Shown: positions 1 to 64,000 of the stretch, in pieces
Layout of the letters: each line of letters starts with the position of its first letter
How positions within the stretch are numbered: the stretch's first letter is position 1
Source of the DNA: Actinomycetota bacterium
GTDB taxonomy: Bacteria > Actinomycetota > Geothermincolia > Fen-727 > Anoxymicrobiaceae
Assembly: GCA_018831265.1 (NCBI GenBank)
Contig: JAHJCO010000008.1
Location: forward strand, 1 to 64,000
Direction: 5' to 3'
Length of the DNA stretch: 64,000 nt
Translations under genes and position numbers: made by a program
Notes under the pieces: generated by a model
Databases searched by the model: none
Seen by the model: only the letters and a program-made list of their open reading frames with translations
Told to the model about the DNA's origin: nothing

Positions 1-190
1 CGAACATGAACCCGCCGTGCAGCAGCAGCACGGGATCGCCTGAGCCGAAGCGGCGAAAGAAGACGTTGATGTCGTCGACGTTGACCCGCTGCTTGCTCGC
101 TCGTGGGTGGACTCGCGCGAGCCAGCCCGGATAGTCAACAACCGTTCGGACCATCCCGAGATCGTCGCGAATCGGCTGCGGCAATGCCAT
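1..190 (-). CDS. Alpha/beta hydrolase, N-terminal part (cut by window edge)
   Basis: The first 63 residues are visible, starting with ATG at 190. The segment FFRRFGSGDPVLLLHGG is the usual opening strand of alpha/beta-hydrolase fold esterases and epoxide-hydrolase relatives; HGG supplies the oxyanion-hole backbone. The catalytic serine elbow lies outside the window, so the substrate cannot be judged. The gene sits directly downstream of a decayed isochorismatase-type gene on the same strand. Confidence 0.6.
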   Translation of the reverse strand, partial: MALPQPIRDDLGMVRTVVDYPGWLARVHPRASKQRVNVDDINVFFRRFGSGDPVLLLHGGFMF

Positions 191-196
191 GGGTAT

Positions 197-613
197 CTAT
201 CCATTGATCCACTGATCGCTGGTTATCACGTCGCACTGCTGAGAAAGCACTTTCTGCAGTAGAAAGTCATTGACGTCCGGATCTGCGTCGGCACAAAGGT
301 CCGACAGTATGGTGATCCGGAAGTCCATGTCAGCCGCTTCGAGGGCTGTTACCAGTACTACGCCACTGGTTACTATCCCCGTGAGAACAAGGTGCTTGAT
401 CTCCTGGGCTCGCAGCAGGATTTCGAGGTCACTACCACTGAAAGCACTGAACCGGCGCTTCACGACCAGCACGTCGCCATCGGCGAGCTTGATAACGGGG
501 CGAGGATCTTCCAGGGCACCGGGCGGGCATTCCTTCTTGATCTCGGTGAAAGTCGGGAGTCCCCAGGAGTATCTTTCGAATCCTTGTCCGTTGGCATGGC
601 CTCCCCCCGGTCT
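197..613 (-). pseudogene. Isochorismatase-type cysteine hydrolase, 5'-truncated
   Basis: The reading frame from an in-frame TGA (614-616) down to 197 encodes the C-terminal half of a cysteine-hydrolase domain. KRRFSAFSGSDLEILLRA matches the strand before the active-site helix, GIVTSGVVLVTALEAADMD the cis-peptide/helix region, and LSDLCADADPDVNDFLL the following strand. The usual N-terminus with the catalytic Asp (about 80 residues, ALLVIDVQ-type) is absent, and no ATG/GTG/TTG lies upstream of the GTG at 472. At the expected nucleophile position the sequence reads TSGVV rather than the classical T-x-x-C, although some relatives also have Gly. A broken gene is most likely; an assembly error is possible. 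Confidence 0.55.
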
Positions 614-702
614 TCACGCCATTTTCCGGGTGACATTATATGTCAGCGGGGGAGGACCGGGGCAATCCCTCGTGCCGGCCGAACCGGTTGGTGGGGGATA
701 GG

Positions 703-734
703 GCTAATACCAGCGGGATCAAGTGCCAGGCACC
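703..734. repeat. Degenerate copy of the CTAATA palindrome family
   Basis: The left arm GCTAATA (703-709) and the core GTGCCAGGCACC (723-734) match the complete elements at 3616-3656 and 52325-52365, but the expected right arm TATTAGC is missing. It lies in the space before the exoprotein gene at 824. Confidence 0.5.
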
Positions 735-823
735 GCTTGTTTGTGATAGCGTGGGGGCCGTGATCTTATCTGAATACAGGGCCGTGGCGCTTCGAGGTCC
801 TGACATCAAGGGGAGGGGTTTCA

Positions 824-3562
824 ATGAACAGGCATTACGGATCCATAGGATGCTGTTCAGGGAGACACCGGGGGGTGACCCGGGTTCTTCTGCTGGGCGT
901 GGCACTGGGCCTCGCGGCGCTGCTGCTGCTGGCCGTGACGGCCCTGGCGGGGGGGCTGTGGAACCCGGATGGGGTTCCCATCTGCACGGCACCAGACGAC
1001 CAGTGGTCCCCCGCCTCCGTGCCGGACGGGGCCGGCGGCGCATTCATCACCTGGTACGACGACAGGGGCACGGACGGCTCCATCTACGCCCAGAGGGTCG
1101 ATTCCTCCGGCAGGACTCTGTGGGCGAGCGACGGGGTCGCGATACGCGGCGACCTGGGCAGCGACGTTAGCGACCCCGCTATCGCCGACGACGGCGCGGG
1201 CGGGGCGATTATCACCTGGGACGACGATCGCTCGAATACCCAGGTCTACGCCCAGAGGGTGAACGGCCAGGGCGTGGTCCAGTGGACCGCCGATGGCGTA
1301 CAGGTGGCCCCGACCGGTACCGGCCAGAACCGTCCGCACGTGGTGGAAGACGGGGCGGGAGGCGCCATAATCACCTGGGGGGATTACCGTGCGACGCCGG
1401 GCGTATACGCACAGAGGGTCAACGGCGCGGGCGCGAGCCTGTGGGGCGCGACCGGCGTTGCCGTCTGCACGCTCGGTGGTTCCGAGCAATGGACCGCGGA
1501 CATCACCACCGACGGCGCGCACGGCGCCATCCTCACCTGGATGGACACCCGGACCGGGGACTTCAACGTCTTCGCCCAGAGGATGAACCAGGCTGGAGCA
1601 CCTTTATGGGCAGCCAACGGGATAGCAGTATGCACCGCGGCTTCCGAGCAGATGTGGCCTCAGATAGAGTCAGACAGCTCCGGCGGGGCGATCATCACCT
1701 GGGAGGACGTGCGCGCGGCGGATAGCGATATCTATGCACAGAGGGTCAGCTCATCGGGGTCCAGGCTCTGGGGCGATGGGGGTCTCCCAGTCTGCGTTGC
1801 CGGCGGGGACCAGCAGGATCCGCAGTTGACGGCCGACGGGTCGGGCAGCCCTGTCCTCGTCTGGATGGACGAGCGTTCGGGCAATGAGATCTACGCGCAG
1901 AAGCTGCTGGCCGGCGGCACGGTGGCCCCTGGGTGGGCGGCGAACGGCATCCCCGTGGCCCCGTCCCAGGAGCCCCAGTACATTCCCGTGATAACCGGCG
2001 ACGGCTCGGGCGGAGCCATCATATCCTGGAGCCAGGGCTTCTTCGGTTTCGCCCAGCAGGTCAGGATCGCCGCACCCGTTCCTTCGGGCTTCTTCCCAAG
2101 AGTCTATACACAGCAGATCCTCTCCACGGGGAAGGTGCCCGCCGGGTGGGACCCCGCGGGCGAGCCCGTCACCGATGTCGACGAGCCCCAGGAATGGTCG
2201 GCGATAGTACCGGACGGCACCGGCGGAGCGATCGTTTGCTGGGAGGACTACCGCACCTTCGACTACTGGGACATATACGCCCAGAGGGTGAAGACCACAC
2301 CCGCGACCTGGTACCTCGCGGAAGGGTCGTCCGCCTGGGGCTTCGAGAGCTACATATCGATCGAGAACCCGAACGAGAGCGACGTCCCGGCCCGAATAAC
2401 CTACATGACCCCAACGGGCCCCCCCGTGTCCAGGGATGTGACCCTTCCCGCCCTGAGCCAGACCACCGTGGACCCGCTGGCCGATATCGGCTACGAGACG
2501 GACTTCTCGACGAAGGTGGAGAGCATGGACGGGCACGCGATCGGTGTGGACAGGACCATGATATGGCAGGGTGAGGGCGCGCCATGCACCGAGGCGCATT
2601 CGTCCGTCGGGGTGAACTCCCCCAATGACATCTGGTACCTGCCCGAGGGCTCCTCCGCGTGGGGGTTCGAGTCGTGGCTGCTCATCCAGAACCCGAACGA
2701 GAACGACGCCACCTGCACCGTCACCTACATGATCGAGGGGGCGGTGCCGCAGGTCGTCACGAAGACGGTTCCCGGCGACTCCAGGCAGTCGTTCAACATG
2801 GCCGATGACATCGGCCAGGCGGACGCCTCCATGCAGGTGGTATCGGACGTCCCCGTGATCGCGGAGCGGTCGATGTACAGGGACAACCGCAGGGAAGGAA
2901 GCGAATCGATCGGCACTGTCCAGACATCGACCGACTACTTCCTGGCGGAAGGGACAACCAACTATGGATTCACCGCCTACGTCCTGGTGCAGAACCCGAA
3001 CTCGAGCCCGTGCCTGGTGAGCCTCACCTACATGACCCCGGCCGGGCCGCAGTCGCAGGCCCCGTTCTCGATGCCCGCCTTCTCTCGCACGACGATCCGG
3101 GTGAACGACGCCCTGCCCGCTTCGGACTTCTCTACCCAGGTGCACTCCGACCTACCCGTAATCGCAGAGCGGTCCATGTACTGGGGCGCGGGTACTGAGC
3201 AGGGCGAGGCCGTGCACGATTCGATCGGAGTGGCTCAGCCGCAGGCGATCTGGTACATACCGGACGGGCAGAGCTCGGAGGGCAGGGAGACCTACACCCT
3301 CGTCCAGAACCCGAACGCGACTCCCGTCGTGGTTGAGGTCTCGTACCTGGTGGCAGGCGGCGGATCGGGCAACGTGACCTTCCAGGACACAATCCCCGCG
3401 CAGTCCCGCCAGACCTACTCGCTGGCGGACCGGATACCGTCGGACAGGGCGGCCATCGTGGTCACATGCCTGACGGATGGGAGCAAGGTGATCTGCGAGA
3501 GGGCGATGTACTGGAACGGGCGCGGCGCGGGCACGTGCACCATCGGAGGCTCGGCAGACTGA
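824..3562 (+). CDS. Exported propeller protein with four WYLAEG-type modules
   Basis: 912 residues; ATG preceded by a purine-rich GGGGAGGGG. A hydrophobic export segment covers about residues 18-44. Residues about 47-490 hold eight repeats of roughly 55 residues with the signature GGAIITWxDxR...YAQRV, probably blades of a beta-propeller. Four modules of about 105 residues follow, starting near residues 496, 604, 705 and 810; each opens with WYLAEG/WYLPEG/YFLAEG/WYIPDG, contains QNPN-like and ERxMY motifs, and ends the protein with no LPxTG, SLH or membrane anchor. The module order matches that of the exoprotein ending at 16210. Binding or adhesive function outside the cell is inferred; the ligand is unknown. 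Confidence 0.8.
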   Translation: MNRHYGSIGCCSGRHRGVTRVLLLGVALGLAALLLLAVTALAGGLWNPDGVPICTAPDDQWSPASVPDGAGGAFITWYDDRGTDGSIYAQRVDSSGRTLWASDGVAIRGDLGSDVSDPAIADDGAGGAIITWDDDRSNTQVYAQRVNGQGVVQWTADGVQVAPTGTGQNRPHVVEDGAGGAIITWGDYRATPGVYAQRVNGAGASLWGATGVAVCTLGGSEQWTADITTDGAHGAILTWMDTRTGDFNVFAQRMNQAGAPLWAANGIAVCTAASEQMWPQIESDSSGGAIITWEDVRAADSDIYAQRVSSSGSRLWGDGGLPVCVAGGDQQDPQLTADGSGSPVLVWMDERSGNEIYAQKLLAGGTVAPGWAANGIPVAPSQEPQYIPVITGDGSGGAIISWSQGFFGFAQQVRIAAPVPSGFFPRVYTQQILSTGKVPAGWDPAGEPVTDVDEPQEWSAIVPDGTGGAIVCWEDYRTFDYWDIYAQRVKTTPATWYLAEGSSAWGFESYISIENPNESDVPARITYMTPTGPPVSRDVTLPALSQTTVDPLADIGYETDFSTKVESMDGHAIGVDRTMIWQGEGAPCTEAHSSVGVNSPNDIWYLPEGSSAWGFESWLLIQNPNENDATCTVTYMIEGAVPQVVTKTVPGDSRQSFNMADDIGQADASMQVVSDVPVIAERSMYRDNRREGSESIGTVQTSTDYFLAEGTTNYGFTAYVLVQNPNSSPCLVSLTYMTPAGPQSQAPFSMPAFSRTTIRVNDALPASDFSTQVHSDLPVIAERSMYWGAGTEQGEAVHDSIGVAQPQAIWYIPDGQSSEGRETYTLVQNPNATPVVVEVSYLVAGGGSGNVTFQDTIPAQSRQTYSLADRIPSDRAAIVVTCLTDGSKVICERAMYWNGRGAGTCTIGGSAD

Positions 3563-3570
3563 TCAGACCA

Positions 3571-3588
3571 GGCGGACTGAAGTCCGCC
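3571..3588. terminator. GGCGGACT hairpin downstream of the exoprotein gene
   Basis: GGCGGACTGAAGTCCGCC is a perfect 8-bp inverted repeat with a 2-nt centre, 9 nt after the stop codon. No T-run follows. The same hairpin core recurs near 60611 between dnaJ and hspR, so it may be a mobile small palindrome rather than a dedicated terminator. Confidence 0.45.
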
Positions 3589-3615
3589 CCCAATACAGAG
3601 AGCTTGGGCTTTGGG

Positions 3616-3656
3616 GCTAATACTTCAGGCCTAATGTGCCTGGCACCATTATTAGC
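3616..3656. repeat. CTAATA-family palindrome, complete copy
   Basis: Arms GCTAATA (3616-3622) and TATTAGC (3650-3656) are exact reverse complements and enclose the conserved core GGCCTAATGTGCCTGGCACC. Total length is 41 nt, identical to the copy at 52325-52365, where the outer pair is A/T instead of G/C. Confidence 0.75.
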
Positions 3657-3667
3657 TGCTTTCGCCC

Positions 3668-4684
3668 TCAGGCGGTCGGAGGCGAGGTCGCGCGGTAGTA
3701 CGCGGTGCCGTCGCGCAGTTCCATCGTCACCTCTCCCGTCCGCTCGAGGATCACCAGGTGTCCGAAGACCTCGCGCATGGCCAGGAAGACGTTTATGGGG
3801 CTCATCTCCATGTTTATGTGCGTAAGCAGGACTACGGCGAGCTGAAGGACGGTCTTCTCTTCCTCCACGATGTCATCGCGCAGGAATCGCAGCCGCTCCT
3901 CGTGGTGAAGGAGCACGTCGTCTATGCGGGCTTCGAAGTCGGGAATCGAAGCGCCGTGGCCGGGCAGGGCCTTCCCGGTCTCGAACTCCCTGATCTTGTG
4001 GAGCGAATCTATGTAGTCGGGCAGGCCGCTCTGCTTCTCGCTCAACCACGGGGGGTACAGGTCCGGGTTCGGGGTTATCGATTGCAACAGCATGTCGCCC
4101 GTGAACATCAGGCGCTCTTCCGGGTCGTAGAGGCAGATGTGGTCGATGGTGTGCCCGGGTGTGTGGATGACACGCAGGTCGCGCGGGCCGGCCCGGATGA
4201 TATCCCCATCTTCAACAGTCTCGTCCACGGCGACCGGCTCCGCGGCGGTGTCCCATGCGCTCGGCTCGAAAAAGGACCGCCTGGCGAGCTCCGGGTCGAG
4301 ACCGACGAACGGGGCCAGGTCCACCAGGTAGTCGCGCAGCCGTAGCTGCTCGGCGTGGTAATCGCCGAGGATTTCACTCCCGAGCCTGTGGCAGACGACC
4401 CTTGCTCCACTTGCTTCCTTCAGCATGGCGGCAAGGCCCATGTGGTCGAGGTGATGGTGGGTGACGATGATCCGGCCGAGAGTCCCGACGGGGTACCCCA
4501 CCTCGTCGAGCGCCCGGTAGAGGGCATCGGGGATGCCGGGGAGTATGGGGCCGGTGTCGATGAGCGTCAAGGGATCGCCGGCCAGCAGGTAGACGTTTAT
4601 CGGCTGGACGCCGAGAGGCAGGTCGAACTGGAGGCCGAAGACGCCGTCCGCGATCTCCGTGATAGCCGCGCTACAACTGTCCAT
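3668..4684 (-). CDS. MBL-fold metallo-hydrolase
   Basis: About 338 residues from ATG at 4684 (preceded by GGGAGGG); an upstream start at 4741 is open but lacks such a site. The metal-binding set is THHHLDHMG (HxHxDH-type), a distal His in HTPGHTIDH, the Asp in FTGDMLL, and the final His in LPGHG. This is the glyoxalase-II-like arrangement with two metals. The last about 80 residues resemble the winged-helix tail seen in many of these enzymes. It is distantly similar to the MBL protein at 41016-41963. Substrate unknown; a thioester or lactone hydrolase is plausible. It converges on the exoprotein gene across a palindromic repeat. Confidence 0.8.
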   Translation of the reverse strand: MDSCSAAITEIADGVFGLQFDLPLGVQPINVYLLAGDPLTLIDTGPILPGIPDALYRALDEVGYPVGTLGRIIVTHHHLDHMGLAAMLKEASGARVVCHRLGSEILGDYHAEQLRLRDYLVDLAPFVGLDPELARRSFFEPSAWDTAAEPVAVDETVEDGDIIRAGPRDLRVIHTPGHTIDHICLYDPEERLMFTGDMLLQSITPNPDLYPPWLSEKQSGLPDYIDSLHKIREFETGKALPGHGASIPDFEARIDDVLLHHEERLRFLRDDIVEEEKTVLQLAVVLLTHINMEMSPINVFLAMREVFGHLVILERTGEVTMELRDGTAYYRATSPPTA

Positions 4685-4887
4685 GACCCTCCCGGTCCCC
4701 GCCTCGCATGCCGACCGTACCTGCCACCGAATAACGAACAAAGGTAAAGGTTATCAGAAACGGAGAAAGCGCCGGAGGGGCGGGGGAGAGGTGCTCCGGG
4801 CTGCTTGTAATGCAAAGCCCTCTCGTGTCGTCTGGAGGGACAGGTACGATCAAGCGGGTTCATAGTCCGACGGCACAGGAGGGGGAC

Positions 4888-5418
4888 ATGGCTGAACTGG
4901 GTGAAAAGGACAGGCTGCTGAAGTCGATCTCGAAGGTCATCGGGTCGAACCTGCGGCCAGGTGAAACGCTGGTGAACATAGACGTGGGACAGAGGAAGAC
5001 GGCGGGCGAGGCCGTTCAGGGGGCCGCCGAAACCTACCGAAAGACGGCGAAGAAGCAGTTCGTGGCCGGCCTGCTTGGCGGCCACATGGCCAGGAGGGCG
5101 GTCACCAATGCGTCCCGGGATGAGTACTCCGAGGCTGCCGGCTTCAGCGGGATGTTTGCGGTTCTCCTGACGGATACATCCCTTTACCTCGTTCCGATCA
5201 CCCCATCGGGGATGAAGTACGCGCAGCGCGATGACGAGCCGGCGAGGATACTCGCTATGGAAGGGCTGCGCGTCGATGCCGGCGAGATAAGCGAGACGAC
5301 CTCCGCGCCGGGTGCCACCGCACGGACATTGAACGCGACTTTCACTCCTGCCGGAGGCGAGCCCGTCACCCTCAACCTCTACGATGTCGACCTATGGCGG
5401 TCACTCGCCGGCCGGTAA
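4888..5418 (+). CDS. Conserved-looking cytosolic protein of unknown function
   Basis: 176 residues from ATG 4888, chosen because AGGAGGGGG lies 4878-4886 just upstream; a longer frame from 4810 lacks such a site. No signal peptide or membrane helix. A lysine-rich first third (GQRKTAGEAVQGAAETYRKT) is followed by a beta-rich section (VLLTDTSLYLVPITPSG). I do not recognise the family. Its last 36 nt are duplicated with one mismatch at 6019-6054, so the gene or its 3' end was once copied. Confidence 0.6.
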   Translation: MAELGEKDRLLKSISKVIGSNLRPGETLVNIDVGQRKTAGEAVQGAAETYRKTAKKQFVAGLLGGHMARRAVTNASRDEYSEAAGFSGMFAVLLTDTSLYLVPITPSGMKYAQRDDEPARILAMEGLRVDAGEISETTSAPGATARTLNATFTPAGGEPVTLNLYDVDLWRSLAGR

Positions 5419-5440
5419 TTGTTCATTTCCCCGGTAGGGC

Positions 5441-5773
5441 TTATTGCTTCATGTAGAGATTGCCGGCAAAGTCACGCAGGCCCTCGTCCACGATGGTGAA
5501 AGTGCCGGTATCGCCGAGTTCCTTGCCGTCCGGGCCGGTAAGAACCACAGAATCGCCCTTCACCTTGTAAGTGATGGCGAGTCCCTCGAGGTCCTCACTC
5601 AAAGAGAACGTCCCTGTGTTGTCGGCTTTGAGGGTAAGAACTACAGTATCCTCACCAGCTTCAGCCTTGTACACACCCTCCACGCTCGACCCATTCGAGC
5701 CGCTCGATCCGCACCCGGTGATAACCATAACCGCCGCCAGTACCACAAGCAGGATTCCAACAGATTTCTTCAC
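5441..5773 (-). CDS. Small secreted lipoprotein
   Basis: 110 residues from GTG 5773, which has AGGAGG four bases upstream; a longer frame from 5815 is less likely. The N-terminus VKKSVGILLVVLAAVMVITGC is a lipoprotein signal with lipobox ITGC, followed by a Ser/Gly/Asn linker. The mature part is a small beta-rich domain with a TGTFS...TGTFTI repeat, resembling lipocalin-like or DUF-type periplasmic domains that report ligand binding. Converges on the unknown gene ending at 5418. Function unknown. Confidence 0.65.
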   Translation of the reverse strand: MKKSVGILLVVLAAVMVITGCGSSGSNGSSVEGVYKAEAGEDTVVLTLKADNTGTFSLSEDLEGLAITYKVKGDSVVLTGPDGKELGDTGTFTIVDEGLRDFAGNLYMKQ

Positions 5774-5830
5774 AATGCCTCCTAGCCTCCGGTTACCTGA
5801 ATCCTGACCCAGCATATAGCCTCTGAACCG

Positions 5831-5928
5831 TGAAAGAAAACCTCAAACCATTTCTTTCACCGTTGGCGCTTTCAGTGAATGAAAGAAAACCTCAAACCAT
5901 TTCTTTCACCGTTGGCGCTTTCAGTGAA
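5831..5928. repeat. Two tandem 49-bp copies of the CCTCAAACC palindrome
   Basis: Units 5831-5879 and 5880-5928 are identical. Each begins with a 9-bp stem, TGAAAGAAA paired with TTTCTTTCA, around acctcaaacca, followed by a 20-nt tail ending TTTCAGTGAA. Related elements with changed but still complementary arms occur at 33700, 36602 and 46885. Confidence 0.8.
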
Positions 5929-6018
5929 TGCTCGCCCAGAAATCCAGGATAGCGCGGTTGACCACATGCGGCTGCGGGTACCATTCTCTCTACGATAAGC
6001 GCCACGGGATCGCCGGCC

Positions 6019-6054
6019 GATGTCGACCTCTGGCGGTCACTCGCCGGCCGGTAA
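6019..6054 (+). pseudogene. Remnant of a gene 3' end (copy of 5383-5418)
   Basis: These 36 nt repeat the last eleven codons and stop of the gene at 4888-5418 (DVDLWRSLAGR then TAA) with a single mismatch. The sequence further upstream does not match. This is what remains of a duplicated paralogue or of a local duplication that also carried the palindromes at 5831-5928. Confidence 0.6.
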
Positions 6055-6062
6055 TCGTCGAT

Positions 6063-6983
6063 TCACCGTGCGTGCAGAATCTCGGCGCCACCGGTTGCGA
6101 TCCTGTCTATCAGCTCGCGCGCCGGGACAATGGCCTTGATCGCGCCGGCGCATTGGCCCGCCATCACCAGGCCGGCGTCGGCGCTCTCTTTCGTGCAGGT
6201 CTCGTTGAAGCGGAGCCAGGCTTCCGTGATCGCCTGTTTCCGCGGTTCCGGATCGAGCTCCATCGTCCGCGTCAGGAAATCGTTCTTGAGTACCCGTAAG
6301 GGCCCGACGGCCATGGGAACCACGACGGTGTCCTGAGGCCCGGCGTCGATCAGCGCTCTCTTGTATTCCGGATGCGCGGCGGACTCCTCCGTGAGTATCA
6401 GTGCGGTGCCCAACTGCACGCCCATCGCCCCCAGGGCCAGCGCGGCTGCATATCCGTGCGCGTCGAAGACCCCGCCCGCGGCTACGACCGGGACCGTTAC
6501 GGCGTCAACGACCTCCGGGACGAGGCACATCGTCGAAATGGCTGTCGGCGACTGCATGCCGCCGGATTCTCCACCCTCGGCGACAACGCCGTCAACACCG
6601 CTGGATTCAGCCTTGAAGGCGAGTTCCGGCGAAGGAATCACGTGAAGGACCTGGAGGCCGAGATCGTGCAGCATGGACGTAAGAACGCGGGGTGAACCGG
6701 CTGACGTGGTGACGACTTTCACACGTTGTTCAGCCAGGACCTCCGCGAGCTTCGGGGCTTCCGGGTTCAAGACCATGAGATTGGCACCGAACGGCCTGTC
6801 CGTCATCTCTCTGACTCTCTGGATCCTCTCCCTGAGCGAGTCGGAATCCATACCTATCGTGGCAATCAGTCCGAGCCCCCCGGCTTCCGACACGGCCGCC
6901 ACGAGTTCAGGCCCCGCAATAGCACCAAGTGCGCCCATCATTATCGGGTAGCGAGTCCCGGTCAACCTGGTGATGTCGTCCAC
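6063..6983 (-). CDS. Nitronate monooxygenase-like FMN enzyme (NPD family)
   Basis: 306 residues from GTG 6983, which has GGAGG eight bases upstream; the longer frame to 7160 would run into the next gene. The opening TGTRYPIMMGALGAIAGPEL and the segments GGLGLIATIG, GVDGVVAEGGESGG, VPVVAAGGV and GAMGVQLGTAL are the FMN and phosphate-binding loops of the 2-nitropropane dioxygenase / enoyl-ACP reductase II (FabK-like) TIM barrel. The EGGESGG loop carries the family's E-(A/G)-G-x-x-G pattern (usually with His). Likely oxidises alkyl nitronates or acts as a flavin reductase. Probably co-transcribed with the CopG-type gene upstream. Confidence 0.75.
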   Translation of the reverse strand: MDDITRLTGTRYPIMMGALGAIAGPELVAAVSEAGGLGLIATIGMDSDSLRERIQRVREMTDRPFGANLMVLNPEAPKLAEVLAEQRVKVVTTSAGSPRVLTSMLHDLGLQVLHVIPSPELAFKAESSGVDGVVAEGGESGGMQSPTAISTMCLVPEVVDAVTVPVVAAGGVFDAHGYAAALALGAMGVQLGTALILTEESAAHPEYKRALIDAGPQDTVVVPMAVGPLRVLKNDFLTRTMELDPEPRKQAITEAWLRFNETCTKESADAGLVMAGQCAGAIKAIVPARELIDRIATGGAEILHAR

Positions 6984-7006
6984 GTGAGCCACCTCCACAG
7001 CATGGG

Positions 7007-7381
7007 CTAGTCGCCCGTGAGCCCTCCGGACCCGGCTTTGAGTTCCTCCAGGTCCTTGCTCATCCCCAGGACCAGTTCCGTGAGCACCTCGATCTCGCTC
7101 TTCGCGCCTTTCGCCCCGCGTTGAGCGCGAAGGGACCTCTCCAGGCCGTCGTATATCCACTCGCGCATGAGCGTCTGGTATTTCGACCCTCTCGCGTCTG
7201 CTATTCTTCGCGTCTGCTCGCGCACGACGGGTTCCATCCGGAGGGCGACGACGATACTCTTGTTGCTCGAGCGGAGGAAGGGGCCAAGGTCCGAGAAATC
7301 AACGAATTCGATGACGTCGTGCTTCCTCCAGAATTCCAGCTCTTCATCGAGCTCTTCAAACTCGGGCAGTGCGCGAGGCAT
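7007..7381 (-). CDS. CopG/BrnA-type ribbon-helix-helix antitoxin
   Basis: 124 residues from ATG 7381 with GGAGGA upstream (a longer frame to 7453 has no site and begins in the promoter). The start PEFEELDEELEFWRKHD is the N-terminal motif of the CopG_antitoxin/BrnA group, followed by IVVALRMEPVVREQTRRIADARG, a ribbon-helix-helix-like segment. The C-terminal third is a probable coiled coil (EIEVLTELVLGMSKDLEEL). No toxin gene (BrnT-like or other) is adjacent, so it is orphaned or serves as a stand-alone repressor, perhaps of itself and the nitronate monooxygenase. Confidence 0.6.
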   Translation of the reverse strand: MPRALPEFEELDEELEFWRKHDVIEFVDFSDLGPFLRSSNKSIVVALRMEPVVREQTRRIADARGSKYQTLMREWIYDGLERSLRAQRGAKGAKSEIEVLTELVLGMSKDLEELKAGSGGLTGD

Positions 7382-7402
7382 ACTCTCCTCCAGGGTAATG
7401 TA

Positions 7403-7415
7403 TATACATAGTATA
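7403..7415. promoter_or_regulatory. TATAC-ATA-GTATA dyad before the CopG-type gene
   Basis: A perfect 5-bp inverted repeat lies between the ribosome-binding site and an AT-rich promoter zone (7450-7500, containing ACTATAATTC and TATAGTATC). Ribbon-helix-helix antitoxins usually bind such short dyads to repress themselves; autoregulation is inferred from the position. Confidence 0.4.
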
Positions 7416-7604
7416 TTCAGCCCCGAGCACGGTGTCAAAGACTTGAATCCCACTAGTTAACTATAATTCACTAATATAGTATCTTGTCTATACAAATAAC
7501 GGCCACTGCGGGTCCGAGACCGGTTTTCAGGCGATTTCCGTTGTTTCTGATGCACCTGTTAACTCTTGTTGAGGATGTTATTCAAGCCTCGGACACCTGT
7601 CGCT

Positions 7605-7976
7605 TCAGGAGGCCACGTGCTCGGCGTGCACAGTGAGAGCGTAGATAACGAGCGTGTCGACCGCGATGGCCAGCACGGAGAACGCCGGGTGCGTCCAAAT
7701 CACCGACAGGTGGAAGGCGACGCTGAGCGAGCAGAACACCAGGCCGATCAGGCGCCCCCAGAGAGCCCCGTTGAGGACCGCCAGCCCGGCCGCCACCAGC
7801 GAGGCGCCCACGACCATGAAGATGATTCCCCAGAAGGTGAGGTTGGCGAACACCAGCCTCTCGGCGAGCAGCTCCTGACGCGCGATCGCGGCGATGCCCC
7901 AGGTGAAGTTTCCTATCCCCGCCAGTATCAGCATTATCGAAGCGAACGTGAGCCACCCGGAACGCCTCTTGTCCAT
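7605..7976 (-). CDS. DUF7144-type four-helix membrane protein
   Basis: 123 residues with four hydrophobic helices (about 10-27, 44-65, 72-92, 96-115). The start GWLTFASIMLILAGIGNFTWGI fits the actinobacterial DUF7144 family, which opens GW-x-TFA and has a short polar loop before the second helix. Function unknown. It precedes another small membrane protein on the same strand. Confidence 0.65.
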   Translation of the reverse strand: MDKRRSGWLTFASIMLILAGIGNFTWGIAAIARQELLAERLVFANLTFWGIIFMVVGASLVAAGLAVLNGALWGRLIGLVFCSLSVAFHLSVIWTHPAFSVLAIAVDTLVIYALTVHAEHVAS

Positions 7977-7987
7977 CTCACCGCCCC

Positions 7988-8185
7988 CTACTTCGCGGGC
8001 CAGAATATGACGCCGGTTACCATGAAAGGTACGAACATGAGCAGCACGCAGACGGCGATGGTGGCCTCTGTATGGGTACGCCTGGCATGTGCTGTCTCTT
8101 CCCGCATATGCTCCGTTTCGTGCATATGCTTCCTCTTCAGCTCACGCTTCTTTTTCTGCTTCTGCTTGTCCGCCTGTGTGGTCAT
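7988..8185 (-). CDS. Small single-span membrane protein
   Basis: 65 residues from ATG 8185. A strongly basic, helical N-terminus (KQKQKKKRELKRKH) is followed by His/Glu/Thr-rich sequence and one C-terminal helix (AVCVLLMFVPFMVTGVIFW). The stop lies 11 nt before the start of the DUF7144-type gene, so the pair is probably one transcript. No recognised family. Confidence 0.45.
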   Translation of the reverse strand: MTTQADKQKQKKKRELKRKHMHETEHMREETAHARRTHTEATIAVCVLLMFVPFMVTGVIFWPAK

Positions 8186-8237
8186 CCGCAATCAGCCCTT
8201 TCCGATGATTTCCCAGATTCTCCCACATCGAGGCGTG

Positions 8238-8513
8238 TCAGGCTATGGAACGCACGGCAGCGCCCGAAAGGGACACGTGGTCGAGTTTCTCACCCAGGTC
8301 GAGTTCTGGCTTCAACTCATCCAGGATATCCGAAGGATTGTTGAACACACTTCTGATTGCGGTATGGTCGGTCGTTCTACCCAGTTGGCAGTATACGCAG
8401 TCGTGATCACAGGTTTTATAAGGGACGAGGTCCACACCGAGCGAAACACCGAGTCTCCTCGAATGTACCGGGCCGTACACATGCCTGTCTCCTGCCAGGT
8501 CTCTTCTTGGCAT
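8238..8513 (-). pseudogene. Radical SAM protein, C-terminally truncated
   Basis: The 91 residues match the N-terminus of a radical SAM family that begins YGPVPSRRLG-RSLGVDLVP. The [4Fe-4S] motif CDHDCVYC (CxxxCxxC) is intact. The frame ends after DHVSLSG, where relatives continue with SGEPTL and about 200 more residues including the SAM-binding barrel. Without them no activity is expected. Confidence 0.65.
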
Positions 8514-8591
8514 TGATTAACGCTCCCCGCTCCTTTTATTTGCGGGCAACTGGAGACCTCGTGCGGTTTGAATTCCAGGCTCCACCTTGCT

Positions 8592-8816
8592 TTACTGCTT
8601 GGTCATCCTGGCGCCGCATTTCGGGCACTTCTTCGTGGAGCAGGGTATGCCCCGTGTGTGAGGCGCGATCGTTCCGCAGCTCGGGCACACGCATTTGCCT
8701 CCGGGACCGCTCCCGGGCTTGTCGCCGCCCATACGGCCGCGACCCGTGCCCGAACCCGTTCCCCTTCCTGTACCCGGGCCTTTGCCCTCCGGCCCCGTTC
8801 CGTCTCCAAGCGGCAT
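8592..8816 (-). CDS. DUF5320-like Gly/Arg-rich zinc-ribbon protein
   Basis: 74 residues. The start MPLGDGTGPEGKGPGTGRGT is typical of small DUF5320-type proteins encoded beside NifX-like and MinD-like genes. The C-terminal half holds two CxxC pairs (CPSC...CPKC, with further Cys), a probable zinc or Fe-S site. It lies 11 nt after the downstream MinD-like gene and ends that half-cluster. Role unknown; a scaffold or metal-carrier role fits the ORP-like neighbourhood. Confidence 0.65.
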   Translation of the reverse strand: MPLGDGTGPEGKGPGTGRGTGSGTGRGRMGGDKPGSGPGGKCVCPSCGTIAPHTRGIPCSTKKCPKCGARMTKQ

Positions 8817-8827
8817 GATGCAACCTC

Positions 8828-9706
8828 CTATGCCTTTGTTCTTGCGTGTTCCAGCAGTCCCATGGTCTGTTCCCAGAGTCCCCTTATCGCGCTCGCCGCA
8901 GGCCCCTCGTATCTCTCGACCAGCACTTCGCCTGTCATAGTGGCTCTGTTCACTTCCTCATCGAAAGGAATAACCCCGAGGAGCGTGAGTTCCGACTCGG
9001 CGCAGTAACAGCGGATCTGTTCTGTTATCTCCGGATTGATGTCCCCCTTGTTTATGCACACCGCCATCTTGACCCCGAAGTGCTTTGCGACACCGTGTAT
9101 GCGCTCGAGCCCCCACAACCCGCTGAGCGTAGGCTCGGCAACCGCCAGTATCAGGTCCGAACCCGCGACGGAGGCAATCACGGGGCATCCGATCCCCGGC
9201 GAGCCGTCGACCAGAATCAGGTCCAGCCCCCGCTCCCCGGCCAGGCGTGAAGCGACCTCCTTCACCCTGGTCACGAGCTTGCCTGAAGCCTCTCCGCCCG
9301 GCCTGAGGAGCGCGTGTGCCAGGGGGCCGAACCTTGTCTCGGAAACGAATACCTCGCCCGTCATCTCGGGAACGAGCCTGGCTGCGCCATCCTGACAGAC
9401 CAGCTCGCAGACCCCGCAGCCTTCGCAGGAGAACGGGTCCACCGCCAGGTCCCTGATAGCACCGAACGGACAGGACTCCTCGCAGATGAGGCATTGTGTG
9501 CACTTCTCAGGGTCAATGCACGCGACCATGGCTCCCTCGAACGGCTCCCGGCTGACCCGGACGGGATCGAGAAGCAGGTGGAGGTTTGGAGCATCCACGT
9601 CGCAGTCCGCGGCTACCGCGCTCCCTGCCAGGTTGAGGAATGAAGCGGCGATGGTCGTTTTTCCCGTGCCGCCTTTTCCGCTCAAGATGGTGAGCTGAGC
9701 AGGCAT
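8828..9706 (-). CDS. MinD-type P-loop ATPase with inserted two-[4Fe-4S] ferredoxin domain (second of pair)
   Basis: 292 residues. Deviant Walker A SGKGGTGKTT (about 10-19) and AADCDVDAPN mark the MinD/Mrp/NifH-like fold. Between about residues 60 and 100 there are two ferredoxin motifs, CTQCLICEESC and CEGCGVCELVC. LILVDGSPGIGCP is the Walker B/switch segment. Such proteins pair with a sister ATPase in ORP-type clusters and are thought to move electrons or metal clusters at the cost of ATP. The start overlaps the end of the upstream sister gene by 25 nt, indicating translational coupling. Confidence 0.85.
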   Translation of the reverse strand: MPAQLTILSGKGGTGKTTIAASFLNLAGSAVAADCDVDAPNLHLLLDPVRVSREPFEGAMVACIDPEKCTQCLICEESCPFGAIRDLAVDPFSCEGCGVCELVCQDGAARLVPEMTGEVFVSETRFGPLAHALLRPGGEASGKLVTRVKEVASRLAGERGLDLILVDGSPGIGCPVIASVAGSDLILAVAEPTLSGLWGLERIHGVAKHFGVKMAVCINKGDINPEITEQIRCYCAESELTLLGVIPFDEEVNRATMTGEVLVERYEGPAASAIRGLWEQTMGLLEHARTKA

Positions 9707-10539
9707 GCCTTTCTGACCCCCTCCAGTATCTTGAGAAACCTCCAGGACCAGGTCTCGTCCGTCTCGGTGCGCATCTCCCCGCGAGAGCAGGCCTCGGCCA
9801 GGTCCCTCGAGAACGGTATCCTGCCGAAGATATCCAGTTCCTCTTCCTCGCAGTAGTCATCGATTATCGCGTCGTCGGGGGACGACCTGTTGATGAGGAC
9901 GCCGTGTGGAACGCCCAGCTCGATGGCCGCCCGGTGAGCCAGGTCCAGGTCGTGCCTGCCGAAAGGCGAGGGTTCAGTGACGAGCAGGCAGTAGTCCGAA
10001 TCCCTTATGGAGTTGACAAAGGGGCAGCCGGTACCCGGCGGGCAGTCAATAATGGTAAGACCCTCGTCGGCCTGTCGCTCCTTTACGCGCTTGAGCACCG
10101 GTACCGCGACCGGCTCTCCGATATCCAGGAGCCCCTGGTGGAGGTGTACGCCGCCTCGGGCCCCCTCACGCACGATACCGATTCTCCTGTCGGCATAGGT
10201 GATGCACTCGAGCGGGCACGCGAGAGCGCAGCCGCCGCAACCGTGGCACAGTTCCGGGAACACCAGCACGTCGCCTCTTATCGCGGCCAGCGCGTTGTAG
10301 CGGCAGAACTCCGCGCACGCTCCACAGCCGTCGCAGCGAGACGCATCAATGACCGGGACAGGCATGCAGACATCCTCCTCGCCCAGCCACTCCGGCTTGA
10401 GGTAGAAGTGGGAGTCGGGCTCCTCCACGTCGCAATCCAGGAGCGTCACGGGCTCAAGGGTCGATGCAGCCCAAGCAAGGTTGGCCGCGACGGTCGTCTT
10501 GCCTGTTCCGCCCTTGCCGCTTGCGACAGAGATCAGCAA
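9682..10539 (-). CDS. MinD-type P-loop ATPase with inserted ferredoxin domain (first of pair)
   Basis: 285 residues from TTG 10539, chosen for AGGAGA six bases upstream and because the protein then begins LLISVASGKGGTGKTT as its relatives do. The ferredoxin insert carries CDGCGACAEFC and CHGCGGCALAC; the switch region is TIIDCPPGTGCP. It is homologous to the following ATPase across its whole length, so the two probably form a heterodimer. In Desulfovibrio ORP operons the same pair of genes occurs (established for the family; assignment here is by similarity of layout). Confidence 0.85.
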   Translation of the reverse strand: MLISVASGKGGTGKTTVAANLAWAASTLEPVTLLDCDVEEPDSHFYLKPEWLGEEDVCMPVPVIDASRCDGCGACAEFCRYNALAAIRGDVLVFPELCHGCGGCALACPLECITYADRRIGIVREGARGGVHLHQGLLDIGEPVAVPVLKRVKERQADEGLTIIDCPPGTGCPFVNSIRDSDYCLLVTEPSPFGRHDLDLAHRAAIELGVPHGVLINRSSPDDAIIDDYCEEEELDIFGRIPFSRDLAEACSRGEMRTETDETWSWRFLKILEGVRKACLLSSPS

Positions 10540-10666
10540 TGTCTTTCTCCTATTACCCGTAGCAAGAGCAAGGCACACGTCCTCGGCCGCCAAGCCTGTT
10601 TTCTACCGGGGTGTTCGTTCTCATCTGCACTCATTTCCGCGCCTTTGAGCCTCCTGCTGCTCACGG

Positions 10667-11917
10667 TCAGTGGGCGCACCCGTCGCCGTGACCGCCGCCG
10701 CATATCGCTACACCAGGAGCGAGGGTGCCCGCGATGAGGCTTTCGAGCGCGTCTTCGGGGGCACCCTGCACACCCGCGTAAACGCGTATACCTGCGCGCT
10801 CCAGATTGTTGATAGCCCCGGCTCCCATTCCGCCTGCTACCACACTTCCCACGCCTTTCTGGACGAACAGGTTGGGCAATGCTGCACAGTCATGCGGCGG
10901 CGCGGGCAAGACCTCGCGCGACTTCACCCGGCCCTCTTCGATCTCCGCGATCATTACTTCTTCGCACTGGCCGAAGTGGGCGGATACCTTCCCCCCGGCC
11001 ATCACTATCGCTATCCTTTTCTTTCCATCGTCCGTCACAGAGTCTTCCTCCTTTGTCTCCTTCACGTCGGCGAACCTTCCGATGACCTCGTCGATGACCG
11101 CATCGACTTCACTCGACTCGTACTCTTCCAGCTTCCCCCTGTCCGCCAGCTCCGATATCGCACGGTCCAGCGGCAGGCTGCCAAGAAACGCCGTACGCAT
11201 GTGTGCGGCCGCCTCCCGGCCGTGGCTCGGCCCGAACGGCTCGACCCTCTCTGCGCAAGACGGGCAGTTGACGTACGACATGTTCTCGATGAGACCGGTG
11301 ATGGGGGCTTCCAGCTGGGCCGCCATGCTCACCGCCTTGCCTACTATCATCCCGGCAAGCTCCTGAGGTGTTGTCACGAGGATGATGCCGTTCAGCGGTA
11401 TCGACTGCATCACCGTGAGCGGCACGTCCGCCGTGCCCGGGGGGAGATCTATGAGAAGGTAGTCGAGATCCCCCCACTCGCACTCCTGGTAGAACTGGCC
11501 CACCGCAGAGCTGATAAGCGGACCCCGCCAGATAACCGCGTCGTCCTCCGCGTCGAGGATGAGGTTCATGGACATCACCTTTATCCCGGTGGAGCTGACA
11601 CCGGGAACGGGACCCGCCTCCCCTATGAATATGCGGCCGCTGACACCCAGCCCCCTGGGGACACTGGGCCCGGTTATGTCCGCATCGAGGATCCCGACCT
11701 CGAAGCCGCGCCTGCGCAGCGCCACCGCGAGGAGCATGGTTACCGCTGACTTGCCGACCCCGCCCTTGCCGCTCATCACCGCGACCGTGTTCCTGATGCT
11801 TGTGTCCGGGTGCGGGCTGTAGCGCGGCGGACCTGCCGGGCATGCAGTGTCCCCCCGTACCCCGCAACCGGTCGGCTCTGCGGATTCTTCTTTCGGGCTG
11901 CTGTTCTTCTTTCTCAT
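10667..11917 (-). CDS. Mrp/NBP35-type ATPase fused to a NifX-like (dinitrogenase Fe-Mo cofactor) domain
   Basis: 416 residues from ATG 11917 with GGAGGT upstream. Residues about 40-300 are an Mrp ATPase: Walker A MSGKGGVGKS, DADITGPSVP, LIDLPPGTAD, and the cluster-binding CPSC in NMSYVNCPSC. After a charged linker, residues about 315-410 are a NifX/NifB-C-like domain (RIAIVMAGGKVSAHFGQCEE, PHDCAALPN, GGMGAGAINNLERAGI) ending in a GGGHGDGCAH tail. Similar Mrp-NifX fusions belong to ORP systems. It probably loads or carries a metal-sulfur cluster for the NifX-like partners. Confidence 0.85.
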   Translation of the reverse strand: MRKKNSSPKEESAEPTGCGVRGDTACPAGPPRYSPHPDTSIRNTVAVMSGKGGVGKSAVTMLLAVALRRRGFEVGILDADITGPSVPRGLGVSGRIFIGEAGPVPGVSSTGIKVMSMNLILDAEDDAVIWRGPLISSAVGQFYQECEWGDLDYLLIDLPPGTADVPLTVMQSIPLNGIILVTTPQELAGMIVGKAVSMAAQLEAPITGLIENMSYVNCPSCAERVEPFGPSHGREAAAHMRTAFLGSLPLDRAISELADRGKLEEYESSEVDAVIDEVIGRFADVKETKEEDSVTDDGKKRIAIVMAGGKVSAHFGQCEEVMIAEIEEGRVKSREVLPAPPHDCAALPNLFVQKGVGSVVAGGMGAGAINNLERAGIRVYAGVQGAPEDALESLIAGTLAPGVAICGGGHGDGCAH

Positions 11918-11942
11918 GTTTACCTCCGCACTATTCCAGTCA

Positions 11943-12431
11943 TCAACCTCTGTCCATTCGAGGGCCGCGACAGTCTTGCGAGCCCAGGCCCTGCCGTGCC
12001 GCCCGCCCTCTGGCACATCCGTATCTCGCTACGGCCCCTCCGCACTTGGGACAGACCGCCTCGCACGCCCTGACCCCGGTCCCGAAAGGTTCCTCCCAGC
12101 TGTATGCGCACTCAACACACTCGAATATTCGAGTGTCCCCGGCAAGGAAGTAGTCGCCCCCCTCGATACCCAGCGCCTTTCCCTCCACCAGGGCTATCGC
12201 AACCTTGCGGTGAGCTTCTTTCAGGATCCTGTGGAACGTGGGGCGAGATACCTCCATCTGAGCGGCGGCGTCTTCCTGATACAGGCCGTCGATGTCGGCG
12301 AGCCTCAAAGCTTCCAGCTCCTCCACCGACAGGCTCACCAGCTCGAGCTCCCTCAACGGGACACCCTGCGGCTTGAAGAACCCGAAAGCCGGTTCGTCTC
12401 GTACGCACCTCGGTTTCCTGGGCCTTGGCAC
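11943..12431 (-). CDS. DUF134 (UPF0251) DNA-binding regulator with zinc ribbon, copy 1
   Basis: 162 residues. MPRPRKPR and FKPQGVPLRELE open the DUF134 family; SVEELEALRLADIDGLYQEDAA and the following VSRPTFHRIL form its helix-turn-helix. The C-terminus has a zinc ribbon, FECVECAYSWEEPFGTGV...CPKCGG, the same module found in copy 2 (13885) and in the small protein at 15308. First gene of the leftward ORP-like half-cluster; a CATATG dyad lies in front. Probably the local regulator. Confidence 0.8.
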   Translation of the reverse strand: MPRPRKPRCVRDEPAFGFFKPQGVPLRELELVSLSVEELEALRLADIDGLYQEDAAAQMEVSRPTFHRILKEAHRKVAIALVEGKALGIEGGDYFLAGDTRIFECVECAYSWEEPFGTGVRACEAVCPKCGGAVARYGCARGRAARQGLGSQDCRGPRMDRG

Positions 12432-12463
12432 GCTGCCTCCCCTGACGCCCTTTACATTGATTC

Positions 12464-12475
12464 GGACATATGTTC
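12464..12475. promoter_or_regulatory. CATATG-centred dyad before DUF134 copy 1
   Basis: GGACATATGTTC is an inverted repeat with one mismatched pair, 33 nt before the start of the leftward half-cluster. A perfect version, GGGCATATGCCC, stands before the other DUF134 gene. Shared position before both homologous regulators suggests an operator. Confidence 0.45.
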
Positions 12476-12573
12476 ATAATGAGCATAGCGCGGTGGGCTT
12501 CCAGGGTCAACCCCGGATAGCAGGAACAGCTCTGGAAGTTGGACAAGTGGCGGGACAAGGGAAGGGGCTGAAG

Positions 12574-13398
12574 ATGGAAGTAAAGGTGACGATTCTCTGC
12601 GACAACCTTGCGGGTCCCGTGTCTTTCAAGGGAGAGCATGGTCTCGCGGTGCTGGTTGAGGTGGAAGGTAAGAGCTTCCTCTGGGACTGTGGGCAGTCCG
12701 ATGTAGCCGTTCACAATGCGAAAATATCCGGGCTCGACCTGCGGAAGTTTGACGGGATCGGGATATCCCACGGCCACTTCGACCACGCTGGTGGGCTCAT
12801 GGAGGTTCTTTCGGCCGCCGGGCCCAAGAAGCTGTTCATGCATCCCAAGGCACTTGAGCCGAAGTTCTTCATGGCCGGGAACATCAAGAGGTTCATCGGC
12901 ATACCGTTTCAGAAGGAGGCCATCCAATCGGCCTGCGCGGACGTCGTGATCTCCAGCGACGCACTGGAAGTATTGCCCGGCGTGCGACTCACGGGAGAGG
13001 TGCCGAGGGTCACGGATTTCGAGGGTTTCGAAGCGAACCTCTACTGCCGGACGGACGGGGAGATACGGCCCGACCCGTTCACCGACGACCAGTCGCTCGT
13101 CGTCGACACGCCGGACGGCGCGATAGTCCTCACGGGCTGCGCCCACTCGGGGCTTGTGAACGTTCTCAAGCACGTGCTCCGATCATCAGGGAAGATCAAG
13201 GCCGTCATCGGGGGCACCCACCTGGGGCTGGGCGCGAGCCCCGAGAGGATCGATGCCACTCTGGACTTCCTGGAAGAGATACTCCCTGAAAGAATAGTCC
13301 CGTGCCACTGCACCGGAATGAACGCCACTATCCAAATGGTGCAACGCTTGAAGGACAGGGTGATTCCGGGCCAGACCGGGATGATGATTTCGTTATAG
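12574..13398 (+). CDS. Class II MBL-fold hydrolase (dihydropterin phosphate synthase-like group)
   Basis: 274 residues from ATG 12574; the longer frame to 12292 would overlap the divergent DUF134 gene. ILCDN near the start, FLWDCGQSD, the metal site SHGHFDHAGG, LTGCAHSGLVN and GGTHLG are characteristic of the MJ0301-like class II branch that includes 7,8-dihydropterin-6-methyl-4-aminobenzene-5'-phosphate synthases and related nucleotide hydrolases. The final CHCTGMNA fits the distal His. It lies between the two halves of the ORP-like cluster, as MBL genes often do in such clusters. Substrate not deducible. Confidence 0.8.
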   Translation: MEVKVTILCDNLAGPVSFKGEHGLAVLVEVEGKSFLWDCGQSDVAVHNAKISGLDLRKFDGIGISHGHFDHAGGLMEVLSAAGPKKLFMHPKALEPKFFMAGNIKRFIGIPFQKEAIQSACADVVISSDALEVLPGVRLTGEVPRVTDFEGFEANLYCRTDGEIRPDPFTDDQSLVVDTPDGAIVLTGCAHSGLVNVLKHVLRSSGKIKAVIGGTHLGLGASPERIDATLDFLEEILPERIVPCHCTGMNATIQMVQRLKDRVIPGQTGMMISL

Positions 13399-13502
13399 GT
13401 GGGTCATCTGTCCATGAATCCGCCGGGGGATTATTCCGTTCCGTCGGTGAAGCAGCCTGAAGGAGATTGAAGATTGACCCCAACGTCCCGCCGGAAGAGT
13501 AG

Positions 13503-13730
13503 GAAGTCACCTCGGCGCTCTGCTGCGGCTCTCCACTCATGCCGAGGGACCGCGACAGGGCTCTGGAGGTAAAGGAGCGAAATATCGGTGACGCCGTCGC
13601 ACACAACGCTCGAGTCGTGGCGTACCTGTGCCCTCTTTGCGTCCTCAACCTGCGCAAGGTCTCTTCGGCTGCCGGACTGGATAACTACCATATCATCGAG
13701 CTGGTGGAGCGCACGCTTCCCGCAGAGTAG
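13503..13730 (+). pseudogene. Fragment of a CCG-domain (HdrB/GlpC-like) Fe-S protein
   Basis: After an in-frame TAG (13500-13502) the frame reads EVTSALCCGSPLMPRD...YLCPLCVLNL...YHIIELVERTLPAE. The pair CC-G and CPxCxxN about 35 residues apart is the second half of a cysteine-rich CCG domain as in heterodisulfide reductase subunit B, which binds a non-cubane [4Fe-4S] cluster. The first half is missing and only ATG 13539, inside the domain, could start it. A decayed gene is likely. Confidence 0.5.
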
Positions 13731-13850
13731 CTCCCGGACCCGCCGGGCGCCTGCAGTTCCAACGTAAAAGCGGATCCCGACAACTTCATGCCGACTGCTC
13801 CATCCGGTTCCAATGTTGACAGAAGCGGCAGTCATTGCTAGTGTTTATAT

Positions 13851-13862
13851 GGGCATATGCCC
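13851..13862. promoter_or_regulatory. GGGCATATGCCC palindrome before DUF134 copy 2
   Basis: A perfect 12-bp palindrome directly after GTTTATAT, 22 nt before the TTG start of the second DUF134 gene. Together with the related dyad at 12464-12475 it is the best operator candidate for the DUF134 proteins. Confidence 0.55.
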
Positions 13863-13884
13863 TTTTAACCGAGAGGAGAGAACC

Positions 13885-14415
13885 TTGCCCAGGCCGCGAA
13901 AGCCGAGGTTTGTGGCGGCGGAGCCCGGAACGCGGTACTTCAAGCCGCAGGGCATCCCACTGAGGGAACTGGAGAGTGTAATCCTCTCCGTTGAGGAACT
14001 GGAGGCGGTACGCCTTGTCGACGAAGAAGGCCTCTACCAGGAGGCTGCGGCGGAGAGGATGGAGGTTTCCCGGCAGACTTTCCAGCGTATTCTTCGTGGT
14101 GCGAGGAGGAAGGTCGCGGACGCGCTCGTGAATGGAAAGGCGCTGGGTATCGAGGGTGGCGACTACGTGCTGGCAGAGGGTGAACGCGTTTTCGAGTGCA
14201 CCGGGTGCGGACACAGGTGGGAAGTGCCTTTCGGCACGGGTGTGCGGGCCCGCGAAGCGTCGTGCCCGAAGTGCGGTGGTCCGGTAGTGAGAGCCGGCGG
14301 AGGTCGCGGTTTCGGAGCGCGGAGAGGGGGAGGTTCCCGGGGACGTTGGGGGTCTCCCGGCAGTGCAGGAGAAAGCCGGAAAGAAAACGGGAGAAGTGTT
14401 GATGATGACGAGTGA
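13885..14415 (+). CDS. DUF134 (UPF0251) DNA-binding regulator with zinc ribbon, copy 2
   Basis: 176 residues from TTG 13885, chosen because GAGGAG lies at 13873-13878 and because the protein then begins (M)PRPRKPRFV like copy 1. FKPQGIPLRELE, SVEELEAVRLVDEEGLYQEAA and VSRQTFQRIL make up the HTH; the ribbon is FECTGCGHRWEVPFGTGV...CPKCGG; the tail is Gly/Arg-rich and longer than in copy 1. First gene of the rightward ORP-like half-cluster. Its end overlaps the next gene by 14 nt. Confidence 0.8.
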   Translation: MPRPRKPRFVAAEPGTRYFKPQGIPLRELESVILSVEELEAVRLVDEEGLYQEAAAERMEVSRQTFQRILRGARRKVADALVNGKALGIEGGDYVLAEGERVFECTGCGHRWEVPFGTGVRAREASCPKCGGPVVRAGGGRGFGARRGGGSRGRWGSPGSAGESRKENGRSVDDDE

Positions 14416-14929
14416 CGGGAGAATCCGGAAAGAACTGGACGCAGCGGGTACGGCGGAGGGAGACTCGCTCAAAGCGGTAGAGCGAGCGCGGGTGGCAGGC
14501 GGACATGGAAGCTTCGAGTATCTGAGCACAAGAATCGCCATAGTCATATCCGGAAGGAAGGTCTCGCCGCATTTCGGCAAGGCGGAGGAGATCATGCTTA
14601 TCAACGTGGAAGACGGCGATATCAGAGACCGCGAGATCCTGATCGCGCCTCCTCACGAATGCGGAGCGCTCCCCGCATTCTTGAAGAGGAAGGGAGTAGA
14701 ACGTCTTGTTACGGGGAGCATAGGAGCACGCGCGTTGGAGAACCTCGAAGCCGCCGGCATCCGCGTGTATTCCGGCGCGAAGGGTCCTGTTGAGGACGCG
14801 CTGGGAAGCCTGCTTTCGGGAAATCTGGTTTCGAGTGAGGCGGTTTGCGAGGGGGGGCTTGGTGCCTGTGCAGGCGGCAGCCACGTGGGCAGGAACTCGG
14901 GGAGCCAGCAGTCGGACCCGAGTGGGTGA
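14402..14929 (+). CDS. NifX-like (ORP-type) cofactor-binding protein
   Basis: 175 residues from ATG 14402 with GGGAGAAG upstream; starts within the preceding DUF134 gene. After a 45-residue charged leader comes the dinitrogenase Fe-Mo cofactor domain: RIAIVISGRKVSPHFGKAEE, ILIAPPHECGALPAFL, VTGSIGARALENLEAAGI. It is closest to the C-terminal domain of the Mrp fusion at 10667, including the P-P-H-(D/E)-C motif. The tail is Gly/Ser-rich with extra Cys. Probably a carrier of a metal-sulfur cluster. Confidence 0.8.
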   Translation: MMTSDGRIRKELDAAGTAEGDSLKAVERARVAGGHGSFEYLSTRIAIVISGRKVSPHFGKAEEIMLINVEDGDIRDREILIAPPHECGALPAFLKRKGVERLVTGSIGARALENLEAAGIRVYSGAKGPVEDALGSLLSGNLVSSEAVCEGGLGACAGGSHVGRNSGSQQSDPSG

Positions 14930-14965
14930 ACACCACGAACACCATGTGGAAGAGGGTGATCCGGT

Positions 14966-15244
14966 TTGAGAAAAAGACAGGGAAGGGCTGCCAGAGACTG
15001 GGATAGGGCTGGAGACAGGGCAACCCTGGAGAATGGGGAGCCCGGCGGGGAATTGGACGAGATGAAAGACGAGAAGAACGAAGGGCAGGGGGAGCATGGT
15101 GGCGACACAAGGGAGAGAGTGTTCTCCTGGTTCGATGTCGTAAGGGCTGGAGCGCAGTTGACCCTCGATGTCATCAGGGTGATACGTGAGGGGACGGACC
15201 TCTACCGCAAGCTCTACGGCGGAAAGGGCGTGACAGGAAAATAG
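14966..15244 (+). CDS. Small hydrophilic protein in the ORP-like cluster
   Basis: 92 residues if started at TTG 14966; ATG 15062 (60 residues) is an alternative. The first 50 residues are charged and low-complexity; the last 40 (SWFDVVRAGAQLTLDVIRVI...YRKLYGGK) form one amphipathic to hydrophobic helix. No family recognised. Spacing of 36 nt after the NifX-like gene and 63 nt before the zinc ribbon gene suggests the same operon. Confidence 0.45.
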   Translation: MRKRQGRAARDWDRAGDRATLENGEPGGELDEMKDEKNEGQGEHGGDTRERVFSWFDVVRAGAQLTLDVIRVIREGTDLYRKLYGGKGVTGK

Positions 15245-15307
15245 TGGTGATGAACAAAAAAAACCGAGGAAAGAGACTCGTTCGAAGGAGCGAAGGAGGT
15301 TTAACTG

Positions 15308-15607
15308 ATGGCAGCGACGAGAAGGTTCAGGTGCTACGACTGCAATGACACATTCGAGGTGCCATACGGGACGGGGGTGCCGGGCAGGTCGATGGAATGC
15401 CCGAAGTGCGGCGGAACGAACATCCACAGGGCTGAAGGCGACAGGGGCTTCGAGCGGGGAGCCGGCCGCGGCAGGTCGTTCGCGGCCGGTCCGGCAATGA
15501 GTGGCGGCCTGGCCGTTGTTCCCGGTGGCAATTTCGGCGCGGGCCGTGGGCCCGGCAACCTGGGCAGAGGCCGGGGCGGCGCGGGCAGGGGACCCCGCTG
15601 GGCATGA
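15308..15607 (+). CDS. Stand-alone zinc-ribbon protein with Gly/Arg-rich tail
   Basis: 99 residues; AAGGAGG precedes the ATG. Residues 8-40 (FRCYDCNDTFEVPYGTGV...CPKCGG) are the same ribbon that ends both DUF134 proteins. The remainder is a Gly/Arg/Pro tail (GRGPGNLGRGRGGAGRGPR). It may act as a detached metal-binding partner of the regulators or of the NifX-like proteins; this is inference from the shared module and operon position. Confidence 0.65.
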   Translation: MAATRRFRCYDCNDTFEVPYGTGVPGRSMECPKCGGTNIHRAEGDRGFERGAGRGRSFAAGPAMSGGLAVVPGGNFGAGRGPGNLGRGRGGAGRGPRWA

Positions 15608-15640
15608 AAGCGAAAAGCGAGTTACAGGAGGTTCTTGCTG

Positions 15641-16123
15641 ATGAAAGTCGCGATATCCGTTCAGGGCGGAGACCTGTCGGCGGCCGTCGACCCGAGGTTT
15701 GGAAGGGCGCGGGGGTTCCTGATATTTGACTCTGAAACCGGGGAGTTCGAATACCTGGACAACCCGAACATCGATGCCGCGGGTGGTGCAGGTATCCAGA
15801 CCTCTCAGATGGTGGTGGACCGGGGCTCAGAGGCGGTCATTACCGGCAATGTCGGCCCGAACGCCTACCGGGTACTCGATGCGGCCGGGATAGATGTCTT
15901 CACGGGCGCGTCCGGGACTGCCGAGGAGGCGCTTGCCGACTATAAGGCGGGGAAGCTCAACTCCGCCGGCTCGGCGACGGTTGAGGAGAAGTTCGGCATG
16001 GGCTCCGCGGGCCCGAGCGGGCCTGGAACCGGCGGGAGCGGCGTGGGCAGCGGCGGAGGCCGGGGCATGGGCCGTGGCGGCGGACGTGGCATGGGCCGTG
16101 GCGGCGGTGGAGGCGGGAGATAG
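15641..16123 (+). CDS. NifX/NafY-like cofactor-binding protein with Gly/Arg-rich tail
   Basis: 160 residues from ATG 15641 with ACAGGAGG upstream. MKVAISVQGGDLSAAVDPRFG and SEAVITGNVGPNAYRVLDAAGI are the hallmarks of the MTH1175-like dinitrogenase Fe-Mo cofactor domain, which includes orange protein. TGASGTAEEALADYKAGKL closes the fold. The last 40 residues are GSGGGRGMGRGG-type low complexity, as in other proteins of this cluster. Last gene of the rightward half-cluster. Confidence 0.8.
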   Translation: MKVAISVQGGDLSAAVDPRFGRARGFLIFDSETGEFEYLDNPNIDAAGGAGIQTSQMVVDRGSEAVITGNVGPNAYRVLDAAGIDVFTGASGTAEEALADYKAGKLNSAGSATVEEKFGMGSAGPSGPGTGGSGVGSGGGRGMGRGGGRGMGRGGGGGGR

Positions 16124-16209
16124 TAGAGCCCACTGCCCGTTGAACTCTTGTCCAGCGGGGACTGGGCGAGGTGAAACAGGAAGGAGGGCGGGGAAGTGAC
16201 CTGCCGCCT

Positions 16210-19200
16210 CTAATCCCCTGTTCCCCCCACCGTATCCGTCCCGGCACCTCTCTCATGCCAGTACATGGCCCTCTCCGCCATTATCTTCTTACCGGAGGTC
16301 GTGCAGGTGACCACGATGGAGGCCCTGCCGGCAAGGCCGGAGTGCCAGGCCATGTTGAAGGTCCTCCTGGTGTTGGCGGGAATCGTCTCGACCTCAGTGA
16401 CGTTTCCCTCTCCGGTGGCGGTGAGATAAGCAATGGTGACCTTGACATCTTCGCTGTTGGGGTTGGCCACCAGGGTCCAGGTCTCGCAAGAGGAGTCCGC
16501 CTGTCCGTCGGGGAGGTAGAACGTGGTGTGGGGTTCACAGAGCCCTATGGAGTCGTGGCACGCCTCTCCAAAGGTGGTGCCCTCCCCCCAGTACATGGCA
16601 CGCTCGGCGATTATGGGGGCGTTGCCGGTGCTCTCCACCTTGGTGGAGAAGTCCGAACCGGGCAGGAAGTCGTTCACCCTGATGGTCTTGCGGGACGACG
16701 CTTCAATGTGTACCGGGTTCCGGGGATGGGCCTTCTCCCCTTCACCGGTGAGGTAGGTGACATTCACGTCAACCGGGCCTGGGTTGGGGTTCTGGATGAG
16801 CACGTAGGTGGTGAACCCCCAGTCGGTGGTGCCTTCCGCCAGGTAATAGGCGGGGGCGGGGGCTGTGGTCCCTATGGATTCGTGCCCCTCCCTCCTGTTG
16901 TGGCGGTATACCGACCTCTCGCATATGACAGGCTTGTCTGATGCCACCTGTATGGAGGCGTCCACTATCCCGGCGTGGTCGAACATGGAGTAGCTCCTGC
17001 GGGAAGAGGCGGGTACCGCCTCGGTCTTCACCACAGGGGTCCCACCTTCCACCATGTAGGTTATCGTGCAGTTCGCCGGCCCGTCATTCGGGTTCTGGAT
17101 GAGCAGCCAGGTCTCAAACCCCCAGTCCGAGGTGCCTTCAGGCATGTACCAGGTGGTGGAGGGCTCCGTCACCCCTATCGAGGAGTGTCCCTCAGGGGAG
17201 AGCGCCCCCGGCCCGATCCAGGTCATCGTCCTGTCCACTGCCATCGGATATCCCCCGGCGCACTCGATCCTGGTGGAGAAGTCATTCTTACCTACTACCG
17301 TGAGCAGGTGATCGTTGGTCAGCGTGGTCTGCGAGAGGGGTGGGACTTGTATCTCCTCGTTCCCGGCCTCCGCATCGCATGGCATATAGGTGATATCGAG
17401 GTCCACGACACGGTTGTTGGGGTTGGTGACGGTGATGCTGGTGGAGAAGCCCCAATCGGTGGTGCCTTCGGCCAGGTACCAGGTGGTGGGGGTGACCCGG
17501 CTCACCGTGGTGAACGTCTCTATCCCTCCGTAGGACCAGCCGGCGGAGTTGTGCCCCCCGGCCTGATACTCGTAGGCGGTCCCCGGTGAGAGACCGGTCA
17601 CCGGATGCAAGAAGGTCCCCGTGCCATACGAGCCGGACTGCGCCCAGTCGGTCCAGTTGGTGGTGCCGTCTTTCCGGTAGCGGAAGCCTCTCTGGTCCGC
17701 ATTCTCGCCACCCGTTGAGGTGATGTTGCCGTTCAGGGTGGCGCCGGCGGTTGTGATCGAAGTGGCGGCGCTGGTGGTCAAGGTGGGGACAACGGCATCA
17801 GTGGTGAACTCCTCCTGGCTTCCGTATGCGGTCCCCACCGAGTTGGTGGCATAGGCCCTGACATGGTAGAGCGTTCCGGGACTGAGCACCGTGATGCTGC
17901 TGGTGAATGTCCCTGTGCCTGTTCCGTCTGTCGTGTGATTGCCTGTTGTTGTGGGGTTGGCAGACGTGCTCCAGCACACCCCGCGTGCGGTTACAGGATC
18001 TCCCCCGTCAGCGGTCACGTTCCCGCCGGAGTCTGCTGTCGTAGAGGTGACGTTGGTGGCGGCGGTCGTCGCTACGGTGGGAGTGGTGTCGGTCGTGAAC
18101 GTGAGGTCGTCGCCGTACGAGGTCCCCACCGAGTTGGTGGCATAGGCCCTGACATGGTAGAGCGTTCCGGGACTGAGCACCGTGATGCTGCTGGTGAATG
18201 TCCCTGTGCCTGTTCCGTCTGTCGTGTGATTGCCTGTTGTTGTGGGGTTGGGGGAGGTGCTCCAGCACACCCCGCGTGCGGTTACAGGATCTCCCCCGTC
18301 AGCGGTCACGTTCCCGCCTGAGTCTGCTGTCGTAGAGGTGACGTTGGTGGCGGCGGTCGTCGCTACGGTGGGAGGGTCCGCGACCGTATCCTTCCACTCG
18401 TTGTAGTAAACGTTGAGCAGGAGTAGAAACTCCGCAGTCGCTTTCTGATTGCCTGCCGCATTCGGATGATCATCCCCGTCGTGGTAAGGAGACGTGCCGT
18501 CGTATGAAGGTGAGTAAGTATGCTGGATACTTCCGCCTATCAAACGGTGATGAGAGTCTGTCTCCGATAGGACGCCGTAGAAATCGAACACCCTGACATT
18601 GTTGTTGGCATAACCGGCCAGCCAGCCGGTATCTTCGTCAACCAGCCAGTCACACAGCTCTTTCGTCCTGACATAACTGCTTACGACGGTCTCTCCCGGC
18701 GGTGTCGCCAGTATGAAGAGCTTGTCCGTGTGGGCTTCGAAATATGGAAGCAGGCTGTTGTAGATAGCTTTTTCGTCGTCGATGCTCGCCCCTACTTCAC
18801 TGCACGGATAGCAGGATTTGAACAGGATGATGTCATTATCTCCACCCGGATCGGCGATGGTGTTGGCGTATGCATAGTGAGAGCCGTTGGAATACACGTA
18901 GGGCATCTTCGTACCGTTGAACCAGGAAGGCCAGTCGGTGGTGTCCGTGTGATCGCCCAGGTTGTCACCCGGTTCCGCGTCCCATCCGTAGTACGTCTCG
19001 GTCACGAAGTAGTTATTGCCGTTCAGGTTGGTGCCGAGGTTGCCGTTGCCGTCGGCCAGCCAGTTGCTACCGCACGAGTGATGGATGAAGCACAGTTTCT
19101 CAGCAGCGGAAGGGGGTGAGGTATCGATACCTGTACAGGCAGTCGGATAGGGCTCGAGACGCCATAATGATCCTTGATCCTCTGCAACATATGCCTCACC

Positions 19201-20022
19201 ATCACCGCTGCCGGAAGGGATGATCGCGATGCCTTCCTGATCATTAAGAGGCAACACGTACTCACGTATTACGGTGCCGTTTGTCTGCATCTCTACCATG
19301 AGATTGGCGGCATCGTAGATCGCGTACAGGATATTCGTCTCTTTGCAGAAGTGAAGGCCCGATATGTCGGTTACGCCGGGTTTCGGGGTCAGGGTCGCGA
19401 CGTGGGAGACGCTTCCACTGGCGGACAGGTCGACGTCGAAGACATAGATCTTTCCATCAGCCTGCAGGCCGGCGTAGAACAACCCGCCCGACGAACTCAG
19501 ATCGTAGTCGTACGGATGGTACCCGTCGGGAACGAATGCGAGAGCTTCCAATCCCGAGTTATCCGCGCCCGTCATCCAGGTGGTCAAGTCCCATGAATCA
19601 GTAGTGAAGGCGCCCGTGGAGATATCGAACTCCCTTATCGAGTCGGGGTTCTCGATACCCACATATACGTTGGAGTCTCTTCCTGGAACCAGCGCTACGC
19701 CCTCGAGGTCGCCGGCCGGGGTCCAGCTGGAGATGATGTTTCCGTCCGTATCCATTCGCGTCAGTTTGCCGTTGTCGCTGCAGAGGAACAGGCTGTTGAG
19801 CGCGGGGCTCCAATCCAGTCCGCTGGGTTCGTAGGGAAGAGGAAGATTCCCGCCTGTGTCTGTGCTGGTCGTACCCGGCCATGGATCCGCGGCCATTGCC
19901 CTATCGATGAAGACCGAGACAGACAATAAACAGAATATCAATACCAGAATACAGGTACCGATAATGCTTCTACGGATTGATTTCCCGTATCTCCCGATGA
20001 CAATCGTACCGACGGGCTGCAT
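16210..20022 (-). CDS. Exported SdiA-regulated-like propeller / SGNH-like / FN3-like protein with four WYLAEG-type modules
   Basis: 1270 residues; GGGAGG precedes ATG 20022. A signal anchor (about 20-43, ending AMAA) is followed by a propeller (about 50-300; EPSGLDWSPALNSLFLCSDN, DLEGVALVPG) resembling SdiA-regulated or phytase-like domains. Residues about 310-560 (LCFIHHSCGSNWL at the start, DDHPNAAGNQKA near the end) look like an SGNH-type hydrolase domain with a terminal D-x-x-H. Two almost identical 97-residue FN3-like repeats and a third diverged one follow (about 560-840). Four modules opening WYLAEGTTDWGF, WYMPEGTSDWGF, YYLAEGTTDWGF and FYLPDGQADSSC end the protein. Extracellular; no anchor seen. 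Confidence 0.75.
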   Translation of the reverse strand: MQPVGTIVIGRYGKSIRRSIIGTCILVLIFCLLSVSVFIDRAMAADPWPGTTSTDTGGNLPLPYEPSGLDWSPALNSLFLCSDNGKLTRMDTDGNIISSWTPAGDLEGVALVPGRDSNVYVGIENPDSIREFDISTGAFTTDSWDLTTWMTGADNSGLEALAFVPDGYHPYDYDLSSSGGLFYAGLQADGKIYVFDVDLSASGSVSHVATLTPKPGVTDISGLHFCKETNILYAIYDAANLMVEMQTNGTVIREYVLPLNDQEGIAIIPSGSGDGEAYVAEDQGSLWRLEPYPTACTGIDTSPPSAAEKLCFIHHSCGSNWLADGNGNLGTNLNGNNYFVTETYYGWDAEPGDNLGDHTDTTDWPSWFNGTKMPYVYSNGSHYAYANTIADPGGDNDIILFKSCYPCSEVGASIDDEKAIYNSLLPYFEAHTDKLFILATPPGETVVSSYVRTKELCDWLVDEDTGWLAGYANNNVRVFDFYGVLSETDSHHRLIGGSIQHTYSPSYDGTSPYHDGDDHPNAAGNQKATAEFLLLLNVYYNEWKDTVADPPTVATTAATNVTSTTADSGGNVTADGGDPVTARGVCWSTSPNPTTTGNHTTDGTGTGTFTSSITVLSPGTLYHVRAYATNSVGTSYGDDLTFTTDTTPTVATTAATNVTSTTADSGGNVTADGGDPVTARGVCWSTSANPTTTGNHTTDGTGTGTFTSSITVLSPGTLYHVRAYATNSVGTAYGSQEEFTTDAVVPTLTTSAATSITTAGATLNGNITSTGGENADQRGFRYRKDGTTNWTDWAQSGSYGTGTFLHPVTGLSPGTAYEYQAGGHNSAGWSYGGIETFTTVSRVTPTTWYLAEGTTDWGFSTSITVTNPNNRVVDLDITYMPCDAEAGNEEIQVPPLSQTTLTNDHLLTVVGKNDFSTRIECAGGYPMAVDRTMTWIGPGALSPEGHSSIGVTEPSTTWYMPEGTSDWGFETWLLIQNPNDGPANCTITYMVEGGTPVVKTEAVPASSRRSYSMFDHAGIVDASIQVASDKPVICERSVYRHNRREGHESIGTTAPAPAYYLAEGTTDWGFTTYVLIQNPNPGPVDVNVTYLTGEGEKAHPRNPVHIEASSRKTIRVNDFLPGSDFSTKVESTGNAPIIAERAMYWGEGTTFGEACHDSIGLCEPHTTFYLPDGQADSSCETWTLVANPNSEDVKVTIAYLTATGEGNVTEVETIPANTRRTFNMAWHSGLAGRASIVVTCTTSGKKIMAERAMYWHERGAGTDTVGGTGD
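17831..18373. repeat. Near-identical 291-bp tandem repeat inside the exoprotein gene
   Basis: The stretches starting at 17831 and 18122 (both GTCCCCACCGAGTTGGTGGC...) repeat with a 291-bp period and very few differences. This gives the two TTAATNVTSTTADSGGNV-type FN3-like repeats. Such identity points to recent duplication or gene conversion and is a place where short-read assembly may collapse or expand copies. Confidence 0.8.
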
Positions 20023-20233
20023 CGCAGCCTCCCTGCTACCCGTGATCTCTTTTTCTCACTATATTCTCTTCTCCCTTGCCCCGGCAAGAATGCCTGGACT
20101 CCGCCGGGGAGTCGGCGATGACCTCACTTCCGTGAATTCATCACGCAGCCGCCCCTTCATCCCGGACGTGAAGCCTCAACCTTGCCTGGACGCAGGTATC
20201 ATGATGAGATTACGCACCGGTGGCGATTCTGGT

Positions 20234-21007
20234 CTAAGCGTTTGCGGCGGGTGTTCTGGCTCTGTAGAGCCGCACCGAAGCGAGATAGAAGACAACCAAT
20301 ATCCCAACGATCCAGGCCAGGGCCACCCATGCGCTATCACCGGGCGTGCCGTTTGTCAGCAACGAGCGCATGGTTTCGACAACCGGAGTGAGCGGCTGGT
20401 GTTCGGCGAAGCCGCGCAGGAGCGGTGTCATGGAGTCGGTCGGCACGAACGACGGACTAATAAAGACCAGGAGCATCAGAATATAGCTGAACGATCCCGC
20501 CCCCTCGGCACTTTTCGCCAGCAATCCGAAGAAAATAGCCAGCCATGTCAGAGCAAGCGTCAGCAGTGCCAGTAATCCGACAAACAGCAGCCATTCGCCA
20601 AGGCCCGCATCGCTACGAAAGCCGATAACAAACGCGACGATCAGCACCAGTAGCGACGAAAACAGGTTTGACAAAGTTGATGACGCAGCCTGCCCGCTCA
20701 GGATTGAAGAAGGCGCGACCGGCATAGTGCGAAAGCGGTTGATGATGCCTTTCTGTATGTCGGTGTTCAGACGAAAGGCAGCGTACGCGATACCGCTGAT
20801 GACCGTTAGCACGATGATACCCGGCGTGATGAAATCAACGTAGTTCACCGAGCCGGTTTGCCGGCCGAGCGCACCGCCGAACACGTACACGAACAGCAAC
20901 AGCAACGCGATCGGCGTCAATACCACCGTGATAATGGTATCGGGGCTGCGCAGAATGTGTTTCAGGCTGCGCTTTGCCATGGTCCAGGTGTCTTTGATGG
21001 TTCGCAT
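20234..21007 (-). CDS. ABC-2 type exporter permease (DrrB-like)
   Basis: 257 residues with six hydrophobic spans. The N-terminal elbow (MAKRSLKHILRSPDTIITVVLTPIALLLLF), the GGALG loop and FRTMPVAPSSILSGQA are typical of daunorubicin-resistance DrrB/YadH permeases. Starts 2 nt after the stop of the ATPase gene, so the pair is translationally coupled. Base composition is visibly lower in GC than the flanking genes. Exports an unknown, probably hydrophobic, compound. Confidence 0.85.
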   Translation of the reverse strand: MRTIKDTWTMAKRSLKHILRSPDTIITVVLTPIALLLLFVYVFGGALGRQTGSVNYVDFITPGIIVLTVISGIAYAAFRLNTDIQKGIINRFRTMPVAPSSILSGQAASSTLSNLFSSLLVLIVAFVIGFRSDAGLGEWLLFVGLLALLTLALTWLAIFFGLLAKSAEGAGSFSYILMLLVFISPSFVPTDSMTPLLRGFAEHQPLTPVVETMRSLLTNGTPGDSAWVALAWIVGILVVFYLASVRLYRARTPAANA

Positions 21008-21009
21008 GG

Positions 21010-21945
21010 CTATTCTTCCCCCTTCTTGTCGCCGGTGAGCTTGAAGAACACGTCATCGAGCGTCGGTACTTTCTGCGAGAAGTCAGCCGGTTCAATCCTG
21101 GCATCACGAAGTCGAATAAATAAATCGGCAAGCTGCGTTGTACTGGCACCAGCCGTGACAGTGAGGGTCAGGCCGCTATCGCTCTTCATCACTTCGTAGC
21201 GCTTCTGCAATATGCCCGCCGCTTGCATTAGCTGCCGCTCATCATGAAACGTCAGCTCGACACGATCGCTTGGCACCAGTTTCTTCAGTTCGCCGGCCGT
21301 ACCGCTGGCAACGATTATGCCTTTGTGCAGCAAGGCGATCATGTCGGCAAGTTCGTCGGCTTCTTCGAGGTATTGCGTGGTCAGAAAGATTGTCGTGCCT
21401 TTCTCTGCCAGTGTTCGGATCGTCTGCCACATATCATTACGTGCTTCCGGATCAAGGCCGGTGGTTGGCTCATCGAAGAAAATGACGGGCGGATTGCCGA
21501 TGAGGCTCATGGCAATGTCCAGCCGACGCCGCATACCGCCTGAGAAGGTAGCCACCCGCCGATCAGCCGCATCTGTCAGATCAAAGGTTTTGAGCAGCCC
21601 GGTGGCGGTACGCGACGAATCTTCAACGTGACGTAAATCACCGATTAGTTCCAGGTTTTCGCGGGCGGAGAGCACATCATCGACTGCTGCAAACTGTCCC
21701 GTCAGGCTGATCGACCGCCGCACAGCATCTGCTTCTTTTGCAACATCATGCCCACTTACGGTAGCCACACCCTCATCTGCCTTGAGGAGAGTCGTCAGGA
21801 TATTGATGATGGTCGTTTTGCCTGCGCCGTTGCTGCCGAGAAGGGCAAAAACCGTACCGCGCTCGACCGTGAAATCAACCCCTCTTAGCACCACGTTCTT
21901 TTTGAACGACTTCTTGAGTCCTTTGACCGTAATTGCTGTATTCAT
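21010..21945 (-). CDS. ABC exporter ATP-binding protein (DrrA-like)
   Basis: 311 residues. Walker A GSNGAGKTT (about 35-43), signature FSGGMRRRLDIAMS, Walker B VIFFDEPTTGLD, and a C-terminal DrrA-like domain ending in VPTLDDVFFKLTG. It energises the permease at 20234. Downstream of the PadR and HAAS-pentapeptide genes; PadR/ABC pairs usually respond to toxic small molecules. Confidence 0.9.
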   Translation of the reverse strand: MNTAITVKGLKKSFKKNVVLRGVDFTVERGTVFALLGSNGAGKTTIINILTTLLKADEGVATVSGHDVAKEADAVRRSISLTGQFAAVDDVLSARENLELIGDLRHVEDSSRTATGLLKTFDLTDAADRRVATFSGGMRRRLDIAMSLIGNPPVIFFDEPTTGLDPEARNDMWQTIRTLAEKGTTIFLTTQYLEEADELADMIALLHKGIIVASGTAGELKKLVPSDRVELTFHDERQLMQAAGILQKRYEVMKSDSGLTLTVTAGASTTQLADLFIRLRDARIEPADFSQKVPTLDDVFFKLTGDKKGEE

Positions 21946-22111
21946 ACCCTCCCCTTGTTACTTGCGAGGAATTTGCGATTTCCATACTTGTTCCACAATC
22001 GAGTTCACCAAGCTTGCTCCAGGAGTCTGGCCGCTGAATCCAGGTGCTCTTGATCGTGAAATACGAGCTCGACACGTCCTTGGGGAAGGGCAGGCATTTC
22101 CATGTCAGGTC

Positions 22112-22939
22112 CTACAGGAACGTAGTGTCGTTCAGCGTTGCCCCGGCGCCCTTCAGAAGGGCGTAGGTGACCTTGTCCATTTTCGCGCCGTCAAAAATGG
22201 CGTCTTTGACCTCGGTGTGGTGAAAAGACACTTCACGCAGGGTCGAGTTCCTGAATGACGTGTTGCCAAGTGAAGCGCGGTCGAAGACGACCCTTTCAAG
22301 CGTCTGGTTGTCAAACGAATCTCCGATCAGGCTGGATATACTGAAGATAGTGCCGTCGAGAGTCGCACCCGTGAATAATGCGTCTTTCAAGTTAGAGACC
22401 TTGAACTTCGTACCTCTGAGCATGCTGCCGCTGAAGGAGACGCCTCCCAGATCGCTGCCGGAAAAAACCGCGTCCGTCAGATCGGCGCCATCGAACGACG
22501 TGCCTCTGAGATCGGACGCCCGAAACTTCGCACCGCGAAGTTCCGATCGATCGAAGGAAGCGTCCGTGAGCTCGCTGCAGCTGAAGTCTCTGCCCGACAG
22601 CGTGGAATCACTCAGGTCCGCTTGTCTCAGAGTTATACATGAAAATTGAGAGCGTCCTGCCCTGGCTCGCCTCGTTGCCTTCGTCGATGTCTTACCGAGG
22701 CCCCGATTCTCCAACTGCGCGCTCTCCCCATGAGGCACCTGGTCCATGATCTCCGCGACGTCACCGAATGAGTCAATCGTGGCCTGATAGGCCTCGTCCT
22801 CGCTTCTACCCTGTTTTCTCAATTCGTCGTACTTCTCTTGCAGGTTAACGAGCAGCTCCTGGGTTACGTCAGCCCGCGAGGGAAAATTACCATAGGGCGC
22901 GAAGGTCTCGTCCAGAAACCGCTTCAATTCATCTTTCAT
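22112..22939 (-). CDS. HAAS-like domain fused to pentapeptide repeats
   Basis: 275 residues. Residues 1-70 (LQEKYDELRKQGRSEDEAYQATIDSFGD) fit the HAAS/permease-prefix domain that commonly accompanies PadR regulators. From about residue 110 on the protein is a pentapeptide-repeat solenoid (A(D/N)Lxx pattern: LRQADLSDSTLSGRDFSCSE and onward, ending LNDTTFL), about 30 pentapeptides. No membrane helix. Such a fusion is unusual: HAAS domains normally precede membrane or permease parts. It may sense PadR or the exporter, or shield a target as DNA-gyrase-mimicking pentapeptide proteins do; both are inference. Confidence 0.75.
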   Translation of the reverse strand: MKDELKRFLDETFAPYGNFPSRADVTQELLVNLQEKYDELRKQGRSEDEAYQATIDSFGDVAEIMDQVPHGESAQLENRGLGKTSTKATRRARAGRSQFSCITLRQADLSDSTLSGRDFSCSELTDASFDRSELRGAKFRASDLRGTSFDGADLTDAVFSGSDLGGVSFSGSMLRGTKFKVSNLKDALFTGATLDGTIFSISSLIGDSFDNQTLERVVFDRASLGNTSFRNSTLREVSFHHTEVKDAIFDGAKMDKVTYALLKGAGATLNDTTFL

Positions 22940-22951
22940 GTTGCTCCTTCG

Positions 22952-23290
22952 CTACAACAACTTGTCCAGGATCCGCTTGGCGTAGTCCCATTGTTGTTTG
23001 TTGCTCCGATATAGTTCGTGGCCTCTTCGGGTTATGTGGTAGTATCGGCGCCTGCCGCCCTGGGTTTCGTCCCCCCAGTACGACGTGATGTACCCTTCTT
23101 TCTCCAGCCGTTTCAGGCTGGAATACATGGTCGCCTCTTTCAGTTCGTAGAGGCCCTCCGACTGTTCGAGCACCAGTTTCGTGATTCCGTAGCCGTACTG
23201 ATCTCCATCAGCCAGCAACCCAAGAACGATGGTATCGGTGTGCCCACGAAGCAGATCCGACGACAGCTCATTGCTCTTCATGGGTAACAT
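22952..23290 (-). CDS. PadR family transcriptional regulator
   Basis: 112 residues. DTIVLGLLADGDQYGYGITKLV, LYELKEATMYSSLKRLEKEGYI and GGRRRYYHITRRGHELY form the PadR winged helix with its beta-hairpin wing. Start at ATG 23290 or 23281 is open; neither has a strong ribosome-binding site. First gene of the exporter operon; it likely represses the operon until a ligand binds. Confidence 0.9.
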   Translation of the reverse strand: MLPMKSNELSSDLLRGHTDTIVLGLLADGDQYGYGITKLVLEQSEGLYELKEATMYSSLKRLEKEGYITSYWGDETQGGRRRYYHITRRGHELYRSNKQQWDYAKRILDKLL

Positions 23291-23298
23291 TGTGTGTC

Positions 23299-23325
23299 AT
23301 ATTACTATGCCTGTCAAGGTAATAT
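23299..23325. promoter_or_regulatory. ATATTAC/GTAATAT dyad before padR-type gene
   Basis: ATATTAC (23299-23305) and GTAATAT (23319-23325) are exact inverted repeats separated by 13 nt, 9 nt before the PadR start. On the minus strand TTGACA lies between them, so the dyad would cover the promoter. Autorepression by PadR is inferred. Confidence 0.5.
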
Positions 23326-23410
23326 TACTGTGAAGAGGATCAGCGCAAAGCTGGCGAGACTTCAACATTATTGACTGTTTTCCAGAGTGTCCAAGCGCTC
23401 GAACAATGCG

Positions 23411-24097
23411 TTAATCAAGCGGTTTTTCGACACTCCGCCCCAGGCGCAGGTTCGCCACCTCGAAGTACATGTCATAGAGGTGGAGGCCTTTGCTGACCGC
23501 GATGGTTTCGCCGGGCTTGACGTCGTTACCGATCTCGTCGGCCATGTACTCCTTGAGGAGCTGGATGCCGGCCAGGTTGGAGGGGAAGCCGCCCCAGAGG
23601 TCCCAGGAGCGGAAGTAGAGGATGAAGTGGAGGCGCTTCTCGTCCGGGTAGATGCGCGTGTCGATCTGGCGCAGGCAGGGGGGGTCGGCCAGGAAGATAC
23701 TGCGGGGGTCGCAAACGGCCATGCAGGCCTGGTTGGTCCCGAAGCCGTCCTCCCTGTACATACGGATGACCTCGGGAATCTGCGGCTCCAGGAACTGCCC
23801 GTAGGTGTAGTCTTCCCTCTCAGCCTTCGAGTAGGCCGAGACCAGCTTGTCCAGGTAGTTGGTGACGAACTCCATGTCGGTGGGTGGGGGGAGGCTCGAG
23901 CCCTCAGGCATCGTCGGGACCAGCGGTCGCGCCTCCGGGTGGGTGATGCGGACCACCACGAACTCGAACTCGCGGCGCTTCTGGCCTTCGTAGGAGCCCC
24001 GGTCGATCGTGTACTCCCGCCCCTGCTCCATGACCTCCCAGATGCACTGGAACCATGCGTCCGGGATGTCGCGGGCCTGGATATGGGTTATGAGCAC
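23411..24097 (-). CDS. thyA: Thymidylate synthase, archaeal-like short ThyA type
   Basis: 228 residues. The active-site Cys is C141 in LADPPCLRQIDTRI, followed by ILYFRSWDLWGGFPSNLAGIQLLKEYMADEIG, the RS-D and N residues that bind dUMP. SKGLHLYDMYFE closes the site. The length and wording fit the short archaeal/uncommon bacterial ThyA branch rather than the 264-residue E. coli type. Makes dTMP from dUMP and methylene-tetrahydrofolate. Stands alone between palindromic repeats. Confidence 0.75.
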   Translation of the reverse strand: MLITHIQARDIPDAWFQCIWEVMEQGREYTIDRGSYEGQKRREFEFVVVRITHPEARPLVPTMPEGSSLPPPTDMEFVTNYLDKLVSAYSKAEREDYTYGQFLEPQIPEVIRMYREDGFGTNQACMAVCDPRSIFLADPPCLRQIDTRIYPDEKRLHFILYFRSWDLWGGFPSNLAGIQLLKEYMADEIGNDVKPGETIAVSKGLHLYDMYFEVANLRLGRSVEKPLD

Positions 24098-24138
24098 TGG
24101 GCCTCCTTAGTGTCTTTTCTATCTATATTGAATGAAAC

Positions 24139-24216
24139 AAAACCTCAGACCTTTTCCTGCACTACCGCCAGATCTCAATCAGCCCTATCGAGTGCAACAA
24201 AACGTACTGAGGTTTT
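24139..24216. repeat. Long hairpin repeat, copy 1
   Basis: Outer arms AAAACCTCAG (24139-24148) / CTGAGGTTTT (24207-24216) and inner arms TGCACT (24158-24163) / AGTGCA (24191-24196) enclose a 27-nt loop. The copy at 36645-36722 has the same total length and loop length, a compensatory change in the outer arm and an unrelated loop sequence. Confidence 0.75.
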
Positions 24217-24282
24217 CTTTCGTTGTGGCCTCACCAACCCCGCCTGCTCCAACCCTTCTCCCCAGTCCTCCTCCCAACACTC

Positions 24283-24798
24283 CTACCAGGTGTTGTGGTG
24301 GACGATCTCCGAGAGCTCCTTGCGGGGGCGCTCGCCGGGCATCTTCGCGGGGACGCCCAGCGGGGTCAGGCCCACTATGCGGTACTGGTCCGGGACACCG
24401 AGGGCCGCCCGTACACCGGCCTCGTCGAACATCCCTATGAACACCGTGCCCAGGCCCTGCTCGGCGGCCTCCAGCATCAGGTGGTCCATCAGGATGCCGG
24501 CATCCGCCATGTAGTAGTCACGGCCGTCCGGGTTGCCCGACTCGGCCGGGTCCATGCAGACCACCAGCAGCACCGGGGCCGCGGCGACCGCCTTCTGGCC
24601 CGGGTTGTGCTCCAGGACCGCCGAGACCTTCGCTCGGATCTCCGGGTCCCTGACCGCCATGATCTGCCAGCCCTGCTTGTTGGCCCAGGACGCCGCGTAG
24701 CGGGCCGTCTCCAGGACCGCGTCCAGCTGCTCGTCGGTGACCGGGGTCTCCTCGTACTTGCGTACGCTGCGCCTCTTGAGAATCGCGTCGATGGTCAT
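24283..24798 (-). CDS. Nitroreductase family protein
   Basis: 171 residues from ATG 24798 (GGGGG eight bases upstream). MTIDAILKRRSVRKYEETPV holds the FMN-phosphate-binding R-R-S-x-R; ARYAASWANKQGW, DAGILMDHLMLEAAEQGLGTVFIG and IVGLTPLGVPA are further FMN-dependent nitroreductase/NAD(P)H oxidoreductase motifs. Dimeric flavoprotein in the cytosol; substrate unknown. Confidence 0.85.
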   Translation of the reverse strand: MTIDAILKRRSVRKYEETPVTDEQLDAVLETARYAASWANKQGWQIMAVRDPEIRAKVSAVLEHNPGQKAVAAAPVLLVVCMDPAESGNPDGRDYYMADAGILMDHLMLEAAEQGLGTVFIGMFDEAGVRAALGVPDQYRIVGLTPLGVPAKMPGERPRKELSEIVHHNTW

Positions 24799-24858
24799 GT
24801 CAATCGCCCCCTTGAGATGTAATTGGTTGGCGTATTCTATCATGCACCCCCACCCCGA

Positions 24859-24881
24859 CCCTCCCCCGTCAAGGGGGAGGG
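24859..24881. terminator. CCCTCCCCC hairpin between nitroreductase and exoprotein genes
   Basis: CCCTCCCCC (24859-24867) and GGGGGAGGG (24873-24881) pair perfectly over a 5-nt loop. A partial second copy, TGACGGGGGAGGG, ends at 24910. The surrounding 24799-25101 holds no gene. It resembles GC-rich interspersed palindromes more than a classical terminator, since no T-run follows. Confidence 0.4.
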
Positions 24882-25101
24882 AGGAATAGGGTCACCCTGA
24901 CGGGGGAGGGCCTGTCACCCGGGGGGGCTACATAATTCATACTGCGACCGCCGCCGTTTACATTCTCATGGGTGTCCAGTAGCCTCACGTCGGCTGACGA
25001 TTCACATAAAGGGAGTGCAGGCGGGTCCTACCACCATCATGGCCTGAGGGGGGCCGTTACTGATAGAGTGCTGTGGACCCGGGGAAGAAAGGGAGGAGCG
25101 C

Positions 25102-26676
25102 ATGAAAACACTCAAGACACGCAGGGGCGTGGCGATGCTTGTCACCATTCTTATGGCATCATCGTTACTGATCATCGCGGCGCCACCTGCGGCGGCATGC
25201 GGGTTCGGTACCTGGTACCTGCCCGAGGGCTACACGGGGGGGAACTTCGATACCTACATCCTTGTTCAGAACCCCAACGAATGGGACGCCGAGGCCACGG
25301 TCAGGTTCCTGACCGAGCAAGGCGCCTCCGACCCGCTGGAGCTGGAGCTGGAGGGGAACTCCCGCACCACCGTGACCGTGGACGAGCAGCCGGGGCTCGA
25401 GGACGCGAACGTGTCCACCATCGTGGAGGCGACCAGCGGCGTGGTGGTCGAGCGGGCCATGTACTTCACCTACGCGGACGGCAAGGCGGGCGGGAGCAAC
25501 TCCATCGGGTCGCAGGTCATGTCGAACACATGGTTCCTGGCCGAGGGTTATACCGGCCCGGGCTTCGACACCTACGTGCTGGTGATGAACCCCAACGAGC
25601 AGGATGCGCGCGTCAGCGTCAAGTACGTCACGCCCGTGGCCGAGGGCGCGGGCGGGGGCGAGGACATCATCAAGGAGTACGACGTCCCGGCCATGACGCG
25701 CTACACCATCCACGTGGACGAGGTCGAGGGGCTCGAGGACACCGAGGTCAGCTGCGTGGTCACCTCGGTGGCGCCGGGCGCCGGCGAGGAAGGCGAGCCC
25801 GTCAAGGTCGTGGCCGAGCGCGCCATGTACTACGACTACCTGGGCGTGGACGGGGGTCATGCATCCATCGGGGCTCCCTGGATCAGCAGCGTCTGGTACC
25901 TGCCCGAGGGGCGTACCGCCATCGACTACGACACCTTCGTGCTGGTGATGAACCCCAATAACAACTCCGTGAAGGTGAAGGCCAGCTTCCTGGTGCCCGC
26001 GGACGGGGCCGGTGCGGGGCGTCGGTTCAACCCCTATCCGCCCGAGGAAGAGGAGGAAGATCCGCCGGCCGAGCCCGACACCGTGATCACCAGGGAGTAC
26101 ACGGTCGAGCCGTGGCAGCGGTTCACCATCGCCGTGGACCAGATCGAGGGGTTGTCCGAGACAGACGTGGCCACCATCATCGAGGCCGAGCCGGTCGAGG
26201 AGGAGCCCCCTCCCGAAGGCGAGAGCGGCAAGGGCTGCGCGGGCGTGGTCGTCGAGCGCGCCATGTACTTCGCCAGGGGGAACAACGGCGACGGCCACAA
26301 CACCATCGGCGCGACCTGCGCGCGCGAGTACTGGCTGCTGGCCGAGGGCTACACCGCCCAGGGGTTCGATACCTGGGTGCTGCTGATGAACCCCAACATG
26401 GTGGCCGTGAACGTCCGTTGCACCTTCATGGTGCCCGAGGGCGAGCCGGTCGTGCGCGAGTTCGAGGTAGCTCCCCGCAGCAGGCTGACCGTCCCCGTGG
26501 ACGAGATCGAGGGGCTGGAGCAGACCGAGGTCTCCACCAAGGTCCAGGTGCTGGGCCCGGTGGAGGGCGAGGGGCGCCGGGCTGCATGCGAGACCCCGAT
26601 AGTCGCGGAGCGCGCGATGTACTTCACCTACAACGGTATCGTCGGCGGCCACAGTTCGATGGGCGTCGGCGAGTAG
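25102..26676 (+). CDS. Exported protein made of four WYLAEG-type modules
   Basis: 524 residues; GGGAGGAG precedes the ATG. A signal peptide (about 1-31, ending PPAAAC, so a lipoprotein is conceivable but the box is poor) is followed at once by four modules opening WYLPEGYTGGNFDTY, WFLAEGYTGPGFDTY, WYLPEGRTAIDYDTF and WLLAEGYTAQGFDTW. Each has (V/M)NPN, a V(D/E)xxxGLE segment and ERAMYF. Modules 3 and 4 carry acidic/proline insertions. Nothing else is attached, which makes this the simplest member of the set and the best one for studying the module itself. Confidence 0.8.
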   Translation: MKTLKTRRGVAMLVTILMASSLLIIAAPPAAACGFGTWYLPEGYTGGNFDTYILVQNPNEWDAEATVRFLTEQGASDPLELELEGNSRTTVTVDEQPGLEDANVSTIVEATSGVVVERAMYFTYADGKAGGSNSIGSQVMSNTWFLAEGYTGPGFDTYVLVMNPNEQDARVSVKYVTPVAEGAGGGEDIIKEYDVPAMTRYTIHVDEVEGLEDTEVSCVVTSVAPGAGEEGEPVKVVAERAMYYDYLGVDGGHASIGAPWISSVWYLPEGRTAIDYDTFVLVMNPNNNSVKVKASFLVPADGAGAGRRFNPYPPEEEEEDPPAEPDTVITREYTVEPWQRFTIAVDQIEGLSETDVATIIEAEPVEEEPPPEGESGKGCAGVVVERAMYFARGNNGDGHNTIGATCAREYWLLAEGYTAQGFDTWVLLMNPNMVAVNVRCTFMVPEGEPVVREFEVAPRSRLTVPVDEIEGLEQTEVSTKVQVLGPVEGEGRRAACETPIVAERAMYFTYNGIVGGHSSMGVGE

Positions 26677-26703
26677 CCGCACATAGAGCTCTCTGGCAAG
26701 CGG

Positions 26704-26727
26704 AAGCCCCCGCGAAAGCGGGGGCTT
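26704..26727. terminator. Hairpin after the four-module exoprotein gene
   Basis: AAGCCCCCGC, loop GAAA, GCGGGGGCTT: a perfect 10-bp stem 28 nt after the stop codon. Followed by CTGAGT rather than a T-run, but strong enough to end transcription; on the minus strand it could serve the converging protease gene. Confidence 0.7.
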
Positions 26728-26735
26728 CTGAGTAG

Positions 26736-26783
26736 AACGGTGCCAGGCGGGATTCAATTCAATGAATCCCGCCTGGCACCGTT
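26736..26783. repeat. 21-bp perfect palindrome (GGTGCCAGGCGGGATTCA type)
   Basis: Two 21-nt arms (26736-26756 and 26763-26783) are exact reverse complements around a 6-nt loop, then TTTT. It may work as a bidirectional terminator for the convergent genes. The inner part CAGGCGGGATTCA is shared with the palindrome at 28403-28448, while the outer part differs (GGTGC versus GGGGT). Confidence 0.75.
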
Positions 26784-26788
26784 TTGGT

Positions 26789-28282
26789 CTACTTGTTCAC
26801 TATGCCCTGCAGTAGTTGAACGGCGTACTCGAGCTCCACGTCCTCTCCGTTACCGGCCCTGACGGCGTTCTCGGCGGTGAGCGGCACCGGCCTGCTCGGG
26901 GATACGCCGCCCTTCCCCTCCCGGCTGTCCAGTTGTACCATCTTCTCCTCATCCAGGGACTGTCCGATCGGGTAGGTGATGGAGTAGCCGCCCGGCATCT
27001 TGATCAACGGCCCGTAGACCATCCCGAAGGACCCGTTGGTCCCGCGGAATCCTGCCACCTCTCCGGCGGGGAGCCTGTCGACGCACATCGCGATGCCCTC
27101 GCCCGAGCTTATACACGCCGGGTTGACCAGCACCACGACGGGGCCCTCGAACCTCGGGGAACCGGGCTCGACGGTGATCCCCTTTCCGGGGTCGCTGAAG
27201 TTCCCGCTCTCATCATCCACCAGTATTATCTCCATCCCCCCCGATTCGGCGTCGTACCAGTTCTGGTACTCGTAGAAGGAGCTTTCCGCGAAGAGGCGGG
27301 ACATCATGTCGGCGACCATCTGGTCGGAGCCTCCATCGTTCGACCTGACATCGAGCACCAGTCCCGGCGCGCCTGCGTCGATGAATCCCTGCACCGCGTC
27401 GTCGTACAGCTCCATGGTGGGAGTGCGGTCGCCCTTGAGTTCCGATGGAAGGTCGTACTCCCCCTCAATCTTGATGTACCCGAACTCCCCCGGCAGCGTC
27501 TTGGGGACGACCATGCTGGTGACCCCGTCCTTGTTTTCCGAGGGTGGGAAGCCCACCAGGGAGTAGGAGTGCTGGAGCGTCTCCATCCCGTCGTCGATCG
27601 CGGTCATCGTGGCGGTCACCGCCGCGGGGGCGCCGGGGCTGAGGAAGGTGACGGACCTCTCTTCGCCGACCGGGGCCCTGACCAGGAAGTAGCGCTGCAT
27701 GCATCCCAGCATCTCGTCCGTTGCGGGCGGATAGAGCGAGAAGCAGGTCTCGGTCTGAGCCAGCGCCTCCCCGATGGGCTTGCCCGCCCACTCGAGGACC
27801 TCGGCGCCCGTTGAAACGCCCGCCCTGCCCGCGGGCCCTCCCTCCTTCACCCAGTTCGCGATGATCCTCCCGTCGTCCAGTCTCTCGAGGGTGAGCCCGA
27901 AACCGCCCTCGAAGAGCTTCCCGGCAAGGCCGAGGTCGTCCCCGTCTATCCCCATGTGCCCGTCCATGAACGAGCAGAGGTATTTGCGGAGGGTGACGTA
28001 GTAGTCCTCCATGGAACCAGCTTGTTCCGCCTTCTCGATGAGGGGGCCGAACTCGTCGTAGAGCGCCTTCCAGTCGATGCCCTTCCACTCCGTGAAGGCG
28101 TACTCCCTGGACATCTTGTCGTTCATCTTCTCGAACGCATCCGTCCAGGACATCCCGCTGAAGTCCTCGCTGGATGGAGCCTTGAACCCGGGGCCGCTGC
28201 CGTCCGGGCCGCACGCCGCGGCCAGCAGCACGATCGCCACGATGGTGAAGGCAGCGATTGTCGAACGTCGGGTTGTTCGCAT
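26789..28282 (-). CDS. S41-like (C-terminal processing/tricorn-type) protease, lipoprotein
   Basis: About 497 residues from ATG 28282 (28315 also open). The lipoprotein signal ends LLAAAC. Residues about 50-150 are the helical N-domain; GFGLTLERLDDGRIIANWV...AGRAGVSTGAEVLEW is a PDZ-like domain; GYIKIEG and PGLVLDVRSNDGGS are S41 core strands. The expected nucleophile lies in NPACISSGEGIAM. The lysine normally found about 25 residues on is not evident (GFRGTNGSFG), so it may use a tricorn-like Ser-Glu arrangement or be inactive. Exported and membrane-tethered. Confidence 0.75.
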   Translation of the reverse strand: MRTTRRSTIAAFTIVAIVLLAAACGPDGSGPGFKAPSSEDFSGMSWTDAFEKMNDKMSREYAFTEWKGIDWKALYDEFGPLIEKAEQAGSMEDYYVTLRKYLCSFMDGHMGIDGDDLGLAGKLFEGGFGLTLERLDDGRIIANWVKEGGPAGRAGVSTGAEVLEWAGKPIGEALAQTETCFSLYPPATDEMLGCMQRYFLVRAPVGEERSVTFLSPGAPAAVTATMTAIDDGMETLQHSYSLVGFPPSENKDGVTSMVVPKTLPGEFGYIKIEGEYDLPSELKGDRTPTMELYDDAVQGFIDAGAPGLVLDVRSNDGGSDQMVADMMSRLFAESSFYEYQNWYDAESGGMEIILVDDESGNFSDPGKGITVEPGSPRFEGPVVVLVNPACISSGEGIAMCVDRLPAGEVAGFRGTNGSFGMVYGPLIKMPGGYSITYPIGQSLDEEKMVQLDSREGKGGVSPSRPVPLTAENAVRAGNGEDVELEYAVQLLQGIVNK

Positions 28283-28402
28283 CGTTGTTACTGCCTTTCC
28301 GCCCCCCAGCGCCATGAGTCTATCACGTCCGGACCGGACCCTTGTACCCGGTCGGAGGCGGGTTATCGTCTTACCGGCCGTGATAGTGAGATGACTACAA
28401 CC

Positions 28403-28448
28403 GGGGTCAGGCGGGATTCAAGTCATGACTTGAATCCCGCCTGACCCC
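28403..28448. repeat. Perfect 46-bp palindrome
   Basis: The 23 nt at 28403-28425 are the exact reverse complement of 28426-28448, with no loop (centre CATG). The core GTCAGGCGGGATTCAA is shared with the elements at 26736, 33765 and 54509. Lies between divergent genes for the protease and the duplicated zinc-ribbon protein. Confidence 0.8.
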
Positions 28449-28505
28449 CATCTTAGTCAGATGGGGTAGAATGGCCGCATCGTTCTTCTGGTTCCGGAGG
28501 TGTCG

Positions 28506-29651
28506 ATGGCGGCGAAGAATTACCGACTCATGAGGTGTCGCGACTGCGGCTTTCCGCGGCTGGTGAGCTTCGCGGTCAAGTGGAACGACAACGGCACCAT
28601 CTCCCAGCGCATGCGCAAGGACTTCCGGGTCGTCATACTGAACCACGGGTTCATCGACAGCCTCTTCAGCGGCATCGAGGCCAAACTGGGGCTCTCCATC
28701 GAGCACATCGCCTTCGAGGCGCAGCGCAACGCCAGCAAGTCAGTCTTCGAGTCTGTGGTCGCGCACGTGCCCGGGATGGACCTCTGGAGGAAGTTCAGCA
28801 CCTTCAAGCGCCTCGGCGTCGAGCAGTTCAACAAGGTCGCCTGCATCACCGGGCAGTGCAACTCCACGACCCTCGAGTACGTGCCGGGCGTGTACGGCAT
28901 CGCCAGGCTGAAGAACCCCTTCCACACCGGGATGATGGCCGCCAACGTGGTTGGCGCGTTCGAGTTCCTGGAGGGGTTCCCGTTCGAGTACACCCTGGAG
29001 GAGGAGGAGCGAGACACCTACATAATAAGGATCAGGCGCTCCGAGCGGCCCGAGTTCGCCGAGCGAATGGAGCTCGATTTCGCGCCCCTGCTGCCGGGGC
29101 ACCACACCTTCGAGCGCTGCCCGCGCTGCCGGGTGCCGCTGGCGATCGCCTCTCAGCTCAAGTGGATGGAGAACGATGGCATCATCCTGGACACCCGGAC
29201 CGCCACGCGGGTGATGATGCTGGACGGGTACATGGTGTCGGCCGTCTTCCGCGAGCTCGCCCGGGAGCTGGGGGACGAGATCTACGAGATGATGGTCGAC
29301 GCGCAGCGGGAGTGGACGGTGGACCACGTGGGGCAGCTCGGGCTGATGGAGAGCATCGGGCCGCTGGATTCCCGGGCGCTCGAGAAGGCGTACCGGGACT
29401 ACCTGGAGGGTCTGGCACTCTTCGGGCAGGGGAACCCCGTCGAGTTCTCCATGAGCGACAGAACCATCAAGGTGACGGTCGAAAACCCGTACGAGGCCCA
29501 CGTGCTGGCCGGCACCCTGCAGGGCCTGTACGAGGCGCTGGAGAAGGCGCCGGGCAGGGTCACCTGGGATGAGCCCGCGCCGCAGGTGGCGCGCTACACC
29601 GTGGAGCCGGCCGGTGAGCCCTCCGGTGAGGGCGCCGGGGCGGGCGGGTAG
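28506..29651 (+). CDS. Internally duplicated zinc-ribbon protein of unknown function
   Basis: 381 residues from ATG 28506 with CCGGAGG five bases upstream. The protein consists of two similar halves: CRDCGFPRLVSFAVKWNDNG with a following VVILNHGFIDSLFSGIEAKL helix, and about 180 residues later CPRCRVPLAIASQLKWMENDG with VMMLDGYMVSAVFRELAREL. Each half starts with CxxC and contains an (F/V)ExxxxE helix (FEAQRNASKSVFE / VDAQREWTVDH). The arrangement recalls V4R/hydrocarbon-binding-type sensors but I cannot assign it. The gene for a methyltransferase follows 26 nt later. Confidence 0.6.
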   Translation: MAAKNYRLMRCRDCGFPRLVSFAVKWNDNGTISQRMRKDFRVVILNHGFIDSLFSGIEAKLGLSIEHIAFEAQRNASKSVFESVVAHVPGMDLWRKFSTFKRLGVEQFNKVACITGQCNSTTLEYVPGVYGIARLKNPFHTGMMAANVVGAFEFLEGFPFEYTLEEEERDTYIIRIRRSERPEFAERMELDFAPLLPGHHTFERCPRCRVPLAIASQLKWMENDGIILDTRTATRVMMLDGYMVSAVFRELARELGDEIYEMMVDAQREWTVDHVGQLGLMESIGPLDSRALEKAYRDYLEGLALFGQGNPVEFSMSDRTIKVTVENPYEAHVLAGTLQGLYEALEKAPGRVTWDEPAPQVARYTVEPAGEPSGEGAGAGG

Positions 29652-29677
29652 CAGGGCCGCCGGGAGCGCCGGGTACA

Positions 29678-30490
29678 TTGGACCGCCGCGAGTTCGATTC
29701 TCTGGTTCTGGAGTACAGGAAGCGGATAGCGCCGCTAGGAATCCCCGTCCCGCTGCAGGTCTGGTACCACATCGGATACACACGCGATTTCCTGGACCTC
29801 CTTGGCGTTGTGCAGTCGTTCGCGCCCGCGGGCTGCCGGTTGCTGGACTTCGGGTCGGGGCTCGGGTTCTTCTCCTGCGTGATGGCGCAGGCGGGGTTCC
29901 GGGTGAGGGGGGTCGACCTGTCCATGGACCAGGCGGTGCGCGTGGCGCGGAGCACCGAGGACTACGCGGACCTCGAGCTGCGGCTGGAGCGGCCGGGGCT
30001 GCTCGAGGAGCTGTACGCGGCGCTGGGGGAGCGCTGGCCGGTCGAGCTGGCGCTCTACGACGGCGGGACGCTGCCGTTCGGGGACGCGGAGTTCGAGGCG
30101 GTGGTGGCGCATGCGGTGCTGGAGCACGTCCCTGAGTCCGACCTGGACCCGACGCTGGACGAGCTGGCGCGGGTGCTGGCACCGGGAGGCCACCTGTTCG
30201 TGTTCAGGACCCCCAGGAAGGGTGGCTGGAGCGAGCCGCTGGCAGGAGCGCTGGGGATCGGGCACCACGAGAACGTCTGGACCGAGGACGGCTTGGCCGG
30301 GTTGCTGGAGCGGCACGGGCTGGACGTCGTGATGCGGGACGTGGCCGACCTGGTGCCGGATGGGGCTCTCGCATTGAACCCGCTGCTGAACGCGGTGGAG
30401 CCGGTCACGAGGAGACTGGAGCGGGTGCTTCTGCGCACGCGCCTGGCCCGCTTCGCCAACAATATGACCCTGGTGGTGAGGAAAGTGTAG
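29678..30490 (+). CDS. Class I SAM-dependent methyltransferase
   Basis: 270 residues from TTG 29678. Motif I RLLDFGSGLGF (about residue 49), acidic motif II GVDLSMDQA, and LARVLAPGGHLFVF (motif post-I/III) are those of UbiE/COQ5-type methyltransferases. The target is unknown. The TAG stop (30488-30490) lies within the left arm of the palindrome 30485-30516, so the present C-terminus is set by the repeat. Confidence 0.8.
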   Translation: MDRREFDSLVLEYRKRIAPLGIPVPLQVWYHIGYTRDFLDLLGVVQSFAPAGCRLLDFGSGLGFFSCVMAQAGFRVRGVDLSMDQAVRVARSTEDYADLELRLERPGLLEELYAALGERWPVELALYDGGTLPFGDAEFEAVVAHAVLEHVPESDLDPTLDELARVLAPGGHLFVFRTPRKGGWSEPLAGALGIGHHENVWTEDGLAGLLERHGLDVVMRDVADLVPDGALALNPLLNAVEPVTRRLERVLLRTRLARFANNMTLVVRKV

Positions 30491-30516
30491 CAAAAGGGCC
30501 TGACCCTCTTGCTACA
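30485..30516. repeat. GCAAAAG/CTTTTGC-type palindrome overlapping a stop codon
   Basis: GTGTAGCAA (30485-30493) pairs with TTGCTACAC (30508-30516) around AAGGGCCTGACCCTC. The core GCCTGACCC is the one in the elements at 34114, 40361 and 51459; the arm here is longer and different. Confidence 0.75.
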
Positions 30517-30520
30517 CACG

Positions 30521-30585
30521 CAGAATCTCAGGTTTGACCCCGAATGCAAGAAATGCAAAAAACGCAAGATTTCAGGTTTGACCCC
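30521..30585. repeat. GGTTTGACCCC element, copy 1
   Basis: Two TCAGGTTTGACCCC units (30528-30541 and 30572-30585) flank a stretch of GCAAGAAATGCAAAAAACGC. A diverged copy on the opposite strand lies at 49394-49456. Confidence 0.65.
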
Positions 30586-30619
30586 CTTTCACCCCCTTTC
30601 GGCGTATAAACTGGCGAGG

Positions 30620-30648
30620 TTGGCAACGCCCGGTCCGGAGCGTATAAT
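30620..30648 (+). promoter_or_regulatory. Promoter of the L,D-transpeptidase gene
   Basis: TTGGCA (30620-30625) and a perfect TATAAT (30643-30648) are 17 bp apart. Transcription would begin near 30655, at the foot of the hairpin 30654-30688. Confidence 0.65.
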
Positions 30649-30653
30649 CTCTG

Positions 30654-30688
30654 AAAGCCGGGAGACTGAAGTACAGTCCGCCGGCTTT
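30654..30688 (+). promoter_or_regulatory. Leader hairpin in the L,D-transpeptidase 5' UTR
   Basis: AAAGCCGG (30654-30661) pairs with CCGGCTTT (30681-30688), with an inner GACTG/CAGTC stem, and TGTTGCATTAAT follows. It would form at the very 5' end of the transcript and resembles an intrinsic terminator, so attenuation or transcript protection is possible. I could not match it to a known riboswitch class. Confidence 0.4.
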
Positions 30689-30740
30689 TGTTGCATTAAT
30701 CGTCCCGGTAGGTGTGAACACTGCCATGGAGGTGGCTTTT

Positions 30741-32843
30741 TTGGATAGCGGGAAGAAGACAGTATTCGCGATGGCCGTTCTGCTCGTTGCGGCCCTCACA
30801 CTGGCGCTCGCCTCGGTGGGTGCCCTCGCCGCGGCTCCGGCCGCACCGACCGATCTGAAGGTGCAATCCCCCGACGCGATATCGGGTGGCGTCCTGCAGA
30901 TCTCCTGGCAGGTGGAGAAGGCATCGACCGTAAAGGCATACAGGATCTACAGGTCCGAGCGTGACGACGGCGGCTTCGAGATGGTCCACGAGGAGCCGGT
31001 CGCCATGGATTCCGGCACCGTGATGGACCACATCGATACGGGTCTTACCCCGAAGAAGACCTATTACTACAAGGTCGCCCTGGTGGGCAAGGACGGCAAG
31101 GCGGGTGCAGCCAGCAAGGTGGCTAAGGGCACTGCCCCCGAGAAGGGCATGACCGGCGGCTACACCGGCAAGCACATAATCATCTCCATAGCCGACCAGA
31201 CCGCCTACTTCCTCGAGGACGACACACTGGTCAAGTCGCACCTGGTCTCCACCGGAACCGATTCCCACCCCACGCCGTGCGGCGTCTTCAGCGTCCTCTA
31301 CCACGCCCAGATAGTCGTCTCCGAGAAGTACGGCGGCTGGTACTGCCCCTACTGGCTCGGGTTCGCCGAGGATACCGGCATGCACGGCCTGCCCTACGAC
31401 CCCGACACCGGCGAGAAGCTGGGCGCCAGCACGTTGGGTCAGAAGGCCAGCCACGGATGCGTCAGGCAGGCGGACGCGAACGCGCAGTGGGCCTACAACT
31501 GGGCGCCCAACGGCATCCGCATAGACATCACTCCGCTGCACTGGGAGTGGACCCCGCCGCCCCCGCCTCCGCCGCCGGTGAGGGGCGGGCACGCCAGCCA
31601 GGGGATAAGCAACGCGGCCTACCACTGGTACTTCGCCGAGGGTTACACCGGCGGGGGCTTCAACGAGTACGTCCTGATGATGAACCCCAACGGGACCACG
31701 GCGGATGTAACGGCGTGGTTCATGAAGCCGGACGGCTCGGTCGTGTCCATGCCGTTCGCGGTCCCGGCCTTCTCGCGGGCGACCGTGCACGTCGATGACA
31801 TATCCGGGCTGGACAACGCCGAGGTGTCGGTTCACCTGCAATCCAGCGAGCTCATCAGCGCCGAGCGCGCGATGTACTTCTACGACTTCAACGGAAAGGA
31901 CGGGGGGACGTGTTCGGCGGGAGTCTCCGAGACCGCGACCACCTGGTATCTCGCGGAGGGATACACCGGCGGCGAGTTCGACGAGTTCATCCTGGTCCAG
32001 AACCCGGGCGGGGCCGACGGCACCGTCATGGTCGAGTACATGCTCCCCAACGGTGCCACCCTGGTGAGGCCGTACGGCATCCTGGCGCACTCGCGGCTGT
32101 CCATCCACGTGGATGACATCCCCGAGCTGGTGGGGGCGGAGGTCTCCGCGAAGGTGACCTGCGACCAGCCGGTCGTGGTGGAGCGGTCCCAGTACTTCAA
32201 CTACTACAACAAGGAGGACGGCAACGCATCGGCCGCGGTGCGCGCGCCGGCCCGACAGTGGTACCTCGCCGAGGGGTACACCGGGGGCGAGTTCGACGAG
32301 TACGTCCTCATCCAGAACCCCGGCCCGGTGGGCGGCAACGCGCACGTGACCTTCATGCTCGGGGACGGGTCGCAGGTGGTGCAGGACTACGGCCTGCCGC
32401 CGTACTCGCGCTTCACCATCCACGTGGACGACCTGCCCGGGCTGTCGGGGTGCGACGTGAGCACGCTGGTCGAGACCGACGTGGACTCCATCGTAGAGCG
32501 TGCCATGTACTTCAACTCCTACAACAGGCCCGGCGGGGCGGACGCGCCCGGGGTGAACACGCCCGCGCAGTACTGGTACCTCGCCGAAGGGTACACCGGC
32601 GGCGAGTTCGATACCTACGTGCTGCTGATGAACCCCAACGGGTCCGACGTGACCGCGGATATCAGCTTCCTGCGCACCGACGGCTCGACGGTCGGGCTGA
32701 CCGTGGCCGTGCCCGCGCACACCCGGTACACGATCCATACGGACGAGATACCGGAGTTGAGCAACGCGGAGTTCGCGACCGCCGTTACCGGCTCGCAGCC
32801 CATCATCGTCGAGCGGGCGATGTACTTCTCGATCCCGCGCTAG
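30741..32843 (+). CDS. Exported L,D-transpeptidase (YkuD) with FN3 domain and four WYLAEG-type modules
   Basis: 700 residues from TTG 30741, which has GGAGGT seven bases upstream; GTG 30714 is the alternative. Signal segment about 5-33; FN3-like domain about 35-125 (KAYRIYRSERDDGGFEMV); YkuD domain about 135-270 with the catalytic HGCVR (near residue 238) and upstream HGLP; proline linker (TPPPPPPPPVRGG); four modules opening WYFAEGYTGGGFNEY, WYLAEGYTGGEFDEF, WYLAEGYTGGEFDEY and WYLAEGYTGGEFDTY. L,D-transpeptidases cross-link peptidoglycan or attach proteins to it, so this protein could tie module-bearing structures to the wall (inference). Confidence 0.85.
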   Translation: MDSGKKTVFAMAVLLVAALTLALASVGALAAAPAAPTDLKVQSPDAISGGVLQISWQVEKASTVKAYRIYRSERDDGGFEMVHEEPVAMDSGTVMDHIDTGLTPKKTYYYKVALVGKDGKAGAASKVAKGTAPEKGMTGGYTGKHIIISIADQTAYFLEDDTLVKSHLVSTGTDSHPTPCGVFSVLYHAQIVVSEKYGGWYCPYWLGFAEDTGMHGLPYDPDTGEKLGASTLGQKASHGCVRQADANAQWAYNWAPNGIRIDITPLHWEWTPPPPPPPPVRGGHASQGISNAAYHWYFAEGYTGGGFNEYVLMMNPNGTTADVTAWFMKPDGSVVSMPFAVPAFSRATVHVDDISGLDNAEVSVHLQSSELISAERAMYFYDFNGKDGGTCSAGVSETATTWYLAEGYTGGEFDEFILVQNPGGADGTVMVEYMLPNGATLVRPYGILAHSRLSIHVDDIPELVGAEVSAKVTCDQPVVVERSQYFNYYNKEDGNASAAVRAPARQWYLAEGYTGGEFDEYVLIQNPGPVGGNAHVTFMLGDGSQVVQDYGLPPYSRFTIHVDDLPGLSGCDVSTLVETDVDSIVERAMYFNSYNRPGGADAPGVNTPAQYWYLAEGYTGGEFDTYVLLMNPNGSDVTADISFLRTDGSTVGLTVAVPAHTRYTIHTDEIPELSNAEFATAVTGSQPIIVERAMYFSIPR

Positions 32844-32862
32844 GGGTCTGGAGAGACGCGCC

Positions 32863-33702
32863 TTGGGCGCCGGCACGCTGTTCCTCTGCGCCACGCCGAT
32901 CGGCAACCTTACCGACGTGACCATCCGCGTGCTCGATACCCTGCGCGAGGTGGACGTGGTGGCGGCCGAGGACACCCGCAGGACCAGGCGGCTGCTCCAG
33001 AGGTACGACATCCGGACCCCCATGCTCTCCTACCGCGAAGAGAACCGTGAGGCCGTGGGGCGCAGGATAGTGGAGCAGCTGGAGGCGGGCGAGTCGGTCG
33101 GGCTGGTGTCGGACGCCGGGACGCCCGGTGTCAGCGACCCCGGGTCGCACCTGGTCGCGCTCTGCCTGGACAGGGGGATCAGGGTCGAGTCGCTTCCCGG
33201 GCCGAACGCGGCGATCTCGGCGCTGGTGGTCTCGGGGCTTCCAACGCGGCGGTTCTCCTTCGAGGGGTTCCCGCCCAGGAAGAAGGGCGCCCGGCGAAAG
33301 GCGCTGGAGGCCCTCATCGACGACGAGCGCACCCTCATCTTCTACGAGAGCCCCAACCGTACGCCCGAGATGCTGGCCGACGTCCTGGAGGTGCTCGGGG
33401 ACAGGAGGTGCGCATTGGCACGGGAGCTGACCAAGCGTTACGAGGAGGTCCTGCGGGGGACGGTTTCAGCCGTTCTGGCCCGGGTAGGGGAGGGCGCTCT
33501 CAAGGGAGAGGTGGTCCTGGTCGTCGAGGGAGCCCCGGCCGGCGGCACCGTGGGTGAGGGAGCGCTGGAGGAGGCTCTGCTGCGGGTGGAGGCCCTTGTC
33601 GAGGGAGGCGCGGGGCTCAAGGAGGCGTCCGCGAGCGTGGCGGCCGAGACGCCGGGTGTATCGCGGGGGACGCTCTACAACCTGTCCCTCGAGCGCCGCT
33701 GA
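32863..33702 (+). CDS. rsmI: 16S rRNA (cytidine1402-2'-O)-methyltransferase RsmI
   Basis: 279 residues from TTG 32863 with GGAGAG upstream. LFLCATPIGNLTDVTIR, VAAEDTRRTRRLL, GLVSDAGTPGVSDPG and SLPGPNAAISAL are diagnostic of the RsmI tetrapyrrole-methylase fold; FEGFPPRK and LIFYESPNR complete it. Methylates the 2'-O of C1402 in 16S rRNA. Begins 19 nt after the transpeptidase gene. Its TGA stop (33700-33702) is the first three bases of a palindromic repeat. Confidence 0.95.
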   Translation: MGAGTLFLCATPIGNLTDVTIRVLDTLREVDVVAAEDTRRTRRLLQRYDIRTPMLSYREENREAVGRRIVEQLEAGESVGLVSDAGTPGVSDPGSHLVALCLDRGIRVESLPGPNAAISALVVSGLPTRRFSFEGFPPRKKGARRKALEALIDDERTLIFYESPNRTPEMLADVLEVLGDRRCALARELTKRYEEVLRGTVSAVLARVGEGALKGEVVLVVEGAPAGGTVGEGALEEALLRVEALVEGGAGLKEASASVAAETPGVSRGTLYNLSLERR

Positions 33703-33728
33703 GAAAACACCTCAACCATCTTTTCTCA
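33700..33728. repeat. CCTCAACC-type palindrome overlapping the rsmI stop
   Basis: TGAGAAAA (33700-33707) and TTTTCTCA (33721-33728) pair perfectly around cacctcaaccatc. Compared with the 5831 element the arms have changed on both sides while the core CCTCAA(A)CCAT is kept. A partial CCTCAAACC copy follows at about 33733-33758, and a GGGGTCAGGCACC half-element at 33765. Confidence 0.75.
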
Positions 33729-33795
33729 CCTTGAACAAAAACCTCAAACCATTTGACTGAAATCGGGGTCAGGCACCATTCAAGTCAGCTCAAAG

Positions 33796-33830
33796 CTGTG
33801 AAAGTTTTGGTCTGAGGTAATCTTTCACAG
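33796..33830. repeat. CTGTGAAAG palindrome before the AbrB-type gene
   Basis: CTGTGAAAG (33796-33804) pairs exactly with CTTTCACAG (33822-33830) around ttttggtctgaggtaat, which carries the inverse of the CCTCA core (TGAGG). Lies just beyond the 3' end of the AbrB-type gene. Confidence 0.65.
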
Positions 33831-33854
33831 AGGTAATCTTTCAAAGGTGTTCTC

Positions 33855-34091
33855 TCACTCGGAGGCGGAGCGTTTCAGGCTTTCGAGGCAGTCGGCGCAG
33901 ACCTCCTTGTCGCGGTGTGAAGCCACGACTCGGGTGCTCCCGCAGAAGACACAACGCTTCCTGGCCGGGGAGATGGTAATCCGGTCGCCCTGCACGTCCA
34001 CGTTCAACGGGTCGCCGATCTGGATGCCGAGCATGTTCCTGAACCCCTTGGGCAGCACCACCCGGCCCAGCTTGTCTATCTTCTTTATCAC
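33855..34091 (-). CDS. AbrB/SpoVT-type regulator with C-terminal zinc ribbon
   Basis: 78 residues. MIKKIDKLGRVVLPKGFRNM...GDPLNVDVQGDRITISP is the swapped-hairpin AbrB DNA-binding domain (about 1-45). CVFCGSTRVV...CADCLESL (about 48-70) is a two-CxxC zinc ribbon, as in some clostridial and actinobacterial AbrB proteins. Dimeric transcription regulator; targets unknown. ATG 34091 directly follows a palindromic repeat. Confidence 0.85.
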   Translation of the reverse strand: MIKKIDKLGRVVLPKGFRNMLGIQIGDPLNVDVQGDRITISPARKRCVFCGSTRVVASHRDKEVCADCLESLKRSASE

Positions 34092-34113
34092 GCTTCCAAC
34101 CTCTCATCCCAAT

Positions 34114-34144
34114 ATGTGCAAAAGTGCCTGACCCTTTTGCACAT
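34114..34144. repeat. GCAAAAG/CTTTTGC palindrome, perfect copy
   Basis: ATGTGCAAAAG (34114-34124) and CTTTTGCACAT (34134-34144) are exact reverse complements around tgcctgacc. The element ends 2 nt from the tldD stop codon (34147-34149). Confidence 0.8.
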
Positions 34145-34146
34145 TG

Positions 34147-35562
34147 CTACAGTTCGGTGCCGCCGACAGTAAGTTTGGAGATCCTGAAGGTCGGGCCGCC
34201 GGTGGTGACCGGCACGCCCTGGCCGTCCTTGCCGCAGGTACCCTCCTCGTGCGCGAGGTCGTTACCCACGGCGTCGATAAGCTCCAGGGTGCGGGGGCCG
34301 TTGCCTACCAGCGTTGCGCCGCGCACCGGGTACGTCATCTTCCCGTCCTCTATCATGTACCCCTCCGAGACCGCGAAGATGTAATCGCCGGTTGCGGGGT
34401 CGACCTGCCCGCCGCCCAGCTTCGCCGCGAACAGGCCCCTGGGGGTGGACGAGATTATCTCAGTGGCCTCCGAGGAGCCCGGGGAGATGTAGGTGTTGCT
34501 CATCCGCGGGATTGGAAGGCTGCGGAACGACTGCCGGCGCCCGTTGCCTGTGCTCGCAACCCCGTCCTTCATCGCCTCGTGCCGCGCGTAGAGGAAGCCC
34601 CGCAGGACACCGTCCTCGATCAGGACTGTCGCCTGCGACGGTGTGCCCTCGTCGTCGCGCTCGTAGGAGCCCCAGAGACCGGGGAGGGTGGGGTTGTCCC
34701 AGGCGGAGACCAGGGGGCTTGCGACCTTATCGCCGATCCTTCCCGCGTACACCGAGGCGCCGCGCTGCAGGTGGTCCGCCTCCAGCCCGTGCCCGCACGC
34801 CTCGTGGAGCATGGTACCGCCGGTGCCGGCGTGAACCACGACCGCCATGGGACCGGTGGGCGAGGGCCGGGCGTCCAGCATTACTATGGCGCGCCTGGCC
34901 GCCTTGCGGGCTATCTCGGCCGGGTCGTGGCTGCGATAGAACCCCGGGCCGAGCAGCTCTCCGGGAGCCTCCAGGCCCACCTGCATGACGCCGCCCCGCC
35001 CCGCCACCACCTGCACGACCAGGCGGGTCCGCTCGCACCCGCGTTCCCCGGTCTCGCCGAGGCTGTCGGCCAGCAACTCCTCTTCCACCAGTGAGGTGTG
35101 GAGCGCGGTCACCTGGCGGACCTCCAGCCCAGAGGAGCGTGCGGCAGAGTCGCATTGCTCGAGCCGCGCGACTATGTCGGTCATCTCGTAGTCCCCCTTG
35201 TCGGCCTCGCAGACCGCGGGGGGGACGGGTCGGTCGGTCTCGACCTGGACGAGCACCGGGCCCTCGGCGGCGTGCCGCAGAGCGTCCGCTGCCGCGCCGG
35301 CGGCGCGAAGCAGGTGGTCCCGGTCGATGACATCTGTATGCGCGTACGCGGCGAGTGAGCCCTTGATGACCCTGACGCCTGCCCCCGAGTCGACCCCCGT
35401 GGAGACGTCGTCCACCCGGCCGTCCTCGTAACGGAGCGTGGTCGCAGCGCGGCGCTGGCAGATGACGTCGGCGTAGAAGCCACCGCTCCGCAGCGCGGCC
35501 CGTGCCGCCTCCAGCGCTATGTCAACGTCTATCAGTGACAAGTCGTTCCCCGGTTCCGCCAA
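34147..35562 (-). CDS. tldD: TldD-like metalloprotease
   Basis: 471 residues from TTG 35562; a second TTG eight codons on is possible. LHEACGHGLEAD holds the zinc ligands HExxxH of the TldD/PmbA family; GSYERDDEGTPSQ, GVLRGFLYARHEA, RMSNTYISPG and VSEGYMIEDGKMTYPV are further TldD signatures. TldD normally works with a PmbA/TldE partner to trim unfolded peptides; no PmbA gene follows in this window. Confidence 0.85.
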   Translation of the reverse strand: MAEPGNDLSLIDVDIALEAARAALRSGGFYADVICQRRAATTLRYEDGRVDDVSTGVDSGAGVRVIKGSLAAYAHTDVIDRDHLLRAAGAAADALRHAAEGPVLVQVETDRPVPPAVCEADKGDYEMTDIVARLEQCDSAARSSGLEVRQVTALHTSLVEEELLADSLGETGERGCERTRLVVQVVAGRGGVMQVGLEAPGELLGPGFYRSHDPAEIARKAARRAIVMLDARPSPTGPMAVVVHAGTGGTMLHEACGHGLEADHLQRGASVYAGRIGDKVASPLVSAWDNPTLPGLWGSYERDDEGTPSQATVLIEDGVLRGFLYARHEAMKDGVASTGNGRRQSFRSLPIPRMSNTYISPGSSEATEIISSTPRGLFAAKLGGGQVDPATGDYIFAVSEGYMIEDGKMTYPVRGATLVGNGPRTLELIDAVGNDLAHEEGTCGKDGQGVPVTTGGPTFRISKLTVGGTEL

Positions 35563-35728
35563 AAATATGCGGGCGAATCGCCCAGGGTCAAGAGGCTAAT
35601 ACAACGGCAAAGAAGGCGCAACCATTTCTTTCCAGTTCGGGAGAAGGCTCTCATAGCGCGAGCCGGGCGCGCGCAGGCCGGGTTGTCCGCCGTGGTAGTA
35701 TTTCCTCGTCGGATCTAGAGGAGGCCCT

Positions 35729-36604
35729 TTGAAAAGGAGACTCGGGAACCCCGGTGTTTCGGTGCTTCGCCTGTCGGCACTCTTCGGGATGACGATCGTC
35801 GCGCACGAGGGGCATGGCGGCGGCGTCCTGAAGCAGACCATGCCCGGGTTCCTGCTGCACTGGATGTCTCGCTACGAGCACGTTCTGCTGCGGCCCATCA
35901 ACTGGCTCGCCCGCAGCGACTGGGCCTACCGCTTCGAGCCGACCAGGCGGTTCGTGGAGTGGACCAGCCGTCGGGTGAAGAACATCGTGAGCGGAGAGGT
36001 CCTCACCCTGGACGAGGTCCACTCGATGCTGGATACCCTCTTCGACCGGGGGGAGACGGTGGCTACCGGCACCTGCCCGTGCCGCAGGGCGCGAAACGAG
36101 ATCTCCGACACCGTCCCCAACAACACGGACATGGTCTTCGGCCGCTGGGCCGATGAGTACGTGCGCAACTACCCCGGCCTCTACCACAGGCTCGAGCCCG
36201 ATGAGGCACGTGAGCTCGTGGGCGAGTTCGACCGCTGCGGCTTCGTGCACCAGGTCTACGGCCTGCGCCACGCGGAGGGCGCCGCCTACGTGCTGTGCAA
36301 CTGCGACCGCTCGGTCTGCATCCCCATGCACGCGCAGAGGGACCGGGGCATCCAGGCGTTCCTGAAAGGTCGGTCGGTGGCCGCTGTCGATACCGGGGAC
36401 TGCGTCGGAGTCGAGGAGTGCGGTGCCTGCCTGGCCCGCTGCCCGTTCGGTGCCCGGGTAGAGCGGAACGGCAGGGGATGGGTGGACGCCGAGGCCTGCT
36501 TCGGCTGCGGGCTGTGCGTCTCGACCTGCCGCGGGGAGGCGAGCCGGCTGGAACGCAGGGAAGGCGCCGGACTCGTTTACACGAGGGAGCTGGTCGGCCC
36601 TTGA
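35729..36604 (+). CDS. Multi-cluster 4Fe-4S protein (CPCR/CNCD type)
   Basis: 291 residues from TTG 35729 with AGAGGAGG upstream. After a helical N-terminus come GTCPCRRARNE, YVLCNCDRSVC, then two ferredoxin motifs, CGACLARC (with CVGVEECGAC) and CFGCGLCVSTC. The order CPCR - CNC - ferredoxin is shared with the protein at 46081, so the two are distant paralogues. Likely an electron carrier for an unknown oxidoreductase. The TGA stop (36602-36604) is the start of a palindromic repeat. Confidence 0.7.
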   Translation: MKRRLGNPGVSVLRLSALFGMTIVAHEGHGGGVLKQTMPGFLLHWMSRYEHVLLRPINWLARSDWAYRFEPTRRFVEWTSRRVKNIVSGEVLTLDEVHSMLDTLFDRGETVATGTCPCRRARNEISDTVPNNTDMVFGRWADEYVRNYPGLYHRLEPDEARELVGEFDRCGFVHQVYGLRHAEGAAYVLCNCDRSVCIPMHAQRDRGIQAFLKGRSVAAVDTGDCVGVEECGACLARCPFGARVERNGRGWVDAEACFGCGLCVSTCRGEASRLERREGAGLVYTRELVGP

Positions 36605-36630
36605 AAAAGAACCTCAAGCCATTTCTTTCA
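36602..36630. repeat. CCTCAAGCC-type palindrome overlapping a stop codon
   Basis: TGAAAAAGAA and TTCTTTCA pair with one bulged base around cctcaagccat. Its first three bases are the stop of the Fe-S gene. Confidence 0.65.
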
Positions 36631-36644
36631 CGATCGAATGAAAC

Positions 36645-36722
36645 AAGACCTCAGACCTTTTCTTGCACTGTGGCATCATGTCGGTCAGAGTACACGAGTG
36701 CAACAAAACGTACTGAGGTCTT
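36645..36722. repeat. Long hairpin repeat, copy 2
   Basis: Outer arms AAGACCTCAG (36645-36654) / CTGAGGTCTT (36713-36722), inner arms TGCACT (36664-36669) / AGTGCA (36697-36702), loop 27 nt. Relative to 24139-24216 the third outer pair is G-C instead of A-T and the loop sequence is unrelated. A further CCTCAAACC element follows at about 36738-36764. Confidence 0.75.
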
Positions 36723-36784
36723 CTTTCATAGAGGCCTGAAGAAGACCTCAAACCGTTTCTTTCATCAGCAGGGGAGGAGTTACC

Positions 36785-37882
36785 ATGAAGCAGCAACTCC
36801 GTAAGGCTCTATGCGATCAGTGCGGCGAGCTCCAGGTCAACTGGACCGTGATGATCCTTATCACAGCCGTCTTCGTGGGAACCGGGATCGCCCTGGTCGC
36901 CGGTCTCTTCGGGGGGGAGGAAGGCGCATTCGTCACCATGCCGCTTGGCATCTCCTTCATCGCCCTGCCCTTCGTGCTCATCGGGGTCTTGCTGCTGGTC
37001 ATGAATGCCCAGAAAAGCGGCAGGGAGCGGCTGGAGAAGTACGGGATCCCCGGCACGGCCCGGCTGGTGTCGATCAATCCGACGGGCAGTGAGTTCGGGG
37101 TCGGCTCTTACGGCATGAAGATGGAGTTCGAGGTCACGCCGTCGCGTGGACCGGCGTTCAAGGTCAAGAAGAGCCAGTTCGTGAACGTCTCCGACATGGC
37201 CGCTTTCCAACCCGGAGCGGTCTTCCCCGTGCTGATCGACCCGAAGAAGAGAAAGAGATTCATCTTCGACAACCGGCAGCAGCAGGCAGCCGGTCCTTCG
37301 ATACCTCTGCAGTTCCAGCCCATGGGCCCCGGCACCGGCACGGTCGCTCCGGGGACGCAGTTCTTCCAGGGGCAACAGGCCGCACAGCTCCTTGCGGGCC
37401 TGGGCCTCGGGGGCCTGGCGGCCGGGGCGACCAATCTGAGTGTGAACCTCGATACGGACTCCTCCGTGACCGAGCTCCAGGAGGCACTCAGGGCGGGTGG
37501 CATCGCCCCCGACGGCCAGGTCCAGACGGTCATATCTTCCGGCGGCGCGGATCTCGACAGCATCCAGAAGATAATCGACCAGTCCGACTACGAGGTGCTC
37601 GCCCACGGAGAGACCGCGGAGTCCACTATCCTGGAGGTCACCGACCTGGGGTTGAAGGTAGCGGGTGACAACCCGGCCATCCAGATGCTGGTCGAGGTGC
37701 ACCCGGCGGGTCGCCAGCCGTTCAAGGCGGACGTGTACGGCTTCGCGAACGCGGCGTCGCGGCACAAGCTCCAGGTCGGCAGGAAGCTGATAGTCAAGTT
37801 CGACCCCGCGGATATCACGAAGGTCGCCATCTACCATACCGGCCCGGACGAGGGCCAGCCGAGCCCGCGGGTCATCGAGTAG
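36785..37882 (+). CDS. Membrane protein with repeated OB-like cytosolic or external domains
   Basis: 365 residues. Two helices (about 20-43 and 52-75) follow an N-terminal CDQC. Two related beta domains come next: GIPGTARLVSINPTGSEFGVG...KMEFEVTP...VLIDPKKRKRFIF (about 87-160) and GETAESTILEVTDLG...IQMLVEVHP...LIVKFDPADITKVAIY (about 272-355). These are tandem copies of one domain, separated by a Gly/Gln-rich linker. No family recognised. The 3' end overlaps the convergent methyltransferase gene by 11 nt. Confidence 0.6.
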   Translation: MKQQLRKALCDQCGELQVNWTVMILITAVFVGTGIALVAGLFGGEEGAFVTMPLGISFIALPFVLIGVLLLVMNAQKSGRERLEKYGIPGTARLVSINPTGSEFGVGSYGMKMEFEVTPSRGPAFKVKKSQFVNVSDMAAFQPGAVFPVLIDPKKRKRFIFDNRQQQAAGPSIPLQFQPMGPGTGTVAPGTQFFQGQQAAQLLAGLGLGGLAAGATNLSVNLDTDSSVTELQEALRAGGIAPDGQVQTVISSGGADLDSIQKIIDQSDYEVLAHGETAESTILEVTDLGLKVAGDNPAIQMLVEVHPAGRQPFKADVYGFANAASRHKLQVGRKLIVKFDPADITKVAIYHTGPDEGQPSPRVIE

Positions 37883-38678
37883 CGGCCGCTGGACCGGCCT
37901 GCGGCTGCCCGATGAGGTAGGTCACGCGGAACGGCCCGGTCGACCTGACGGTGCCGACGCGCCAGGAGTAATCGTCGTCTCCAAGTCGCGCAACGAGCCC
38001 CCGGAGGTCATCCTCCGAGTAGGACCTCAGGCAGCTGACGACGCCGTCCCAGCAGAGCACGACCGGGATGACGGGGACCAGGTACGTCAGGAGGATTCTC
38101 TTCCGCCGGAAGGGCACGATCGAGGGGGTCTTGACGAGAAGCCGGACGAGGAAGGGCAGCCAGTAGACGAGCAGGCGCGGCAGCAGCCGCCTGTCGGTGA
38201 ACTCGAAGACGGCGATGCCCCGCCGCTTCGCGACCGCGTCCTCGAGGATGGCCCGCGCCGAGTCCTCGTCGAAGTGATGCAGAGAGCTGAAGAGCGTGCG
38301 GAACCCGGTCAGATCGTCCGGGACCGAGAGCGCGTCGACGGGGGTCTCGACGTAGCTCACGTCCAATCCCCCGGACTCCTTCGACAGGCGCTCTAACGAC
38401 GCCACGTTCGGGTACTTGTCCGTGAGCACCACCCTGACCCTGCCTGCGATGTCGTCGCCAAGCGCGGCGACCGCCGTCACCACCGGCTGGCCCGCGCCGG
38501 AGCAGAGGTCCACTATGACGAAGTCCTCACCGTCTATGACCAGCTCCAGCAGCCGGGCCGCGGGGGCATAGAGATCCATGCTCGCCTCGAAGAAGGAGAG
38601 GGCGTCTGTAAACAGGTCCCGCCATGTGTCGGGGAACCAGTCGTGGTCGTGCAGTTCGAATATATGTAAGCGCCTCAT
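37872..38678 (-). CDS. SAM-dependent methyltransferase-like protein
   Basis: 268 residues; GAGAGG precedes ATG 38678. IVDLCSGAGQPVVTAVAALG is motif I and VVLTDKYPNVASLERL motif II of the class I methyltransferase fold; TLFSSLHHFDEDSARAIL is motif IV-like. Two hydrophobic stretches after residue 165 suggest membrane association. Substrate unknown. Confidence 0.65.
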   Translation of the reverse strand: MRRLHIFELHDHDWFPDTWRDLFTDALSFFEASMDLYAPAARLLELVIDGEDFVIVDLCSGAGQPVVTAVAALGDDIAGRVRVVLTDKYPNVASLERLSKESGGLDVSYVETPVDALSVPDDLTGFRTLFSSLHHFDEDSARAILEDAVAKRRGIAVFEFTDRRLLPRLLVYWLPFLVRLLVKTPSIVPFRRKRILLTYLVPVIPVVLCWDGVVSCLRSYSEDDLRGLVARLGDDDYSWRVGTVRSTGPFRVTYLIGQPQAGPAAATR

Positions 38679-38756
38679 GTTCAGCCTCTCGTGATACTAA
38701 CACTACGTGTGACACCCAGTTTGGTTTGGTATACTTCGGCTCAAGGGGGGGTGCGT

Positions 38757-40355
38757 ATGGCGGAACAGGAGACGGTACCGGATTTCGGTGAGCATTTTGA
38801 CGCGGTGATCATCGGCGCCGGGATGGGGGGCCTCGTCTGCGGCGCGCTCCTCGCCAAGGCCGGCCGGAAGGTCATCATCATCGAGCGCCACGACAAGCCG
38901 GGCGGATACGTCACCTCCTACGACCGCAAGGGCTACCGGTTCCAGGTCCCACACATCATGGGTGGATGCGGGCAGGGGGGGCCGCTGACCCGCCTGTTCG
39001 ACCACCTCGGTGTGCGCACTGAGTTCAAGCAGGTGGACCCGTTCATGCGCTTCATCTACCCCGAGCACGATATCAGCATGGGCAGCGACATCGAGGCGTA
39101 CAAGGACGCCCTCAAGGACGGGTTCCAGCCCCAGACCGAGAGCATCAACCGGTTCTTCGCCGCCATGGCCTCCGTGCAGAAGGGCCTGGACGAGCGCATG
39201 ATGCGCAAGCCCATGGCCGCCGGGGACATGCTGTTGAAGATCGCTTACCCCGTTTTGCACCCCCGGATGCTCGGCTACATGGTATCGGGCACTACCTTCC
39301 AGAAGGTGCTGGACAAGTACCTCGGTGACGACCGCCTCAAGACGGTCGTGTCCACGCCGTGGCCGTTCCTCGGCGCCCCCCCGTGGGAGCTCTCCGCCCT
39401 GTCGATGATGGGGATGCTCAAGAGCTTCGCCGACGGCGCCTACGTGCCGGTGGGCGGCTACCAGGTGCTGGCTGACGACCTCGCCAAGGCTTTCACCGAC
39501 GCCGGGGGGACGTTCCTGCTGGGGCACGAGGCGACGGCGGTGAACACGGAGCGCTCGCCCGGGCCGACGACCGCGAGGAAGGTCAGCGAGGTAGAGACCC
39601 ACCCACGGGCCCGGGTGGCATGCGACGTCGTGGTGAGCGACGCCGACAGCAAGCGCACCTTCCTCAAGCTGCTCGACCGGGAGAACTTCTCGTCCACCTT
39701 CCTGGAGAGGATCGACGAGGGGCCGGTCTCCATGACCGGCTTCGTCATCCATCTCGGGATGGCGAGGGAGGTTCCGGAGGGTCTGGCCGAGGGGGTGACC
39801 TTCGTACAGCCGTCGTATGAAGAGCAGGAGACCCTCGATGAACACGGAGTGATGGACCGCTACCCGGACCCGGCGAAGCTCCGCTTCTCGCTGATGGCGC
39901 ACTCCATCACGGACGACTCCCTGGCCCCGCCGGGCAAGACCTGTCTCGACGTGCTGGTGCCCGCGGTACCGTACCGCTTCATGCGGCGGTGGGGCGCCGA
40001 GCCGGGCGGCGTCAGGGGGGAGAAGTACCAGGAGATCAAGGAGAAGTACGCCGAGGTGGTCACGGAGGCGGTCAGGCTGGCGTTCCCGGACCTCATCGGC
40101 AACGTGGAGGCCTACGACATCTCGACCCCCATCACCTACGAGCGTTACACAATGGCCGTTGACGGGTGCTGGTACGACTCGGCGCCCGTGCCTTCGCAGA
40201 CCCTGGGCCGCCGGCCTGGTCCGCGCACCCCGCTTCGCGGGCTGTTCGTCACGGGCTCGAAGTCGGTGCTGGGCGGGGGGATCTACGCCTCGGCGCTGTC
40301 CGGCCTGATCGCGGCCGACTCGGTCCTCAAGGGACGCCTCCGAAACCTCTACTAA
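38757..40355 (+). CDS. CrtI/phytoene desaturase-like FAD oxidoreductase
   Basis: 532 residues from ATG 38757 with GGGGGGG five bases upstream. FDAVIIGAGMGGLVCGALLAKAG is the dinucleotide-binding fold, VIIIERHDKPGGYVTSY the FAD ribose-binding acid, and GLFVTGSKSVLGGGIYASALSG the C-terminal FAD motif of carotenoid desaturases and isomerases. YVPVGGYQVLADDLAKA fits the carotenoid-isomerase/CrtI group. No other carotenoid gene lies nearby, so the substrate remains open. Confidence 0.8.
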   Translation: MAEQETVPDFGEHFDAVIIGAGMGGLVCGALLAKAGRKVIIIERHDKPGGYVTSYDRKGYRFQVPHIMGGCGQGGPLTRLFDHLGVRTEFKQVDPFMRFIYPEHDISMGSDIEAYKDALKDGFQPQTESINRFFAAMASVQKGLDERMMRKPMAAGDMLLKIAYPVLHPRMLGYMVSGTTFQKVLDKYLGDDRLKTVVSTPWPFLGAPPWELSALSMMGMLKSFADGAYVPVGGYQVLADDLAKAFTDAGGTFLLGHEATAVNTERSPGPTTARKVSEVETHPRARVACDVVVSDADSKRTFLKLLDRENFSSTFLERIDEGPVSMTGFVIHLGMAREVPEGLAEGVTFVQPSYEEQETLDEHGVMDRYPDPAKLRFSLMAHSITDDSLAPPGKTCLDVLVPAVPYRFMRRWGAEPGGVRGEKYQEIKEKYAEVVTEAVRLAFPDLIGNVEAYDISTPITYERYTMAVDGCWYDSAPVPSQTLGRRPGPRTPLRGLFVTGSKSVLGGGIYASALSGLIAADSVLKGRLRNLY

Positions 40356-40360
40356 CCGGG

Positions 40361-40391
40361 ATGTGCAAAAGTGCCTGACCCTTTTGCTACA
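40361..40391. repeat. GCAAAAG/CTTTTGC palindrome shared by two convergent 3' ends
   Basis: GCAAAAG (40365-40371) and CTTTTGC (40381-40387) pair around tgcctgacc, with ATGT and ACAT outside; one arm has lost a base. It starts 5 nt after the CrtI-like stop codon, and its right arm contains the TAG stop of the signal peptidase gene on the other strand. Confidence 0.75.
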
Positions 40392-40959
40392 TGTGGGGGT
40401 TGGAGGTGCCCGGCACCGCCATTGCGCGAGCGGTGCGGGCGCGGTCGACCCGGTCGAAGATGGACAGCAGGAAGACCAGCAGCAGAGACAGCACTCCCGG
40501 GACGGCGATGAGCGAGAGGTAGCCCTTCGGACTGGAGAGGAAGTCCAGGAAAGAGCCGAAACGGGGCAGCCTCATCGCCACCCCTCCGGCGACCTCGCCC
40601 GCCGCTATCTTCCAGTCGTCGGCGACCGGGTTCTTGTCGCCCTTGGTGAGGAAGAAACGCGCGGGGCCTCCCTCCTCGATGCCGATGACCCGGTGGATCA
40701 CGTAGTAACCGGTCTTTTCCGGGTCCAGGAACACGATTACGTCGCCCACCTTGATCTCGTCGGTCTTGATGTCCTTGAGGACGACGGCGTCACCGACCTC
40801 GTACTGGGGCGACATCGAGCCGCTCGCTACTACGTTGAACGGGGTGAAGATGCGCTGAGCGATGAGGAGCAGGGCAAGTCCCATCGCGATGGCGATGAGG
40901 AACATCGCGGCGAAGCGGAACAACCCTCGCGCAACCCTGTATGGCTCATGTCTCTCCAT
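40387..40959 (-). CDS. Signal peptidase I, SipW/archaeal-like Ser-His type
   Basis: 190 residues from ATG 40959. An N-terminal helix (RFAAMFLIAIAMGLALLLIA) precedes the nucleophile in VASGSMSP; GDVIVF and YYVIHRVIGIE follow. The base is a His (HRV) where bacterial SPases have Lys, as in SipW and archaeal/eukaryotic SEC11. A second helix lies near the C-terminus. It may process a special set of exported proteins, such as the many surface proteins here. Its TAG stop lies inside a palindromic repeat. Confidence 0.85.
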   Translation of the reverse strand: MERHEPYRVARGLFRFAAMFLIAIAMGLALLLIAQRIFTPFNVVASGSMSPQYEVGDAVVLKDIKTDEIKVGDVIVFLDPEKTGYYVIHRVIGIEEGGPARFFLTKGDKNPVADDWKIAAGEVAGGVAMRLPRFGSFLDFLSSPKGYLSLIAVPGVLSLLLVFLLSIFDRVDRARTARAMAVPGTSNPHM

Positions 40960-41015
40960 CGCAACACCTAAATGGAATATCGGAACGCCCTGCCCCCGGG
41001 TTGAGCCTTCCATCC

Positions 41016-41963
41016 TCAGCAAGTCACCTCGAGTACGTAATACGGCATGCCGTCCCTGATGTTACAGACGACCAGCCCACGTTCCTCCAGCAGCTCCAGG
41101 TGGCTGAAGGTCACCTGCAGGCCAGGGAACATCTTCATGCCCTCCGACGGAAACAGCAGGTCGGTCAGCTCCAACAGGCTGCGTTCGCCGTTGCGGAGCT
41201 CCTCGGTCAGAGCCCCGTTACGCGCGGACAGGAACTCCCGGGTCTCGCGGATGGCGGCCGCCGGGTCGTCGATGGGCGGCCCGTGGGATGGGAGTATCAG
41301 GCTTACGTCGAGCTCCTCCAACCGGTCGAGGCTCTCCAGGTACCCGTGCACCCCGCCGCCCGACGGGCAGTACCACGCCACCACCGCCCCCACGAGGTCG
41401 CCGGTGAGCAGCGTGCCGTCGGCGGGATTGTACAACGAGATGTGGCCGGGGGCGTGCCCAGGTGTATGTACGACCTGGAAGTGGATGCCGGCGAGCTCCA
41501 GGGTGTCACCGCCCACGACGGTCTCGGTCGCCTCGGCGACTCCCATGGGGCAGAGCGCGGCGAAGTAGTCCAGCAGGTCGAACTCGCTCGGCGCGTCCTC
41601 CGGGATCCTCCCGGAGTAGAACCGCGGGATGAAGTCCATGTCGAAGCTCTTGTTGAGCAGGGAAGGCTCGCGCGCCAGCGGGACCTCCAGCTCGTGCATT
41701 ATGATGCGGGGCGACGCCTCCTCGAGCAGGAAGGGGACCGCCCCCATATGGTCGGGGTGGGCGTGGGAGAGCACCAGGGTGTGTACGTCCGACGGCTCGA
41801 GCCCCTCGTGCGCCAGGAACTCCACGATCTTCTCGTAGCACTCGCGGTAGCCGCAGCCCGCGTCGATGAGCACGGCGCCGCGGTCGTCTCTCAGCAGGTA
41901 GCTGTTGGCCGGGGCGGGCCACATCGCCCTTTCGGGCTGGTAAGTGCGGAACCGCTCGGTCAT
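41016..41963 (-). CDS. MBL-fold metallo-hydrolase
   Basis: 315 residues from ATG 41963. LSHAHPDHMGAVPF gives the HxHxDH metal site; HTPGHAPGHISLY, LLTGDLVGAVV and PSHGPPI supply the remaining ligands. The C-terminal 60 residues (LQVTFSHLELLEERGLVV) form a winged helix as in hydrolases of the LACTB2/hydroxyacylglutathione group. Starts 11 nt after the acyl-CoA dehydrogenase gene, so it probably acts in the same pathway, for example on a CoA thioester. Confidence 0.8.
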   Translation of the reverse strand: MTERFRTYQPERAMWPAPANSYLLRDDRGAVLIDAGCGYRECYEKIVEFLAHEGLEPSDVHTLVLSHAHPDHMGAVPFLLEEASPRIIMHELEVPLAREPSLLNKSFDMDFIPRFYSGRIPEDAPSEFDLLDYFAALCPMGVAEATETVVGGDTLELAGIHFQVVHTPGHAPGHISLYNPADGTLLTGDLVGAVVAWYCPSGGGVHGYLESLDRLEELDVSLILPSHGPPIDDPAAAIRETREFLSARNGALTEELRNGERSLLELTDLLFPSEGMKMFPGLQVTFSHLELLEERGLVVCNIRDGMPYYVLEVTC

Positions 41964-41974
41964 CCGGGCGGGGC

Positions 41975-43120
41975 CTAGCCGAGCCCCATCATGCGGCTGA
42001 TGATCTCTTTCATGACCTCGTCGGTCCCCCCGCCGATGGGCATCAGCCTGATGTCGCGGTAGCCGCGCGCGATCTCGTACTCCTCCATGAAGCCGTACCC
42101 GCCGAAGATCTGCAGGCAGGTGTCTACGACCTCGCAGGCCATGCGGCCGCAGAACAGCTTGGCCTCGGACGCCTCCTTGATGGGGTTCTTGCCGTCCACG
42201 TACATCTTCAGCGCGTGGTAGGTCAGCCGGCGACCGGCCTCTACCTTGGTGGCCATGTCCGCGAAGTAGTGGGCGATGACCTGGAAGTTGCCTATCGGCT
42301 GCCCGAACGCCTGGCGCTGCTTGGCGTACGCCAGTGCGCCGTCCATGGCGACCTGGGCGCCGCCCACGCACCCCAGGGAGAGTATCAGTCGCTCCCAGAC
42401 GAACATCCCCATGATCTGGTAGAAGCCACGGTTGATCTCTCCCAGCAGGGCGTCGCCGGGGATCACCATGTCAGTGAACGCGAGTTCCCCGGTGGAGGAA
42501 GCGCGCCAGCCCAGCTTGTCCAGCTTGCGGGTGACCTCGAAGCCCGGCGTGGGCACGTCCACCACGAACATGCTGATGCCGCCGTAGCCCTTCTCGGGTA
42601 TTGTCTTGGCCGCCAGTACCATGAAGTCGCAGCGCGCGCCGTTGGTGATGAAGGTCTTGGAGCCGTTGATGACCCAGTTGTCGCCGTCGCGCTCCGCCTT
42701 GGTCTTGATACCGGCCACGTCGCTGCCCGCGTCGGGCTCGGTGATGGCAAGGCAGCCGATCCACTCGCCCTTGATGCCGGGCACCAGGTACTTCTTCTTC
42801 TGCTCATCAGTGCCGTAGGTCAGGATGTGCGGCATGGCGATGCCGATATGGGCCCCGAGGTCCGCTCCCGTCCCGCCGGACCGGCAGTGCCCCAGCTCCT
42901 CGTGGAACACCGCCTCGGAGAGGATGTCGTCGCCCCCGCCGTACTCCTCGGGGAAGCGCATCCCCAGGTACCCCAGGGAGCCCATCTTCTCGAACACCCC
43001 GCGGGGGACCTCGCCGGCAGCCTCCCATTCATCGGCGTTGGGGGCGAGCTCGTTCTGGATGTACTCCCGGATGGTGAGCCTGAAGTCCTCGTGCTCCGGA
43101 CCGAACAGGTCGCTGGACAT
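41975..43120 (-). CDS. Acyl-CoA dehydrogenase
   Basis: 381 residues; AAGGAGG precedes ATG 43120. CLAITEPDAGSDVAG and WVINGSKTFITNG are the FAD and substrate loops, RQAFGQPIGNFQ and QIFGGYGFMEEY further family motifs. The C-terminal PIGGGTDEVMKE has Gly where short/medium-chain enzymes carry the catalytic Glu; long-chain and isovaleryl-CoA types place it instead in a middle helix (near VWERLILS here). Oxidises an acyl-CoA to the 2-enoyl-CoA, passing electrons to ETF. Confidence 0.9.
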   Translation of the reverse strand: MSSDLFGPEHEDFRLTIREYIQNELAPNADEWEAAGEVPRGVFEKMGSLGYLGMRFPEEYGGGDDILSEAVFHEELGHCRSGGTGADLGAHIGIAMPHILTYGTDEQKKKYLVPGIKGEWIGCLAITEPDAGSDVAGIKTKAERDGDNWVINGSKTFITNGARCDFMVLAAKTIPEKGYGGISMFVVDVPTPGFEVTRKLDKLGWRASSTGELAFTDMVIPGDALLGEINRGFYQIMGMFVWERLILSLGCVGGAQVAMDGALAYAKQRQAFGQPIGNFQVIAHYFADMATKVEAGRRLTYHALKMYVDGKNPIKEASEAKLFCGRMACEVVDTCLQIFGGYGFMEEYEIARGYRDIRLMPIGGGTDEVMKEIISRMMGLG

Positions 43121-43219
43121 CGATACCTCCTTAGGGGTCCGCGGAACGGGCCACCCTCACGCGAAGGCCCGCTGATATTCGGGATGGATTATATCTCATA
43201 TCAAAGGTGGCTCCACGGT

Positions 43220-43250
43220 GAAGGGCCCGGCCTGAGCAACCGGGCCCTTC
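43220..43250. terminator. GAAGGGCCCGG hairpin between divergent/convergent transcripts
   Basis: GAAGGGCCCGG (43220-43230) pairs exactly with CCGGGCCCTTC (43240-43250) over a 9-nt loop. It lies 27 nt beyond the stop of the leftward exoprotein gene at 43277 and would end that transcript before the acyl-CoA dehydrogenase promoter. Confidence 0.65.
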
Positions 43251-43276
43251 GAGCTCACGGACAGCCGCGGGGCGGT

Positions 43277-45538
43277 TCAGAAACCGACCACGTCGTGCCC
43301 GCCGGTCCAGGCGCCTTGGTAGTTGAAGTACATCGGGCGCTCGGCGACGACCGGTTGGTCAGACGTCAGCAACGTCGAGACGCTGTGGCCGCGGGGGACG
43401 ATGTCCGTCACGTCGACGGTCACCCGGTTCCCCGCGCCCACCTCGATATCGTGCTCGAACACCTGGCCAGACTCGACCATGAACTCCATGGCGACCCGCG
43501 CCGGGTCTTCGCCAGGGTTGGCGATGCAGATGTACTCGTCGAATCCCTCAATGGTGCAACCCTCGGCGAACGCCCAGTGCGTCCCCGGCTCCGTTGCACC
43601 GACCACGTCGTGGCCGCCGGTCCAGGAGTAGCCCGGCTCGCCCTGCCTGTAGGAGAAGTACATCGGCCGCTCGGCTATCACCGGGACGTCATGGCTCAAC
43701 ACCAGCATCGAGCTGTCGACGCCGGTGCCGACAGCCTGGCTCACGTCCAGCGTCCAGCGGGAGTCGGCCGGCACGGAGTACTCCTTGAAGATCGGATCGC
43801 CCCCGGTGGGGAAGAACGTGACCTGGATGGCCGCGTCCAGCGCATTGGGGTTCTGCACCGCGAGGTACTCGACATAACCCGGCCTGGTCGTACCCTCCGC
43901 GAAGAACCATGCACCCCTGGGGCTGTCGGTGCCCATCACGACGTGTCCCCCGGTGTAGACGTCGCCGTAGTCGAAGTACATCGGGCGTTCGGCCACCACA
44001 GGGGCCTCGCAACGGATGTGCATGGACACGTCCTGCCCGCCACCTACCTCCCCGTTCACGAAGATCGAGCTGCGGGAGTTGGCCGGGACGCCGTACTGCT
44101 TCGTCCGGGTGTAGGCCCCGGCCGAGATGTAGTCCACGTCTACGGTTACGTCCGCGCCGTTCGGGTTCTGAAGGCATAGCCACTCCTCGAAGCCGGCGCG
44201 CGTGGTGCCCTCGGCGAAGTACCAGTCGGTCATCGCGTTGCGGGCTCCCTTCGCGCAGTGCCCTCCCGTCCAGCCGTACCCCGGCACCCCCGATTTGTAA
44301 TCGAAGTACATGGGCCTCTCGGCGTAGAACTCCGCGTCCGACTGGAGTGTGGCCGAGACGTCCTGTCCCGGCCCCACCTCGTCGTTGACCGAGACCGATA
44401 GCCGCGAGGCGGCGGGCATGGTGTAGACCTTCTCGATGGGCTCTGGACCCCCGAAGAGCATGTACGTCGCGCGGACCTCGATCGGCGCCGCGCCCGGGTT
44501 TTGCAGGCACAACCACTCCTCGAAACCCTCACGCGTGGTGCCTTCCGCGAAGTAGTACCGGTAGGCGCCGGGCTGGTCGAAGATTATCCTGCCGCCGCCC
44601 CCGCACGCCCAGACGTGACTGTCGTCCAGGGCCGAGACCCCGAGCAGCACCTCCCCGGGAACCGAGCTGAACTGCTTCGTCCAGCGCGAGCCGTCGAAGA
44701 AGACCAGGGTGCCGAGGTCGCCCGCGGCCCAGACGTGGTTCGCGTCCGTTCCGGAAACGGCCCGGAGCGTGTAACACTGCTCCCCGAACTCGGACGTGCC
44801 CCAGCCGGAACCGTCGTAATGCAGCGCTTCCGCGGGTGTTCCCGTTCCTTTCCCGCCGACCAACCAGACGCTATCAGGGTCGGATGCGTAGACGCCAGTC
44901 CAGTAGATTTCCCCGCCGGGGAGCACCCCGGTGTCGCCCCAGAAAGCGCCGTCGAAGAACCTGACCGTCCGGTGATTCCCGACCGCCCAGACGTGGCTGG
45001 CGTCCAGCGCGTATACCCCGTAGAGGTCCTCCGTGGTTCCGCTGGGCTGCTGGCTCCAGGCCGCGCCGTTGTAGAACCATATCTCCCCGCCGCCGCCAAC
45101 GGCCCAGACGTGGCTGTTGTCGACCGAAGTGACGCCACGGAGGTTCTTCGTGGTTATCGGGTTCGCGCCGCTCCAGGAGGTGCCGTTATACATGCGCACG
45201 GTCCCGGTGGTGTCGGTCCCGCCGACCGCCCAGACGTGCGTGCTGTCGACAGCGGACACACCGAACAGGGTCTCCTCGGGAGGGACCACAGCAGCCGGGC
45301 CCGACCAGGAGGTTCCGTCGTATATGAGGGTGAGCGGCTTGTTGTCGGTCGTGTTGTACCCCACGGCATAGACGTGGTTGGCGTCCAGCGCGGATATGGC
45401 GTAGATGTGTCCCTGGACGCCCGTAGGCTGGATGGTCCAGGCCAGGCAGGCCGTGGAGGATAGCAGGGAGACCAGCAACGCGATCAGCAGGATGACCGCG
45501 ACCCGGCATGACAATCTCGACACGTTCATGCTCACCAC
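43277..45538 (-). CDS. Exported Ycf48-like propeller protein with four WYLAEG-type modules
   Basis: 753 residues. Signal peptide about 1-33 (ending STACLA). Residues about 34-330 hold some seven repeats with the pattern SALDANHVYAVG...IYDGTSWS, a Ycf48/photosystem-assembly-like or kelch-like propeller. The modules follow from about residue 338, opening YYFAEGTTREGFEEW, WYFAEGTTRAGFEEW, WFFAEGTTRPGYVEY and WAFAEGCTIEGFDEY, each with AERPMYF. The protein ends after GGHDVVGF with no anchor. The module sequences are closest to those in the GH17-like protein at 47008. Confidence 0.8.
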   Translation of the reverse strand: MVSMNVSRLSCRVAVILLIALLVSLLSSTACLAWTIQPTGVQGHIYAISALDANHVYAVGYNTTDNKPLTLIYDGTSWSGPAAVVPPEETLFGVSAVDSTHVWAVGGTDTTGTVRMYNGTSWSGANPITTKNLRGVTSVDNSHVWAVGGGGEIWFYNGAAWSQQPSGTTEDLYGVYALDASHVWAVGNHRTVRFFDGAFWGDTGVLPGGEIYWTGVYASDPDSVWLVGGKGTGTPAEALHYDGSGWGTSEFGEQCYTLRAVSGTDANHVWAAGDLGTLVFFDGSRWTKQFSSVPGEVLLGVSALDDSHVWACGGGGRIIFDQPGAYRYYFAEGTTREGFEEWLCLQNPGAAPIEVRATYMLFGGPEPIEKVYTMPAASRLSVSVNDEVGPGQDVSATLQSDAEFYAERPMYFDYKSGVPGYGWTGGHCAKGARNAMTDWYFAEGTTRAGFEEWLCLQNPNGADVTVDVDYISAGAYTRTKQYGVPANSRSSIFVNGEVGGGQDVSMHIRCEAPVVAERPMYFDYGDVYTGGHVVMGTDSPRGAWFFAEGTTRPGYVEYLAVQNPNALDAAIQVTFFPTGGDPIFKEYSVPADSRWTLDVSQAVGTGVDSSMLVLSHDVPVIAERPMYFSYRQGEPGYSWTGGHDVVGATEPGTHWAFAEGCTIEGFDEYICIANPGEDPARVAMEFMVESGQVFEHDIEVGAGNRVTVDVTDIVPRGHSVSTLLTSDQPVVAERPMYFNYQGAWTGGHDVVGF

Positions 45539-45745
45539 CCCCGTTTCCGGCCGGCGTGTGCCGGCACGCTCGTCGTTACACCATTACGACCGCGGGGGAC
45601 CGTGAAAAATTACGTTGGTTGTGGTGCACCAGGTTGGAAAGCGGTTTATCGAGGACACCGGCACAGGGGAATACCGACGGTGGAATCAGGTTACCGTGTT
45701 TGTCCCGACCCTTCGCCCGCGGCCGGGAATCACCAGCGCGGGTGG

Positions 45746-45958
45746 TCACTCCCTGGAGGAGTCGCCCTTCCGCCCCTTGCCCTCGTTCTCGGCCTCGAGT
45801 TCGTCTTCCTTCTTGTTCACCATGCTCTTGACCGTGGTGAACGTATCGCCCGCGCGCTTGGCTATCTTCGGCAGCAGCGCGGGAAGGAAGAAGATGACGA
45901 TCACGGCGAGTATTATTATCAGTTCGACCGGGCCCAGCCCGAAAATTGCACCGTACAT
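45746..45958 (-). CDS. tatA: Sec-independent translocase protein TatA/TatE
   Basis: 70 residues from ATG 45958 with TTGGAG six bases upstream. MYGAIFGLGPVELIIILAVI is the short membrane helix with the FGxGPxELIII signature; the amphipathic helix FFLPALLPKIAKRAGDTF and a charged tail follow. Forms the Tat pore for folded proteins. No tatB or tatC in the window; 207 nt downstream (45539-45745) hold nothing I can recognise. Confidence 0.9.
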   Translation of the reverse strand: MYGAIFGLGPVELIIILAVIVIFFLPALLPKIAKRAGDTFTTVKSMVNKKEDELEAENEGKGRKGDSSRE

Positions 45959-46080
45959 GTCTACTCCAATGAAGTCCCGTATTGAATACGAGGTATAGCA
46001 CAACCGCTGCCCGGTGACAATCGTCCCATCTGTGTTACCCTGAGTTCACGTTCGCGGATCCGACCCCCGGAGGTGTGTCG

Positions 46081-46884
46081 ATGAGCAGGAGCAGGAAACA
46101 GATCGAGATGCTCTCCAGGCCGTGGAGCTTCTGGCTGTTCGAGAGGATGGCTCCGCTGGCGCGCTTCAAGCTGACCAAGGCGCTCATCCCCGGGTTCCGC
46201 GACGAGGGCCTCAACATATCCGTACTGCCCATAAACGAGGGCATCGAGGCGCCGGGCGACACCCCGCTTCCCATCCAGCTCCTGGAGGGGTTCATCACCG
46301 ACGCCAGCCACCGGGTCCTGGTCGACCACTGCCCGTGCCGCAACGCGCTGGACTGCCGCCGTTACCCGCACGAGATCGGCTGCCTGATGATGGGCGAGGC
46401 CGCCCTCGAGATCAGCCCGTCCGTGGGCCGTGAGATCTCGGTCGAGGAAGCCCTCGAGCACGCGCACAAGGCGGTGGACGCCGGGCTGGTGCCCATGGTG
46501 GGCAAGGCACGGGTGGACAACATAGTCTTCGGGATCCGTGACAAGAAGCGGCTGCTCTCCTGCTGCTTCTGCTGCGAGTGCTGCTGTATATCCCGCTTCG
46601 CCCGTCACGTGCCGGCCGACAAGCGCGCCAACAACGTGGTGCGGCTCGCCGGCCTCCGGCTGGAGGTCTCCGACGAGTGCGACGGCTGCGGCGCCTGTGT
46701 CAAGCGGTGCTTCCTCCAGGAGCTGAAGGTGGTCGACGGGCGGGCTGTCATCCCGGTGGGGTGCGCCGGGTGCGGCCGCTGTGCGACCGTGTGCAAGAAG
46801 GGCGCCATCAGCCTCCACCTGGACGACCCCGCGTTCGTGCAGGAGGCGCGTGAGCGTATAGGAGCCCTCGCGAAATACCAGTAG
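46081..46884 (+). CDS. Multi-cluster 4Fe-4S protein with Cys-dense centre
   Basis: 267 residues from ATG 46081 (CGGAGG seven bases upstream). Motifs in order: VDHCPCRNALDC, a very Cys-dense LLSCCFCCECCCISR (about 158-172), and two ferredoxin motifs CDGCGACVKRC and CAGCGRCATVC. The CPCR - Cys-rich - ferredoxin order is shared with the protein at 35729. Likely cytosolic electron carrier or cluster scaffold; partner unknown. A palindromic repeat starts at the base after its stop codon. Confidence 0.7.
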   Translation: MSRSRKQIEMLSRPWSFWLFERMAPLARFKLTKALIPGFRDEGLNISVLPINEGIEAPGDTPLPIQLLEGFITDASHRVLVDHCPCRNALDCRRYPHEIGCLMMGEAALEISPSVGREISVEEALEHAHKAVDAGLVPMVGKARVDNIVFGIRDKKRLLSCCFCCECCCISRFARHVPADKRANNVVRLAGLRLEVSDECDGCGACVKRCFLQELKVVDGRAVIPVGCAGCGRCATVCKKGAISLHLDDPAFVQEARERIGALAKYQ

Positions 46885-47010
46885 TGAGAATTAACCTCAA
46901 CCATCTTTTCTCATCAACCTCACTGTTTCAGAGCGGGGCTCGGATCCGGGAATCGTGTCCGGTCGTTGTTTCAGCCATATGTGAGAAATAATGGTTGAGG
47001 TGAATTCTCA
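46885..47010. repeat. Facing pair of CCTCAACC palindromes
   Basis: TGAGAATTAACCTCAACCAT begins at 46885 and closes with TTCTCA at about 46912; its inverse begins TGAGAA at 46982 and ends AATTCTCA at 47010. The first abuts the TAG of the Fe-S gene; the last three bases of the second are the TGA stop (minus strand) of the glycosidase gene. Confidence 0.75.
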
Positions 47011-49242
47011 GGGGTTGAGGACGGCCGAGTAGGCCGGCTTGAGCACGGCGTTCGTGTCCCAGAGGCCCCAGTGCGGACCGCAGCCCCCCTCGTCCTTCCA
47101 GGACTCGTCGAAAGCCTCGAAGTAGAAGTACTCGACGTTATTGGCCTCCGCCCAGTCCATGAACTCGCTCAGGTACCGCGCCGCGTTCGCCTCACCGGGC
47201 GCCGCCGCGCCGTTCACCTGCCCCGCGGTGGGCCAGCCGGTCTCCACGATGACCTTCTTGCCGCCCGCCACGCTCACGACCTCGCGGTAGCCCGCGTCCA
47301 GGCAGGCGATGGCCTCGTCGATGGAGACCTGCTCCCAGTAGGGGTAGATGTTGGCCGTGATGAAGTCACACGCCGCGATGACGTTCGGGGTCTCGCGCCA
47401 GTAGTAGGCCGTCTGGCTCGTGCTGACCTGGGCTCCGGCCGCCTTGACCTGGTTCATGTAGGAGATGAGCTGGGCTTCACTCAGCGCGTGGTTCTCCAGC
47501 ATCTCGTCCCCGACGAGCGCGAGGTCCACCACTCCGCGCCGGACCTGAGCCACGAGCTGGTCGACCTCCCTCTGGTTACGCTCGAGGTCCGACCAGATGT
47601 CCGCGCCCGCCGCGATCTTGATGCCCCTGGCGTGCGCCAGCTCGGGCATCGCGTCCCACTCGTCCTCGCTGCAGAACCCCCTTATCCACTCCGTGTAGGG
47701 GGCGATCTTATCCATGAGGGCGGCTACCTGCTCGACCGTCACGCTCCAGCTCGTGAGGTAGGGGCTGAAGCACATGCCGTGCATCGCCACAGGGCCGTTC
47801 GGCGTCGGGTCCGGGTCCGGGTCCGGATCGGGTGGAGGCTCGGGCGGCACGTAGCAGTGGCACGGGTTTCCACGCGCGTCCACGTATATCGGCCGCTCGA
47901 CGACCACGGAAGGACCGCTCGTCACCAATATGAGGCTGGCAAGGCTCAGGTTGGGTCCGGCGTGCTCGTTCACCAGTATCGTGGCACGGCTGTTGGCCCC
48001 CACGGTGACCGACTTGCTCGCAAGGGCCCCGCTCTCCTGGGTGAAGTACTGGACGGTGACGCTGGACGCCTGGCTCGACGTGTTCTGCACGCAAAGCCAC
48101 TCCTCGAAGTACTGTCCCGTGTAACCCTCCGCCAGGAACCAGCGGCCGGAAGCGGACGGCGCACCTATGGTGCAGTTGCCACCCTCGAAGTCGCAGCCGC
48201 CGTGCCCGAAGCAGTAGTACAGGGGGCGCTCCGCGAGGAAGTTGCTGCCGGAGGAGAGACGCACGCTCACGTCCCTGCCCCCACCCACCTCGCGTCCGAC
48301 CTCGATGGTGTACCTGCTGCGGGGGCCGACCGGGTACGTCCTGGTCAGAGGGTCCCCCTGGCCCGGGGCGAACTGGTAAGTCGCGGTGACGCTTATCGGG
48401 CTCCCGTTCGCGTTCTGCAGGGTGATCCACTCCTCGAACCCGGTGCGGGTGGTCCCCTCGGCGAAGTAGTAGCTCTTGCCTGGGGCCGTGGCGCCCATGA
48501 CGCAGTGGCCCCCGGCCCAGTGGTACGAGCCGGTGCCCAGGTAATCGAAGTAGATCGGCCTCTCGGCGACGATGGGCCGGTTGGACTCGAGCTTGAGCGA
48601 GGACTCCACGTCTGCCCCCAGCATGTCGTTGACCTTGAAGGTAGACCGCGAGCCCGCCGCGACGGTGCCGCTCCTGACCAGCTCGCCGGCGGGAGTCTGG
48701 AACCGGAAGTTGAGCGAGGCGGAGTAGCCGCCGGGGTTAAGCACGCATACGTACTCGTCGAATCCCCGCCCAGTGTAACCCTCGGCGAAGTACCAGGCGC
48801 TCGATGCGGCAGGTGCCGCCCCGACCACGTGGTTTCCCATGTAGGTGCCCTGGTAGTCGAAGTACTGCGAGCGCTCGATGGCGATGTCCGATCGCGTCGA
48901 GCTTATCTTCGCCGAGACCTCACGGTCCTGGCCCACAGCCGTGTTCACATCGACCGTGCACCTGGACTGCGCGGGGATGGTGCACTCCATCTGCTGGGAT
49001 GTCGAGCCGTTGAACAAAAAGGTCAGGGTCGCCGTGGCGGGGGAGGTGCCCGAGTTGCCTAGGCAGATGTACTCGTGGTACCCGGGGGCGGTGTACCCCT
49101 CGGCCAGGTACCAGTTGTACGTGGCGGCGGCGTCGGCCCGCGGCCCGACGAGCCCGCTCGCGAGCAGGACGACAAGCGCCAGGACCGCGAAGGCCGACGG
49201 CAACGATCCCCTTGTCAATATCGCAAACGGGCGTCTCGGCAT
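47008..49242 (-). CDS. Exported GH17-like glycosidase with four WYLAEG-type modules
   Basis: 744 residues from ATG 49242. Signal segment about 13-37 (ending ADA). Four modules come first, opening WYLAEGYTAPGYHEY, WYFAEGYTGRGFDEY, YYFAEGTTRTGFEEW and WFLAEGYTGQYFEEW. After a (DP)n-rich linker, residues about 490-744 form a TIM-barrel like GH17 beta-1,3-glucanases: VAMHGMCFSPY, the acid/base in VGDEML, the nucleophile in VIVETGWPTAG. This is the only one of the six with modules N-terminal to its partner domain. Likely cleaves a beta-glucan outside the cell. Confidence 0.8.
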   Translation of the reverse strand: MPRRPFAILTRGSLPSAFAVLALVVLLASGLVGPRADAAATYNWYLAEGYTAPGYHEYICLGNSGTSPATATLTFLFNGSTSQQMECTIPAQSRCTVDVNTAVGQDREVSAKISSTRSDIAIERSQYFDYQGTYMGNHVVGAAPAASSAWYFAEGYTGRGFDEYVCVLNPGGYSASLNFRFQTPAGELVRSGTVAAGSRSTFKVNDMLGADVESSLKLESNRPIVAERPIYFDYLGTGSYHWAGGHCVMGATAPGKSYYFAEGTTRTGFEEWITLQNANGSPISVTATYQFAPGQGDPLTRTYPVGPRSRYTIEVGREVGGGRDVSVRLSSGSNFLAERPLYYCFGHGGCDFEGGNCTIGAPSASGRWFLAEGYTGQYFEEWLCVQNTSSQASSVTVQYFTQESGALASKSVTVGANSRATILVNEHAGPNLSLASLILVTSGPSVVVERPIYVDARGNPCHCYVPPEPPPDPDPDPDPTPNGPVAMHGMCFSPYLTSWSVTVEQVAALMDKIAPYTEWIRGFCSEDEWDAMPELAHARGIKIAAGADIWSDLERNQREVDQLVAQVRRGVVDLALVGDEMLENHALSEAQLISYMNQVKAAGAQVSTSQTAYYWRETPNVIAACDFITANIYPYWEQVSIDEAIACLDAGYREVVSVAGGKKVIVETGWPTAGQVNGAAAPGEANAARYLSEFMDWAEANNVEYFYFEAFDESWKDEGGCGPHWGLWDTNAVLKPAYSAVLNP

Positions 49243-49598
49243 CAGGATGCGCTCCCTGCGTTCATGTCCACGGTGAACTCCCACCTGCTAGAGTCTCGGC
49301 AAGCCCGCGGGTTTTCTGGATGAGATCCGTCAATGTCCGGCTGGTTTTCAGAACGGAATCCTTCAATAAGGCTACAAGACAGTCCAACCAATGGGGGTCA
49401 AACCTGAAATCTTGCATTTCTTGCGTTTTGGGTCAAACCTGGATATTTGCGTTCTTGGATCCGGCAGCGCCCGGCCGCAGCCGGCCCTCCAAGGGAATCG
49501 ATCCCGGGTAGAGAATCAGCACTATAATCCAAGGAGGCTCCCGCCCGGATGTGGGCGGAGCCGGGCCGGCGGCGCATCGGATCCGAAAGGGCCGGAAC
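49243..49598. other. Gene-free stretch with an inverted GGTTTGACCCC element
   Basis: No gene seen. The divergent promoters of the glycosidase and acyl-CoA synthetase genes must lie here. At 49394-49456 a diverged reverse-strand copy of the element at 30521-30585 is present (GGGGTCAAACCTGA at 49394-49407, GGGTCAAACCTG at 49430-49441). Confidence 0.6.
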
Positions 49599-50999
49599 AT
49601 GCTGGATCTAAGACCTGTCTTCGAACCGGAGAGAGTCGCGGTGGTCGGGGTGTCCCTTTCCAACCCGTTCCACCCGGCAAACATCATCTACAACAAGAAC
49701 TACTACGGGCACGATGCCGAGGCGTTCGCGGTGAACCCCCGTGGCGGGACCCTGGAGCGTCGCCCCGTCTTCGAGTCGGTCTCGGCCATCCCCGGCGGGG
49801 TGGACATGGCCGTGCTGGCGGTGAAGGCTCCGCTGGTGCCCGGGGTCGCGGAGGAGGCGGCGAACGCCGGCGCGCGCGCCCTGGTGGTGATCGGGGGAGG
49901 TTTCGCCGAGACGGGGCCGGAAGGCCGGGTTCTCCAGGAGGAGCTTCTCGCGGTCTGCAGGAAGCACGACGTCGCGCTCATCGGACCCAACTGCTTCGGT
50001 GTCTACTCGCCCCCGCGCGTCGACACGTTCTTCCTGCCACCGGAGCGGACGGTGCTGCCGACGAAGGGCGATATCGCCGTCGCCAGCCAGAGCGGTGCGT
50101 TCCTGGTCGACCAGGTCATGACCAACTTCCAGGCGGCCAGGATCGGCGTGAGCGTCGCCGTGAGCATGGGCAACAAGGCCATGGTGGACGAGGTGGTGTT
50201 GCTGGAGCACTTCGCGCGGCGCGACGATACCCACGCGATCTGCTTCTACCTGGAGGGGACCGACGAGCGGATGCGCAGCTTCATGGAGGTGGCGCGCGAC
50301 GTCACACGGGCGAAGCCGGTGGTGGTGTACGTGGGCGGCAAGAGCGAGCGGGGGGCGCAGGCGGCGGCCAGCCACACCGCGGCGCTGGCGGGGAACCACG
50401 AGCTGATGGCGGGGGCCCTGAAGCAGAGCGGGGTCCTGGAGGCGGAGACCGAACTGGAGGTCACATCCTTCTGCAAGATGCTATCCTACTACCACGAGCG
50501 TCCGTTGAGTGCGTGCAACATCGCGGTGATATCCTCCAGCGGCGGGCACGGGGTCATCGCCTCCGACCTCTGCGAGCCGGCGGGCCTGAACATCCCGCGG
50601 TTCTCGGAGGAGCGGCAGGAGGAACTCCGCGCTCTGCTGGAGCCGAACCTGCACGAGATCGCCTCCCTGGGCAACCCGGTGGACCTCACGGGCAGCGCGA
50701 GCGACCAGGACTTCGAGCGCACGCTGGACTACCTTCTGAGCCAGAACGACATAGAAGCCGCCATGATACTGACCCTGCCCTATACGCCCATGATGACCTC
50801 TTTCGTGGGGACGCGCCTGGGGCAGGTGGTCAAGCGCCACGAGAAGCCGGTGGTCGCCTACGTGCCCGACCTGGCCAAGTACGGGATGGTCCTGGAGGGC
50901 TTCGAGCTCAACGGCATCCCGGTGGTGCACGCCATCGAGCACGCCGTCCAGATGCTCAAGTGCCTGAGGCTGCTGGGCGAGACCACCTGCGGGGGATAA
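49599..50999 (+). CDS. Acyl-CoA synthetase (NDP-forming), alpha-type subunit
   Basis: 466 residues from ATG 49599. Residues 1-130 are a CoA-binding Rossmann domain (VAVVGVSLSNPFHPANIIY, VIGGGFAETG); IGPNCFGVYS and ASQSGAFLVDQV belong to the succinyl-CoA-synthetase-like flavodoxin domains; the phospho-histidine loop is ASHTAALAGN. The ATP-grasp beta part is absent and no separate gene for it follows. Would convert an acyl-CoA plus NDP and phosphate to acid plus NTP, or the reverse, together with a beta subunit coded elsewhere. Confidence 0.85.
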   Translation: MLDLRPVFEPERVAVVGVSLSNPFHPANIIYNKNYYGHDAEAFAVNPRGGTLERRPVFESVSAIPGGVDMAVLAVKAPLVPGVAEEAANAGARALVVIGGGFAETGPEGRVLQEELLAVCRKHDVALIGPNCFGVYSPPRVDTFFLPPERTVLPTKGDIAVASQSGAFLVDQVMTNFQAARIGVSVAVSMGNKAMVDEVVLLEHFARRDDTHAICFYLEGTDERMRSFMEVARDVTRAKPVVVYVGGKSERGAQAAASHTAALAGNHELMAGALKQSGVLEAETELEVTSFCKMLSYYHERPLSACNIAVISSSGGHGVIASDLCEPAGLNIPRFSEERQEELRALLEPNLHEIASLGNPVDLTGSASDQDFERTLDYLLSQNDIEAAMILTLPYTPMMTSFVGTRLGQVVKRHEKPVVAYVPDLAKYGMVLEGFELNGIPVVHAIEHAVQMLKCLRLLGETTCGG

Positions 51000-51063
51000 A
51001 GCGCGTGCCGGCTCCGGCCGAAGAAACATGTAGATGCGGCCAGACCGAGCACGGGTGGTGTAA

Positions 51064-51447
51064 ATGGGGAAGAACCACGATAACCTGTTCAAGCTAATCA
51101 CCGCAGTAGTCTCTTGCCTGATAATCGCGATCGTGATCGCTGTGAGTGTCTTCCTTATTTGGTGGAAACTCGGTGAGGCGAAGCGGAATCGAACCCGATG
51201 CCAGGGGAATCACAGGACGGTCGATGGAGCGATTCAATCGTACATGTCGTTCTTCGGGGACTATGTTCCTGAAGAACTCTACGCGTGAGGGCCTCATTTC
51301 CCCTCCAGTTTGGAGGACATGACACAGCCGGGAACAAGACAACTGAAAAGCATCCCCGTCTGCCCTTCAGGAAGCAAGAAATACATTTGGGTCGATGGCA
51401 ACCCACCGACCATCTCCTGTCCCAACAGACCGGACCACACGATCTGA
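51064..51447 (+). pseudogene. Pseudopilin-like gene interrupted by in-frame TGA
   Basis: The frame opens at ATG 51064, runs 74 codons to TGA (51286-51288), then continues without further stop to TGA 51445-51447. The first part has one helix (AVVSCLIIAIVIAVSVFLIWW) and CQGNHRTVDGAIQSY, the usual second strand-helix of short type II pseudopilins. The part after the stop, PSSLEDMTQPGTRQLKSIPV then CPSG and a later Cys, is the expected pseudopilin C-terminus. A CGA to TGA change would explain it. Codons are AT-richer than in neighbours, suggesting an outside origin. Confidence 0.6.
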
Positions 51448-51458
51448 GGTCTCGGAAT

Positions 51459-51485
51459 GTGCAAAAGTGCCTGACCCTTTTGCAC
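51459..51485. repeat. GCAAAAG/CTTTTGC palindrome
   Basis: GTGCAAAAG (51459-51467) and CTTTTGCAC (51477-51485) pair exactly around tgcctgacc. Lies between the interrupted pilin-like gene and the YkvA-type gene. Confidence 0.8.
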
Positions 51486-51531
51486 GGGTCACTACCCCGA
51501 TCGGCCCGCGTACTTTATAGTCCATGGCGAT

Positions 51532-51939
51532 ATGGGCGACCCGGAGTACACAACCAAACAGAAGCGCCGCTGGAGGGACAGGGCGGAGGCGCTCAGGCGC
51601 GAGACCTACGCCCTGTACCTGGCGTACCGGGACCCGCGGACGCCCTGGTACGCGAAGGTGCTGGCGGTGTGCGTGGTCGCCTACGCCGCGAGCCCCATAG
51701 ATCTCATCCCCGACTTCATCCCGTTCCTCGGGTACGCCGACGACCTGGTGATTGTTCCTCTGGGAATAGCGCTCTGCCTCAAGCTGGTCCCGGGTGAGGT
51801 CATGGACGAGTGCCGCGGGCGGGCGCGCGAGGAGCTAGTCCCGGGGAGTAGGGTCGGGCGCGTCGCCGCCGTCATCGTCGTCGGAATCTGGCTGGTCGCC
51901 CTCGCGCTCCTCGCGCTTCTGCTTGTCAAGGTGCTTTAG
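51532..51939 (+). CDS. YkvA/DUF1232-type membrane protein
   Basis: 135 residues. The hallmark AYAASPIDLIPDFIPFLGYADDL (about 51-73) identifies DUF1232. A second hydrophobic helix ends the protein (VAAVIVVGIWLVALALLALLLV). Function of the family is unclear. Its last 105 nt overlap the convergent gene at 51835-52224. Confidence 0.8.
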   Translation: MGDPEYTTKQKRRWRDRAEALRRETYALYLAYRDPRTPWYAKVLAVCVVAYAASPIDLIPDFIPFLGYADDLVIVPLGIALCLKLVPGEVMDECRGRAREELVPGSRVGRVAAVIVVGIWLVALALLALLLVKVL

Positions 51940-52224
51940 CGCGCGCTTCGCCGCCGACTTCGGGTGGAAGGACCAGTAGAAGTGGTAGACCACCCCCGCC
52001 GTCCACAGCGCGATCGGGATCCAGACGTACGGCATCGCTTTCGGGACGAGCAGCCCCAGTATGACCAGGTACGCGCACCCGGTGAGGAATGCGGTGAAGT
52101 GCAGGAAGAAGTTGAACTTGCCCAGGGCTTCGGCGACCTGCCGGTCCTTGCGCTCCTGCCTGAGCTCCTCCAGCTCGAGCAGGAGCTCCGCATACTCTTC
52201 TGGTGTGGGCATATCTTGGACCAA
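51835..52224 (-). CDS. Two-helix membrane protein with acidic tail
   Basis: 129 residues from TTG 52224 (AGGAG eight bases upstream) or 125 from ATG 52212. An N-terminal coiled coil (YAELLLELEELRQERKDRQVAEAL), two helices (FFLHFTAFLTGCAYLVILGLL and VWIPIALWTAGVVYHFY), then a basic segment and an Asp-rich tail (DQPDSDDDDGGDAPDP). Resembles 2TM-domain proteins. The tail is coded opposite the last helix of the YkvA-type protein; the true end may therefore be in doubt. Confidence 0.55.
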   Translation of the reverse strand: MVQDMPTPEEYAELLLELEELRQERKDRQVAEALGKFNFFLHFTAFLTGCAYLVILGLLVPKAMPYVWIPIALWTAGVVYHFYWSFHPKSAAKRALKHLDKQKREEREGDQPDSDDDDGGDAPDPTPRD

Positions 52225-52324
52225 TGGAACCACTCCTGTCTCGCCGGTCGAATGTAACACCGGCGGTCGAGGGGCGCAACGGAAAGGGGTCAATGGTGCC
52301 TGTCACCGACATAGTGACAACCGG

Positions 52325-52365
52325 ACTAATAGTTGCGGCCTAATGTGCCAGGCACCGGTATTAGT
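52325..52365. repeat. CTAATA-family palindrome, complete copy
   Basis: ACTAATA (52325-52331) and TATTAGT (52359-52365) enclose the core GGCCTAATGTGCCAGGCACC. Same 41-nt length as 3616-3656 with the outermost pair changed on both sides. Lies 14 nt before the next start codon and may also shape that leader. Confidence 0.75.
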
Positions 52366-52379
52366 GGTAACCTCGTGCC

Positions 52380-53351
52380 ATGGCGGAGACACTCACACCC
52401 GAGGATATCAGGGAGCGCTACGGCGACCTGCCGTTCATCACCCCCTACAGCCGCATCGTGGCGCTCCTCGGTCGCGACGGGCTGGTCGAACTGCACGAGT
52501 TCCACGCGAGGGACCGGTGTGGGGGAGGAGCGGCCTGGGAGGTCTACCACTACGCCGGGACCAGCCCCCTGGTGCTCTCGGCCAGGCGTGAGGGCGCTCG
52601 CAATATCTTCGTCTGCGAACAGGGGCGCTGTGAGCTGAAGCTGGAGCCCGGGATAGCCGGGGCGGGCCTGGAGGAGGTGCGCGTCTCGGGGAACGAGGTA
52701 GAGATCACCTACGCGGGACTCGCGGGCGGCGGCGTCGCGGCTACGCTGTGCCGGGGAATGGCCGACAACGTGATCTCGACCGTGGTGCACGAGAGGGGCG
52801 GCGGCGCGACCATGGGGCGGGCCACATTGCGGGTCCCCGTAGCCTCGAAGCTGGTCGTCGGCGTGGACGACACTGACGATGACAAGAAGGGCGCGACCTG
52901 GTCCACCATGAACGAGCTCTCCTTCGAGCTCGAGCAGGAGGGTGCCTGTGAATACCTCGGCCACGTCATCGTGCAGCTGTTCCCGGAGAATCCCCACAAG
53001 ACCACCAACTGCTGCTCCACCGCGGTCCTGCTGGGGGCCCGGCCCGGGCACGAGGAGGCGCTCGCCGAGACGATCAGGGGAATGCTCGCGGCGCGGATCT
53101 ACAGCGACGAATGCGGGATGGCCTTCTACACGCGGGTTGGGATCCCCTACGAGCTGCGGGAGTACTCTGCGCGGACCCGGTCGCGGATGGTGGACATAGA
53201 GGAGACGCACCTGATCGCGAGGCGTTGCGGCGTATCGCTGCGAGAGGTCACGGGAGAGCGCGGCCTGATAGGCGCGCTGGCGGCGCTGGGGGCGCACGAC
53301 GATCCTGACGGCGCCGTGCGAGTCCGGCGGGCCGGGGGGATGGGCGGCTGA
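52380..53351 (+). CDS. Methanogenesis marker protein 11 homologue (TiaS-related DDTD domain)
   Basis: 323 residues. The N-terminal third has FHARDRCGGGAAWEVYHYAG and AGLAGGGVAATLCRGMADNV, the C-terminal part VVGVDDTDDDKKGATWSTMNE, KTTNCCSTAVLL and GLIGALAALG. These strings fit methanogenesis marker protein 11, a family otherwise described from methanogens, whose G-DDTD loop is related to tRNA-Ile2 agmatinylcytidine synthetase. Biochemical role unknown. The stop codon overlaps the start of the radical SAM gene (TGATG), so the two are coupled. Confidence 0.75.
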   Translation: MAETLTPEDIRERYGDLPFITPYSRIVALLGRDGLVELHEFHARDRCGGGAAWEVYHYAGTSPLVLSARREGARNIFVCEQGRCELKLEPGIAGAGLEEVRVSGNEVEITYAGLAGGGVAATLCRGMADNVISTVVHERGGGATMGRATLRVPVASKLVVGVDDTDDDKKGATWSTMNELSFELEQEGACEYLGHVIVQLFPENPHKTTNCCSTAVLLGARPGHEEALAETIRGMLAARIYSDECGMAFYTRVGIPYELREYSARTRSRMVDIEETHLIARRCGVSLREVTGERGLIGALAALGAHDDPDGAVRVRRAGGMGG

Positions 53352-54415
53352 TGGAGCACGACCAGGCGCTCGAGGCGAAGGTCCGGCTGCAGTCGCTCGG
53401 GGCCAGGGTCCCTGCCTCGCCCCGGGTGCGATGCGGCGGGGCGGGGCCATCCGAGGGGATCAACATCAGCATGGGGGGACTGGCGGCGACAGTACCCACC
53501 GGCGCGTGGTACGTCGAGCGCTCTCCCTTTTCCGTCGAGGAACGCGCGGACGGGACCTGGGAACTGGTCGAAGACGGGCGCGCGCTCGGGGCGGTGGAGA
53601 TAGCCGATGACCCGCTGTTCTACTCCAGGAGGGCGCCCGACGGGACACCGTTCGGTATGCTAGCGGTCCGGCACGGCAGGGACGCCATCGGGTCGACGGT
53701 CGCCCAGTGGTGCGCCCGGGGCACAGACGCCTGCGGGTTCTGCGGTATAGCCCTGACCCGCGACAGGGGAGAGACCGTGGCCCGCAAGGACCCCGGCTCG
53801 CTGGGTCTCGTCGCTCGCGCCGCCGGCGAGGAAGGCTACACCCACGCGGTCCTCACCACTGGGACGACCTCGGTGGAGGACGCCGGCATAGGGCTGTTGA
53901 CAGAATGCGCGACCGCGATCGCGGAGGTATCGGACATCGACGTGCACGTCCAGTTCGAACCTCCGCAGGATCCTGCCTACATAAGGTCGGCGGCAAGGGT
54001 CGCGGTGAGCGCCGCAGTGAACATCGAGTCCTTCGACGCTGACACGCTGGCCAGGATCGCGCCCGCAAAGCACGCGGCCGGGCTGGACCGGTACGTGGAT
54101 GCCTGGAAGGAGTCCGTCGAGCAGTTCGGCGCGGGCCAGGTGACCAGCTTCATCATCGTAGGTCTGGGGGAGTCGCGGGAAAGCGTGTTGGAGGGGTGCC
54201 GGCTTCTTACCTCCCTGGGCGTGTACCCGTTCGTCCTTCCGCTGCGCCCGATACCGGGCACGCCGCTCGGAGGCCTCGCGCCTCCGCCCCCCGACGCGAT
54301 GACGAGCCTCTACGAGGACGCCTCCAGGATAATCGAGTCGGCCGGACTTTCGGCCTCCGATTGCCTGGCAGGGTGCGTGCGCTGCGGCGCGTGCTCCTCG
54401 ATCACTCACTTTTAG
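53351..54415 (+). CDS. Radical SAM protein, MSMEG_0568-like family
   Basis: 354 residues. VRCGGAGPSEG near the start and the cluster region STVAQWCARGTDACGFCGIA (C-x6-C-x2-C) fit the MSMEG_0568 family, which departs from the usual CxxxCxxC. MTTGT-like LTTGTTSVEDAG, VHVQFEPPQDPAYI, AGQVTSFIIVGLGES and LRPIPGTPLGG follow, and the end CLAGCVRCGACSSI supplies extra Cys, perhaps for a second cluster. The family is known from actinobacterial nitrilase-linked clusters; here it is coupled to a marker-11 homologue instead. Substrate unknown. Confidence 0.8.
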   Translation: MEHDQALEAKVRLQSLGARVPASPRVRCGGAGPSEGINISMGGLAATVPTGAWYVERSPFSVEERADGTWELVEDGRALGAVEIADDPLFYSRRAPDGTPFGMLAVRHGRDAIGSTVAQWCARGTDACGFCGIALTRDRGETVARKDPGSLGLVARAAGEEGYTHAVLTTGTTSVEDAGIGLLTECATAIAEVSDIDVHVQFEPPQDPAYIRSAARVAVSAAVNIESFDADTLARIAPAKHAAGLDRYVDAWKESVEQFGAGQVTSFIIVGLGESRESVLEGCRLLTSLGVYPFVLPLRPIPGTPLGGLAPPPPDAMTSLYEDASRIIESAGLSASDCLAGCVRCGACSSITHF

Positions 54416-54508
54416 AGTGGCGTCGGACGTCTTCGTTGTGTAATGCCCTGCTCGTGATCGACGTAGTCCAACGACAACGGCAAACGTACGACCCCACGAC
54501 TACAGACG

Positions 54509-54612
54509 GGGTCAGGCAGGATTCAATTCACACGAAAAGGGTCAGGCATCATTCAATTCACACCACGCAAATTGTTTCAACGATTATGCCGAAATTGAAT
54601 GCTGCCTGACCC
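54509..54612. repeat. GGGTCAGGC...ATTCAATT composite palindrome
   Basis: The left arm (54509-54528, GGGTCAGGCAGGATTCAATT) pairs with AATTGAATGCTGCCTGACCC (54593-54612) with small mismatches; a second left-type unit GGGTCAGGCATCATTCAATT starts at 54539. The right end reaches the stop codon of the sigma-factor gene (54612-54614). Confidence 0.7.
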
Positions 54613-55265
54613 TACACGACTTCGGTGAGGACGCACTCTTTCTTGATCTTCTGCTTGATGCGGCAGAGCGCGTTGTCCACCACTTTGGTCTCGCAGTCGA
54701 TCTCCTCGGCGATCTCCTGGTAGCTCTTGCCGTCGAGGTACTCCACGAACACGCTCCACTCGAGGTCGGAGAGCTTGTCACGGAGTATGGTGATGACGCT
54801 GTCCAGCTCCTCCTCGAAGATGAACAGCTCCAGTGGGTCCTCGGTCTTGTCGTTTCCGATGGACTGCGAGGCCAGGCTGTCCAGCAGGCTCTCGTCGGGG
54901 ACCTGCGTGTCCAGTGACTGGTACGAGGACAGCGGGTTGTGCTTCTTGCGAGCGTGCGTTTTCACCGCCGTGATTATCTGACGGGTTATGCACAGGATGG
55001 CGAACGACCGGAAGGAGCACAGCTCGTCCTCCTTGTAGTCGCGGATCGCCTTGAACAGCCCGATCATTCCTTCCTGTACCGTATCCTCGTGGTCGGCGCC
55101 GGTGAGGAAGTAGGAGCGAGCCTTCACATGGGCCAGGTACTGGTATCGGCTGATAAGGACCCCTTCGGCGACTCGGTCCCCGGCCCTGGAGTGTCTGACG
55201 AGCTCTTTGTCGGAGCATTCTCGGTACTTCTTCAGGGAAGGATTAACCGTTTTCCTTCTCGCCAA
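54612..55265 (-). CDS. sigH: SigH (Spo0H)-like RNA polymerase sigma factor
   Basis: 217 residues from TTG 55265 with GAGGAGGGG upstream. ARSYFLTGADHEDTVQEGMI and GLFKAIRDYKEDELCSFRSF are regions 2.1-2.2 (core binding), ILCITRQIITAVKTHARKKH regions 2.3-2.4. LSDLEWSVFVEYLDGKSYQEIAEEI is region 4. The wording matches Firmicutes SigH better than actinobacterial ECF factors. May control stationary-phase or developmental genes. Palindromes fill the space downstream. Confidence 0.85.
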   Translation of the reverse strand: MARRKTVNPSLKKYRECSDKELVRHSRAGDRVAEGVLISRYQYLAHVKARSYFLTGADHEDTVQEGMIGLFKAIRDYKEDELCSFRSFAILCITRQIITAVKTHARKKHNPLSSYQSLDTQVPDESLLDSLASQSIGNDKTEDPLELFIFEEELDSVITILRDKLSDLEWSVFVEYLDGKSYQEIAEEIDCETKVVDNALCRIKQKIKKECVLTEVV

Positions 55266-55508
55266 AGCCCCTCCTCATCGACCGAGCAATATCTTGTGCC
55301 GCTCATGCCAGAGTATAGCACATGTATTGTTGATCTTGTCAAATGAGTAACCTATGGTTACCTTCTGTTGAATACTGTAATTATTTGTTGGCTTTTGTAA
55401 ACTATCCAAGTATGAATGTCAAGTAGAGCGAGACAATAAACCGCTCGTAAAGCAAAACGGAAAGGCGGGACACGTTCCCGCCTTCCGGTTGTTTGTTCTG
55501 GTTGTGGT

Positions 55509-55703
55509 TTATTCCATCGTTATAGCTTCGACCGGGCACTCCTCCGCGCAGTCCCCACAGCCGATGCAATCCTCCAGCTTCACGATGCTGGCGATGTCGT
55601 CGACGAGATCCAGGCACTCCTGCTCGCAGACGTCCACGCACAGGCCGCAACCCGTGCACTCGTCCGCATCGATGGTCGGCCTCTTGTCACTGGGCTCTCC
55701 CAC
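55509..55703 (-). CDS. Two-[4Fe-4S] ferredoxin
   Basis: 64 residues with two complete motifs, CTGCGLCVDVC-x3-C and CIGCGDCAEEC-P, in the clostridial-type fold. Very acidic. Stand-alone gene with its own ribosome-binding site (GGAGG before the ATG). General low-potential electron carrier, perhaps for the many Fe-S and radical SAM enzymes around. Confidence 0.9.
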   Translation of the reverse strand: MGEPSDKRPTIDADECTGCGLCVDVCEQECLDLVDDIASIVKLEDCIGCGDCAEECPVEAITME

Positions 55704-56195
55704 AGTTTCACCTCCTACAACAGGAAATCAACTCGACAAATCATTGCAGCGGCGTTACTACCCGTCAAGCAGTTCAGGCCGAACGGTTTTACGAAGGCTC
55801 CCAGCGGTTGTTCCCGGGGCGTCGAGCACCGCGATTTGAGGGGTTAACCGGCACCGGGAACAACCGGTATGCCCATCCGGGCCGGGGGTCCGGTCCCGGC
55901 GGACCGGCCGGCCGCGGCACGCGTGCGGGACACGGCGCTGCCCGCCCGATCCCGGGGACCGCCGGATGAGAAGCCTCCCGCAGGAGAAAGGCTCCATCCG
56001 TCGAACCGTGGTCGCCAGGAGATGGGGTTCCCTGGATCGAGCCGTGCGGTGTCCGGTGGTCGGGAGAGTGAGCTCCCTGCCGCACCGGTTCGGGGGTGCA
56101 TCTGGGCGGCGAGATGGCTATAGGATCGCTTTTGGACAGTACTATATGCAGTATTGACCCCTTCTGACGAAGGTGATAGAATAACCAACAATTAA
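55704..56195. other. Gene-free stretch between ferredoxin and dnaK
   Basis: About 490 nt without a convincing gene. One structure is visible: CGGTTGTTCCCGG (55805-55817) pairs with CCGGGAACAACCG (55854-55866) over a 36-nt loop. No tRNA-like fold was found. Confidence 0.5.
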
Positions 56196-56225
56196 CTTGA
56201 CAGCAATAGACTCATGTTTTATTAT
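56196..56225 (+). promoter_or_regulatory. dnaK promoter overlapping a HAIR-like HspR operator
   Basis: CTTGACA-N7-ACTCATG (56196-56216) matches the HspR-associated inverted repeat CTTGAGT-N7-ACTCAAG at 11 of 14 arm positions with exact spacing. TTGACA (56197-56202) and TATTAT (56220-56225) form a promoter with a 17-bp spacer, so the -35 box lies in the operator. HspR, coded at the end of this operon, would repress it with DnaK as co-repressor, as known in Streptomyces and Mycobacterium. Confidence 0.75.
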
Positions 56226-56262
56226 TGGTTCAATAGCAAGAACTGGAAGGAGTGGCTGAACC

Positions 56263-58098
56263 ATGGCTAAAGTAATCGGAATCGACCTCGGCACGACCAA
56301 CTCGTGCATGGCGGTCATGGAGGGTGGCGAGCCAACCGTCATCCCGAACAGCGAGGGTGGAAGGACCACGCCGTCGGTCGTCGCGTTCTCCAAGACCGGC
56401 GAGCGGCTGGTCGGTCAGGTCGCCAAGAGGCAGGCCATCACCAACCCCGAGCGCACTATTACTTCCATCAAGCGCAAGATGGGGACAACGGAGAAGATCA
56501 AGATCGACGACAAGGACTACACGCCTCCCGAGATATCCGCGATGATTCTGCAGAAGCTCAAGGCGGACGCGGAGGAGTACCTCGGGGAGAAGATAAACGA
56601 GGCGGTCATCACCGTCCCGGCCTACTTCGACGACAGCCAGCGCAAGGCGACCAAGGACGCCGGGCAGATCGCCGGACTCGAGGTCCTGCGCATCATCAAC
56701 GAGCCGACGGCGGCCGCCCTCGCATACGGGCTGGACAAGGAGGAAGAGCAGACCATCCTGGTGTTCGACCTCGGCGGCGGCACCTTCGACGTGAGCATCC
56801 TCGAGATCGGTGGCGGTGTGTTCGAGGTCAAGTCCACCAGCGGCAACACCCGCCTGGGAGGCGACGACTGGGACCAGCGCATCATCGACTGGATGGCCGA
56901 CGACTTCAAGGCCAAGACCGGTATCGACCTGCGCACGGATAAGATGGCCCTGCAGAGGCTCAAGGAGGCCGCTGAGAAGGCCAAGATGGAGCTGTCCACG
57001 ACCACGAGCACCAGCATCAACCTGCCGTTCATAACCGCGACGCCGGAAGGCCCGCAGCACCTGGACATGACCCTGAGCCGGGCGGACTTCAACAAGATGA
57101 CCGCCGACCTGGTCGACAAGTGCGTGGGCCCGTTCAAGCAGGCTATGAAGGACGCGGGCATGGAGAACAAGGACATCCAGCACGTGATCCTGGTCGGCGG
57201 CGCGACCCGCATGCCGGCCATCCAGGACCTGGTCCGGGACCTGACGGGCGGCAAGGAGCCCCACAAGGGTGTCAACCCCGACGAGGTCGTAGCGGTCGGT
57301 GCCGCCATCCAGGCGGGCGTCCTGAAGGGAGAGGTGAAAGACGTACTGCTCCTCGACGTGACCCCGCTGTCGCTGGGCATCGAGACGCTGGGCGGCGTCT
57401 TCACCCAACTGATCGAGCGCAACACGACCATCCCGACCCGCAAGAGCGACGTGTTCTCGACCGCGTCGGACAACCAGCCGGAGGTCGAGGTGCACGTGCT
57501 CCAGGGCGAGCGGCCGATGGCGGCCGACAACAAGACCCTGGGACGCTTCCACCTGATGGGCATCCCGCCGGCTCCGAGGGGCATCCCGCAGATCGAGGTG
57601 ACCTTCGACATAGACGCCAACGGCATCGTCAAGGTCAGCGCCCGGGACAAGGCAACGGGCAACGAACAGCAGATAACCATCACCGCTTCCAGCGGCCTGT
57701 CCGACAACGAGATCGACAACATGACCAAGGACGCCGAGATGCATGCCGAGGAGGACCGCCGGCGCAAGGACGAGGCGGAGACCCGCAACCGAGCCGACGA
57801 GATCGTCTACAGCACCGAGAAGTCCCTGCGGGAGCTCGGTGACAAGGTGGATGCCTCGGAGAAGGCCAAGATCGAGGCGGCCATGGGTGAGGTCCGCGAG
57901 GCCCTCAAGGGCACGGACGTGGACCGCATCAAGAGCACAATGGACGAGCTGGTACAGGCTTCCCACAAGCTGGCCGAGGCGGTCTACGCGCAGGCCAGCG
58001 CGGGGGAGGGGACGCCCCCACCCTCCGGTGGCGACGGCGCCGGGCCGGAGGAAGAGGTCATAGAAGCCGACTACGAGGTGGTCGACGAGGACAAGTAA
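56263..58098 (+). CDS. dnaK: Hsp70 chaperone DnaK
   Basis: 611 residues; AAGGAG precedes the [23 protein letters not shown] is the phosphate-1 loop, [32 protein letters not shown] and [14 protein letters not shown] the further actin-fold motifs; [15 protein letters not shown] the adenosine site; [17 protein letters not shown] the interdomain linker and substrate domain. Ends in an acidic [16 protein letters not shown] tail typical of bacterial DnaK. First gene of the heat-shock operon; acts with GrpE and DnaJ below. Confidence 0.98.
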
Positions 58099-58104
58099 GC
58101 GGCG

Positions 58105-58132
58105 CGGGCGCGGGTCGTGAGGTCCGCGCCCG
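58105..58132 (+). terminator. Intercistronic hairpin after dnaK
   Basis: CGGGCGCGG (58105-58113) pairs exactly with CCGCGCCCG (58124-58132). It may reduce read-through or stabilise dnaK mRNA relative to the downstream genes. A comparable stem follows the hsp20 gene. Confidence 0.55.
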
Positions 58133-58167
58133 AACGCACGCTACGAGACAGAAGAGGAGGGAGCAAG

Positions 58168-58653
58168 ATGGCTATCGTGAGATGGGACCCGTTCGACGCC
58201 TTTCTCGGGGCGCAGGCCGACCTGAACCGCCGATTCCAGCGTGGATGGCTGCCCGTGCCGGGCACCGAAGGCTCTCTCATGGAGAGCGGGGTCTGGGCTC
58301 CGGCGGTCGATATCTACGAGACCGGCGACGCCCTGGTGGTCGAGGCCGAGTTGCCGGGGGCCGACGCGAAGGACATCGACGTGTCGGTCGAGGACGGCGT
58401 GCTAACCATAAAGGGTGAGCGCAGGCAAGAGAAGGAGCTCAAGGAAGAGAACTACTACCGGGTGGAGCGGGCCTACGGCATGTTCCAGAGGGCGATAAGG
58501 CTGCCCGCGGACGTGGACGCCGAGAAGGTCAGCGCCGGCCTGGAGGGTGGAGTCCTGAAGGTCACGGTCCCCAAGACCGAGCCCAAGAAGGCAAAGACCA
58601 TCCCGGTGAAGGTGGAGCAGAAGAAGACCGACACCCGGAAAGAGAAGAAATGA
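58168..58653 (+). CDS. Small heat-shock protein, Hsp20/alpha-crystallin family
   Basis: 161 residues from ATG 58168 with GAGGAGGGAG upstream. The N-terminus AIVRWDPFDAFLGAQADLNRR is typical of actinobacterial Hsp20. The alpha-crystallin domain runs from about 45 to 140 (VEAELPGADAKDIDVSVEDG, LEGGVLKVTVPKTEP) and ends with the lysine-rich tail. Holds unfolding proteins for DnaK. Its place between dnaK and grpE is unusual. Confidence 0.95.
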   Translation: MAIVRWDPFDAFLGAQADLNRRFQRGWLPVPGTEGSLMESGVWAPAVDIYETGDALVVEAELPGADAKDIDVSVEDGVLTIKGERRQEKELKEENYYRVERAYGMFQRAIRLPADVDAEKVSAGLEGGVLKVTVPKTEPKKAKTIPVKVEQKKTDTRKEKK

Positions 58654-58686
58654 GGCGCGGACTCGCGCTGTGATGATTCGGGACTG

Positions 58687-58712
58687 CGCGGCGGGGGCCC
58701 ACTCCCGCCGCG
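58687..58712 (+). terminator. Intercistronic hairpin after hsp20
   Basis: CGCGGCGGG (58687-58695) pairs with CCCGCCGCG (58704-58712) over GGCCCACT. Like the stem after dnaK it stands between genes of one operon and so probably tunes rather than ends transcription. Confidence 0.5.
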
Positions 58713-58763
58713 AGTCTTGGAGCGGACAAATTCCAGGGGCCGCGGGCCCGACGAGGAGACAAG

Positions 58764-59378
58764 ATGAGCAAGGGAACCGGGCAGAAGAAGACCGGGGCGG
58801 ATGGCGGCAAGGGCACCGGAGGCAGGAAGACGGACATCGAGATCGACCCCGGCGAGGCGACTGAGGCCGAGGCCATGGAGGAGATCGTCGAGGGAGAGAT
58901 AGAGGAGGCGCTCGAGGAAGCCGCGGAGGCCTCCGGCCTTGCCGAGCGCAACGCGGAGCTGCTCGACAGCCTGCAGCGGCTCAAGGCCGACTTCGACAAC
59001 TACCGCAAGCGGATGGTGAAGGAGCAGACCCGCATACTGGAGACGGCCGAGGCCGAGCTGGTGCGGAAGCTGCTCCCCGTGATCGACAACCTGGAGCGGG
59101 CTCTCGCCAGCGCCGACGGGAAAGAGTCGAACGGCCTCCGCGACGGGGTGGCGCTGGTACTGGAGATGACGCAGGGCGTCCTGGGCAAGGAAGGCCTGGA
59201 GGTCATCGATCCACAGGGAGAGCCGTTCGACCCGGAGCACCACGAGGCCATGATGGTGGTGGAGACCGACGAGTGCCCCGAAGACACGGTGGTCGAGGTC
59301 ATCCAGAAAGGCTACCGCTTCAGGGGAGTATTGCTCAGACCCGCCATGGTGCAGGTCTCCTGCCCGGTAAAGGGATAG
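58764..59378 (+). CDS. grpE: Nucleotide exchange factor GrpE
   Basis: 204 residues. An acidic low-complexity N-terminus (about 1-65) leads into the long helix [49 protein letters not shown] and [21 protein letters not shown] make up the four-helix and beta domains. Releases ADP from DnaK. The 82 nt to dnaJ carry no separate promoter that I can see. Confidence 0.95.
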
Positions 59379-59460
59379 ACGCCCGCGGACCTCAACCGGG
59401 GATCCCACAACGCTCGAGCGCGGGCACCAGGCCCGGGTCTCGAGGGGAAGCACAGGCACT

Positions 59461-60603
59461 TTGAACGGCAAGGACTACTACAAGACGCTCGGTGTCCCCA
59501 AGGACGCCGGCAAAGACGACATAAAGAAGGCGTACCGCAAGCTCGCCCACGAGTACCACCCTGACAAGAACCCCGGCAACAAGGCGGCCGAGGAGAAGTT
59601 CAAGGAGATCGCCGAGGCGTACGAGGTCCTCTCCAACGACGAGAAGCGGTCCCAGTACGATTCGGGGAGGCTGTTCACCGGGGCTGGAGCGGGTCCCCAG
59701 GGCGGGTTCCGTCCGGAGGACTTCGGCGGCGGCTTCCAGGGTTTCGACTTCGGGGCCGGGCAGGGATTCGAGTTCAGCGGCGACATCGGCGATATCTTCA
59801 ACATGTTCGGCATGGGCGGCGCGGGCGCCGGCGGCGGCCAGCCGCGGGGCAGGCGTCGCGGGCAGCGCGGCAACGACGTCGAGGTGACGGTGAACATGTC
59901 GTTCGACGACGCTTTGAGTGGCGCGGAGGTCCCGGTGACCATGAACCGGACGCAGGCCTGCGAGACCTGCAAGGGTCTCGGCTCCGCCCCGGGGACGCTC
60001 CCGGAGACCTGCTCGAACTGCGGCGGACGCGGGACCGTGACCGAGAGCCAGGGCATGTTCGGCCTGTCCCGTCCCTGCCCGGTGTGCGGTGGACGCGGGA
60101 CCATCATCCGGAACCCCTGCCCGACCTGCCACGGGGTCGGTACCCTGCGGGTGCCGAAGAAGACCAAGGTGCGAATACCGCCGGGTGTCTCCGACGGCTC
60201 GAGGATCCGGTTCAAGGGCAAGGGAGAGCACGGGCAGGGAGGCGGACCCGCCGGGGACCTGTACGTCCTGGCCAAGGTCGAAAAGCACCCCTTCTTCGGG
60301 CGTAAGAACTCCGACATCACGCTGGAGGTCCCCTTGACGTTCAGCGAGGCGGCGCTGGGGACCTCGGTCGAGGTCCCGACCACCGCCGGCAAGGTGAAGC
60401 TGAAGATACCCGCGGGCACCCAGAGCGGCCGGGTGTTCCGGATGCGGGGGAAGGGCGCCCCGAAGCTCAAGGGCAAGGGTCACGGCGACATGCTGGTGAC
60501 CGTGAAGGTTGCGGTTCCCCAGAAGCTGAACAAGAAGGAAAGAGAGGCGATAGAGGGCCTGGCCGAGGTCGAGCCCGGGGACCTGCGGGCGCACCTGAAG
60601 TAG
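59461..60603 (+). CDS. dnaJ: Co-chaperone DnaJ
   Basis: 380 residues from TTG 59461. The J-domain (about 5-68) has HPDKN in [19 protein letters not shown]; a Gly/Phe-rich stretch follows; the zinc domain has four CxxCxGxG-type motifs ([36 protein letters not shown]). The C-terminal domains carry [17 protein letters not shown]. Stimulates DnaK ATPase and delivers clients. Confidence 0.97.
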
Positions 60604-60610
60604 ACCTCTT

Positions 60611-60631
60611 GGGGGCGGACTCCAGTCCGCC
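60611..60631. repeat. GGCGGACT hairpin between dnaJ and hspR
   Basis: GGGCGGACTCCAGTCCGCCC forms a 9-bp stem over 2 nt. The same stem with a different centre stands at 3571-3588, so this is a dispersed element that also serves as the dnaJ-hspR spacer. Confidence 0.5.
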
Positions 60632-60648
60632 CGGGGGACGAGGAAGTC

Positions 60649-61044
60649 ATGGAGAAGGACCAGAAAGAAGGGCTCTATATTATAAGCGTGGCGGCGCAGC
60701 TGGCCGACGTGCATCCCCAGACACTGCGCATGTACGAGCGCAGGGGACTGCTGCTACCCCAGCGCACCGCAAAGAACAGGCGCCGATACTCGGACGAGGA
60801 CATCGAGCGGCTCCGGCACATACAGGAGCTGACCCAGGCCGAGGGGCTGAACCTCTCCGGGGTCCGCATGGTCCTCGAGATGGAGGACGAGCTGGCAAAC
60901 CTGCGAGAGAGGGTGGCGGCCATGCAGGAGCAGATGAACGAGGTCCAGCGCATGGCCCGCGAGCAGATGGAAGAAGTGAAGCGCCGGGTAGCGCTGTCCG
61001 CGAAACCGCCCGCCAGCATAATGCTCCGAAGGGGTCGCCGCTGA
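60649..61044 (+). CDS. hspR: Heat-shock repressor HspR (MerR family)
   Basis: 131 residues. GLYIISVAAQLADVHPQTLRMYERRGLL and NRRRYSDEDIERLRHIQEL are the MerR-type HTH and wing in the HspR wording; a coiled coil (MEDELANLRERVAAMQEQMNEV) follows. Last gene of the operon; it should bind the HAIR-like element at 56196-56216 and close a feedback loop. Confidence 0.93.
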   Translation: MEKDQKEGLYIISVAAQLADVHPQTLRMYERRGLLLPQRTAKNRRRYSDEDIERLRHIQELTQAEGLNLSGVRMVLEMEDELANLRERVAAMQEQMNEVQRMAREQMEEVKRRVALSAKPPASIMLRRGRR

Positions 61045-61141
61045 TCGCTCGGACGCGCTGGTCCGGGTCTTCAGTCACGGTCTTCCTTTCCGCGCGAAGC
61101 CCTATAATGGTGATCGTGCCTGACGATCCCGGATGGAGACC

Positions 61142-62524
61142 ATGAGAGCGAAGTACGACGTAGTCATAGTCGGTGCCGGGCCCGCGGGGATATTCTGCGC
61201 GCTGGAGCTGACCCGCCGGTCCGACCTGAAGGTCCTTCTCCTCGACAAGGGTGAAGGACTGAACAGGCGGCAGTGCCCTTCGCCCCTGGGCCTGTGCAGG
61301 CACTGCGATCCCTGCGCGGTCATGACCGGCTGGGGCGGCGCCGGCGCGTTCTCCGACGGCAAGCTCACCCTGTCCCCCCAGATAGGCGGCTGGCTGGCCG
61401 AGCTGCTTCCAGTGTCCAGGGTCGAGAAGCTCATCGAGCGCGTGGACCGGATGTACCAGGAGTTCGGGGCGCCGCAGCAGGTCTTCGGGGACGACCGGGA
61501 AGCGGTGGGGGAGATAGCGCGCAACGCGGTCAAGGCCGACCTCCTGCTGATGCCCTCCCGGGTCCGGCACATGGGCACCGACTTCTGCCCCAGGGTCCTG
61601 GGGGCGATGTACGAAGAGCTCGCGGGAAAGCTCGACATAGAGATGAGGACCGAGGTCGACGGGATCCGTGTCAGGGAGGGAGCGGTCGCGGGGGTCAGCA
61701 CCGAGGACGGACGGCGCGTCAACTGCCGGTACCTGGTGGCGGCGCCCGGGCGGAGCGGGGCCGAGTGGTTCAACGACGTCGCCGGGAAGCTCGGGCTGGC
61801 GCGCAACAACAACATGGTGGACATCGGGGTGCGGGTCGAGGTGCCGGCGGTGATCATGGCGCCCCTGACCGACACGCTGTACGAGCCGAAGCTGATCTAC
61901 TACTCCAAGGCCAGCGAGGACCGGGTCCGGACGTTCTGCATGAACCCCAACGGCGCGGTCATCACCGAGTACTACGGCGACGTCCTGACCGTAAACGGGC
62001 ACTCCTTCACGGAGAGCAGGACCGACAACACCAACTTCGCGCTGCTGGTGGACAAGCGTTTCACGGAGCCGTTCCGGGAGCCCATCGCCTACGGGGAGTA
62101 CATAGCCAGGCTGGCGAACCTCCTCGGAGACGGCATCCTGGTGCAGAGGCTCGGCGACCTGCTCCTGGGCAGGCGGTCCAATCCCAGGCGCATGGCGCGG
62201 TGCACCACCACGCCGACGCTGGCCGAGGCGACCCCGGGGGACCTGTCGCTGGTGCTCCCCTTCAGATACCTCTCCGCGATACTGGAGATGATCTCGGCTC
62301 TGGACAAGCTCGTGCCGGGCACCTTCTCGCGCAACACCCTGCTCTACGGCATCGAGGTAAAGTTCTACTCGTCGCGCCTCAAGGTGACGACGGGCATGGA
62401 GAGCCAGGTGCGCAACCTGTTCGGGGCGGGTGACGGGGTCGGAATCACCAGGGGCCTGGTGCAGGCCTCGGCCTCGGGGCTGCTGGCCGCCGAGTCCATC
62501 CTCAAGCGCGAACGCGCCGGCTGA
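61142..62524 (+). CDS. FAD-dependent oxidoreductase (COG2509-like)
   Basis: 460 residues from ATG 61142 (GGAGACC upstream). YDVVIVGAGPAGIFCALEL is the N-terminal FAD fold; LDKGEGLNRRQCP and CRHCDPCAVMTGWGGAGAFSDGKL carry a Cys set and the SDGKL signature of this dehydrogenase group; NLFGAGDGVGITRGLVQASASG ends the FAD site. Members are uncharacterised, related to thiamine-thiazole and HI0933-like flavoproteins. Follows hspR by 97 nt; separate transcript likely. Confidence 0.8.
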   Translation: MRAKYDVVIVGAGPAGIFCALELTRRSDLKVLLLDKGEGLNRRQCPSPLGLCRHCDPCAVMTGWGGAGAFSDGKLTLSPQIGGWLAELLPVSRVEKLIERVDRMYQEFGAPQQVFGDDREAVGEIARNAVKADLLLMPSRVRHMGTDFCPRVLGAMYEELAGKLDIEMRTEVDGIRVREGAVAGVSTEDGRRVNCRYLVAAPGRSGAEWFNDVAGKLGLARNNNMVDIGVRVEVPAVIMAPLTDTLYEPKLIYYSKASEDRVRTFCMNPNGAVITEYYGDVLTVNGHSFTESRTDNTNFALLVDKRFTEPFREPIAYGEYIARLANLLGDGILVQRLGDLLLGRRSNPRRMARCTTTPTLAEATPGDLSLVLPFRYLSAILEMISALDKLVPGTFSRNTLLYGIEVKFYSSRLKVTTGMESQVRNLFGAGDGVGITRGLVQASASGLLAAESILKRERAG

Positions 62525-62544
62525 TGTCGTGGCGTGATTCCGTC

Positions 62545-63114
62545 TCAGGTTGACGCTGGAGGCGGTATCAGCGCACCGCAATCCCCGCAGTACATGTAGT
62601 CAGTGTTCCACCCTGATCCACAGTTCGGACAGAATACCTTTCCTCCAGGAACCGGAGTCGGCACCTGCGCGGACGTGCTACTGTCTTGAGTCACCCTGGT
62701 CTGGATGGGGGACGTCGGTGGCTTGAAGCTTGATCCGTCGGTAGGACCGTAACTCGACAGCGGGGCAGCAGAGGGAGGAACAGTGGGGGCCGACCGGTAT
62801 ACGCGGGGGTCCTGCGCCGGTGCGTAGGCCGTGGCGGGCCTCGACGTCCACTCGGAAACCCGTGTGTGTGTCCGGCGCACCAGGTGGACTACAAAGACGA
62901 TCAGCAATCCCAGGACTGGCCCCAGGTAGAGCCCCAGGAGGAACCCCAGCCAGTAGTTGAAGCGAGCCCTCGTCATTATCCTCCCACAGAGGTGACACAG
63001 CGCCATCTCGATGAGGAACGCCAGAAAGATCATCAGTGATACGGTACCCCAGGCCTGTGAAGATATTGCCGGCGGACCGGAGCTCACAACCTGTGCCGCG
63101 TAGACCGGGGACAT
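62545..63114 (-). CDS. Membrane protein with C-terminal zinc ribbon
   Basis: 189 residues from ATG 63114, 2 nt after the stop of the upstream gene. Two helices (VSLMIFLAFLIEMALCHLC and NYWLGFLLGLYLGPVLGLLIVF), a Pro/Ser/Thr-rich linker, and a double CxxC ribbon at the end (FCPNCGSGWNTDYMYCGDCGALI). Same architecture as the upstream gene, so a paralogous pair. Function unknown. Confidence 0.6.
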   Translation of the reverse strand: MSPVYAAQVVSSGPPAISSQAWGTVSLMIFLAFLIEMALCHLCGRIMTRARFNYWLGFLLGLYLGPVLGLLIVFVVHLVRRTHTRVSEWTSRPATAYAPAQDPRVYRSAPTVPPSAAPLSSYGPTDGSSFKPPTSPIQTRVTQDSSTSAQVPTPVPGGKVFCPNCGSGWNTDYMYCGDCGALIPPPAST

Positions 63115-63116
63115 GG

Positions 63117-63590
63117 TCAACGCCCCCACAGCCGGGCTCCACAGAAGCTGCAGACGGTCTCCTCACCGAGGATCCCGGTGCCACAGCTGGGACAGGCCGG
63201 TCTTCCGGCGTGTACGTCGGAGGCTTGTGCCGCCGGGCCGGTTCCCTGGATGGACGGATGGACCGGTTCGCCGGCAAGCTGGGGGTCCTCGAAATCCACG
63301 GGCGAGTAGGTCGGCCCACGGCGCTGTTTCTTTCTGTCCGGATCGGCCAGGGTGACCCCGAAACCTCGACCGAAATAGATGATGGTACAGACAACAGCGC
63401 CGAGTATCGTAAGCCCGGCGCCGAGCAGGAACCCGACGGCGTAGGTCCAGCCGACCTCCTGGGTCAGCCTGCCGCAGCCGTTGGCCTGTAGAAACCACAC
63501 GGTCAGCCCCAGGCATATGTAGAGGATGATGAATCCCGGGTGTATCTTCTCGACCGTCCCAGCGGCTGCTGCGAGCGGAGCAATGAACAC
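63117..63590 (-). CDS. Membrane protein with C-terminal zinc ribbon
   Basis: 157 residues. Two helices (GFIILYICLGLTVWFLQANGCG and TYAVGFLLGAGLTILGAVVCTIIYF), linker, then CPSCGTGILGEETVCSFCGARL. Coupled to the similar gene downstream. The divergent purA start lies 190 nt away. Confidence 0.6.
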   Translation of the reverse strand: MFIAPLAAAAGTVEKIHPGFIILYICLGLTVWFLQANGCGRLTQEVGWTYAVGFLLGAGLTILGAVVCTIIYFGRGFGVTLADPDRKKQRRGPTYSPVDFEDPQLAGEPVHPSIQGTGPAAQASDVHAGRPACPSCGTGILGEETVCSFCGARLWGR

Positions 63591-63782
63591 AGATCACCCC
63601 GTTTCTCCTGTGCGGCGCCGGACGGCTGTTCACTCCCGCCGGTCAGTGGTTAGTTGGTGCCGTCTTTGCCGCCCCGATTATACATCGGGTGCAGTTCCTC
63701 TATTGGGGTATCTCACCGTTTCGGCGCTCCCTCCCGTGTTATATTAGGCGCTGGAGAGCAGGGCGCACACAGGGGGGCTGGG

Positions 63783-64000
63783 ATGCCTGCGACCGTGGTC
63801 CTCGGCGCGCAGTGGGGCGACGAGGGAAAAGGAAAGATCACCGACCTCATGGCGGACCGCATGGACTTCGTGGTCCGGTTCGCGGGGGGCAACAACGCCG
63901 GCCACACGGTGGTTTGCGGCGAGGACGAGTTCAAGCTGCACCTGATGCCGTCGGGCATACTCTACCCCCACATCACCACCGTGATCGGCAACGGCGTGGT
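63783..64000 (+). CDS. purA: Adenylosuccinate synthetase, N-terminal part (cut by window edge)
   Basis: 72 residues visible from ATG 63783. [20 protein letters not shown] is the GTP/IMP-binding loop with catalytic Asp, and [12 protein letters not shown] the IMP loop with the catalytic His. Makes adenylosuccinate from IMP and aspartate in AMP synthesis. A TATATT-like -10 stands near 63739. Confidence 0.95.

Follow-up and report, generated by a model that had tools for sequence, protein, structure and literature searches.

The gene pair and its two proteins

The window, i.e. the whole stretch of 64,000 nucleotides of Actinomycetota DNA that was analysed, carries two coupled genes on the forward strand, one for methanogenesis marker protein 11 (MMP11) and one for a radical SAM protein. 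The letters at the junction are TGATG: the MMP11 stop codon TGA occupies 53349-53351 and the ATG of the radical SAM gene begins at 53351. A single base, 53351, is thus common to both codons, as the open reading frame list and the sequence agree. The features are these.

49551..50999, forward strand: gene like that for the alpha chain of ADP-forming acetate-CoA ligase (TIGR02717, 358.7 bits, cut-off 567.15); upstream context, with a weaker link to the pair
52380..53351, forward strand: MMP11 gene, 323 amino acids, stop codon included in the coordinates (TIGR03280, 315.3 bits)
52380..52838, forward strand: N-terminal domain of MMP11, approximately residues 1-153, strongly conserved
52842..53333, forward strand: TiaS-like TCKD and FLD region of MMP11, approximately residues 155-318, the predicted ATP-using part
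52866..52877, forward strand: DDTD motif of MMP11, residues 163-166, invariant in 21 aligned MMP11 proteins
53351..54415, forward strand: radical SAM gene, MSMEG_0568-like, 354 amino acids, stop codon included (TIGR04043, 290.8 bits; NF045502, 135.4 bits)
53711..53743, forward strand: codons of the radical SAM cluster motif C-x6-C-x2-C (CARGTDACGFC), read from the sequence
54374..54394, forward strand: C-terminal C-x2-C-x2-C (CVRCGAC), predicted ligands of an additional Fe-S cluster

The first protein is a member of the MMP11 family. Among the NCBIfam profiles it exceeds the curated cut-off of TIGR03280 (methan_mark_11; 315.3 against 255.8 bits) over the whole model, positions 1-292 of 292, and it is 47-54% identical to the aligned named archaeal members. 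The strings GVDDTDDDKKGATW and AGLAGGGVAATLCRGMADNV, from which a first-pass annotation had recognized this family, are present in the translated product of 52380-53351, and they are not a matter of chance, since the profile scores run to hundreds of bits. Could the gene belong to another family with a DDTD motif? The tRNA(Ile2) agmatidine synthetase TiaS was rejected as its identity: the full-length TiaS model gives 32.9 bits (model positions 2-152 of 422) and has a cut-off of 600. The kinship with TiaS that the annotation had seen in the DDTD domain is real at the domain level. Residues 159-251 pass the Pfam cut-offs for the TiaS TCKD and FLD domains, and both the fold of these domains and the DDTD motif are common to the two proteins, whereas the N-terminal domain of MMP11 differs and the later TiaS domains are unmatched in MMP11. 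The AlphaFold model of MMP11 has a pLDDT of 91.0; fold comparison of the N-terminal domain (approximately residues 1-153) with the PDB gave no confident match. No published function for MMP11 was found in print.

The second protein had been called an MSMEG_0568-type radical SAM enzyme with an odd cluster motif, a Cys-rich C-terminus and a start overlapping the preceding stop. The last three features all proved correct; the family name holds in part. With 135.4 bits (cut-off 125) against NF045502 (variant_rSAM), the protein has the variant radical SAM domain, but at 290.8 bits it narrowly misses the cut-off of TIGR04043 (MSMEG_0568 rSAM; 303.7). In place of the canonical CX3CX2C of the superfamily, the window protein has CX6CX2C, and the first spacing is variable among its relatives: in the best 120 of 519 homologues it is 6 in 49, 8 in 46, 5 in 15, 9 in 6 and the canonical 3 in 3, with 1 unread. 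The three CX3CX2C homologues among these 120 are 53-57% identical to the window protein. A C-terminal CX2CX2C follows residue 250 in 119 of the same 120 and is invariant across 20 aligned homologues. The radical SAM partner found in methanogen-type loci is a divergent relative, which has the canonical CX3CX2C (seven read) and keeps the C-terminal motif.

Two known systems bear comparison with the radical SAM protein. With the MSMEG_0568/NitD radical SAM proteins of Nit1C (TIGR04043), it shares 42-47% identity (to GNAT-fused and other such homologues), the C-terminal CX2CX2C and an AIR synthase-like (AIRS) partner; it differs in spacing, x6 where those homologues have x8 or x9, in its score and in its partners, which for window-type proteins are MMP11 and MMP4. 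Profile similarity to lipoyl synthase and LipS2 is weak, 21.2 bits for the window protein and 65 bits for the radical SAM protein of one methanogen-type locus (L174), far under the LipS2 cut-off of 270. C-S bond formation is the proposed parallel; the C-terminal position of the second Cys motif is a difference.

Distribution of MMP11 and its partner families

Is MMP11 found only with methanogenesis, as its name implies? The first-pass annotation had raised the question of mcr genes. The one mcr gene searched was mcrA (PF02745), the marker gene of methanogenesis; the window's own genome, which measures 3.87 Mb and is 94.77% complete, has no match to it, and the controls Methanocaldococcus jannaschii and Methanosarcina acetivorans both matched. 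The 29 MMP11 loci in named genomes belong to Actinobacteria, Archaeoglobi, Methanofastidiosia, Bathyarchaeota, Methylarchaceae, Methanodesulfokora and others. Of these genomes, 11 have an mcrA match and 18 have none, some of the 18 being small or fragmentary; none of the six bacterial genomes has a match. By this search MMP11 does not appear to be restricted to organisms with mcrA. Within the window's phylum, it passes the cut-off in 7 of 396 genomes.

A radical SAM gene of the same family adjoins MMP11, or lies within about 1 kb, in 23 of the 29 loci, or 23 of the 24 that can be judged, the contig stopping in or at MMP11 in five. The 23 include one copy cut off at a contig end (L010). Layout varies, with the radical SAM gene inverted in L007 and upstream in L015 and L024. 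The exception is L011, whose contig stops 160 bases past MMP11; a radical SAM match lies on another contig with no MMP11 beside it. In the MMP11 tree, nine rows, Actinobacterial where named, form a clade (92/83) among archaeal rows, beside L008 and L009 (84/77). This position suggests that bacterial MMP11 was transferred from archaea, with modest support and in a tree whose root is arbitrary. The window gene is like the family by score and by identity to archaeal members, yet it sits in an Actinobacterial genome with no mcrA match and is tied to radical SAM, AIRS and MMP4; in methanogens the family is also tied to Aks-like genes.

The annotation had spoken of a two-gene bacterial pathway, which is too small a frame: the pair also occurs in archaea, and two more families travel along with it, an AIRS of the sll0787/MMP2 group and Mmp4/MtxX (MMP4). 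An AIR synthase-like protein and MtxX are named as common to all or nearly all methanogens in a passage of an earlier study (PMC4153887). The window's own genome has an AIRS-like gene (C52:51932-52858) and an MMP4 gene (C52:26083-26655) 25 kb apart. The AIRS scores 200 bits against MMP2 (TIGR03267, cut-off 365) and 250.2 bits against sll0787 (TIGR04049, cut-off 321.3), under both cut-offs and closer to the latter; MMP4 reaches 141 bits in the genome search and 140.6 as a protein, under the TIGR03270 cut-off of 190. The best PDB relative of MMP4 is MTH_231 (105.6 bits), and Lmo1369, a possible phosphate acyl/butyryl transferase, is another.

Neighbouring genes link the four families in various pairs: MMP2-MMP4, MMP4-MMP11, MMP11-radical SAM and radical SAM-AIRS are each seen in some genomes. 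MMP2 and MMP4 are adjacent in 17 of the 50 archaeal genomes where both were found. Mmp4/MtxX is the neighbour of MMP11, of an MMP11 paralogue (in L025) or of the radical SAM gene in seven archaeal loci; four of these neighbours were scanned against TIGR03270, three passing and one falling short by 0.3 bits. In an Actinobacterial locus (L005), an AIR synthase-like gene follows the radical SAM gene (sll0787, 287 bits; methanogenesis marker 2, 240 bits).

Does this association extend to whole genomes? The archaeal profile sample comprised 80 genomes, most picked by hand, 65 with MMP11 and 15 without, and was read at E-values looser than the curated cut-offs. Radical SAM matches (E<=1e-8) occur in 64 of the 65 and 1 of the 15, MMP2-like matches (E<=1e-25) in 62 and 1, and MMP4 (E<=1e-15) in 52 of 55 and 0 of 11 genomes tested (Fisher 1.5e-13, 6.5e-12 and 3.4e-10, relatedness ignored). 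The one MMP11-positive archaeon with no radical SAM match, G404, has a truncated copy at a contig end, and one MMP11-negative archaeon, G439, reaches full score with both the MSMEG_0568 radical SAM model (386 bits) and the MMP2 model (466 bits). Over the curated cut-offs are TIGR04043 in 6 of the 80 archaea, TIGR03267 in 49 of the 80 and TIGR03270 in 46 of 80 genomes in the MMP4 search. In most methanogen-type genomes the radical SAM matches are partial and weak (53-113 bits). As to controls, the methanogen M. jannaschii had no radical SAM-family match at 1e-8 and had one at 1e-3, and Sulfolobus acidocaldarius had a match at 1e-8.

Among 30 Actinobacteria, the radical SAM family (at least 266 bits) is present in 7 of 7 MMP11-positive genomes and 4 of 23 others (best score elsewhere no higher than 48 bits), AIRS (at least 173 bits) in 7 of 7 and 5 of 23 (best elsewhere no higher than 71 bits), and MMP4 in 6 of 7 and 2 of 7; Fisher values, again with relatedness ignored, are 1.6e-4, 3.9e-4 and 0.10. 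The two MMP11-negative genomes with MMP4, G068 and G090, also have AIRS and radical SAM. Another exception among the genomes sampled, G478, has MMP11 and radical SAM with no MMP2 or MMP4 match. Judged by profile matches, the MMP11, radical SAM, AIRS/MMP2 and MMP4 families co-occur across archaea and, with exceptions, across Actinobacteria.

Aks-like and heterodisulfide reductase-type neighbours

AksA, AksD, AksE and AksF are the chain-elongation set of coenzyme B (CoB) biosynthesis, and their product is 2-oxosuberate. In six methanogen-type loci (L173, L174, L175, L176, L189 and L196), relatives of these genes come after MMP11 and its radical SAM partner, in the order MMP11, radical SAM, IorA-like TPP enzyme, AksA-, AksD-, AksE-, XcbA- and AksF-like; by uncurated gene calls and starts, the genes abut or overlap. 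Among 27 archaeal loci (L166 and L172-L197), 16 have a TPP gene no more than 5 kb from MMP11 and 9 have Aks-like genes with it, and in the MMP11 tree the methanogen-type clade has MMP11-TPP neighbours scattered through it. By the pair in bacteria, in contrast, no aks gene was found: when the window and 55 other loci (829 kb) around named-genome MMP11 genes and Actinobacterial genes were searched by blastp (E<=1e-5), no homologue of the TPP, Aks or XcbA proteins came up.

How Aks-like are these genes? In L174 no NCBIfam Aks or Hac equivalog cut-off is reached, and the order of scores favours the Aks-type models for three proteins: the homoaconitase models HacA_Meth at 404 over LEU2 at 371 bits for the large subunit and HacB2_Meth at 158 over leud at 134 for the small one, and the homoisocitrate dehydrogenase model AksF2_Meth at 314 over leuB at 233. 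The AksA-like protein is less clear: it scores highest, at 463 bits, with the model of an isopropylmalate synthase subfamily, whose cut-off is 517, and reaches 383 with homocitrate synthase. The small isomerase subunit has YLRT in seven of the eight loci that hold it and YLRS in L188. YLRT is like homoaconitase (2PKP), whereas isopropylmalate/citramalate isomerase (3VBA) reads YLVY.

Genes of heterodisulfide reductase (Hdr) type occur in both settings. Eight Actinobacteria have MMP4, and in all six of these that were looked at, MMP4 has an HdrA-like gene no more than 10 kb away; combined HdrC-like and cysteine-rich (CCG) proteins were confirmed by scan in four of the six, with a shorter one in a fifth. 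HdrA is present in four archaeal MMP11 loci (L173, L174, L175 and L189).

A candidate route to coenzyme B and competing explanations

Coenzyme B, 7-mercaptoheptanoylthreonine phosphate, is used in Mcr methanogenesis. What could four families that accompany MMP11 contribute to it? We propose that MMP11, radical SAM, AIRS and MMP4 are still-missing enzymes that make CoB or a CoB-like thiol, a proposal to which we would give somewhat less than an even chance. A paper on the subject includes, for the later enzymes of the CoB pathway, the phrase 'estimated 2 unknown proteins' (PMC3087415), and a passage from 2025 terms the pathway 'still unknown' (PMC12068725). Catalytic roles can be suggested because of family membership: ATP use in the TiaS- and AIRS-like proteins, acyl transfer in the phosphotransacylase-like one and C-S chemistry in the radical SAM protein, with its predicted second cluster and weak likeness to lipoyl synthases. 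In methanogens, the TPP enzyme would decarboxylate 2-oxosuberate. Activation of the C7 carboxyl or carbonyl, drawing on ATP, or on acyl phosphate or acyl-CoA, would fall to MMP11 through its TiaS-like part, to the AIRS-like protein and to MMP4, which resembles phosphotransacylases, and the radical SAM protein with its second Cys cluster would help to form the C-S bond, much as lipoyl synthase does. Which enzyme serves which step is a guess.

An extended form of the proposal adds that some anaerobic Actinobacteria that lack Mcr make CoB or a close mercaptoacyl thiol with enzymes of archaeal origin (an MMP2-type AIRS, MMP4, MMP11 and radical SAM), for use by Hdr-like complexes; this we hold to be possible but doubtful. 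On either form of the proposal, organisms without Mcr would use the thiol with the Hdr-like proteins whose genes lie near MMP4, and they may produce CoB itself or a relative. Several findings weigh against the CoB reading. COG1900 proteins have been suggested for the thiol step in the 2025 passage (PMC12068725); Aks genes stand beside MMP11 in only the 9 of 27 archaeal loci, and the window and the 55 other loci gave no TPP, Aks or XcbA homologue; in the window's own genome the AIRS is nearer to sll0787 than to MMP2 and MMP4 stays below its cut-off. To these are added the weak radical SAM matches of methanogen-type genomes, the two controls at 1e-8, the genomes with incomplete sets, the separate contigs in L011's genome and the best model of the AksA-like protein. 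The proposal would unite methanogenesis markers 2, 4 and 11, all of them orphans, with a radical SAM family in a single testable pathway, concerned with the CoB steps after elongation, and candidate CoB genes would thereby become available in genetically tractable methanogens. If bacteria lacking Mcr do make such a thiol, a 'methanogen-only' cofactor is not methanogen-only, and bacterial Hdr-like complexes gain a candidate substrate.

Might the four genes make some other small molecule or cofactor, for anaerobes that share Hdr-type redox chemistry or archaeal C1 metabolism, with Aks merely co-regulated in methanogens? We consider this a serious minority possibility. The 18 MMP11 genomes with no mcrA match fit it, as do the lineages with the variant radical SAM, which have no Aks or TPP neighbour in the 55 loci examined, and the position of the G068 radical SAM gene downstream of what appears by eye to be a CODH/ACS and folate cluster. 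The tight packing of MMP11, radical SAM, TPP and Aks-like genes in the six loci (starts uncurated) argues against it, as do the spread of MMP11-TPP adjacency across the methanogen-type clade and the closeness of Hdr-type genes in both methanogen-type and bacterial settings.

Nitrogen or nitrile chemistry like that of Nit1C seems to us improbable; it would have the AIRS act as HypE does, by dehydrating an amide, and give the radical SAM enzyme a small amino compound to cleave. In the Nit1C cluster, nitrilase and GNAT partners stand beside the radical SAM gene; among the three nearest window genes scanned there is neither. The greater closeness of the bacterial AIRS to sll0787 than to MMP2 speaks for such chemistry. 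So does the occurrence of the radical SAM and AIRS families together in G092 and G189 with no full MMP11, and the core chemistry therefore need not concern thiols. G092, however, has no MMP4, and its MMP11 match covers the TCKD part only; none of four genes scanned there is a nitrilase, so that its set is not proven to be Nit1C. The radical SAM tree likewise groups the Actinobacterial clade with MSMEG_0568-type sequences, some of them GNAT-fused, and it is therefore possible that a common radical SAM-AIRS core is older than either use.

Modification of tRNA or a nucleotide, in which MMP11 would attack a base carbonyl as TiaS does, has TCKD/FLD homology and the fold match in its favour, but it is very improbable: the match is limited to approximately residues 155-318 of MMP11, the remainder being another domain, TiaS itself is matched no further than about residue 266, and the neighbours are Aks- and Hdr-like, not tRNA genes. 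The first-pass interpretation is supported in part. A minor observation concerns the acetate-CoA ligase-like gene upstream of the pair: the genome has a second such gene at L158:12814-14250, scoring 355 bits with TIGR02717, and there it is the neighbour of MMP4.

Neighbours of the MMP11 gene

In methanogen-type genomes, the gene for methanogenesis marker protein 11 (MMP11) is often neighboured by one for an IorA-like TPP protein, which scores well under the IorA cut-off and is a candidate 2-oxosuberate decarboxylase. A DUF7714/XcbA-family protein within the Aks-like gene run of locus L174 scores 49.7 bits to CoM_XcbA_fam (cut-off 150). In Mnemosynella, a SufS-type cysteine desulfurase gene adjoins the radical SAM–MMP11 pair (L015), with a similar gene in the same position at L024, and might represent a sulfur source.

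L106:3-596 (-), IorA-like TPP protein
L107:2379-3857 (+), the same
L177:10172-11866 (+), the same
L218:10364-12040 (+), the same
L174:14237-15034 (+), DUF7714/XcbA-family protein
L015:5569-6717 (-), SufS-type cysteine desulfurase

Relatives of the two proteins

Other Actinobacteria of the window's phylum carry short, TCKD-only DDTD proteins of about 270-290 aa, one genome having two copies; against MMP11 these score 22-40 bits, under its cut-off. Several archaea have an additional MMP11-like (TCKD) gene near MMP11 or MMP4.

L078:8139-8951 (+), short DDTD protein
L079:8145-8960 (-), the same
L081:7498-8319 (-), the same
L080, the same
L009:6175-7119 (+), additional MMP11-like gene
L025:1851-2861 (-), the same, distant paralogue
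L174:7304-8350 (+), the same, distant paralogue
L189 and L196, additional MMP11-like genes

Four loci carry a further, more distantly related radical SAM paralogue, in which the C-terminal CX2CX2C was not found; in genomes G101 and G240 it is adjoined, as read by eye, by apparent methionine and cysteine biosynthesis genes. The archaeal genome G439 has full-score MSMEG_0568 radical SAM and MMP2 (loci L116 and C218:20064-21044) without MMP11 or MMP4.

L082:2546-3685 (-), second radical SAM paralogue
L083:8021-9184 (-), the same
L138 and L139, the same

Other features of the window

A predicted protein contains several near-repeats of the type WYLAEGYTG..EYICLQNP. Inverted-looking stretches, GGGTCAGGCA...TGCCTGACCC, lie in the gap that separates the radical SAM gene from a minus-strand sigma-factor-like gene.

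47008-49284 (-), predicted protein
54510-54610, inverted-looking stretches
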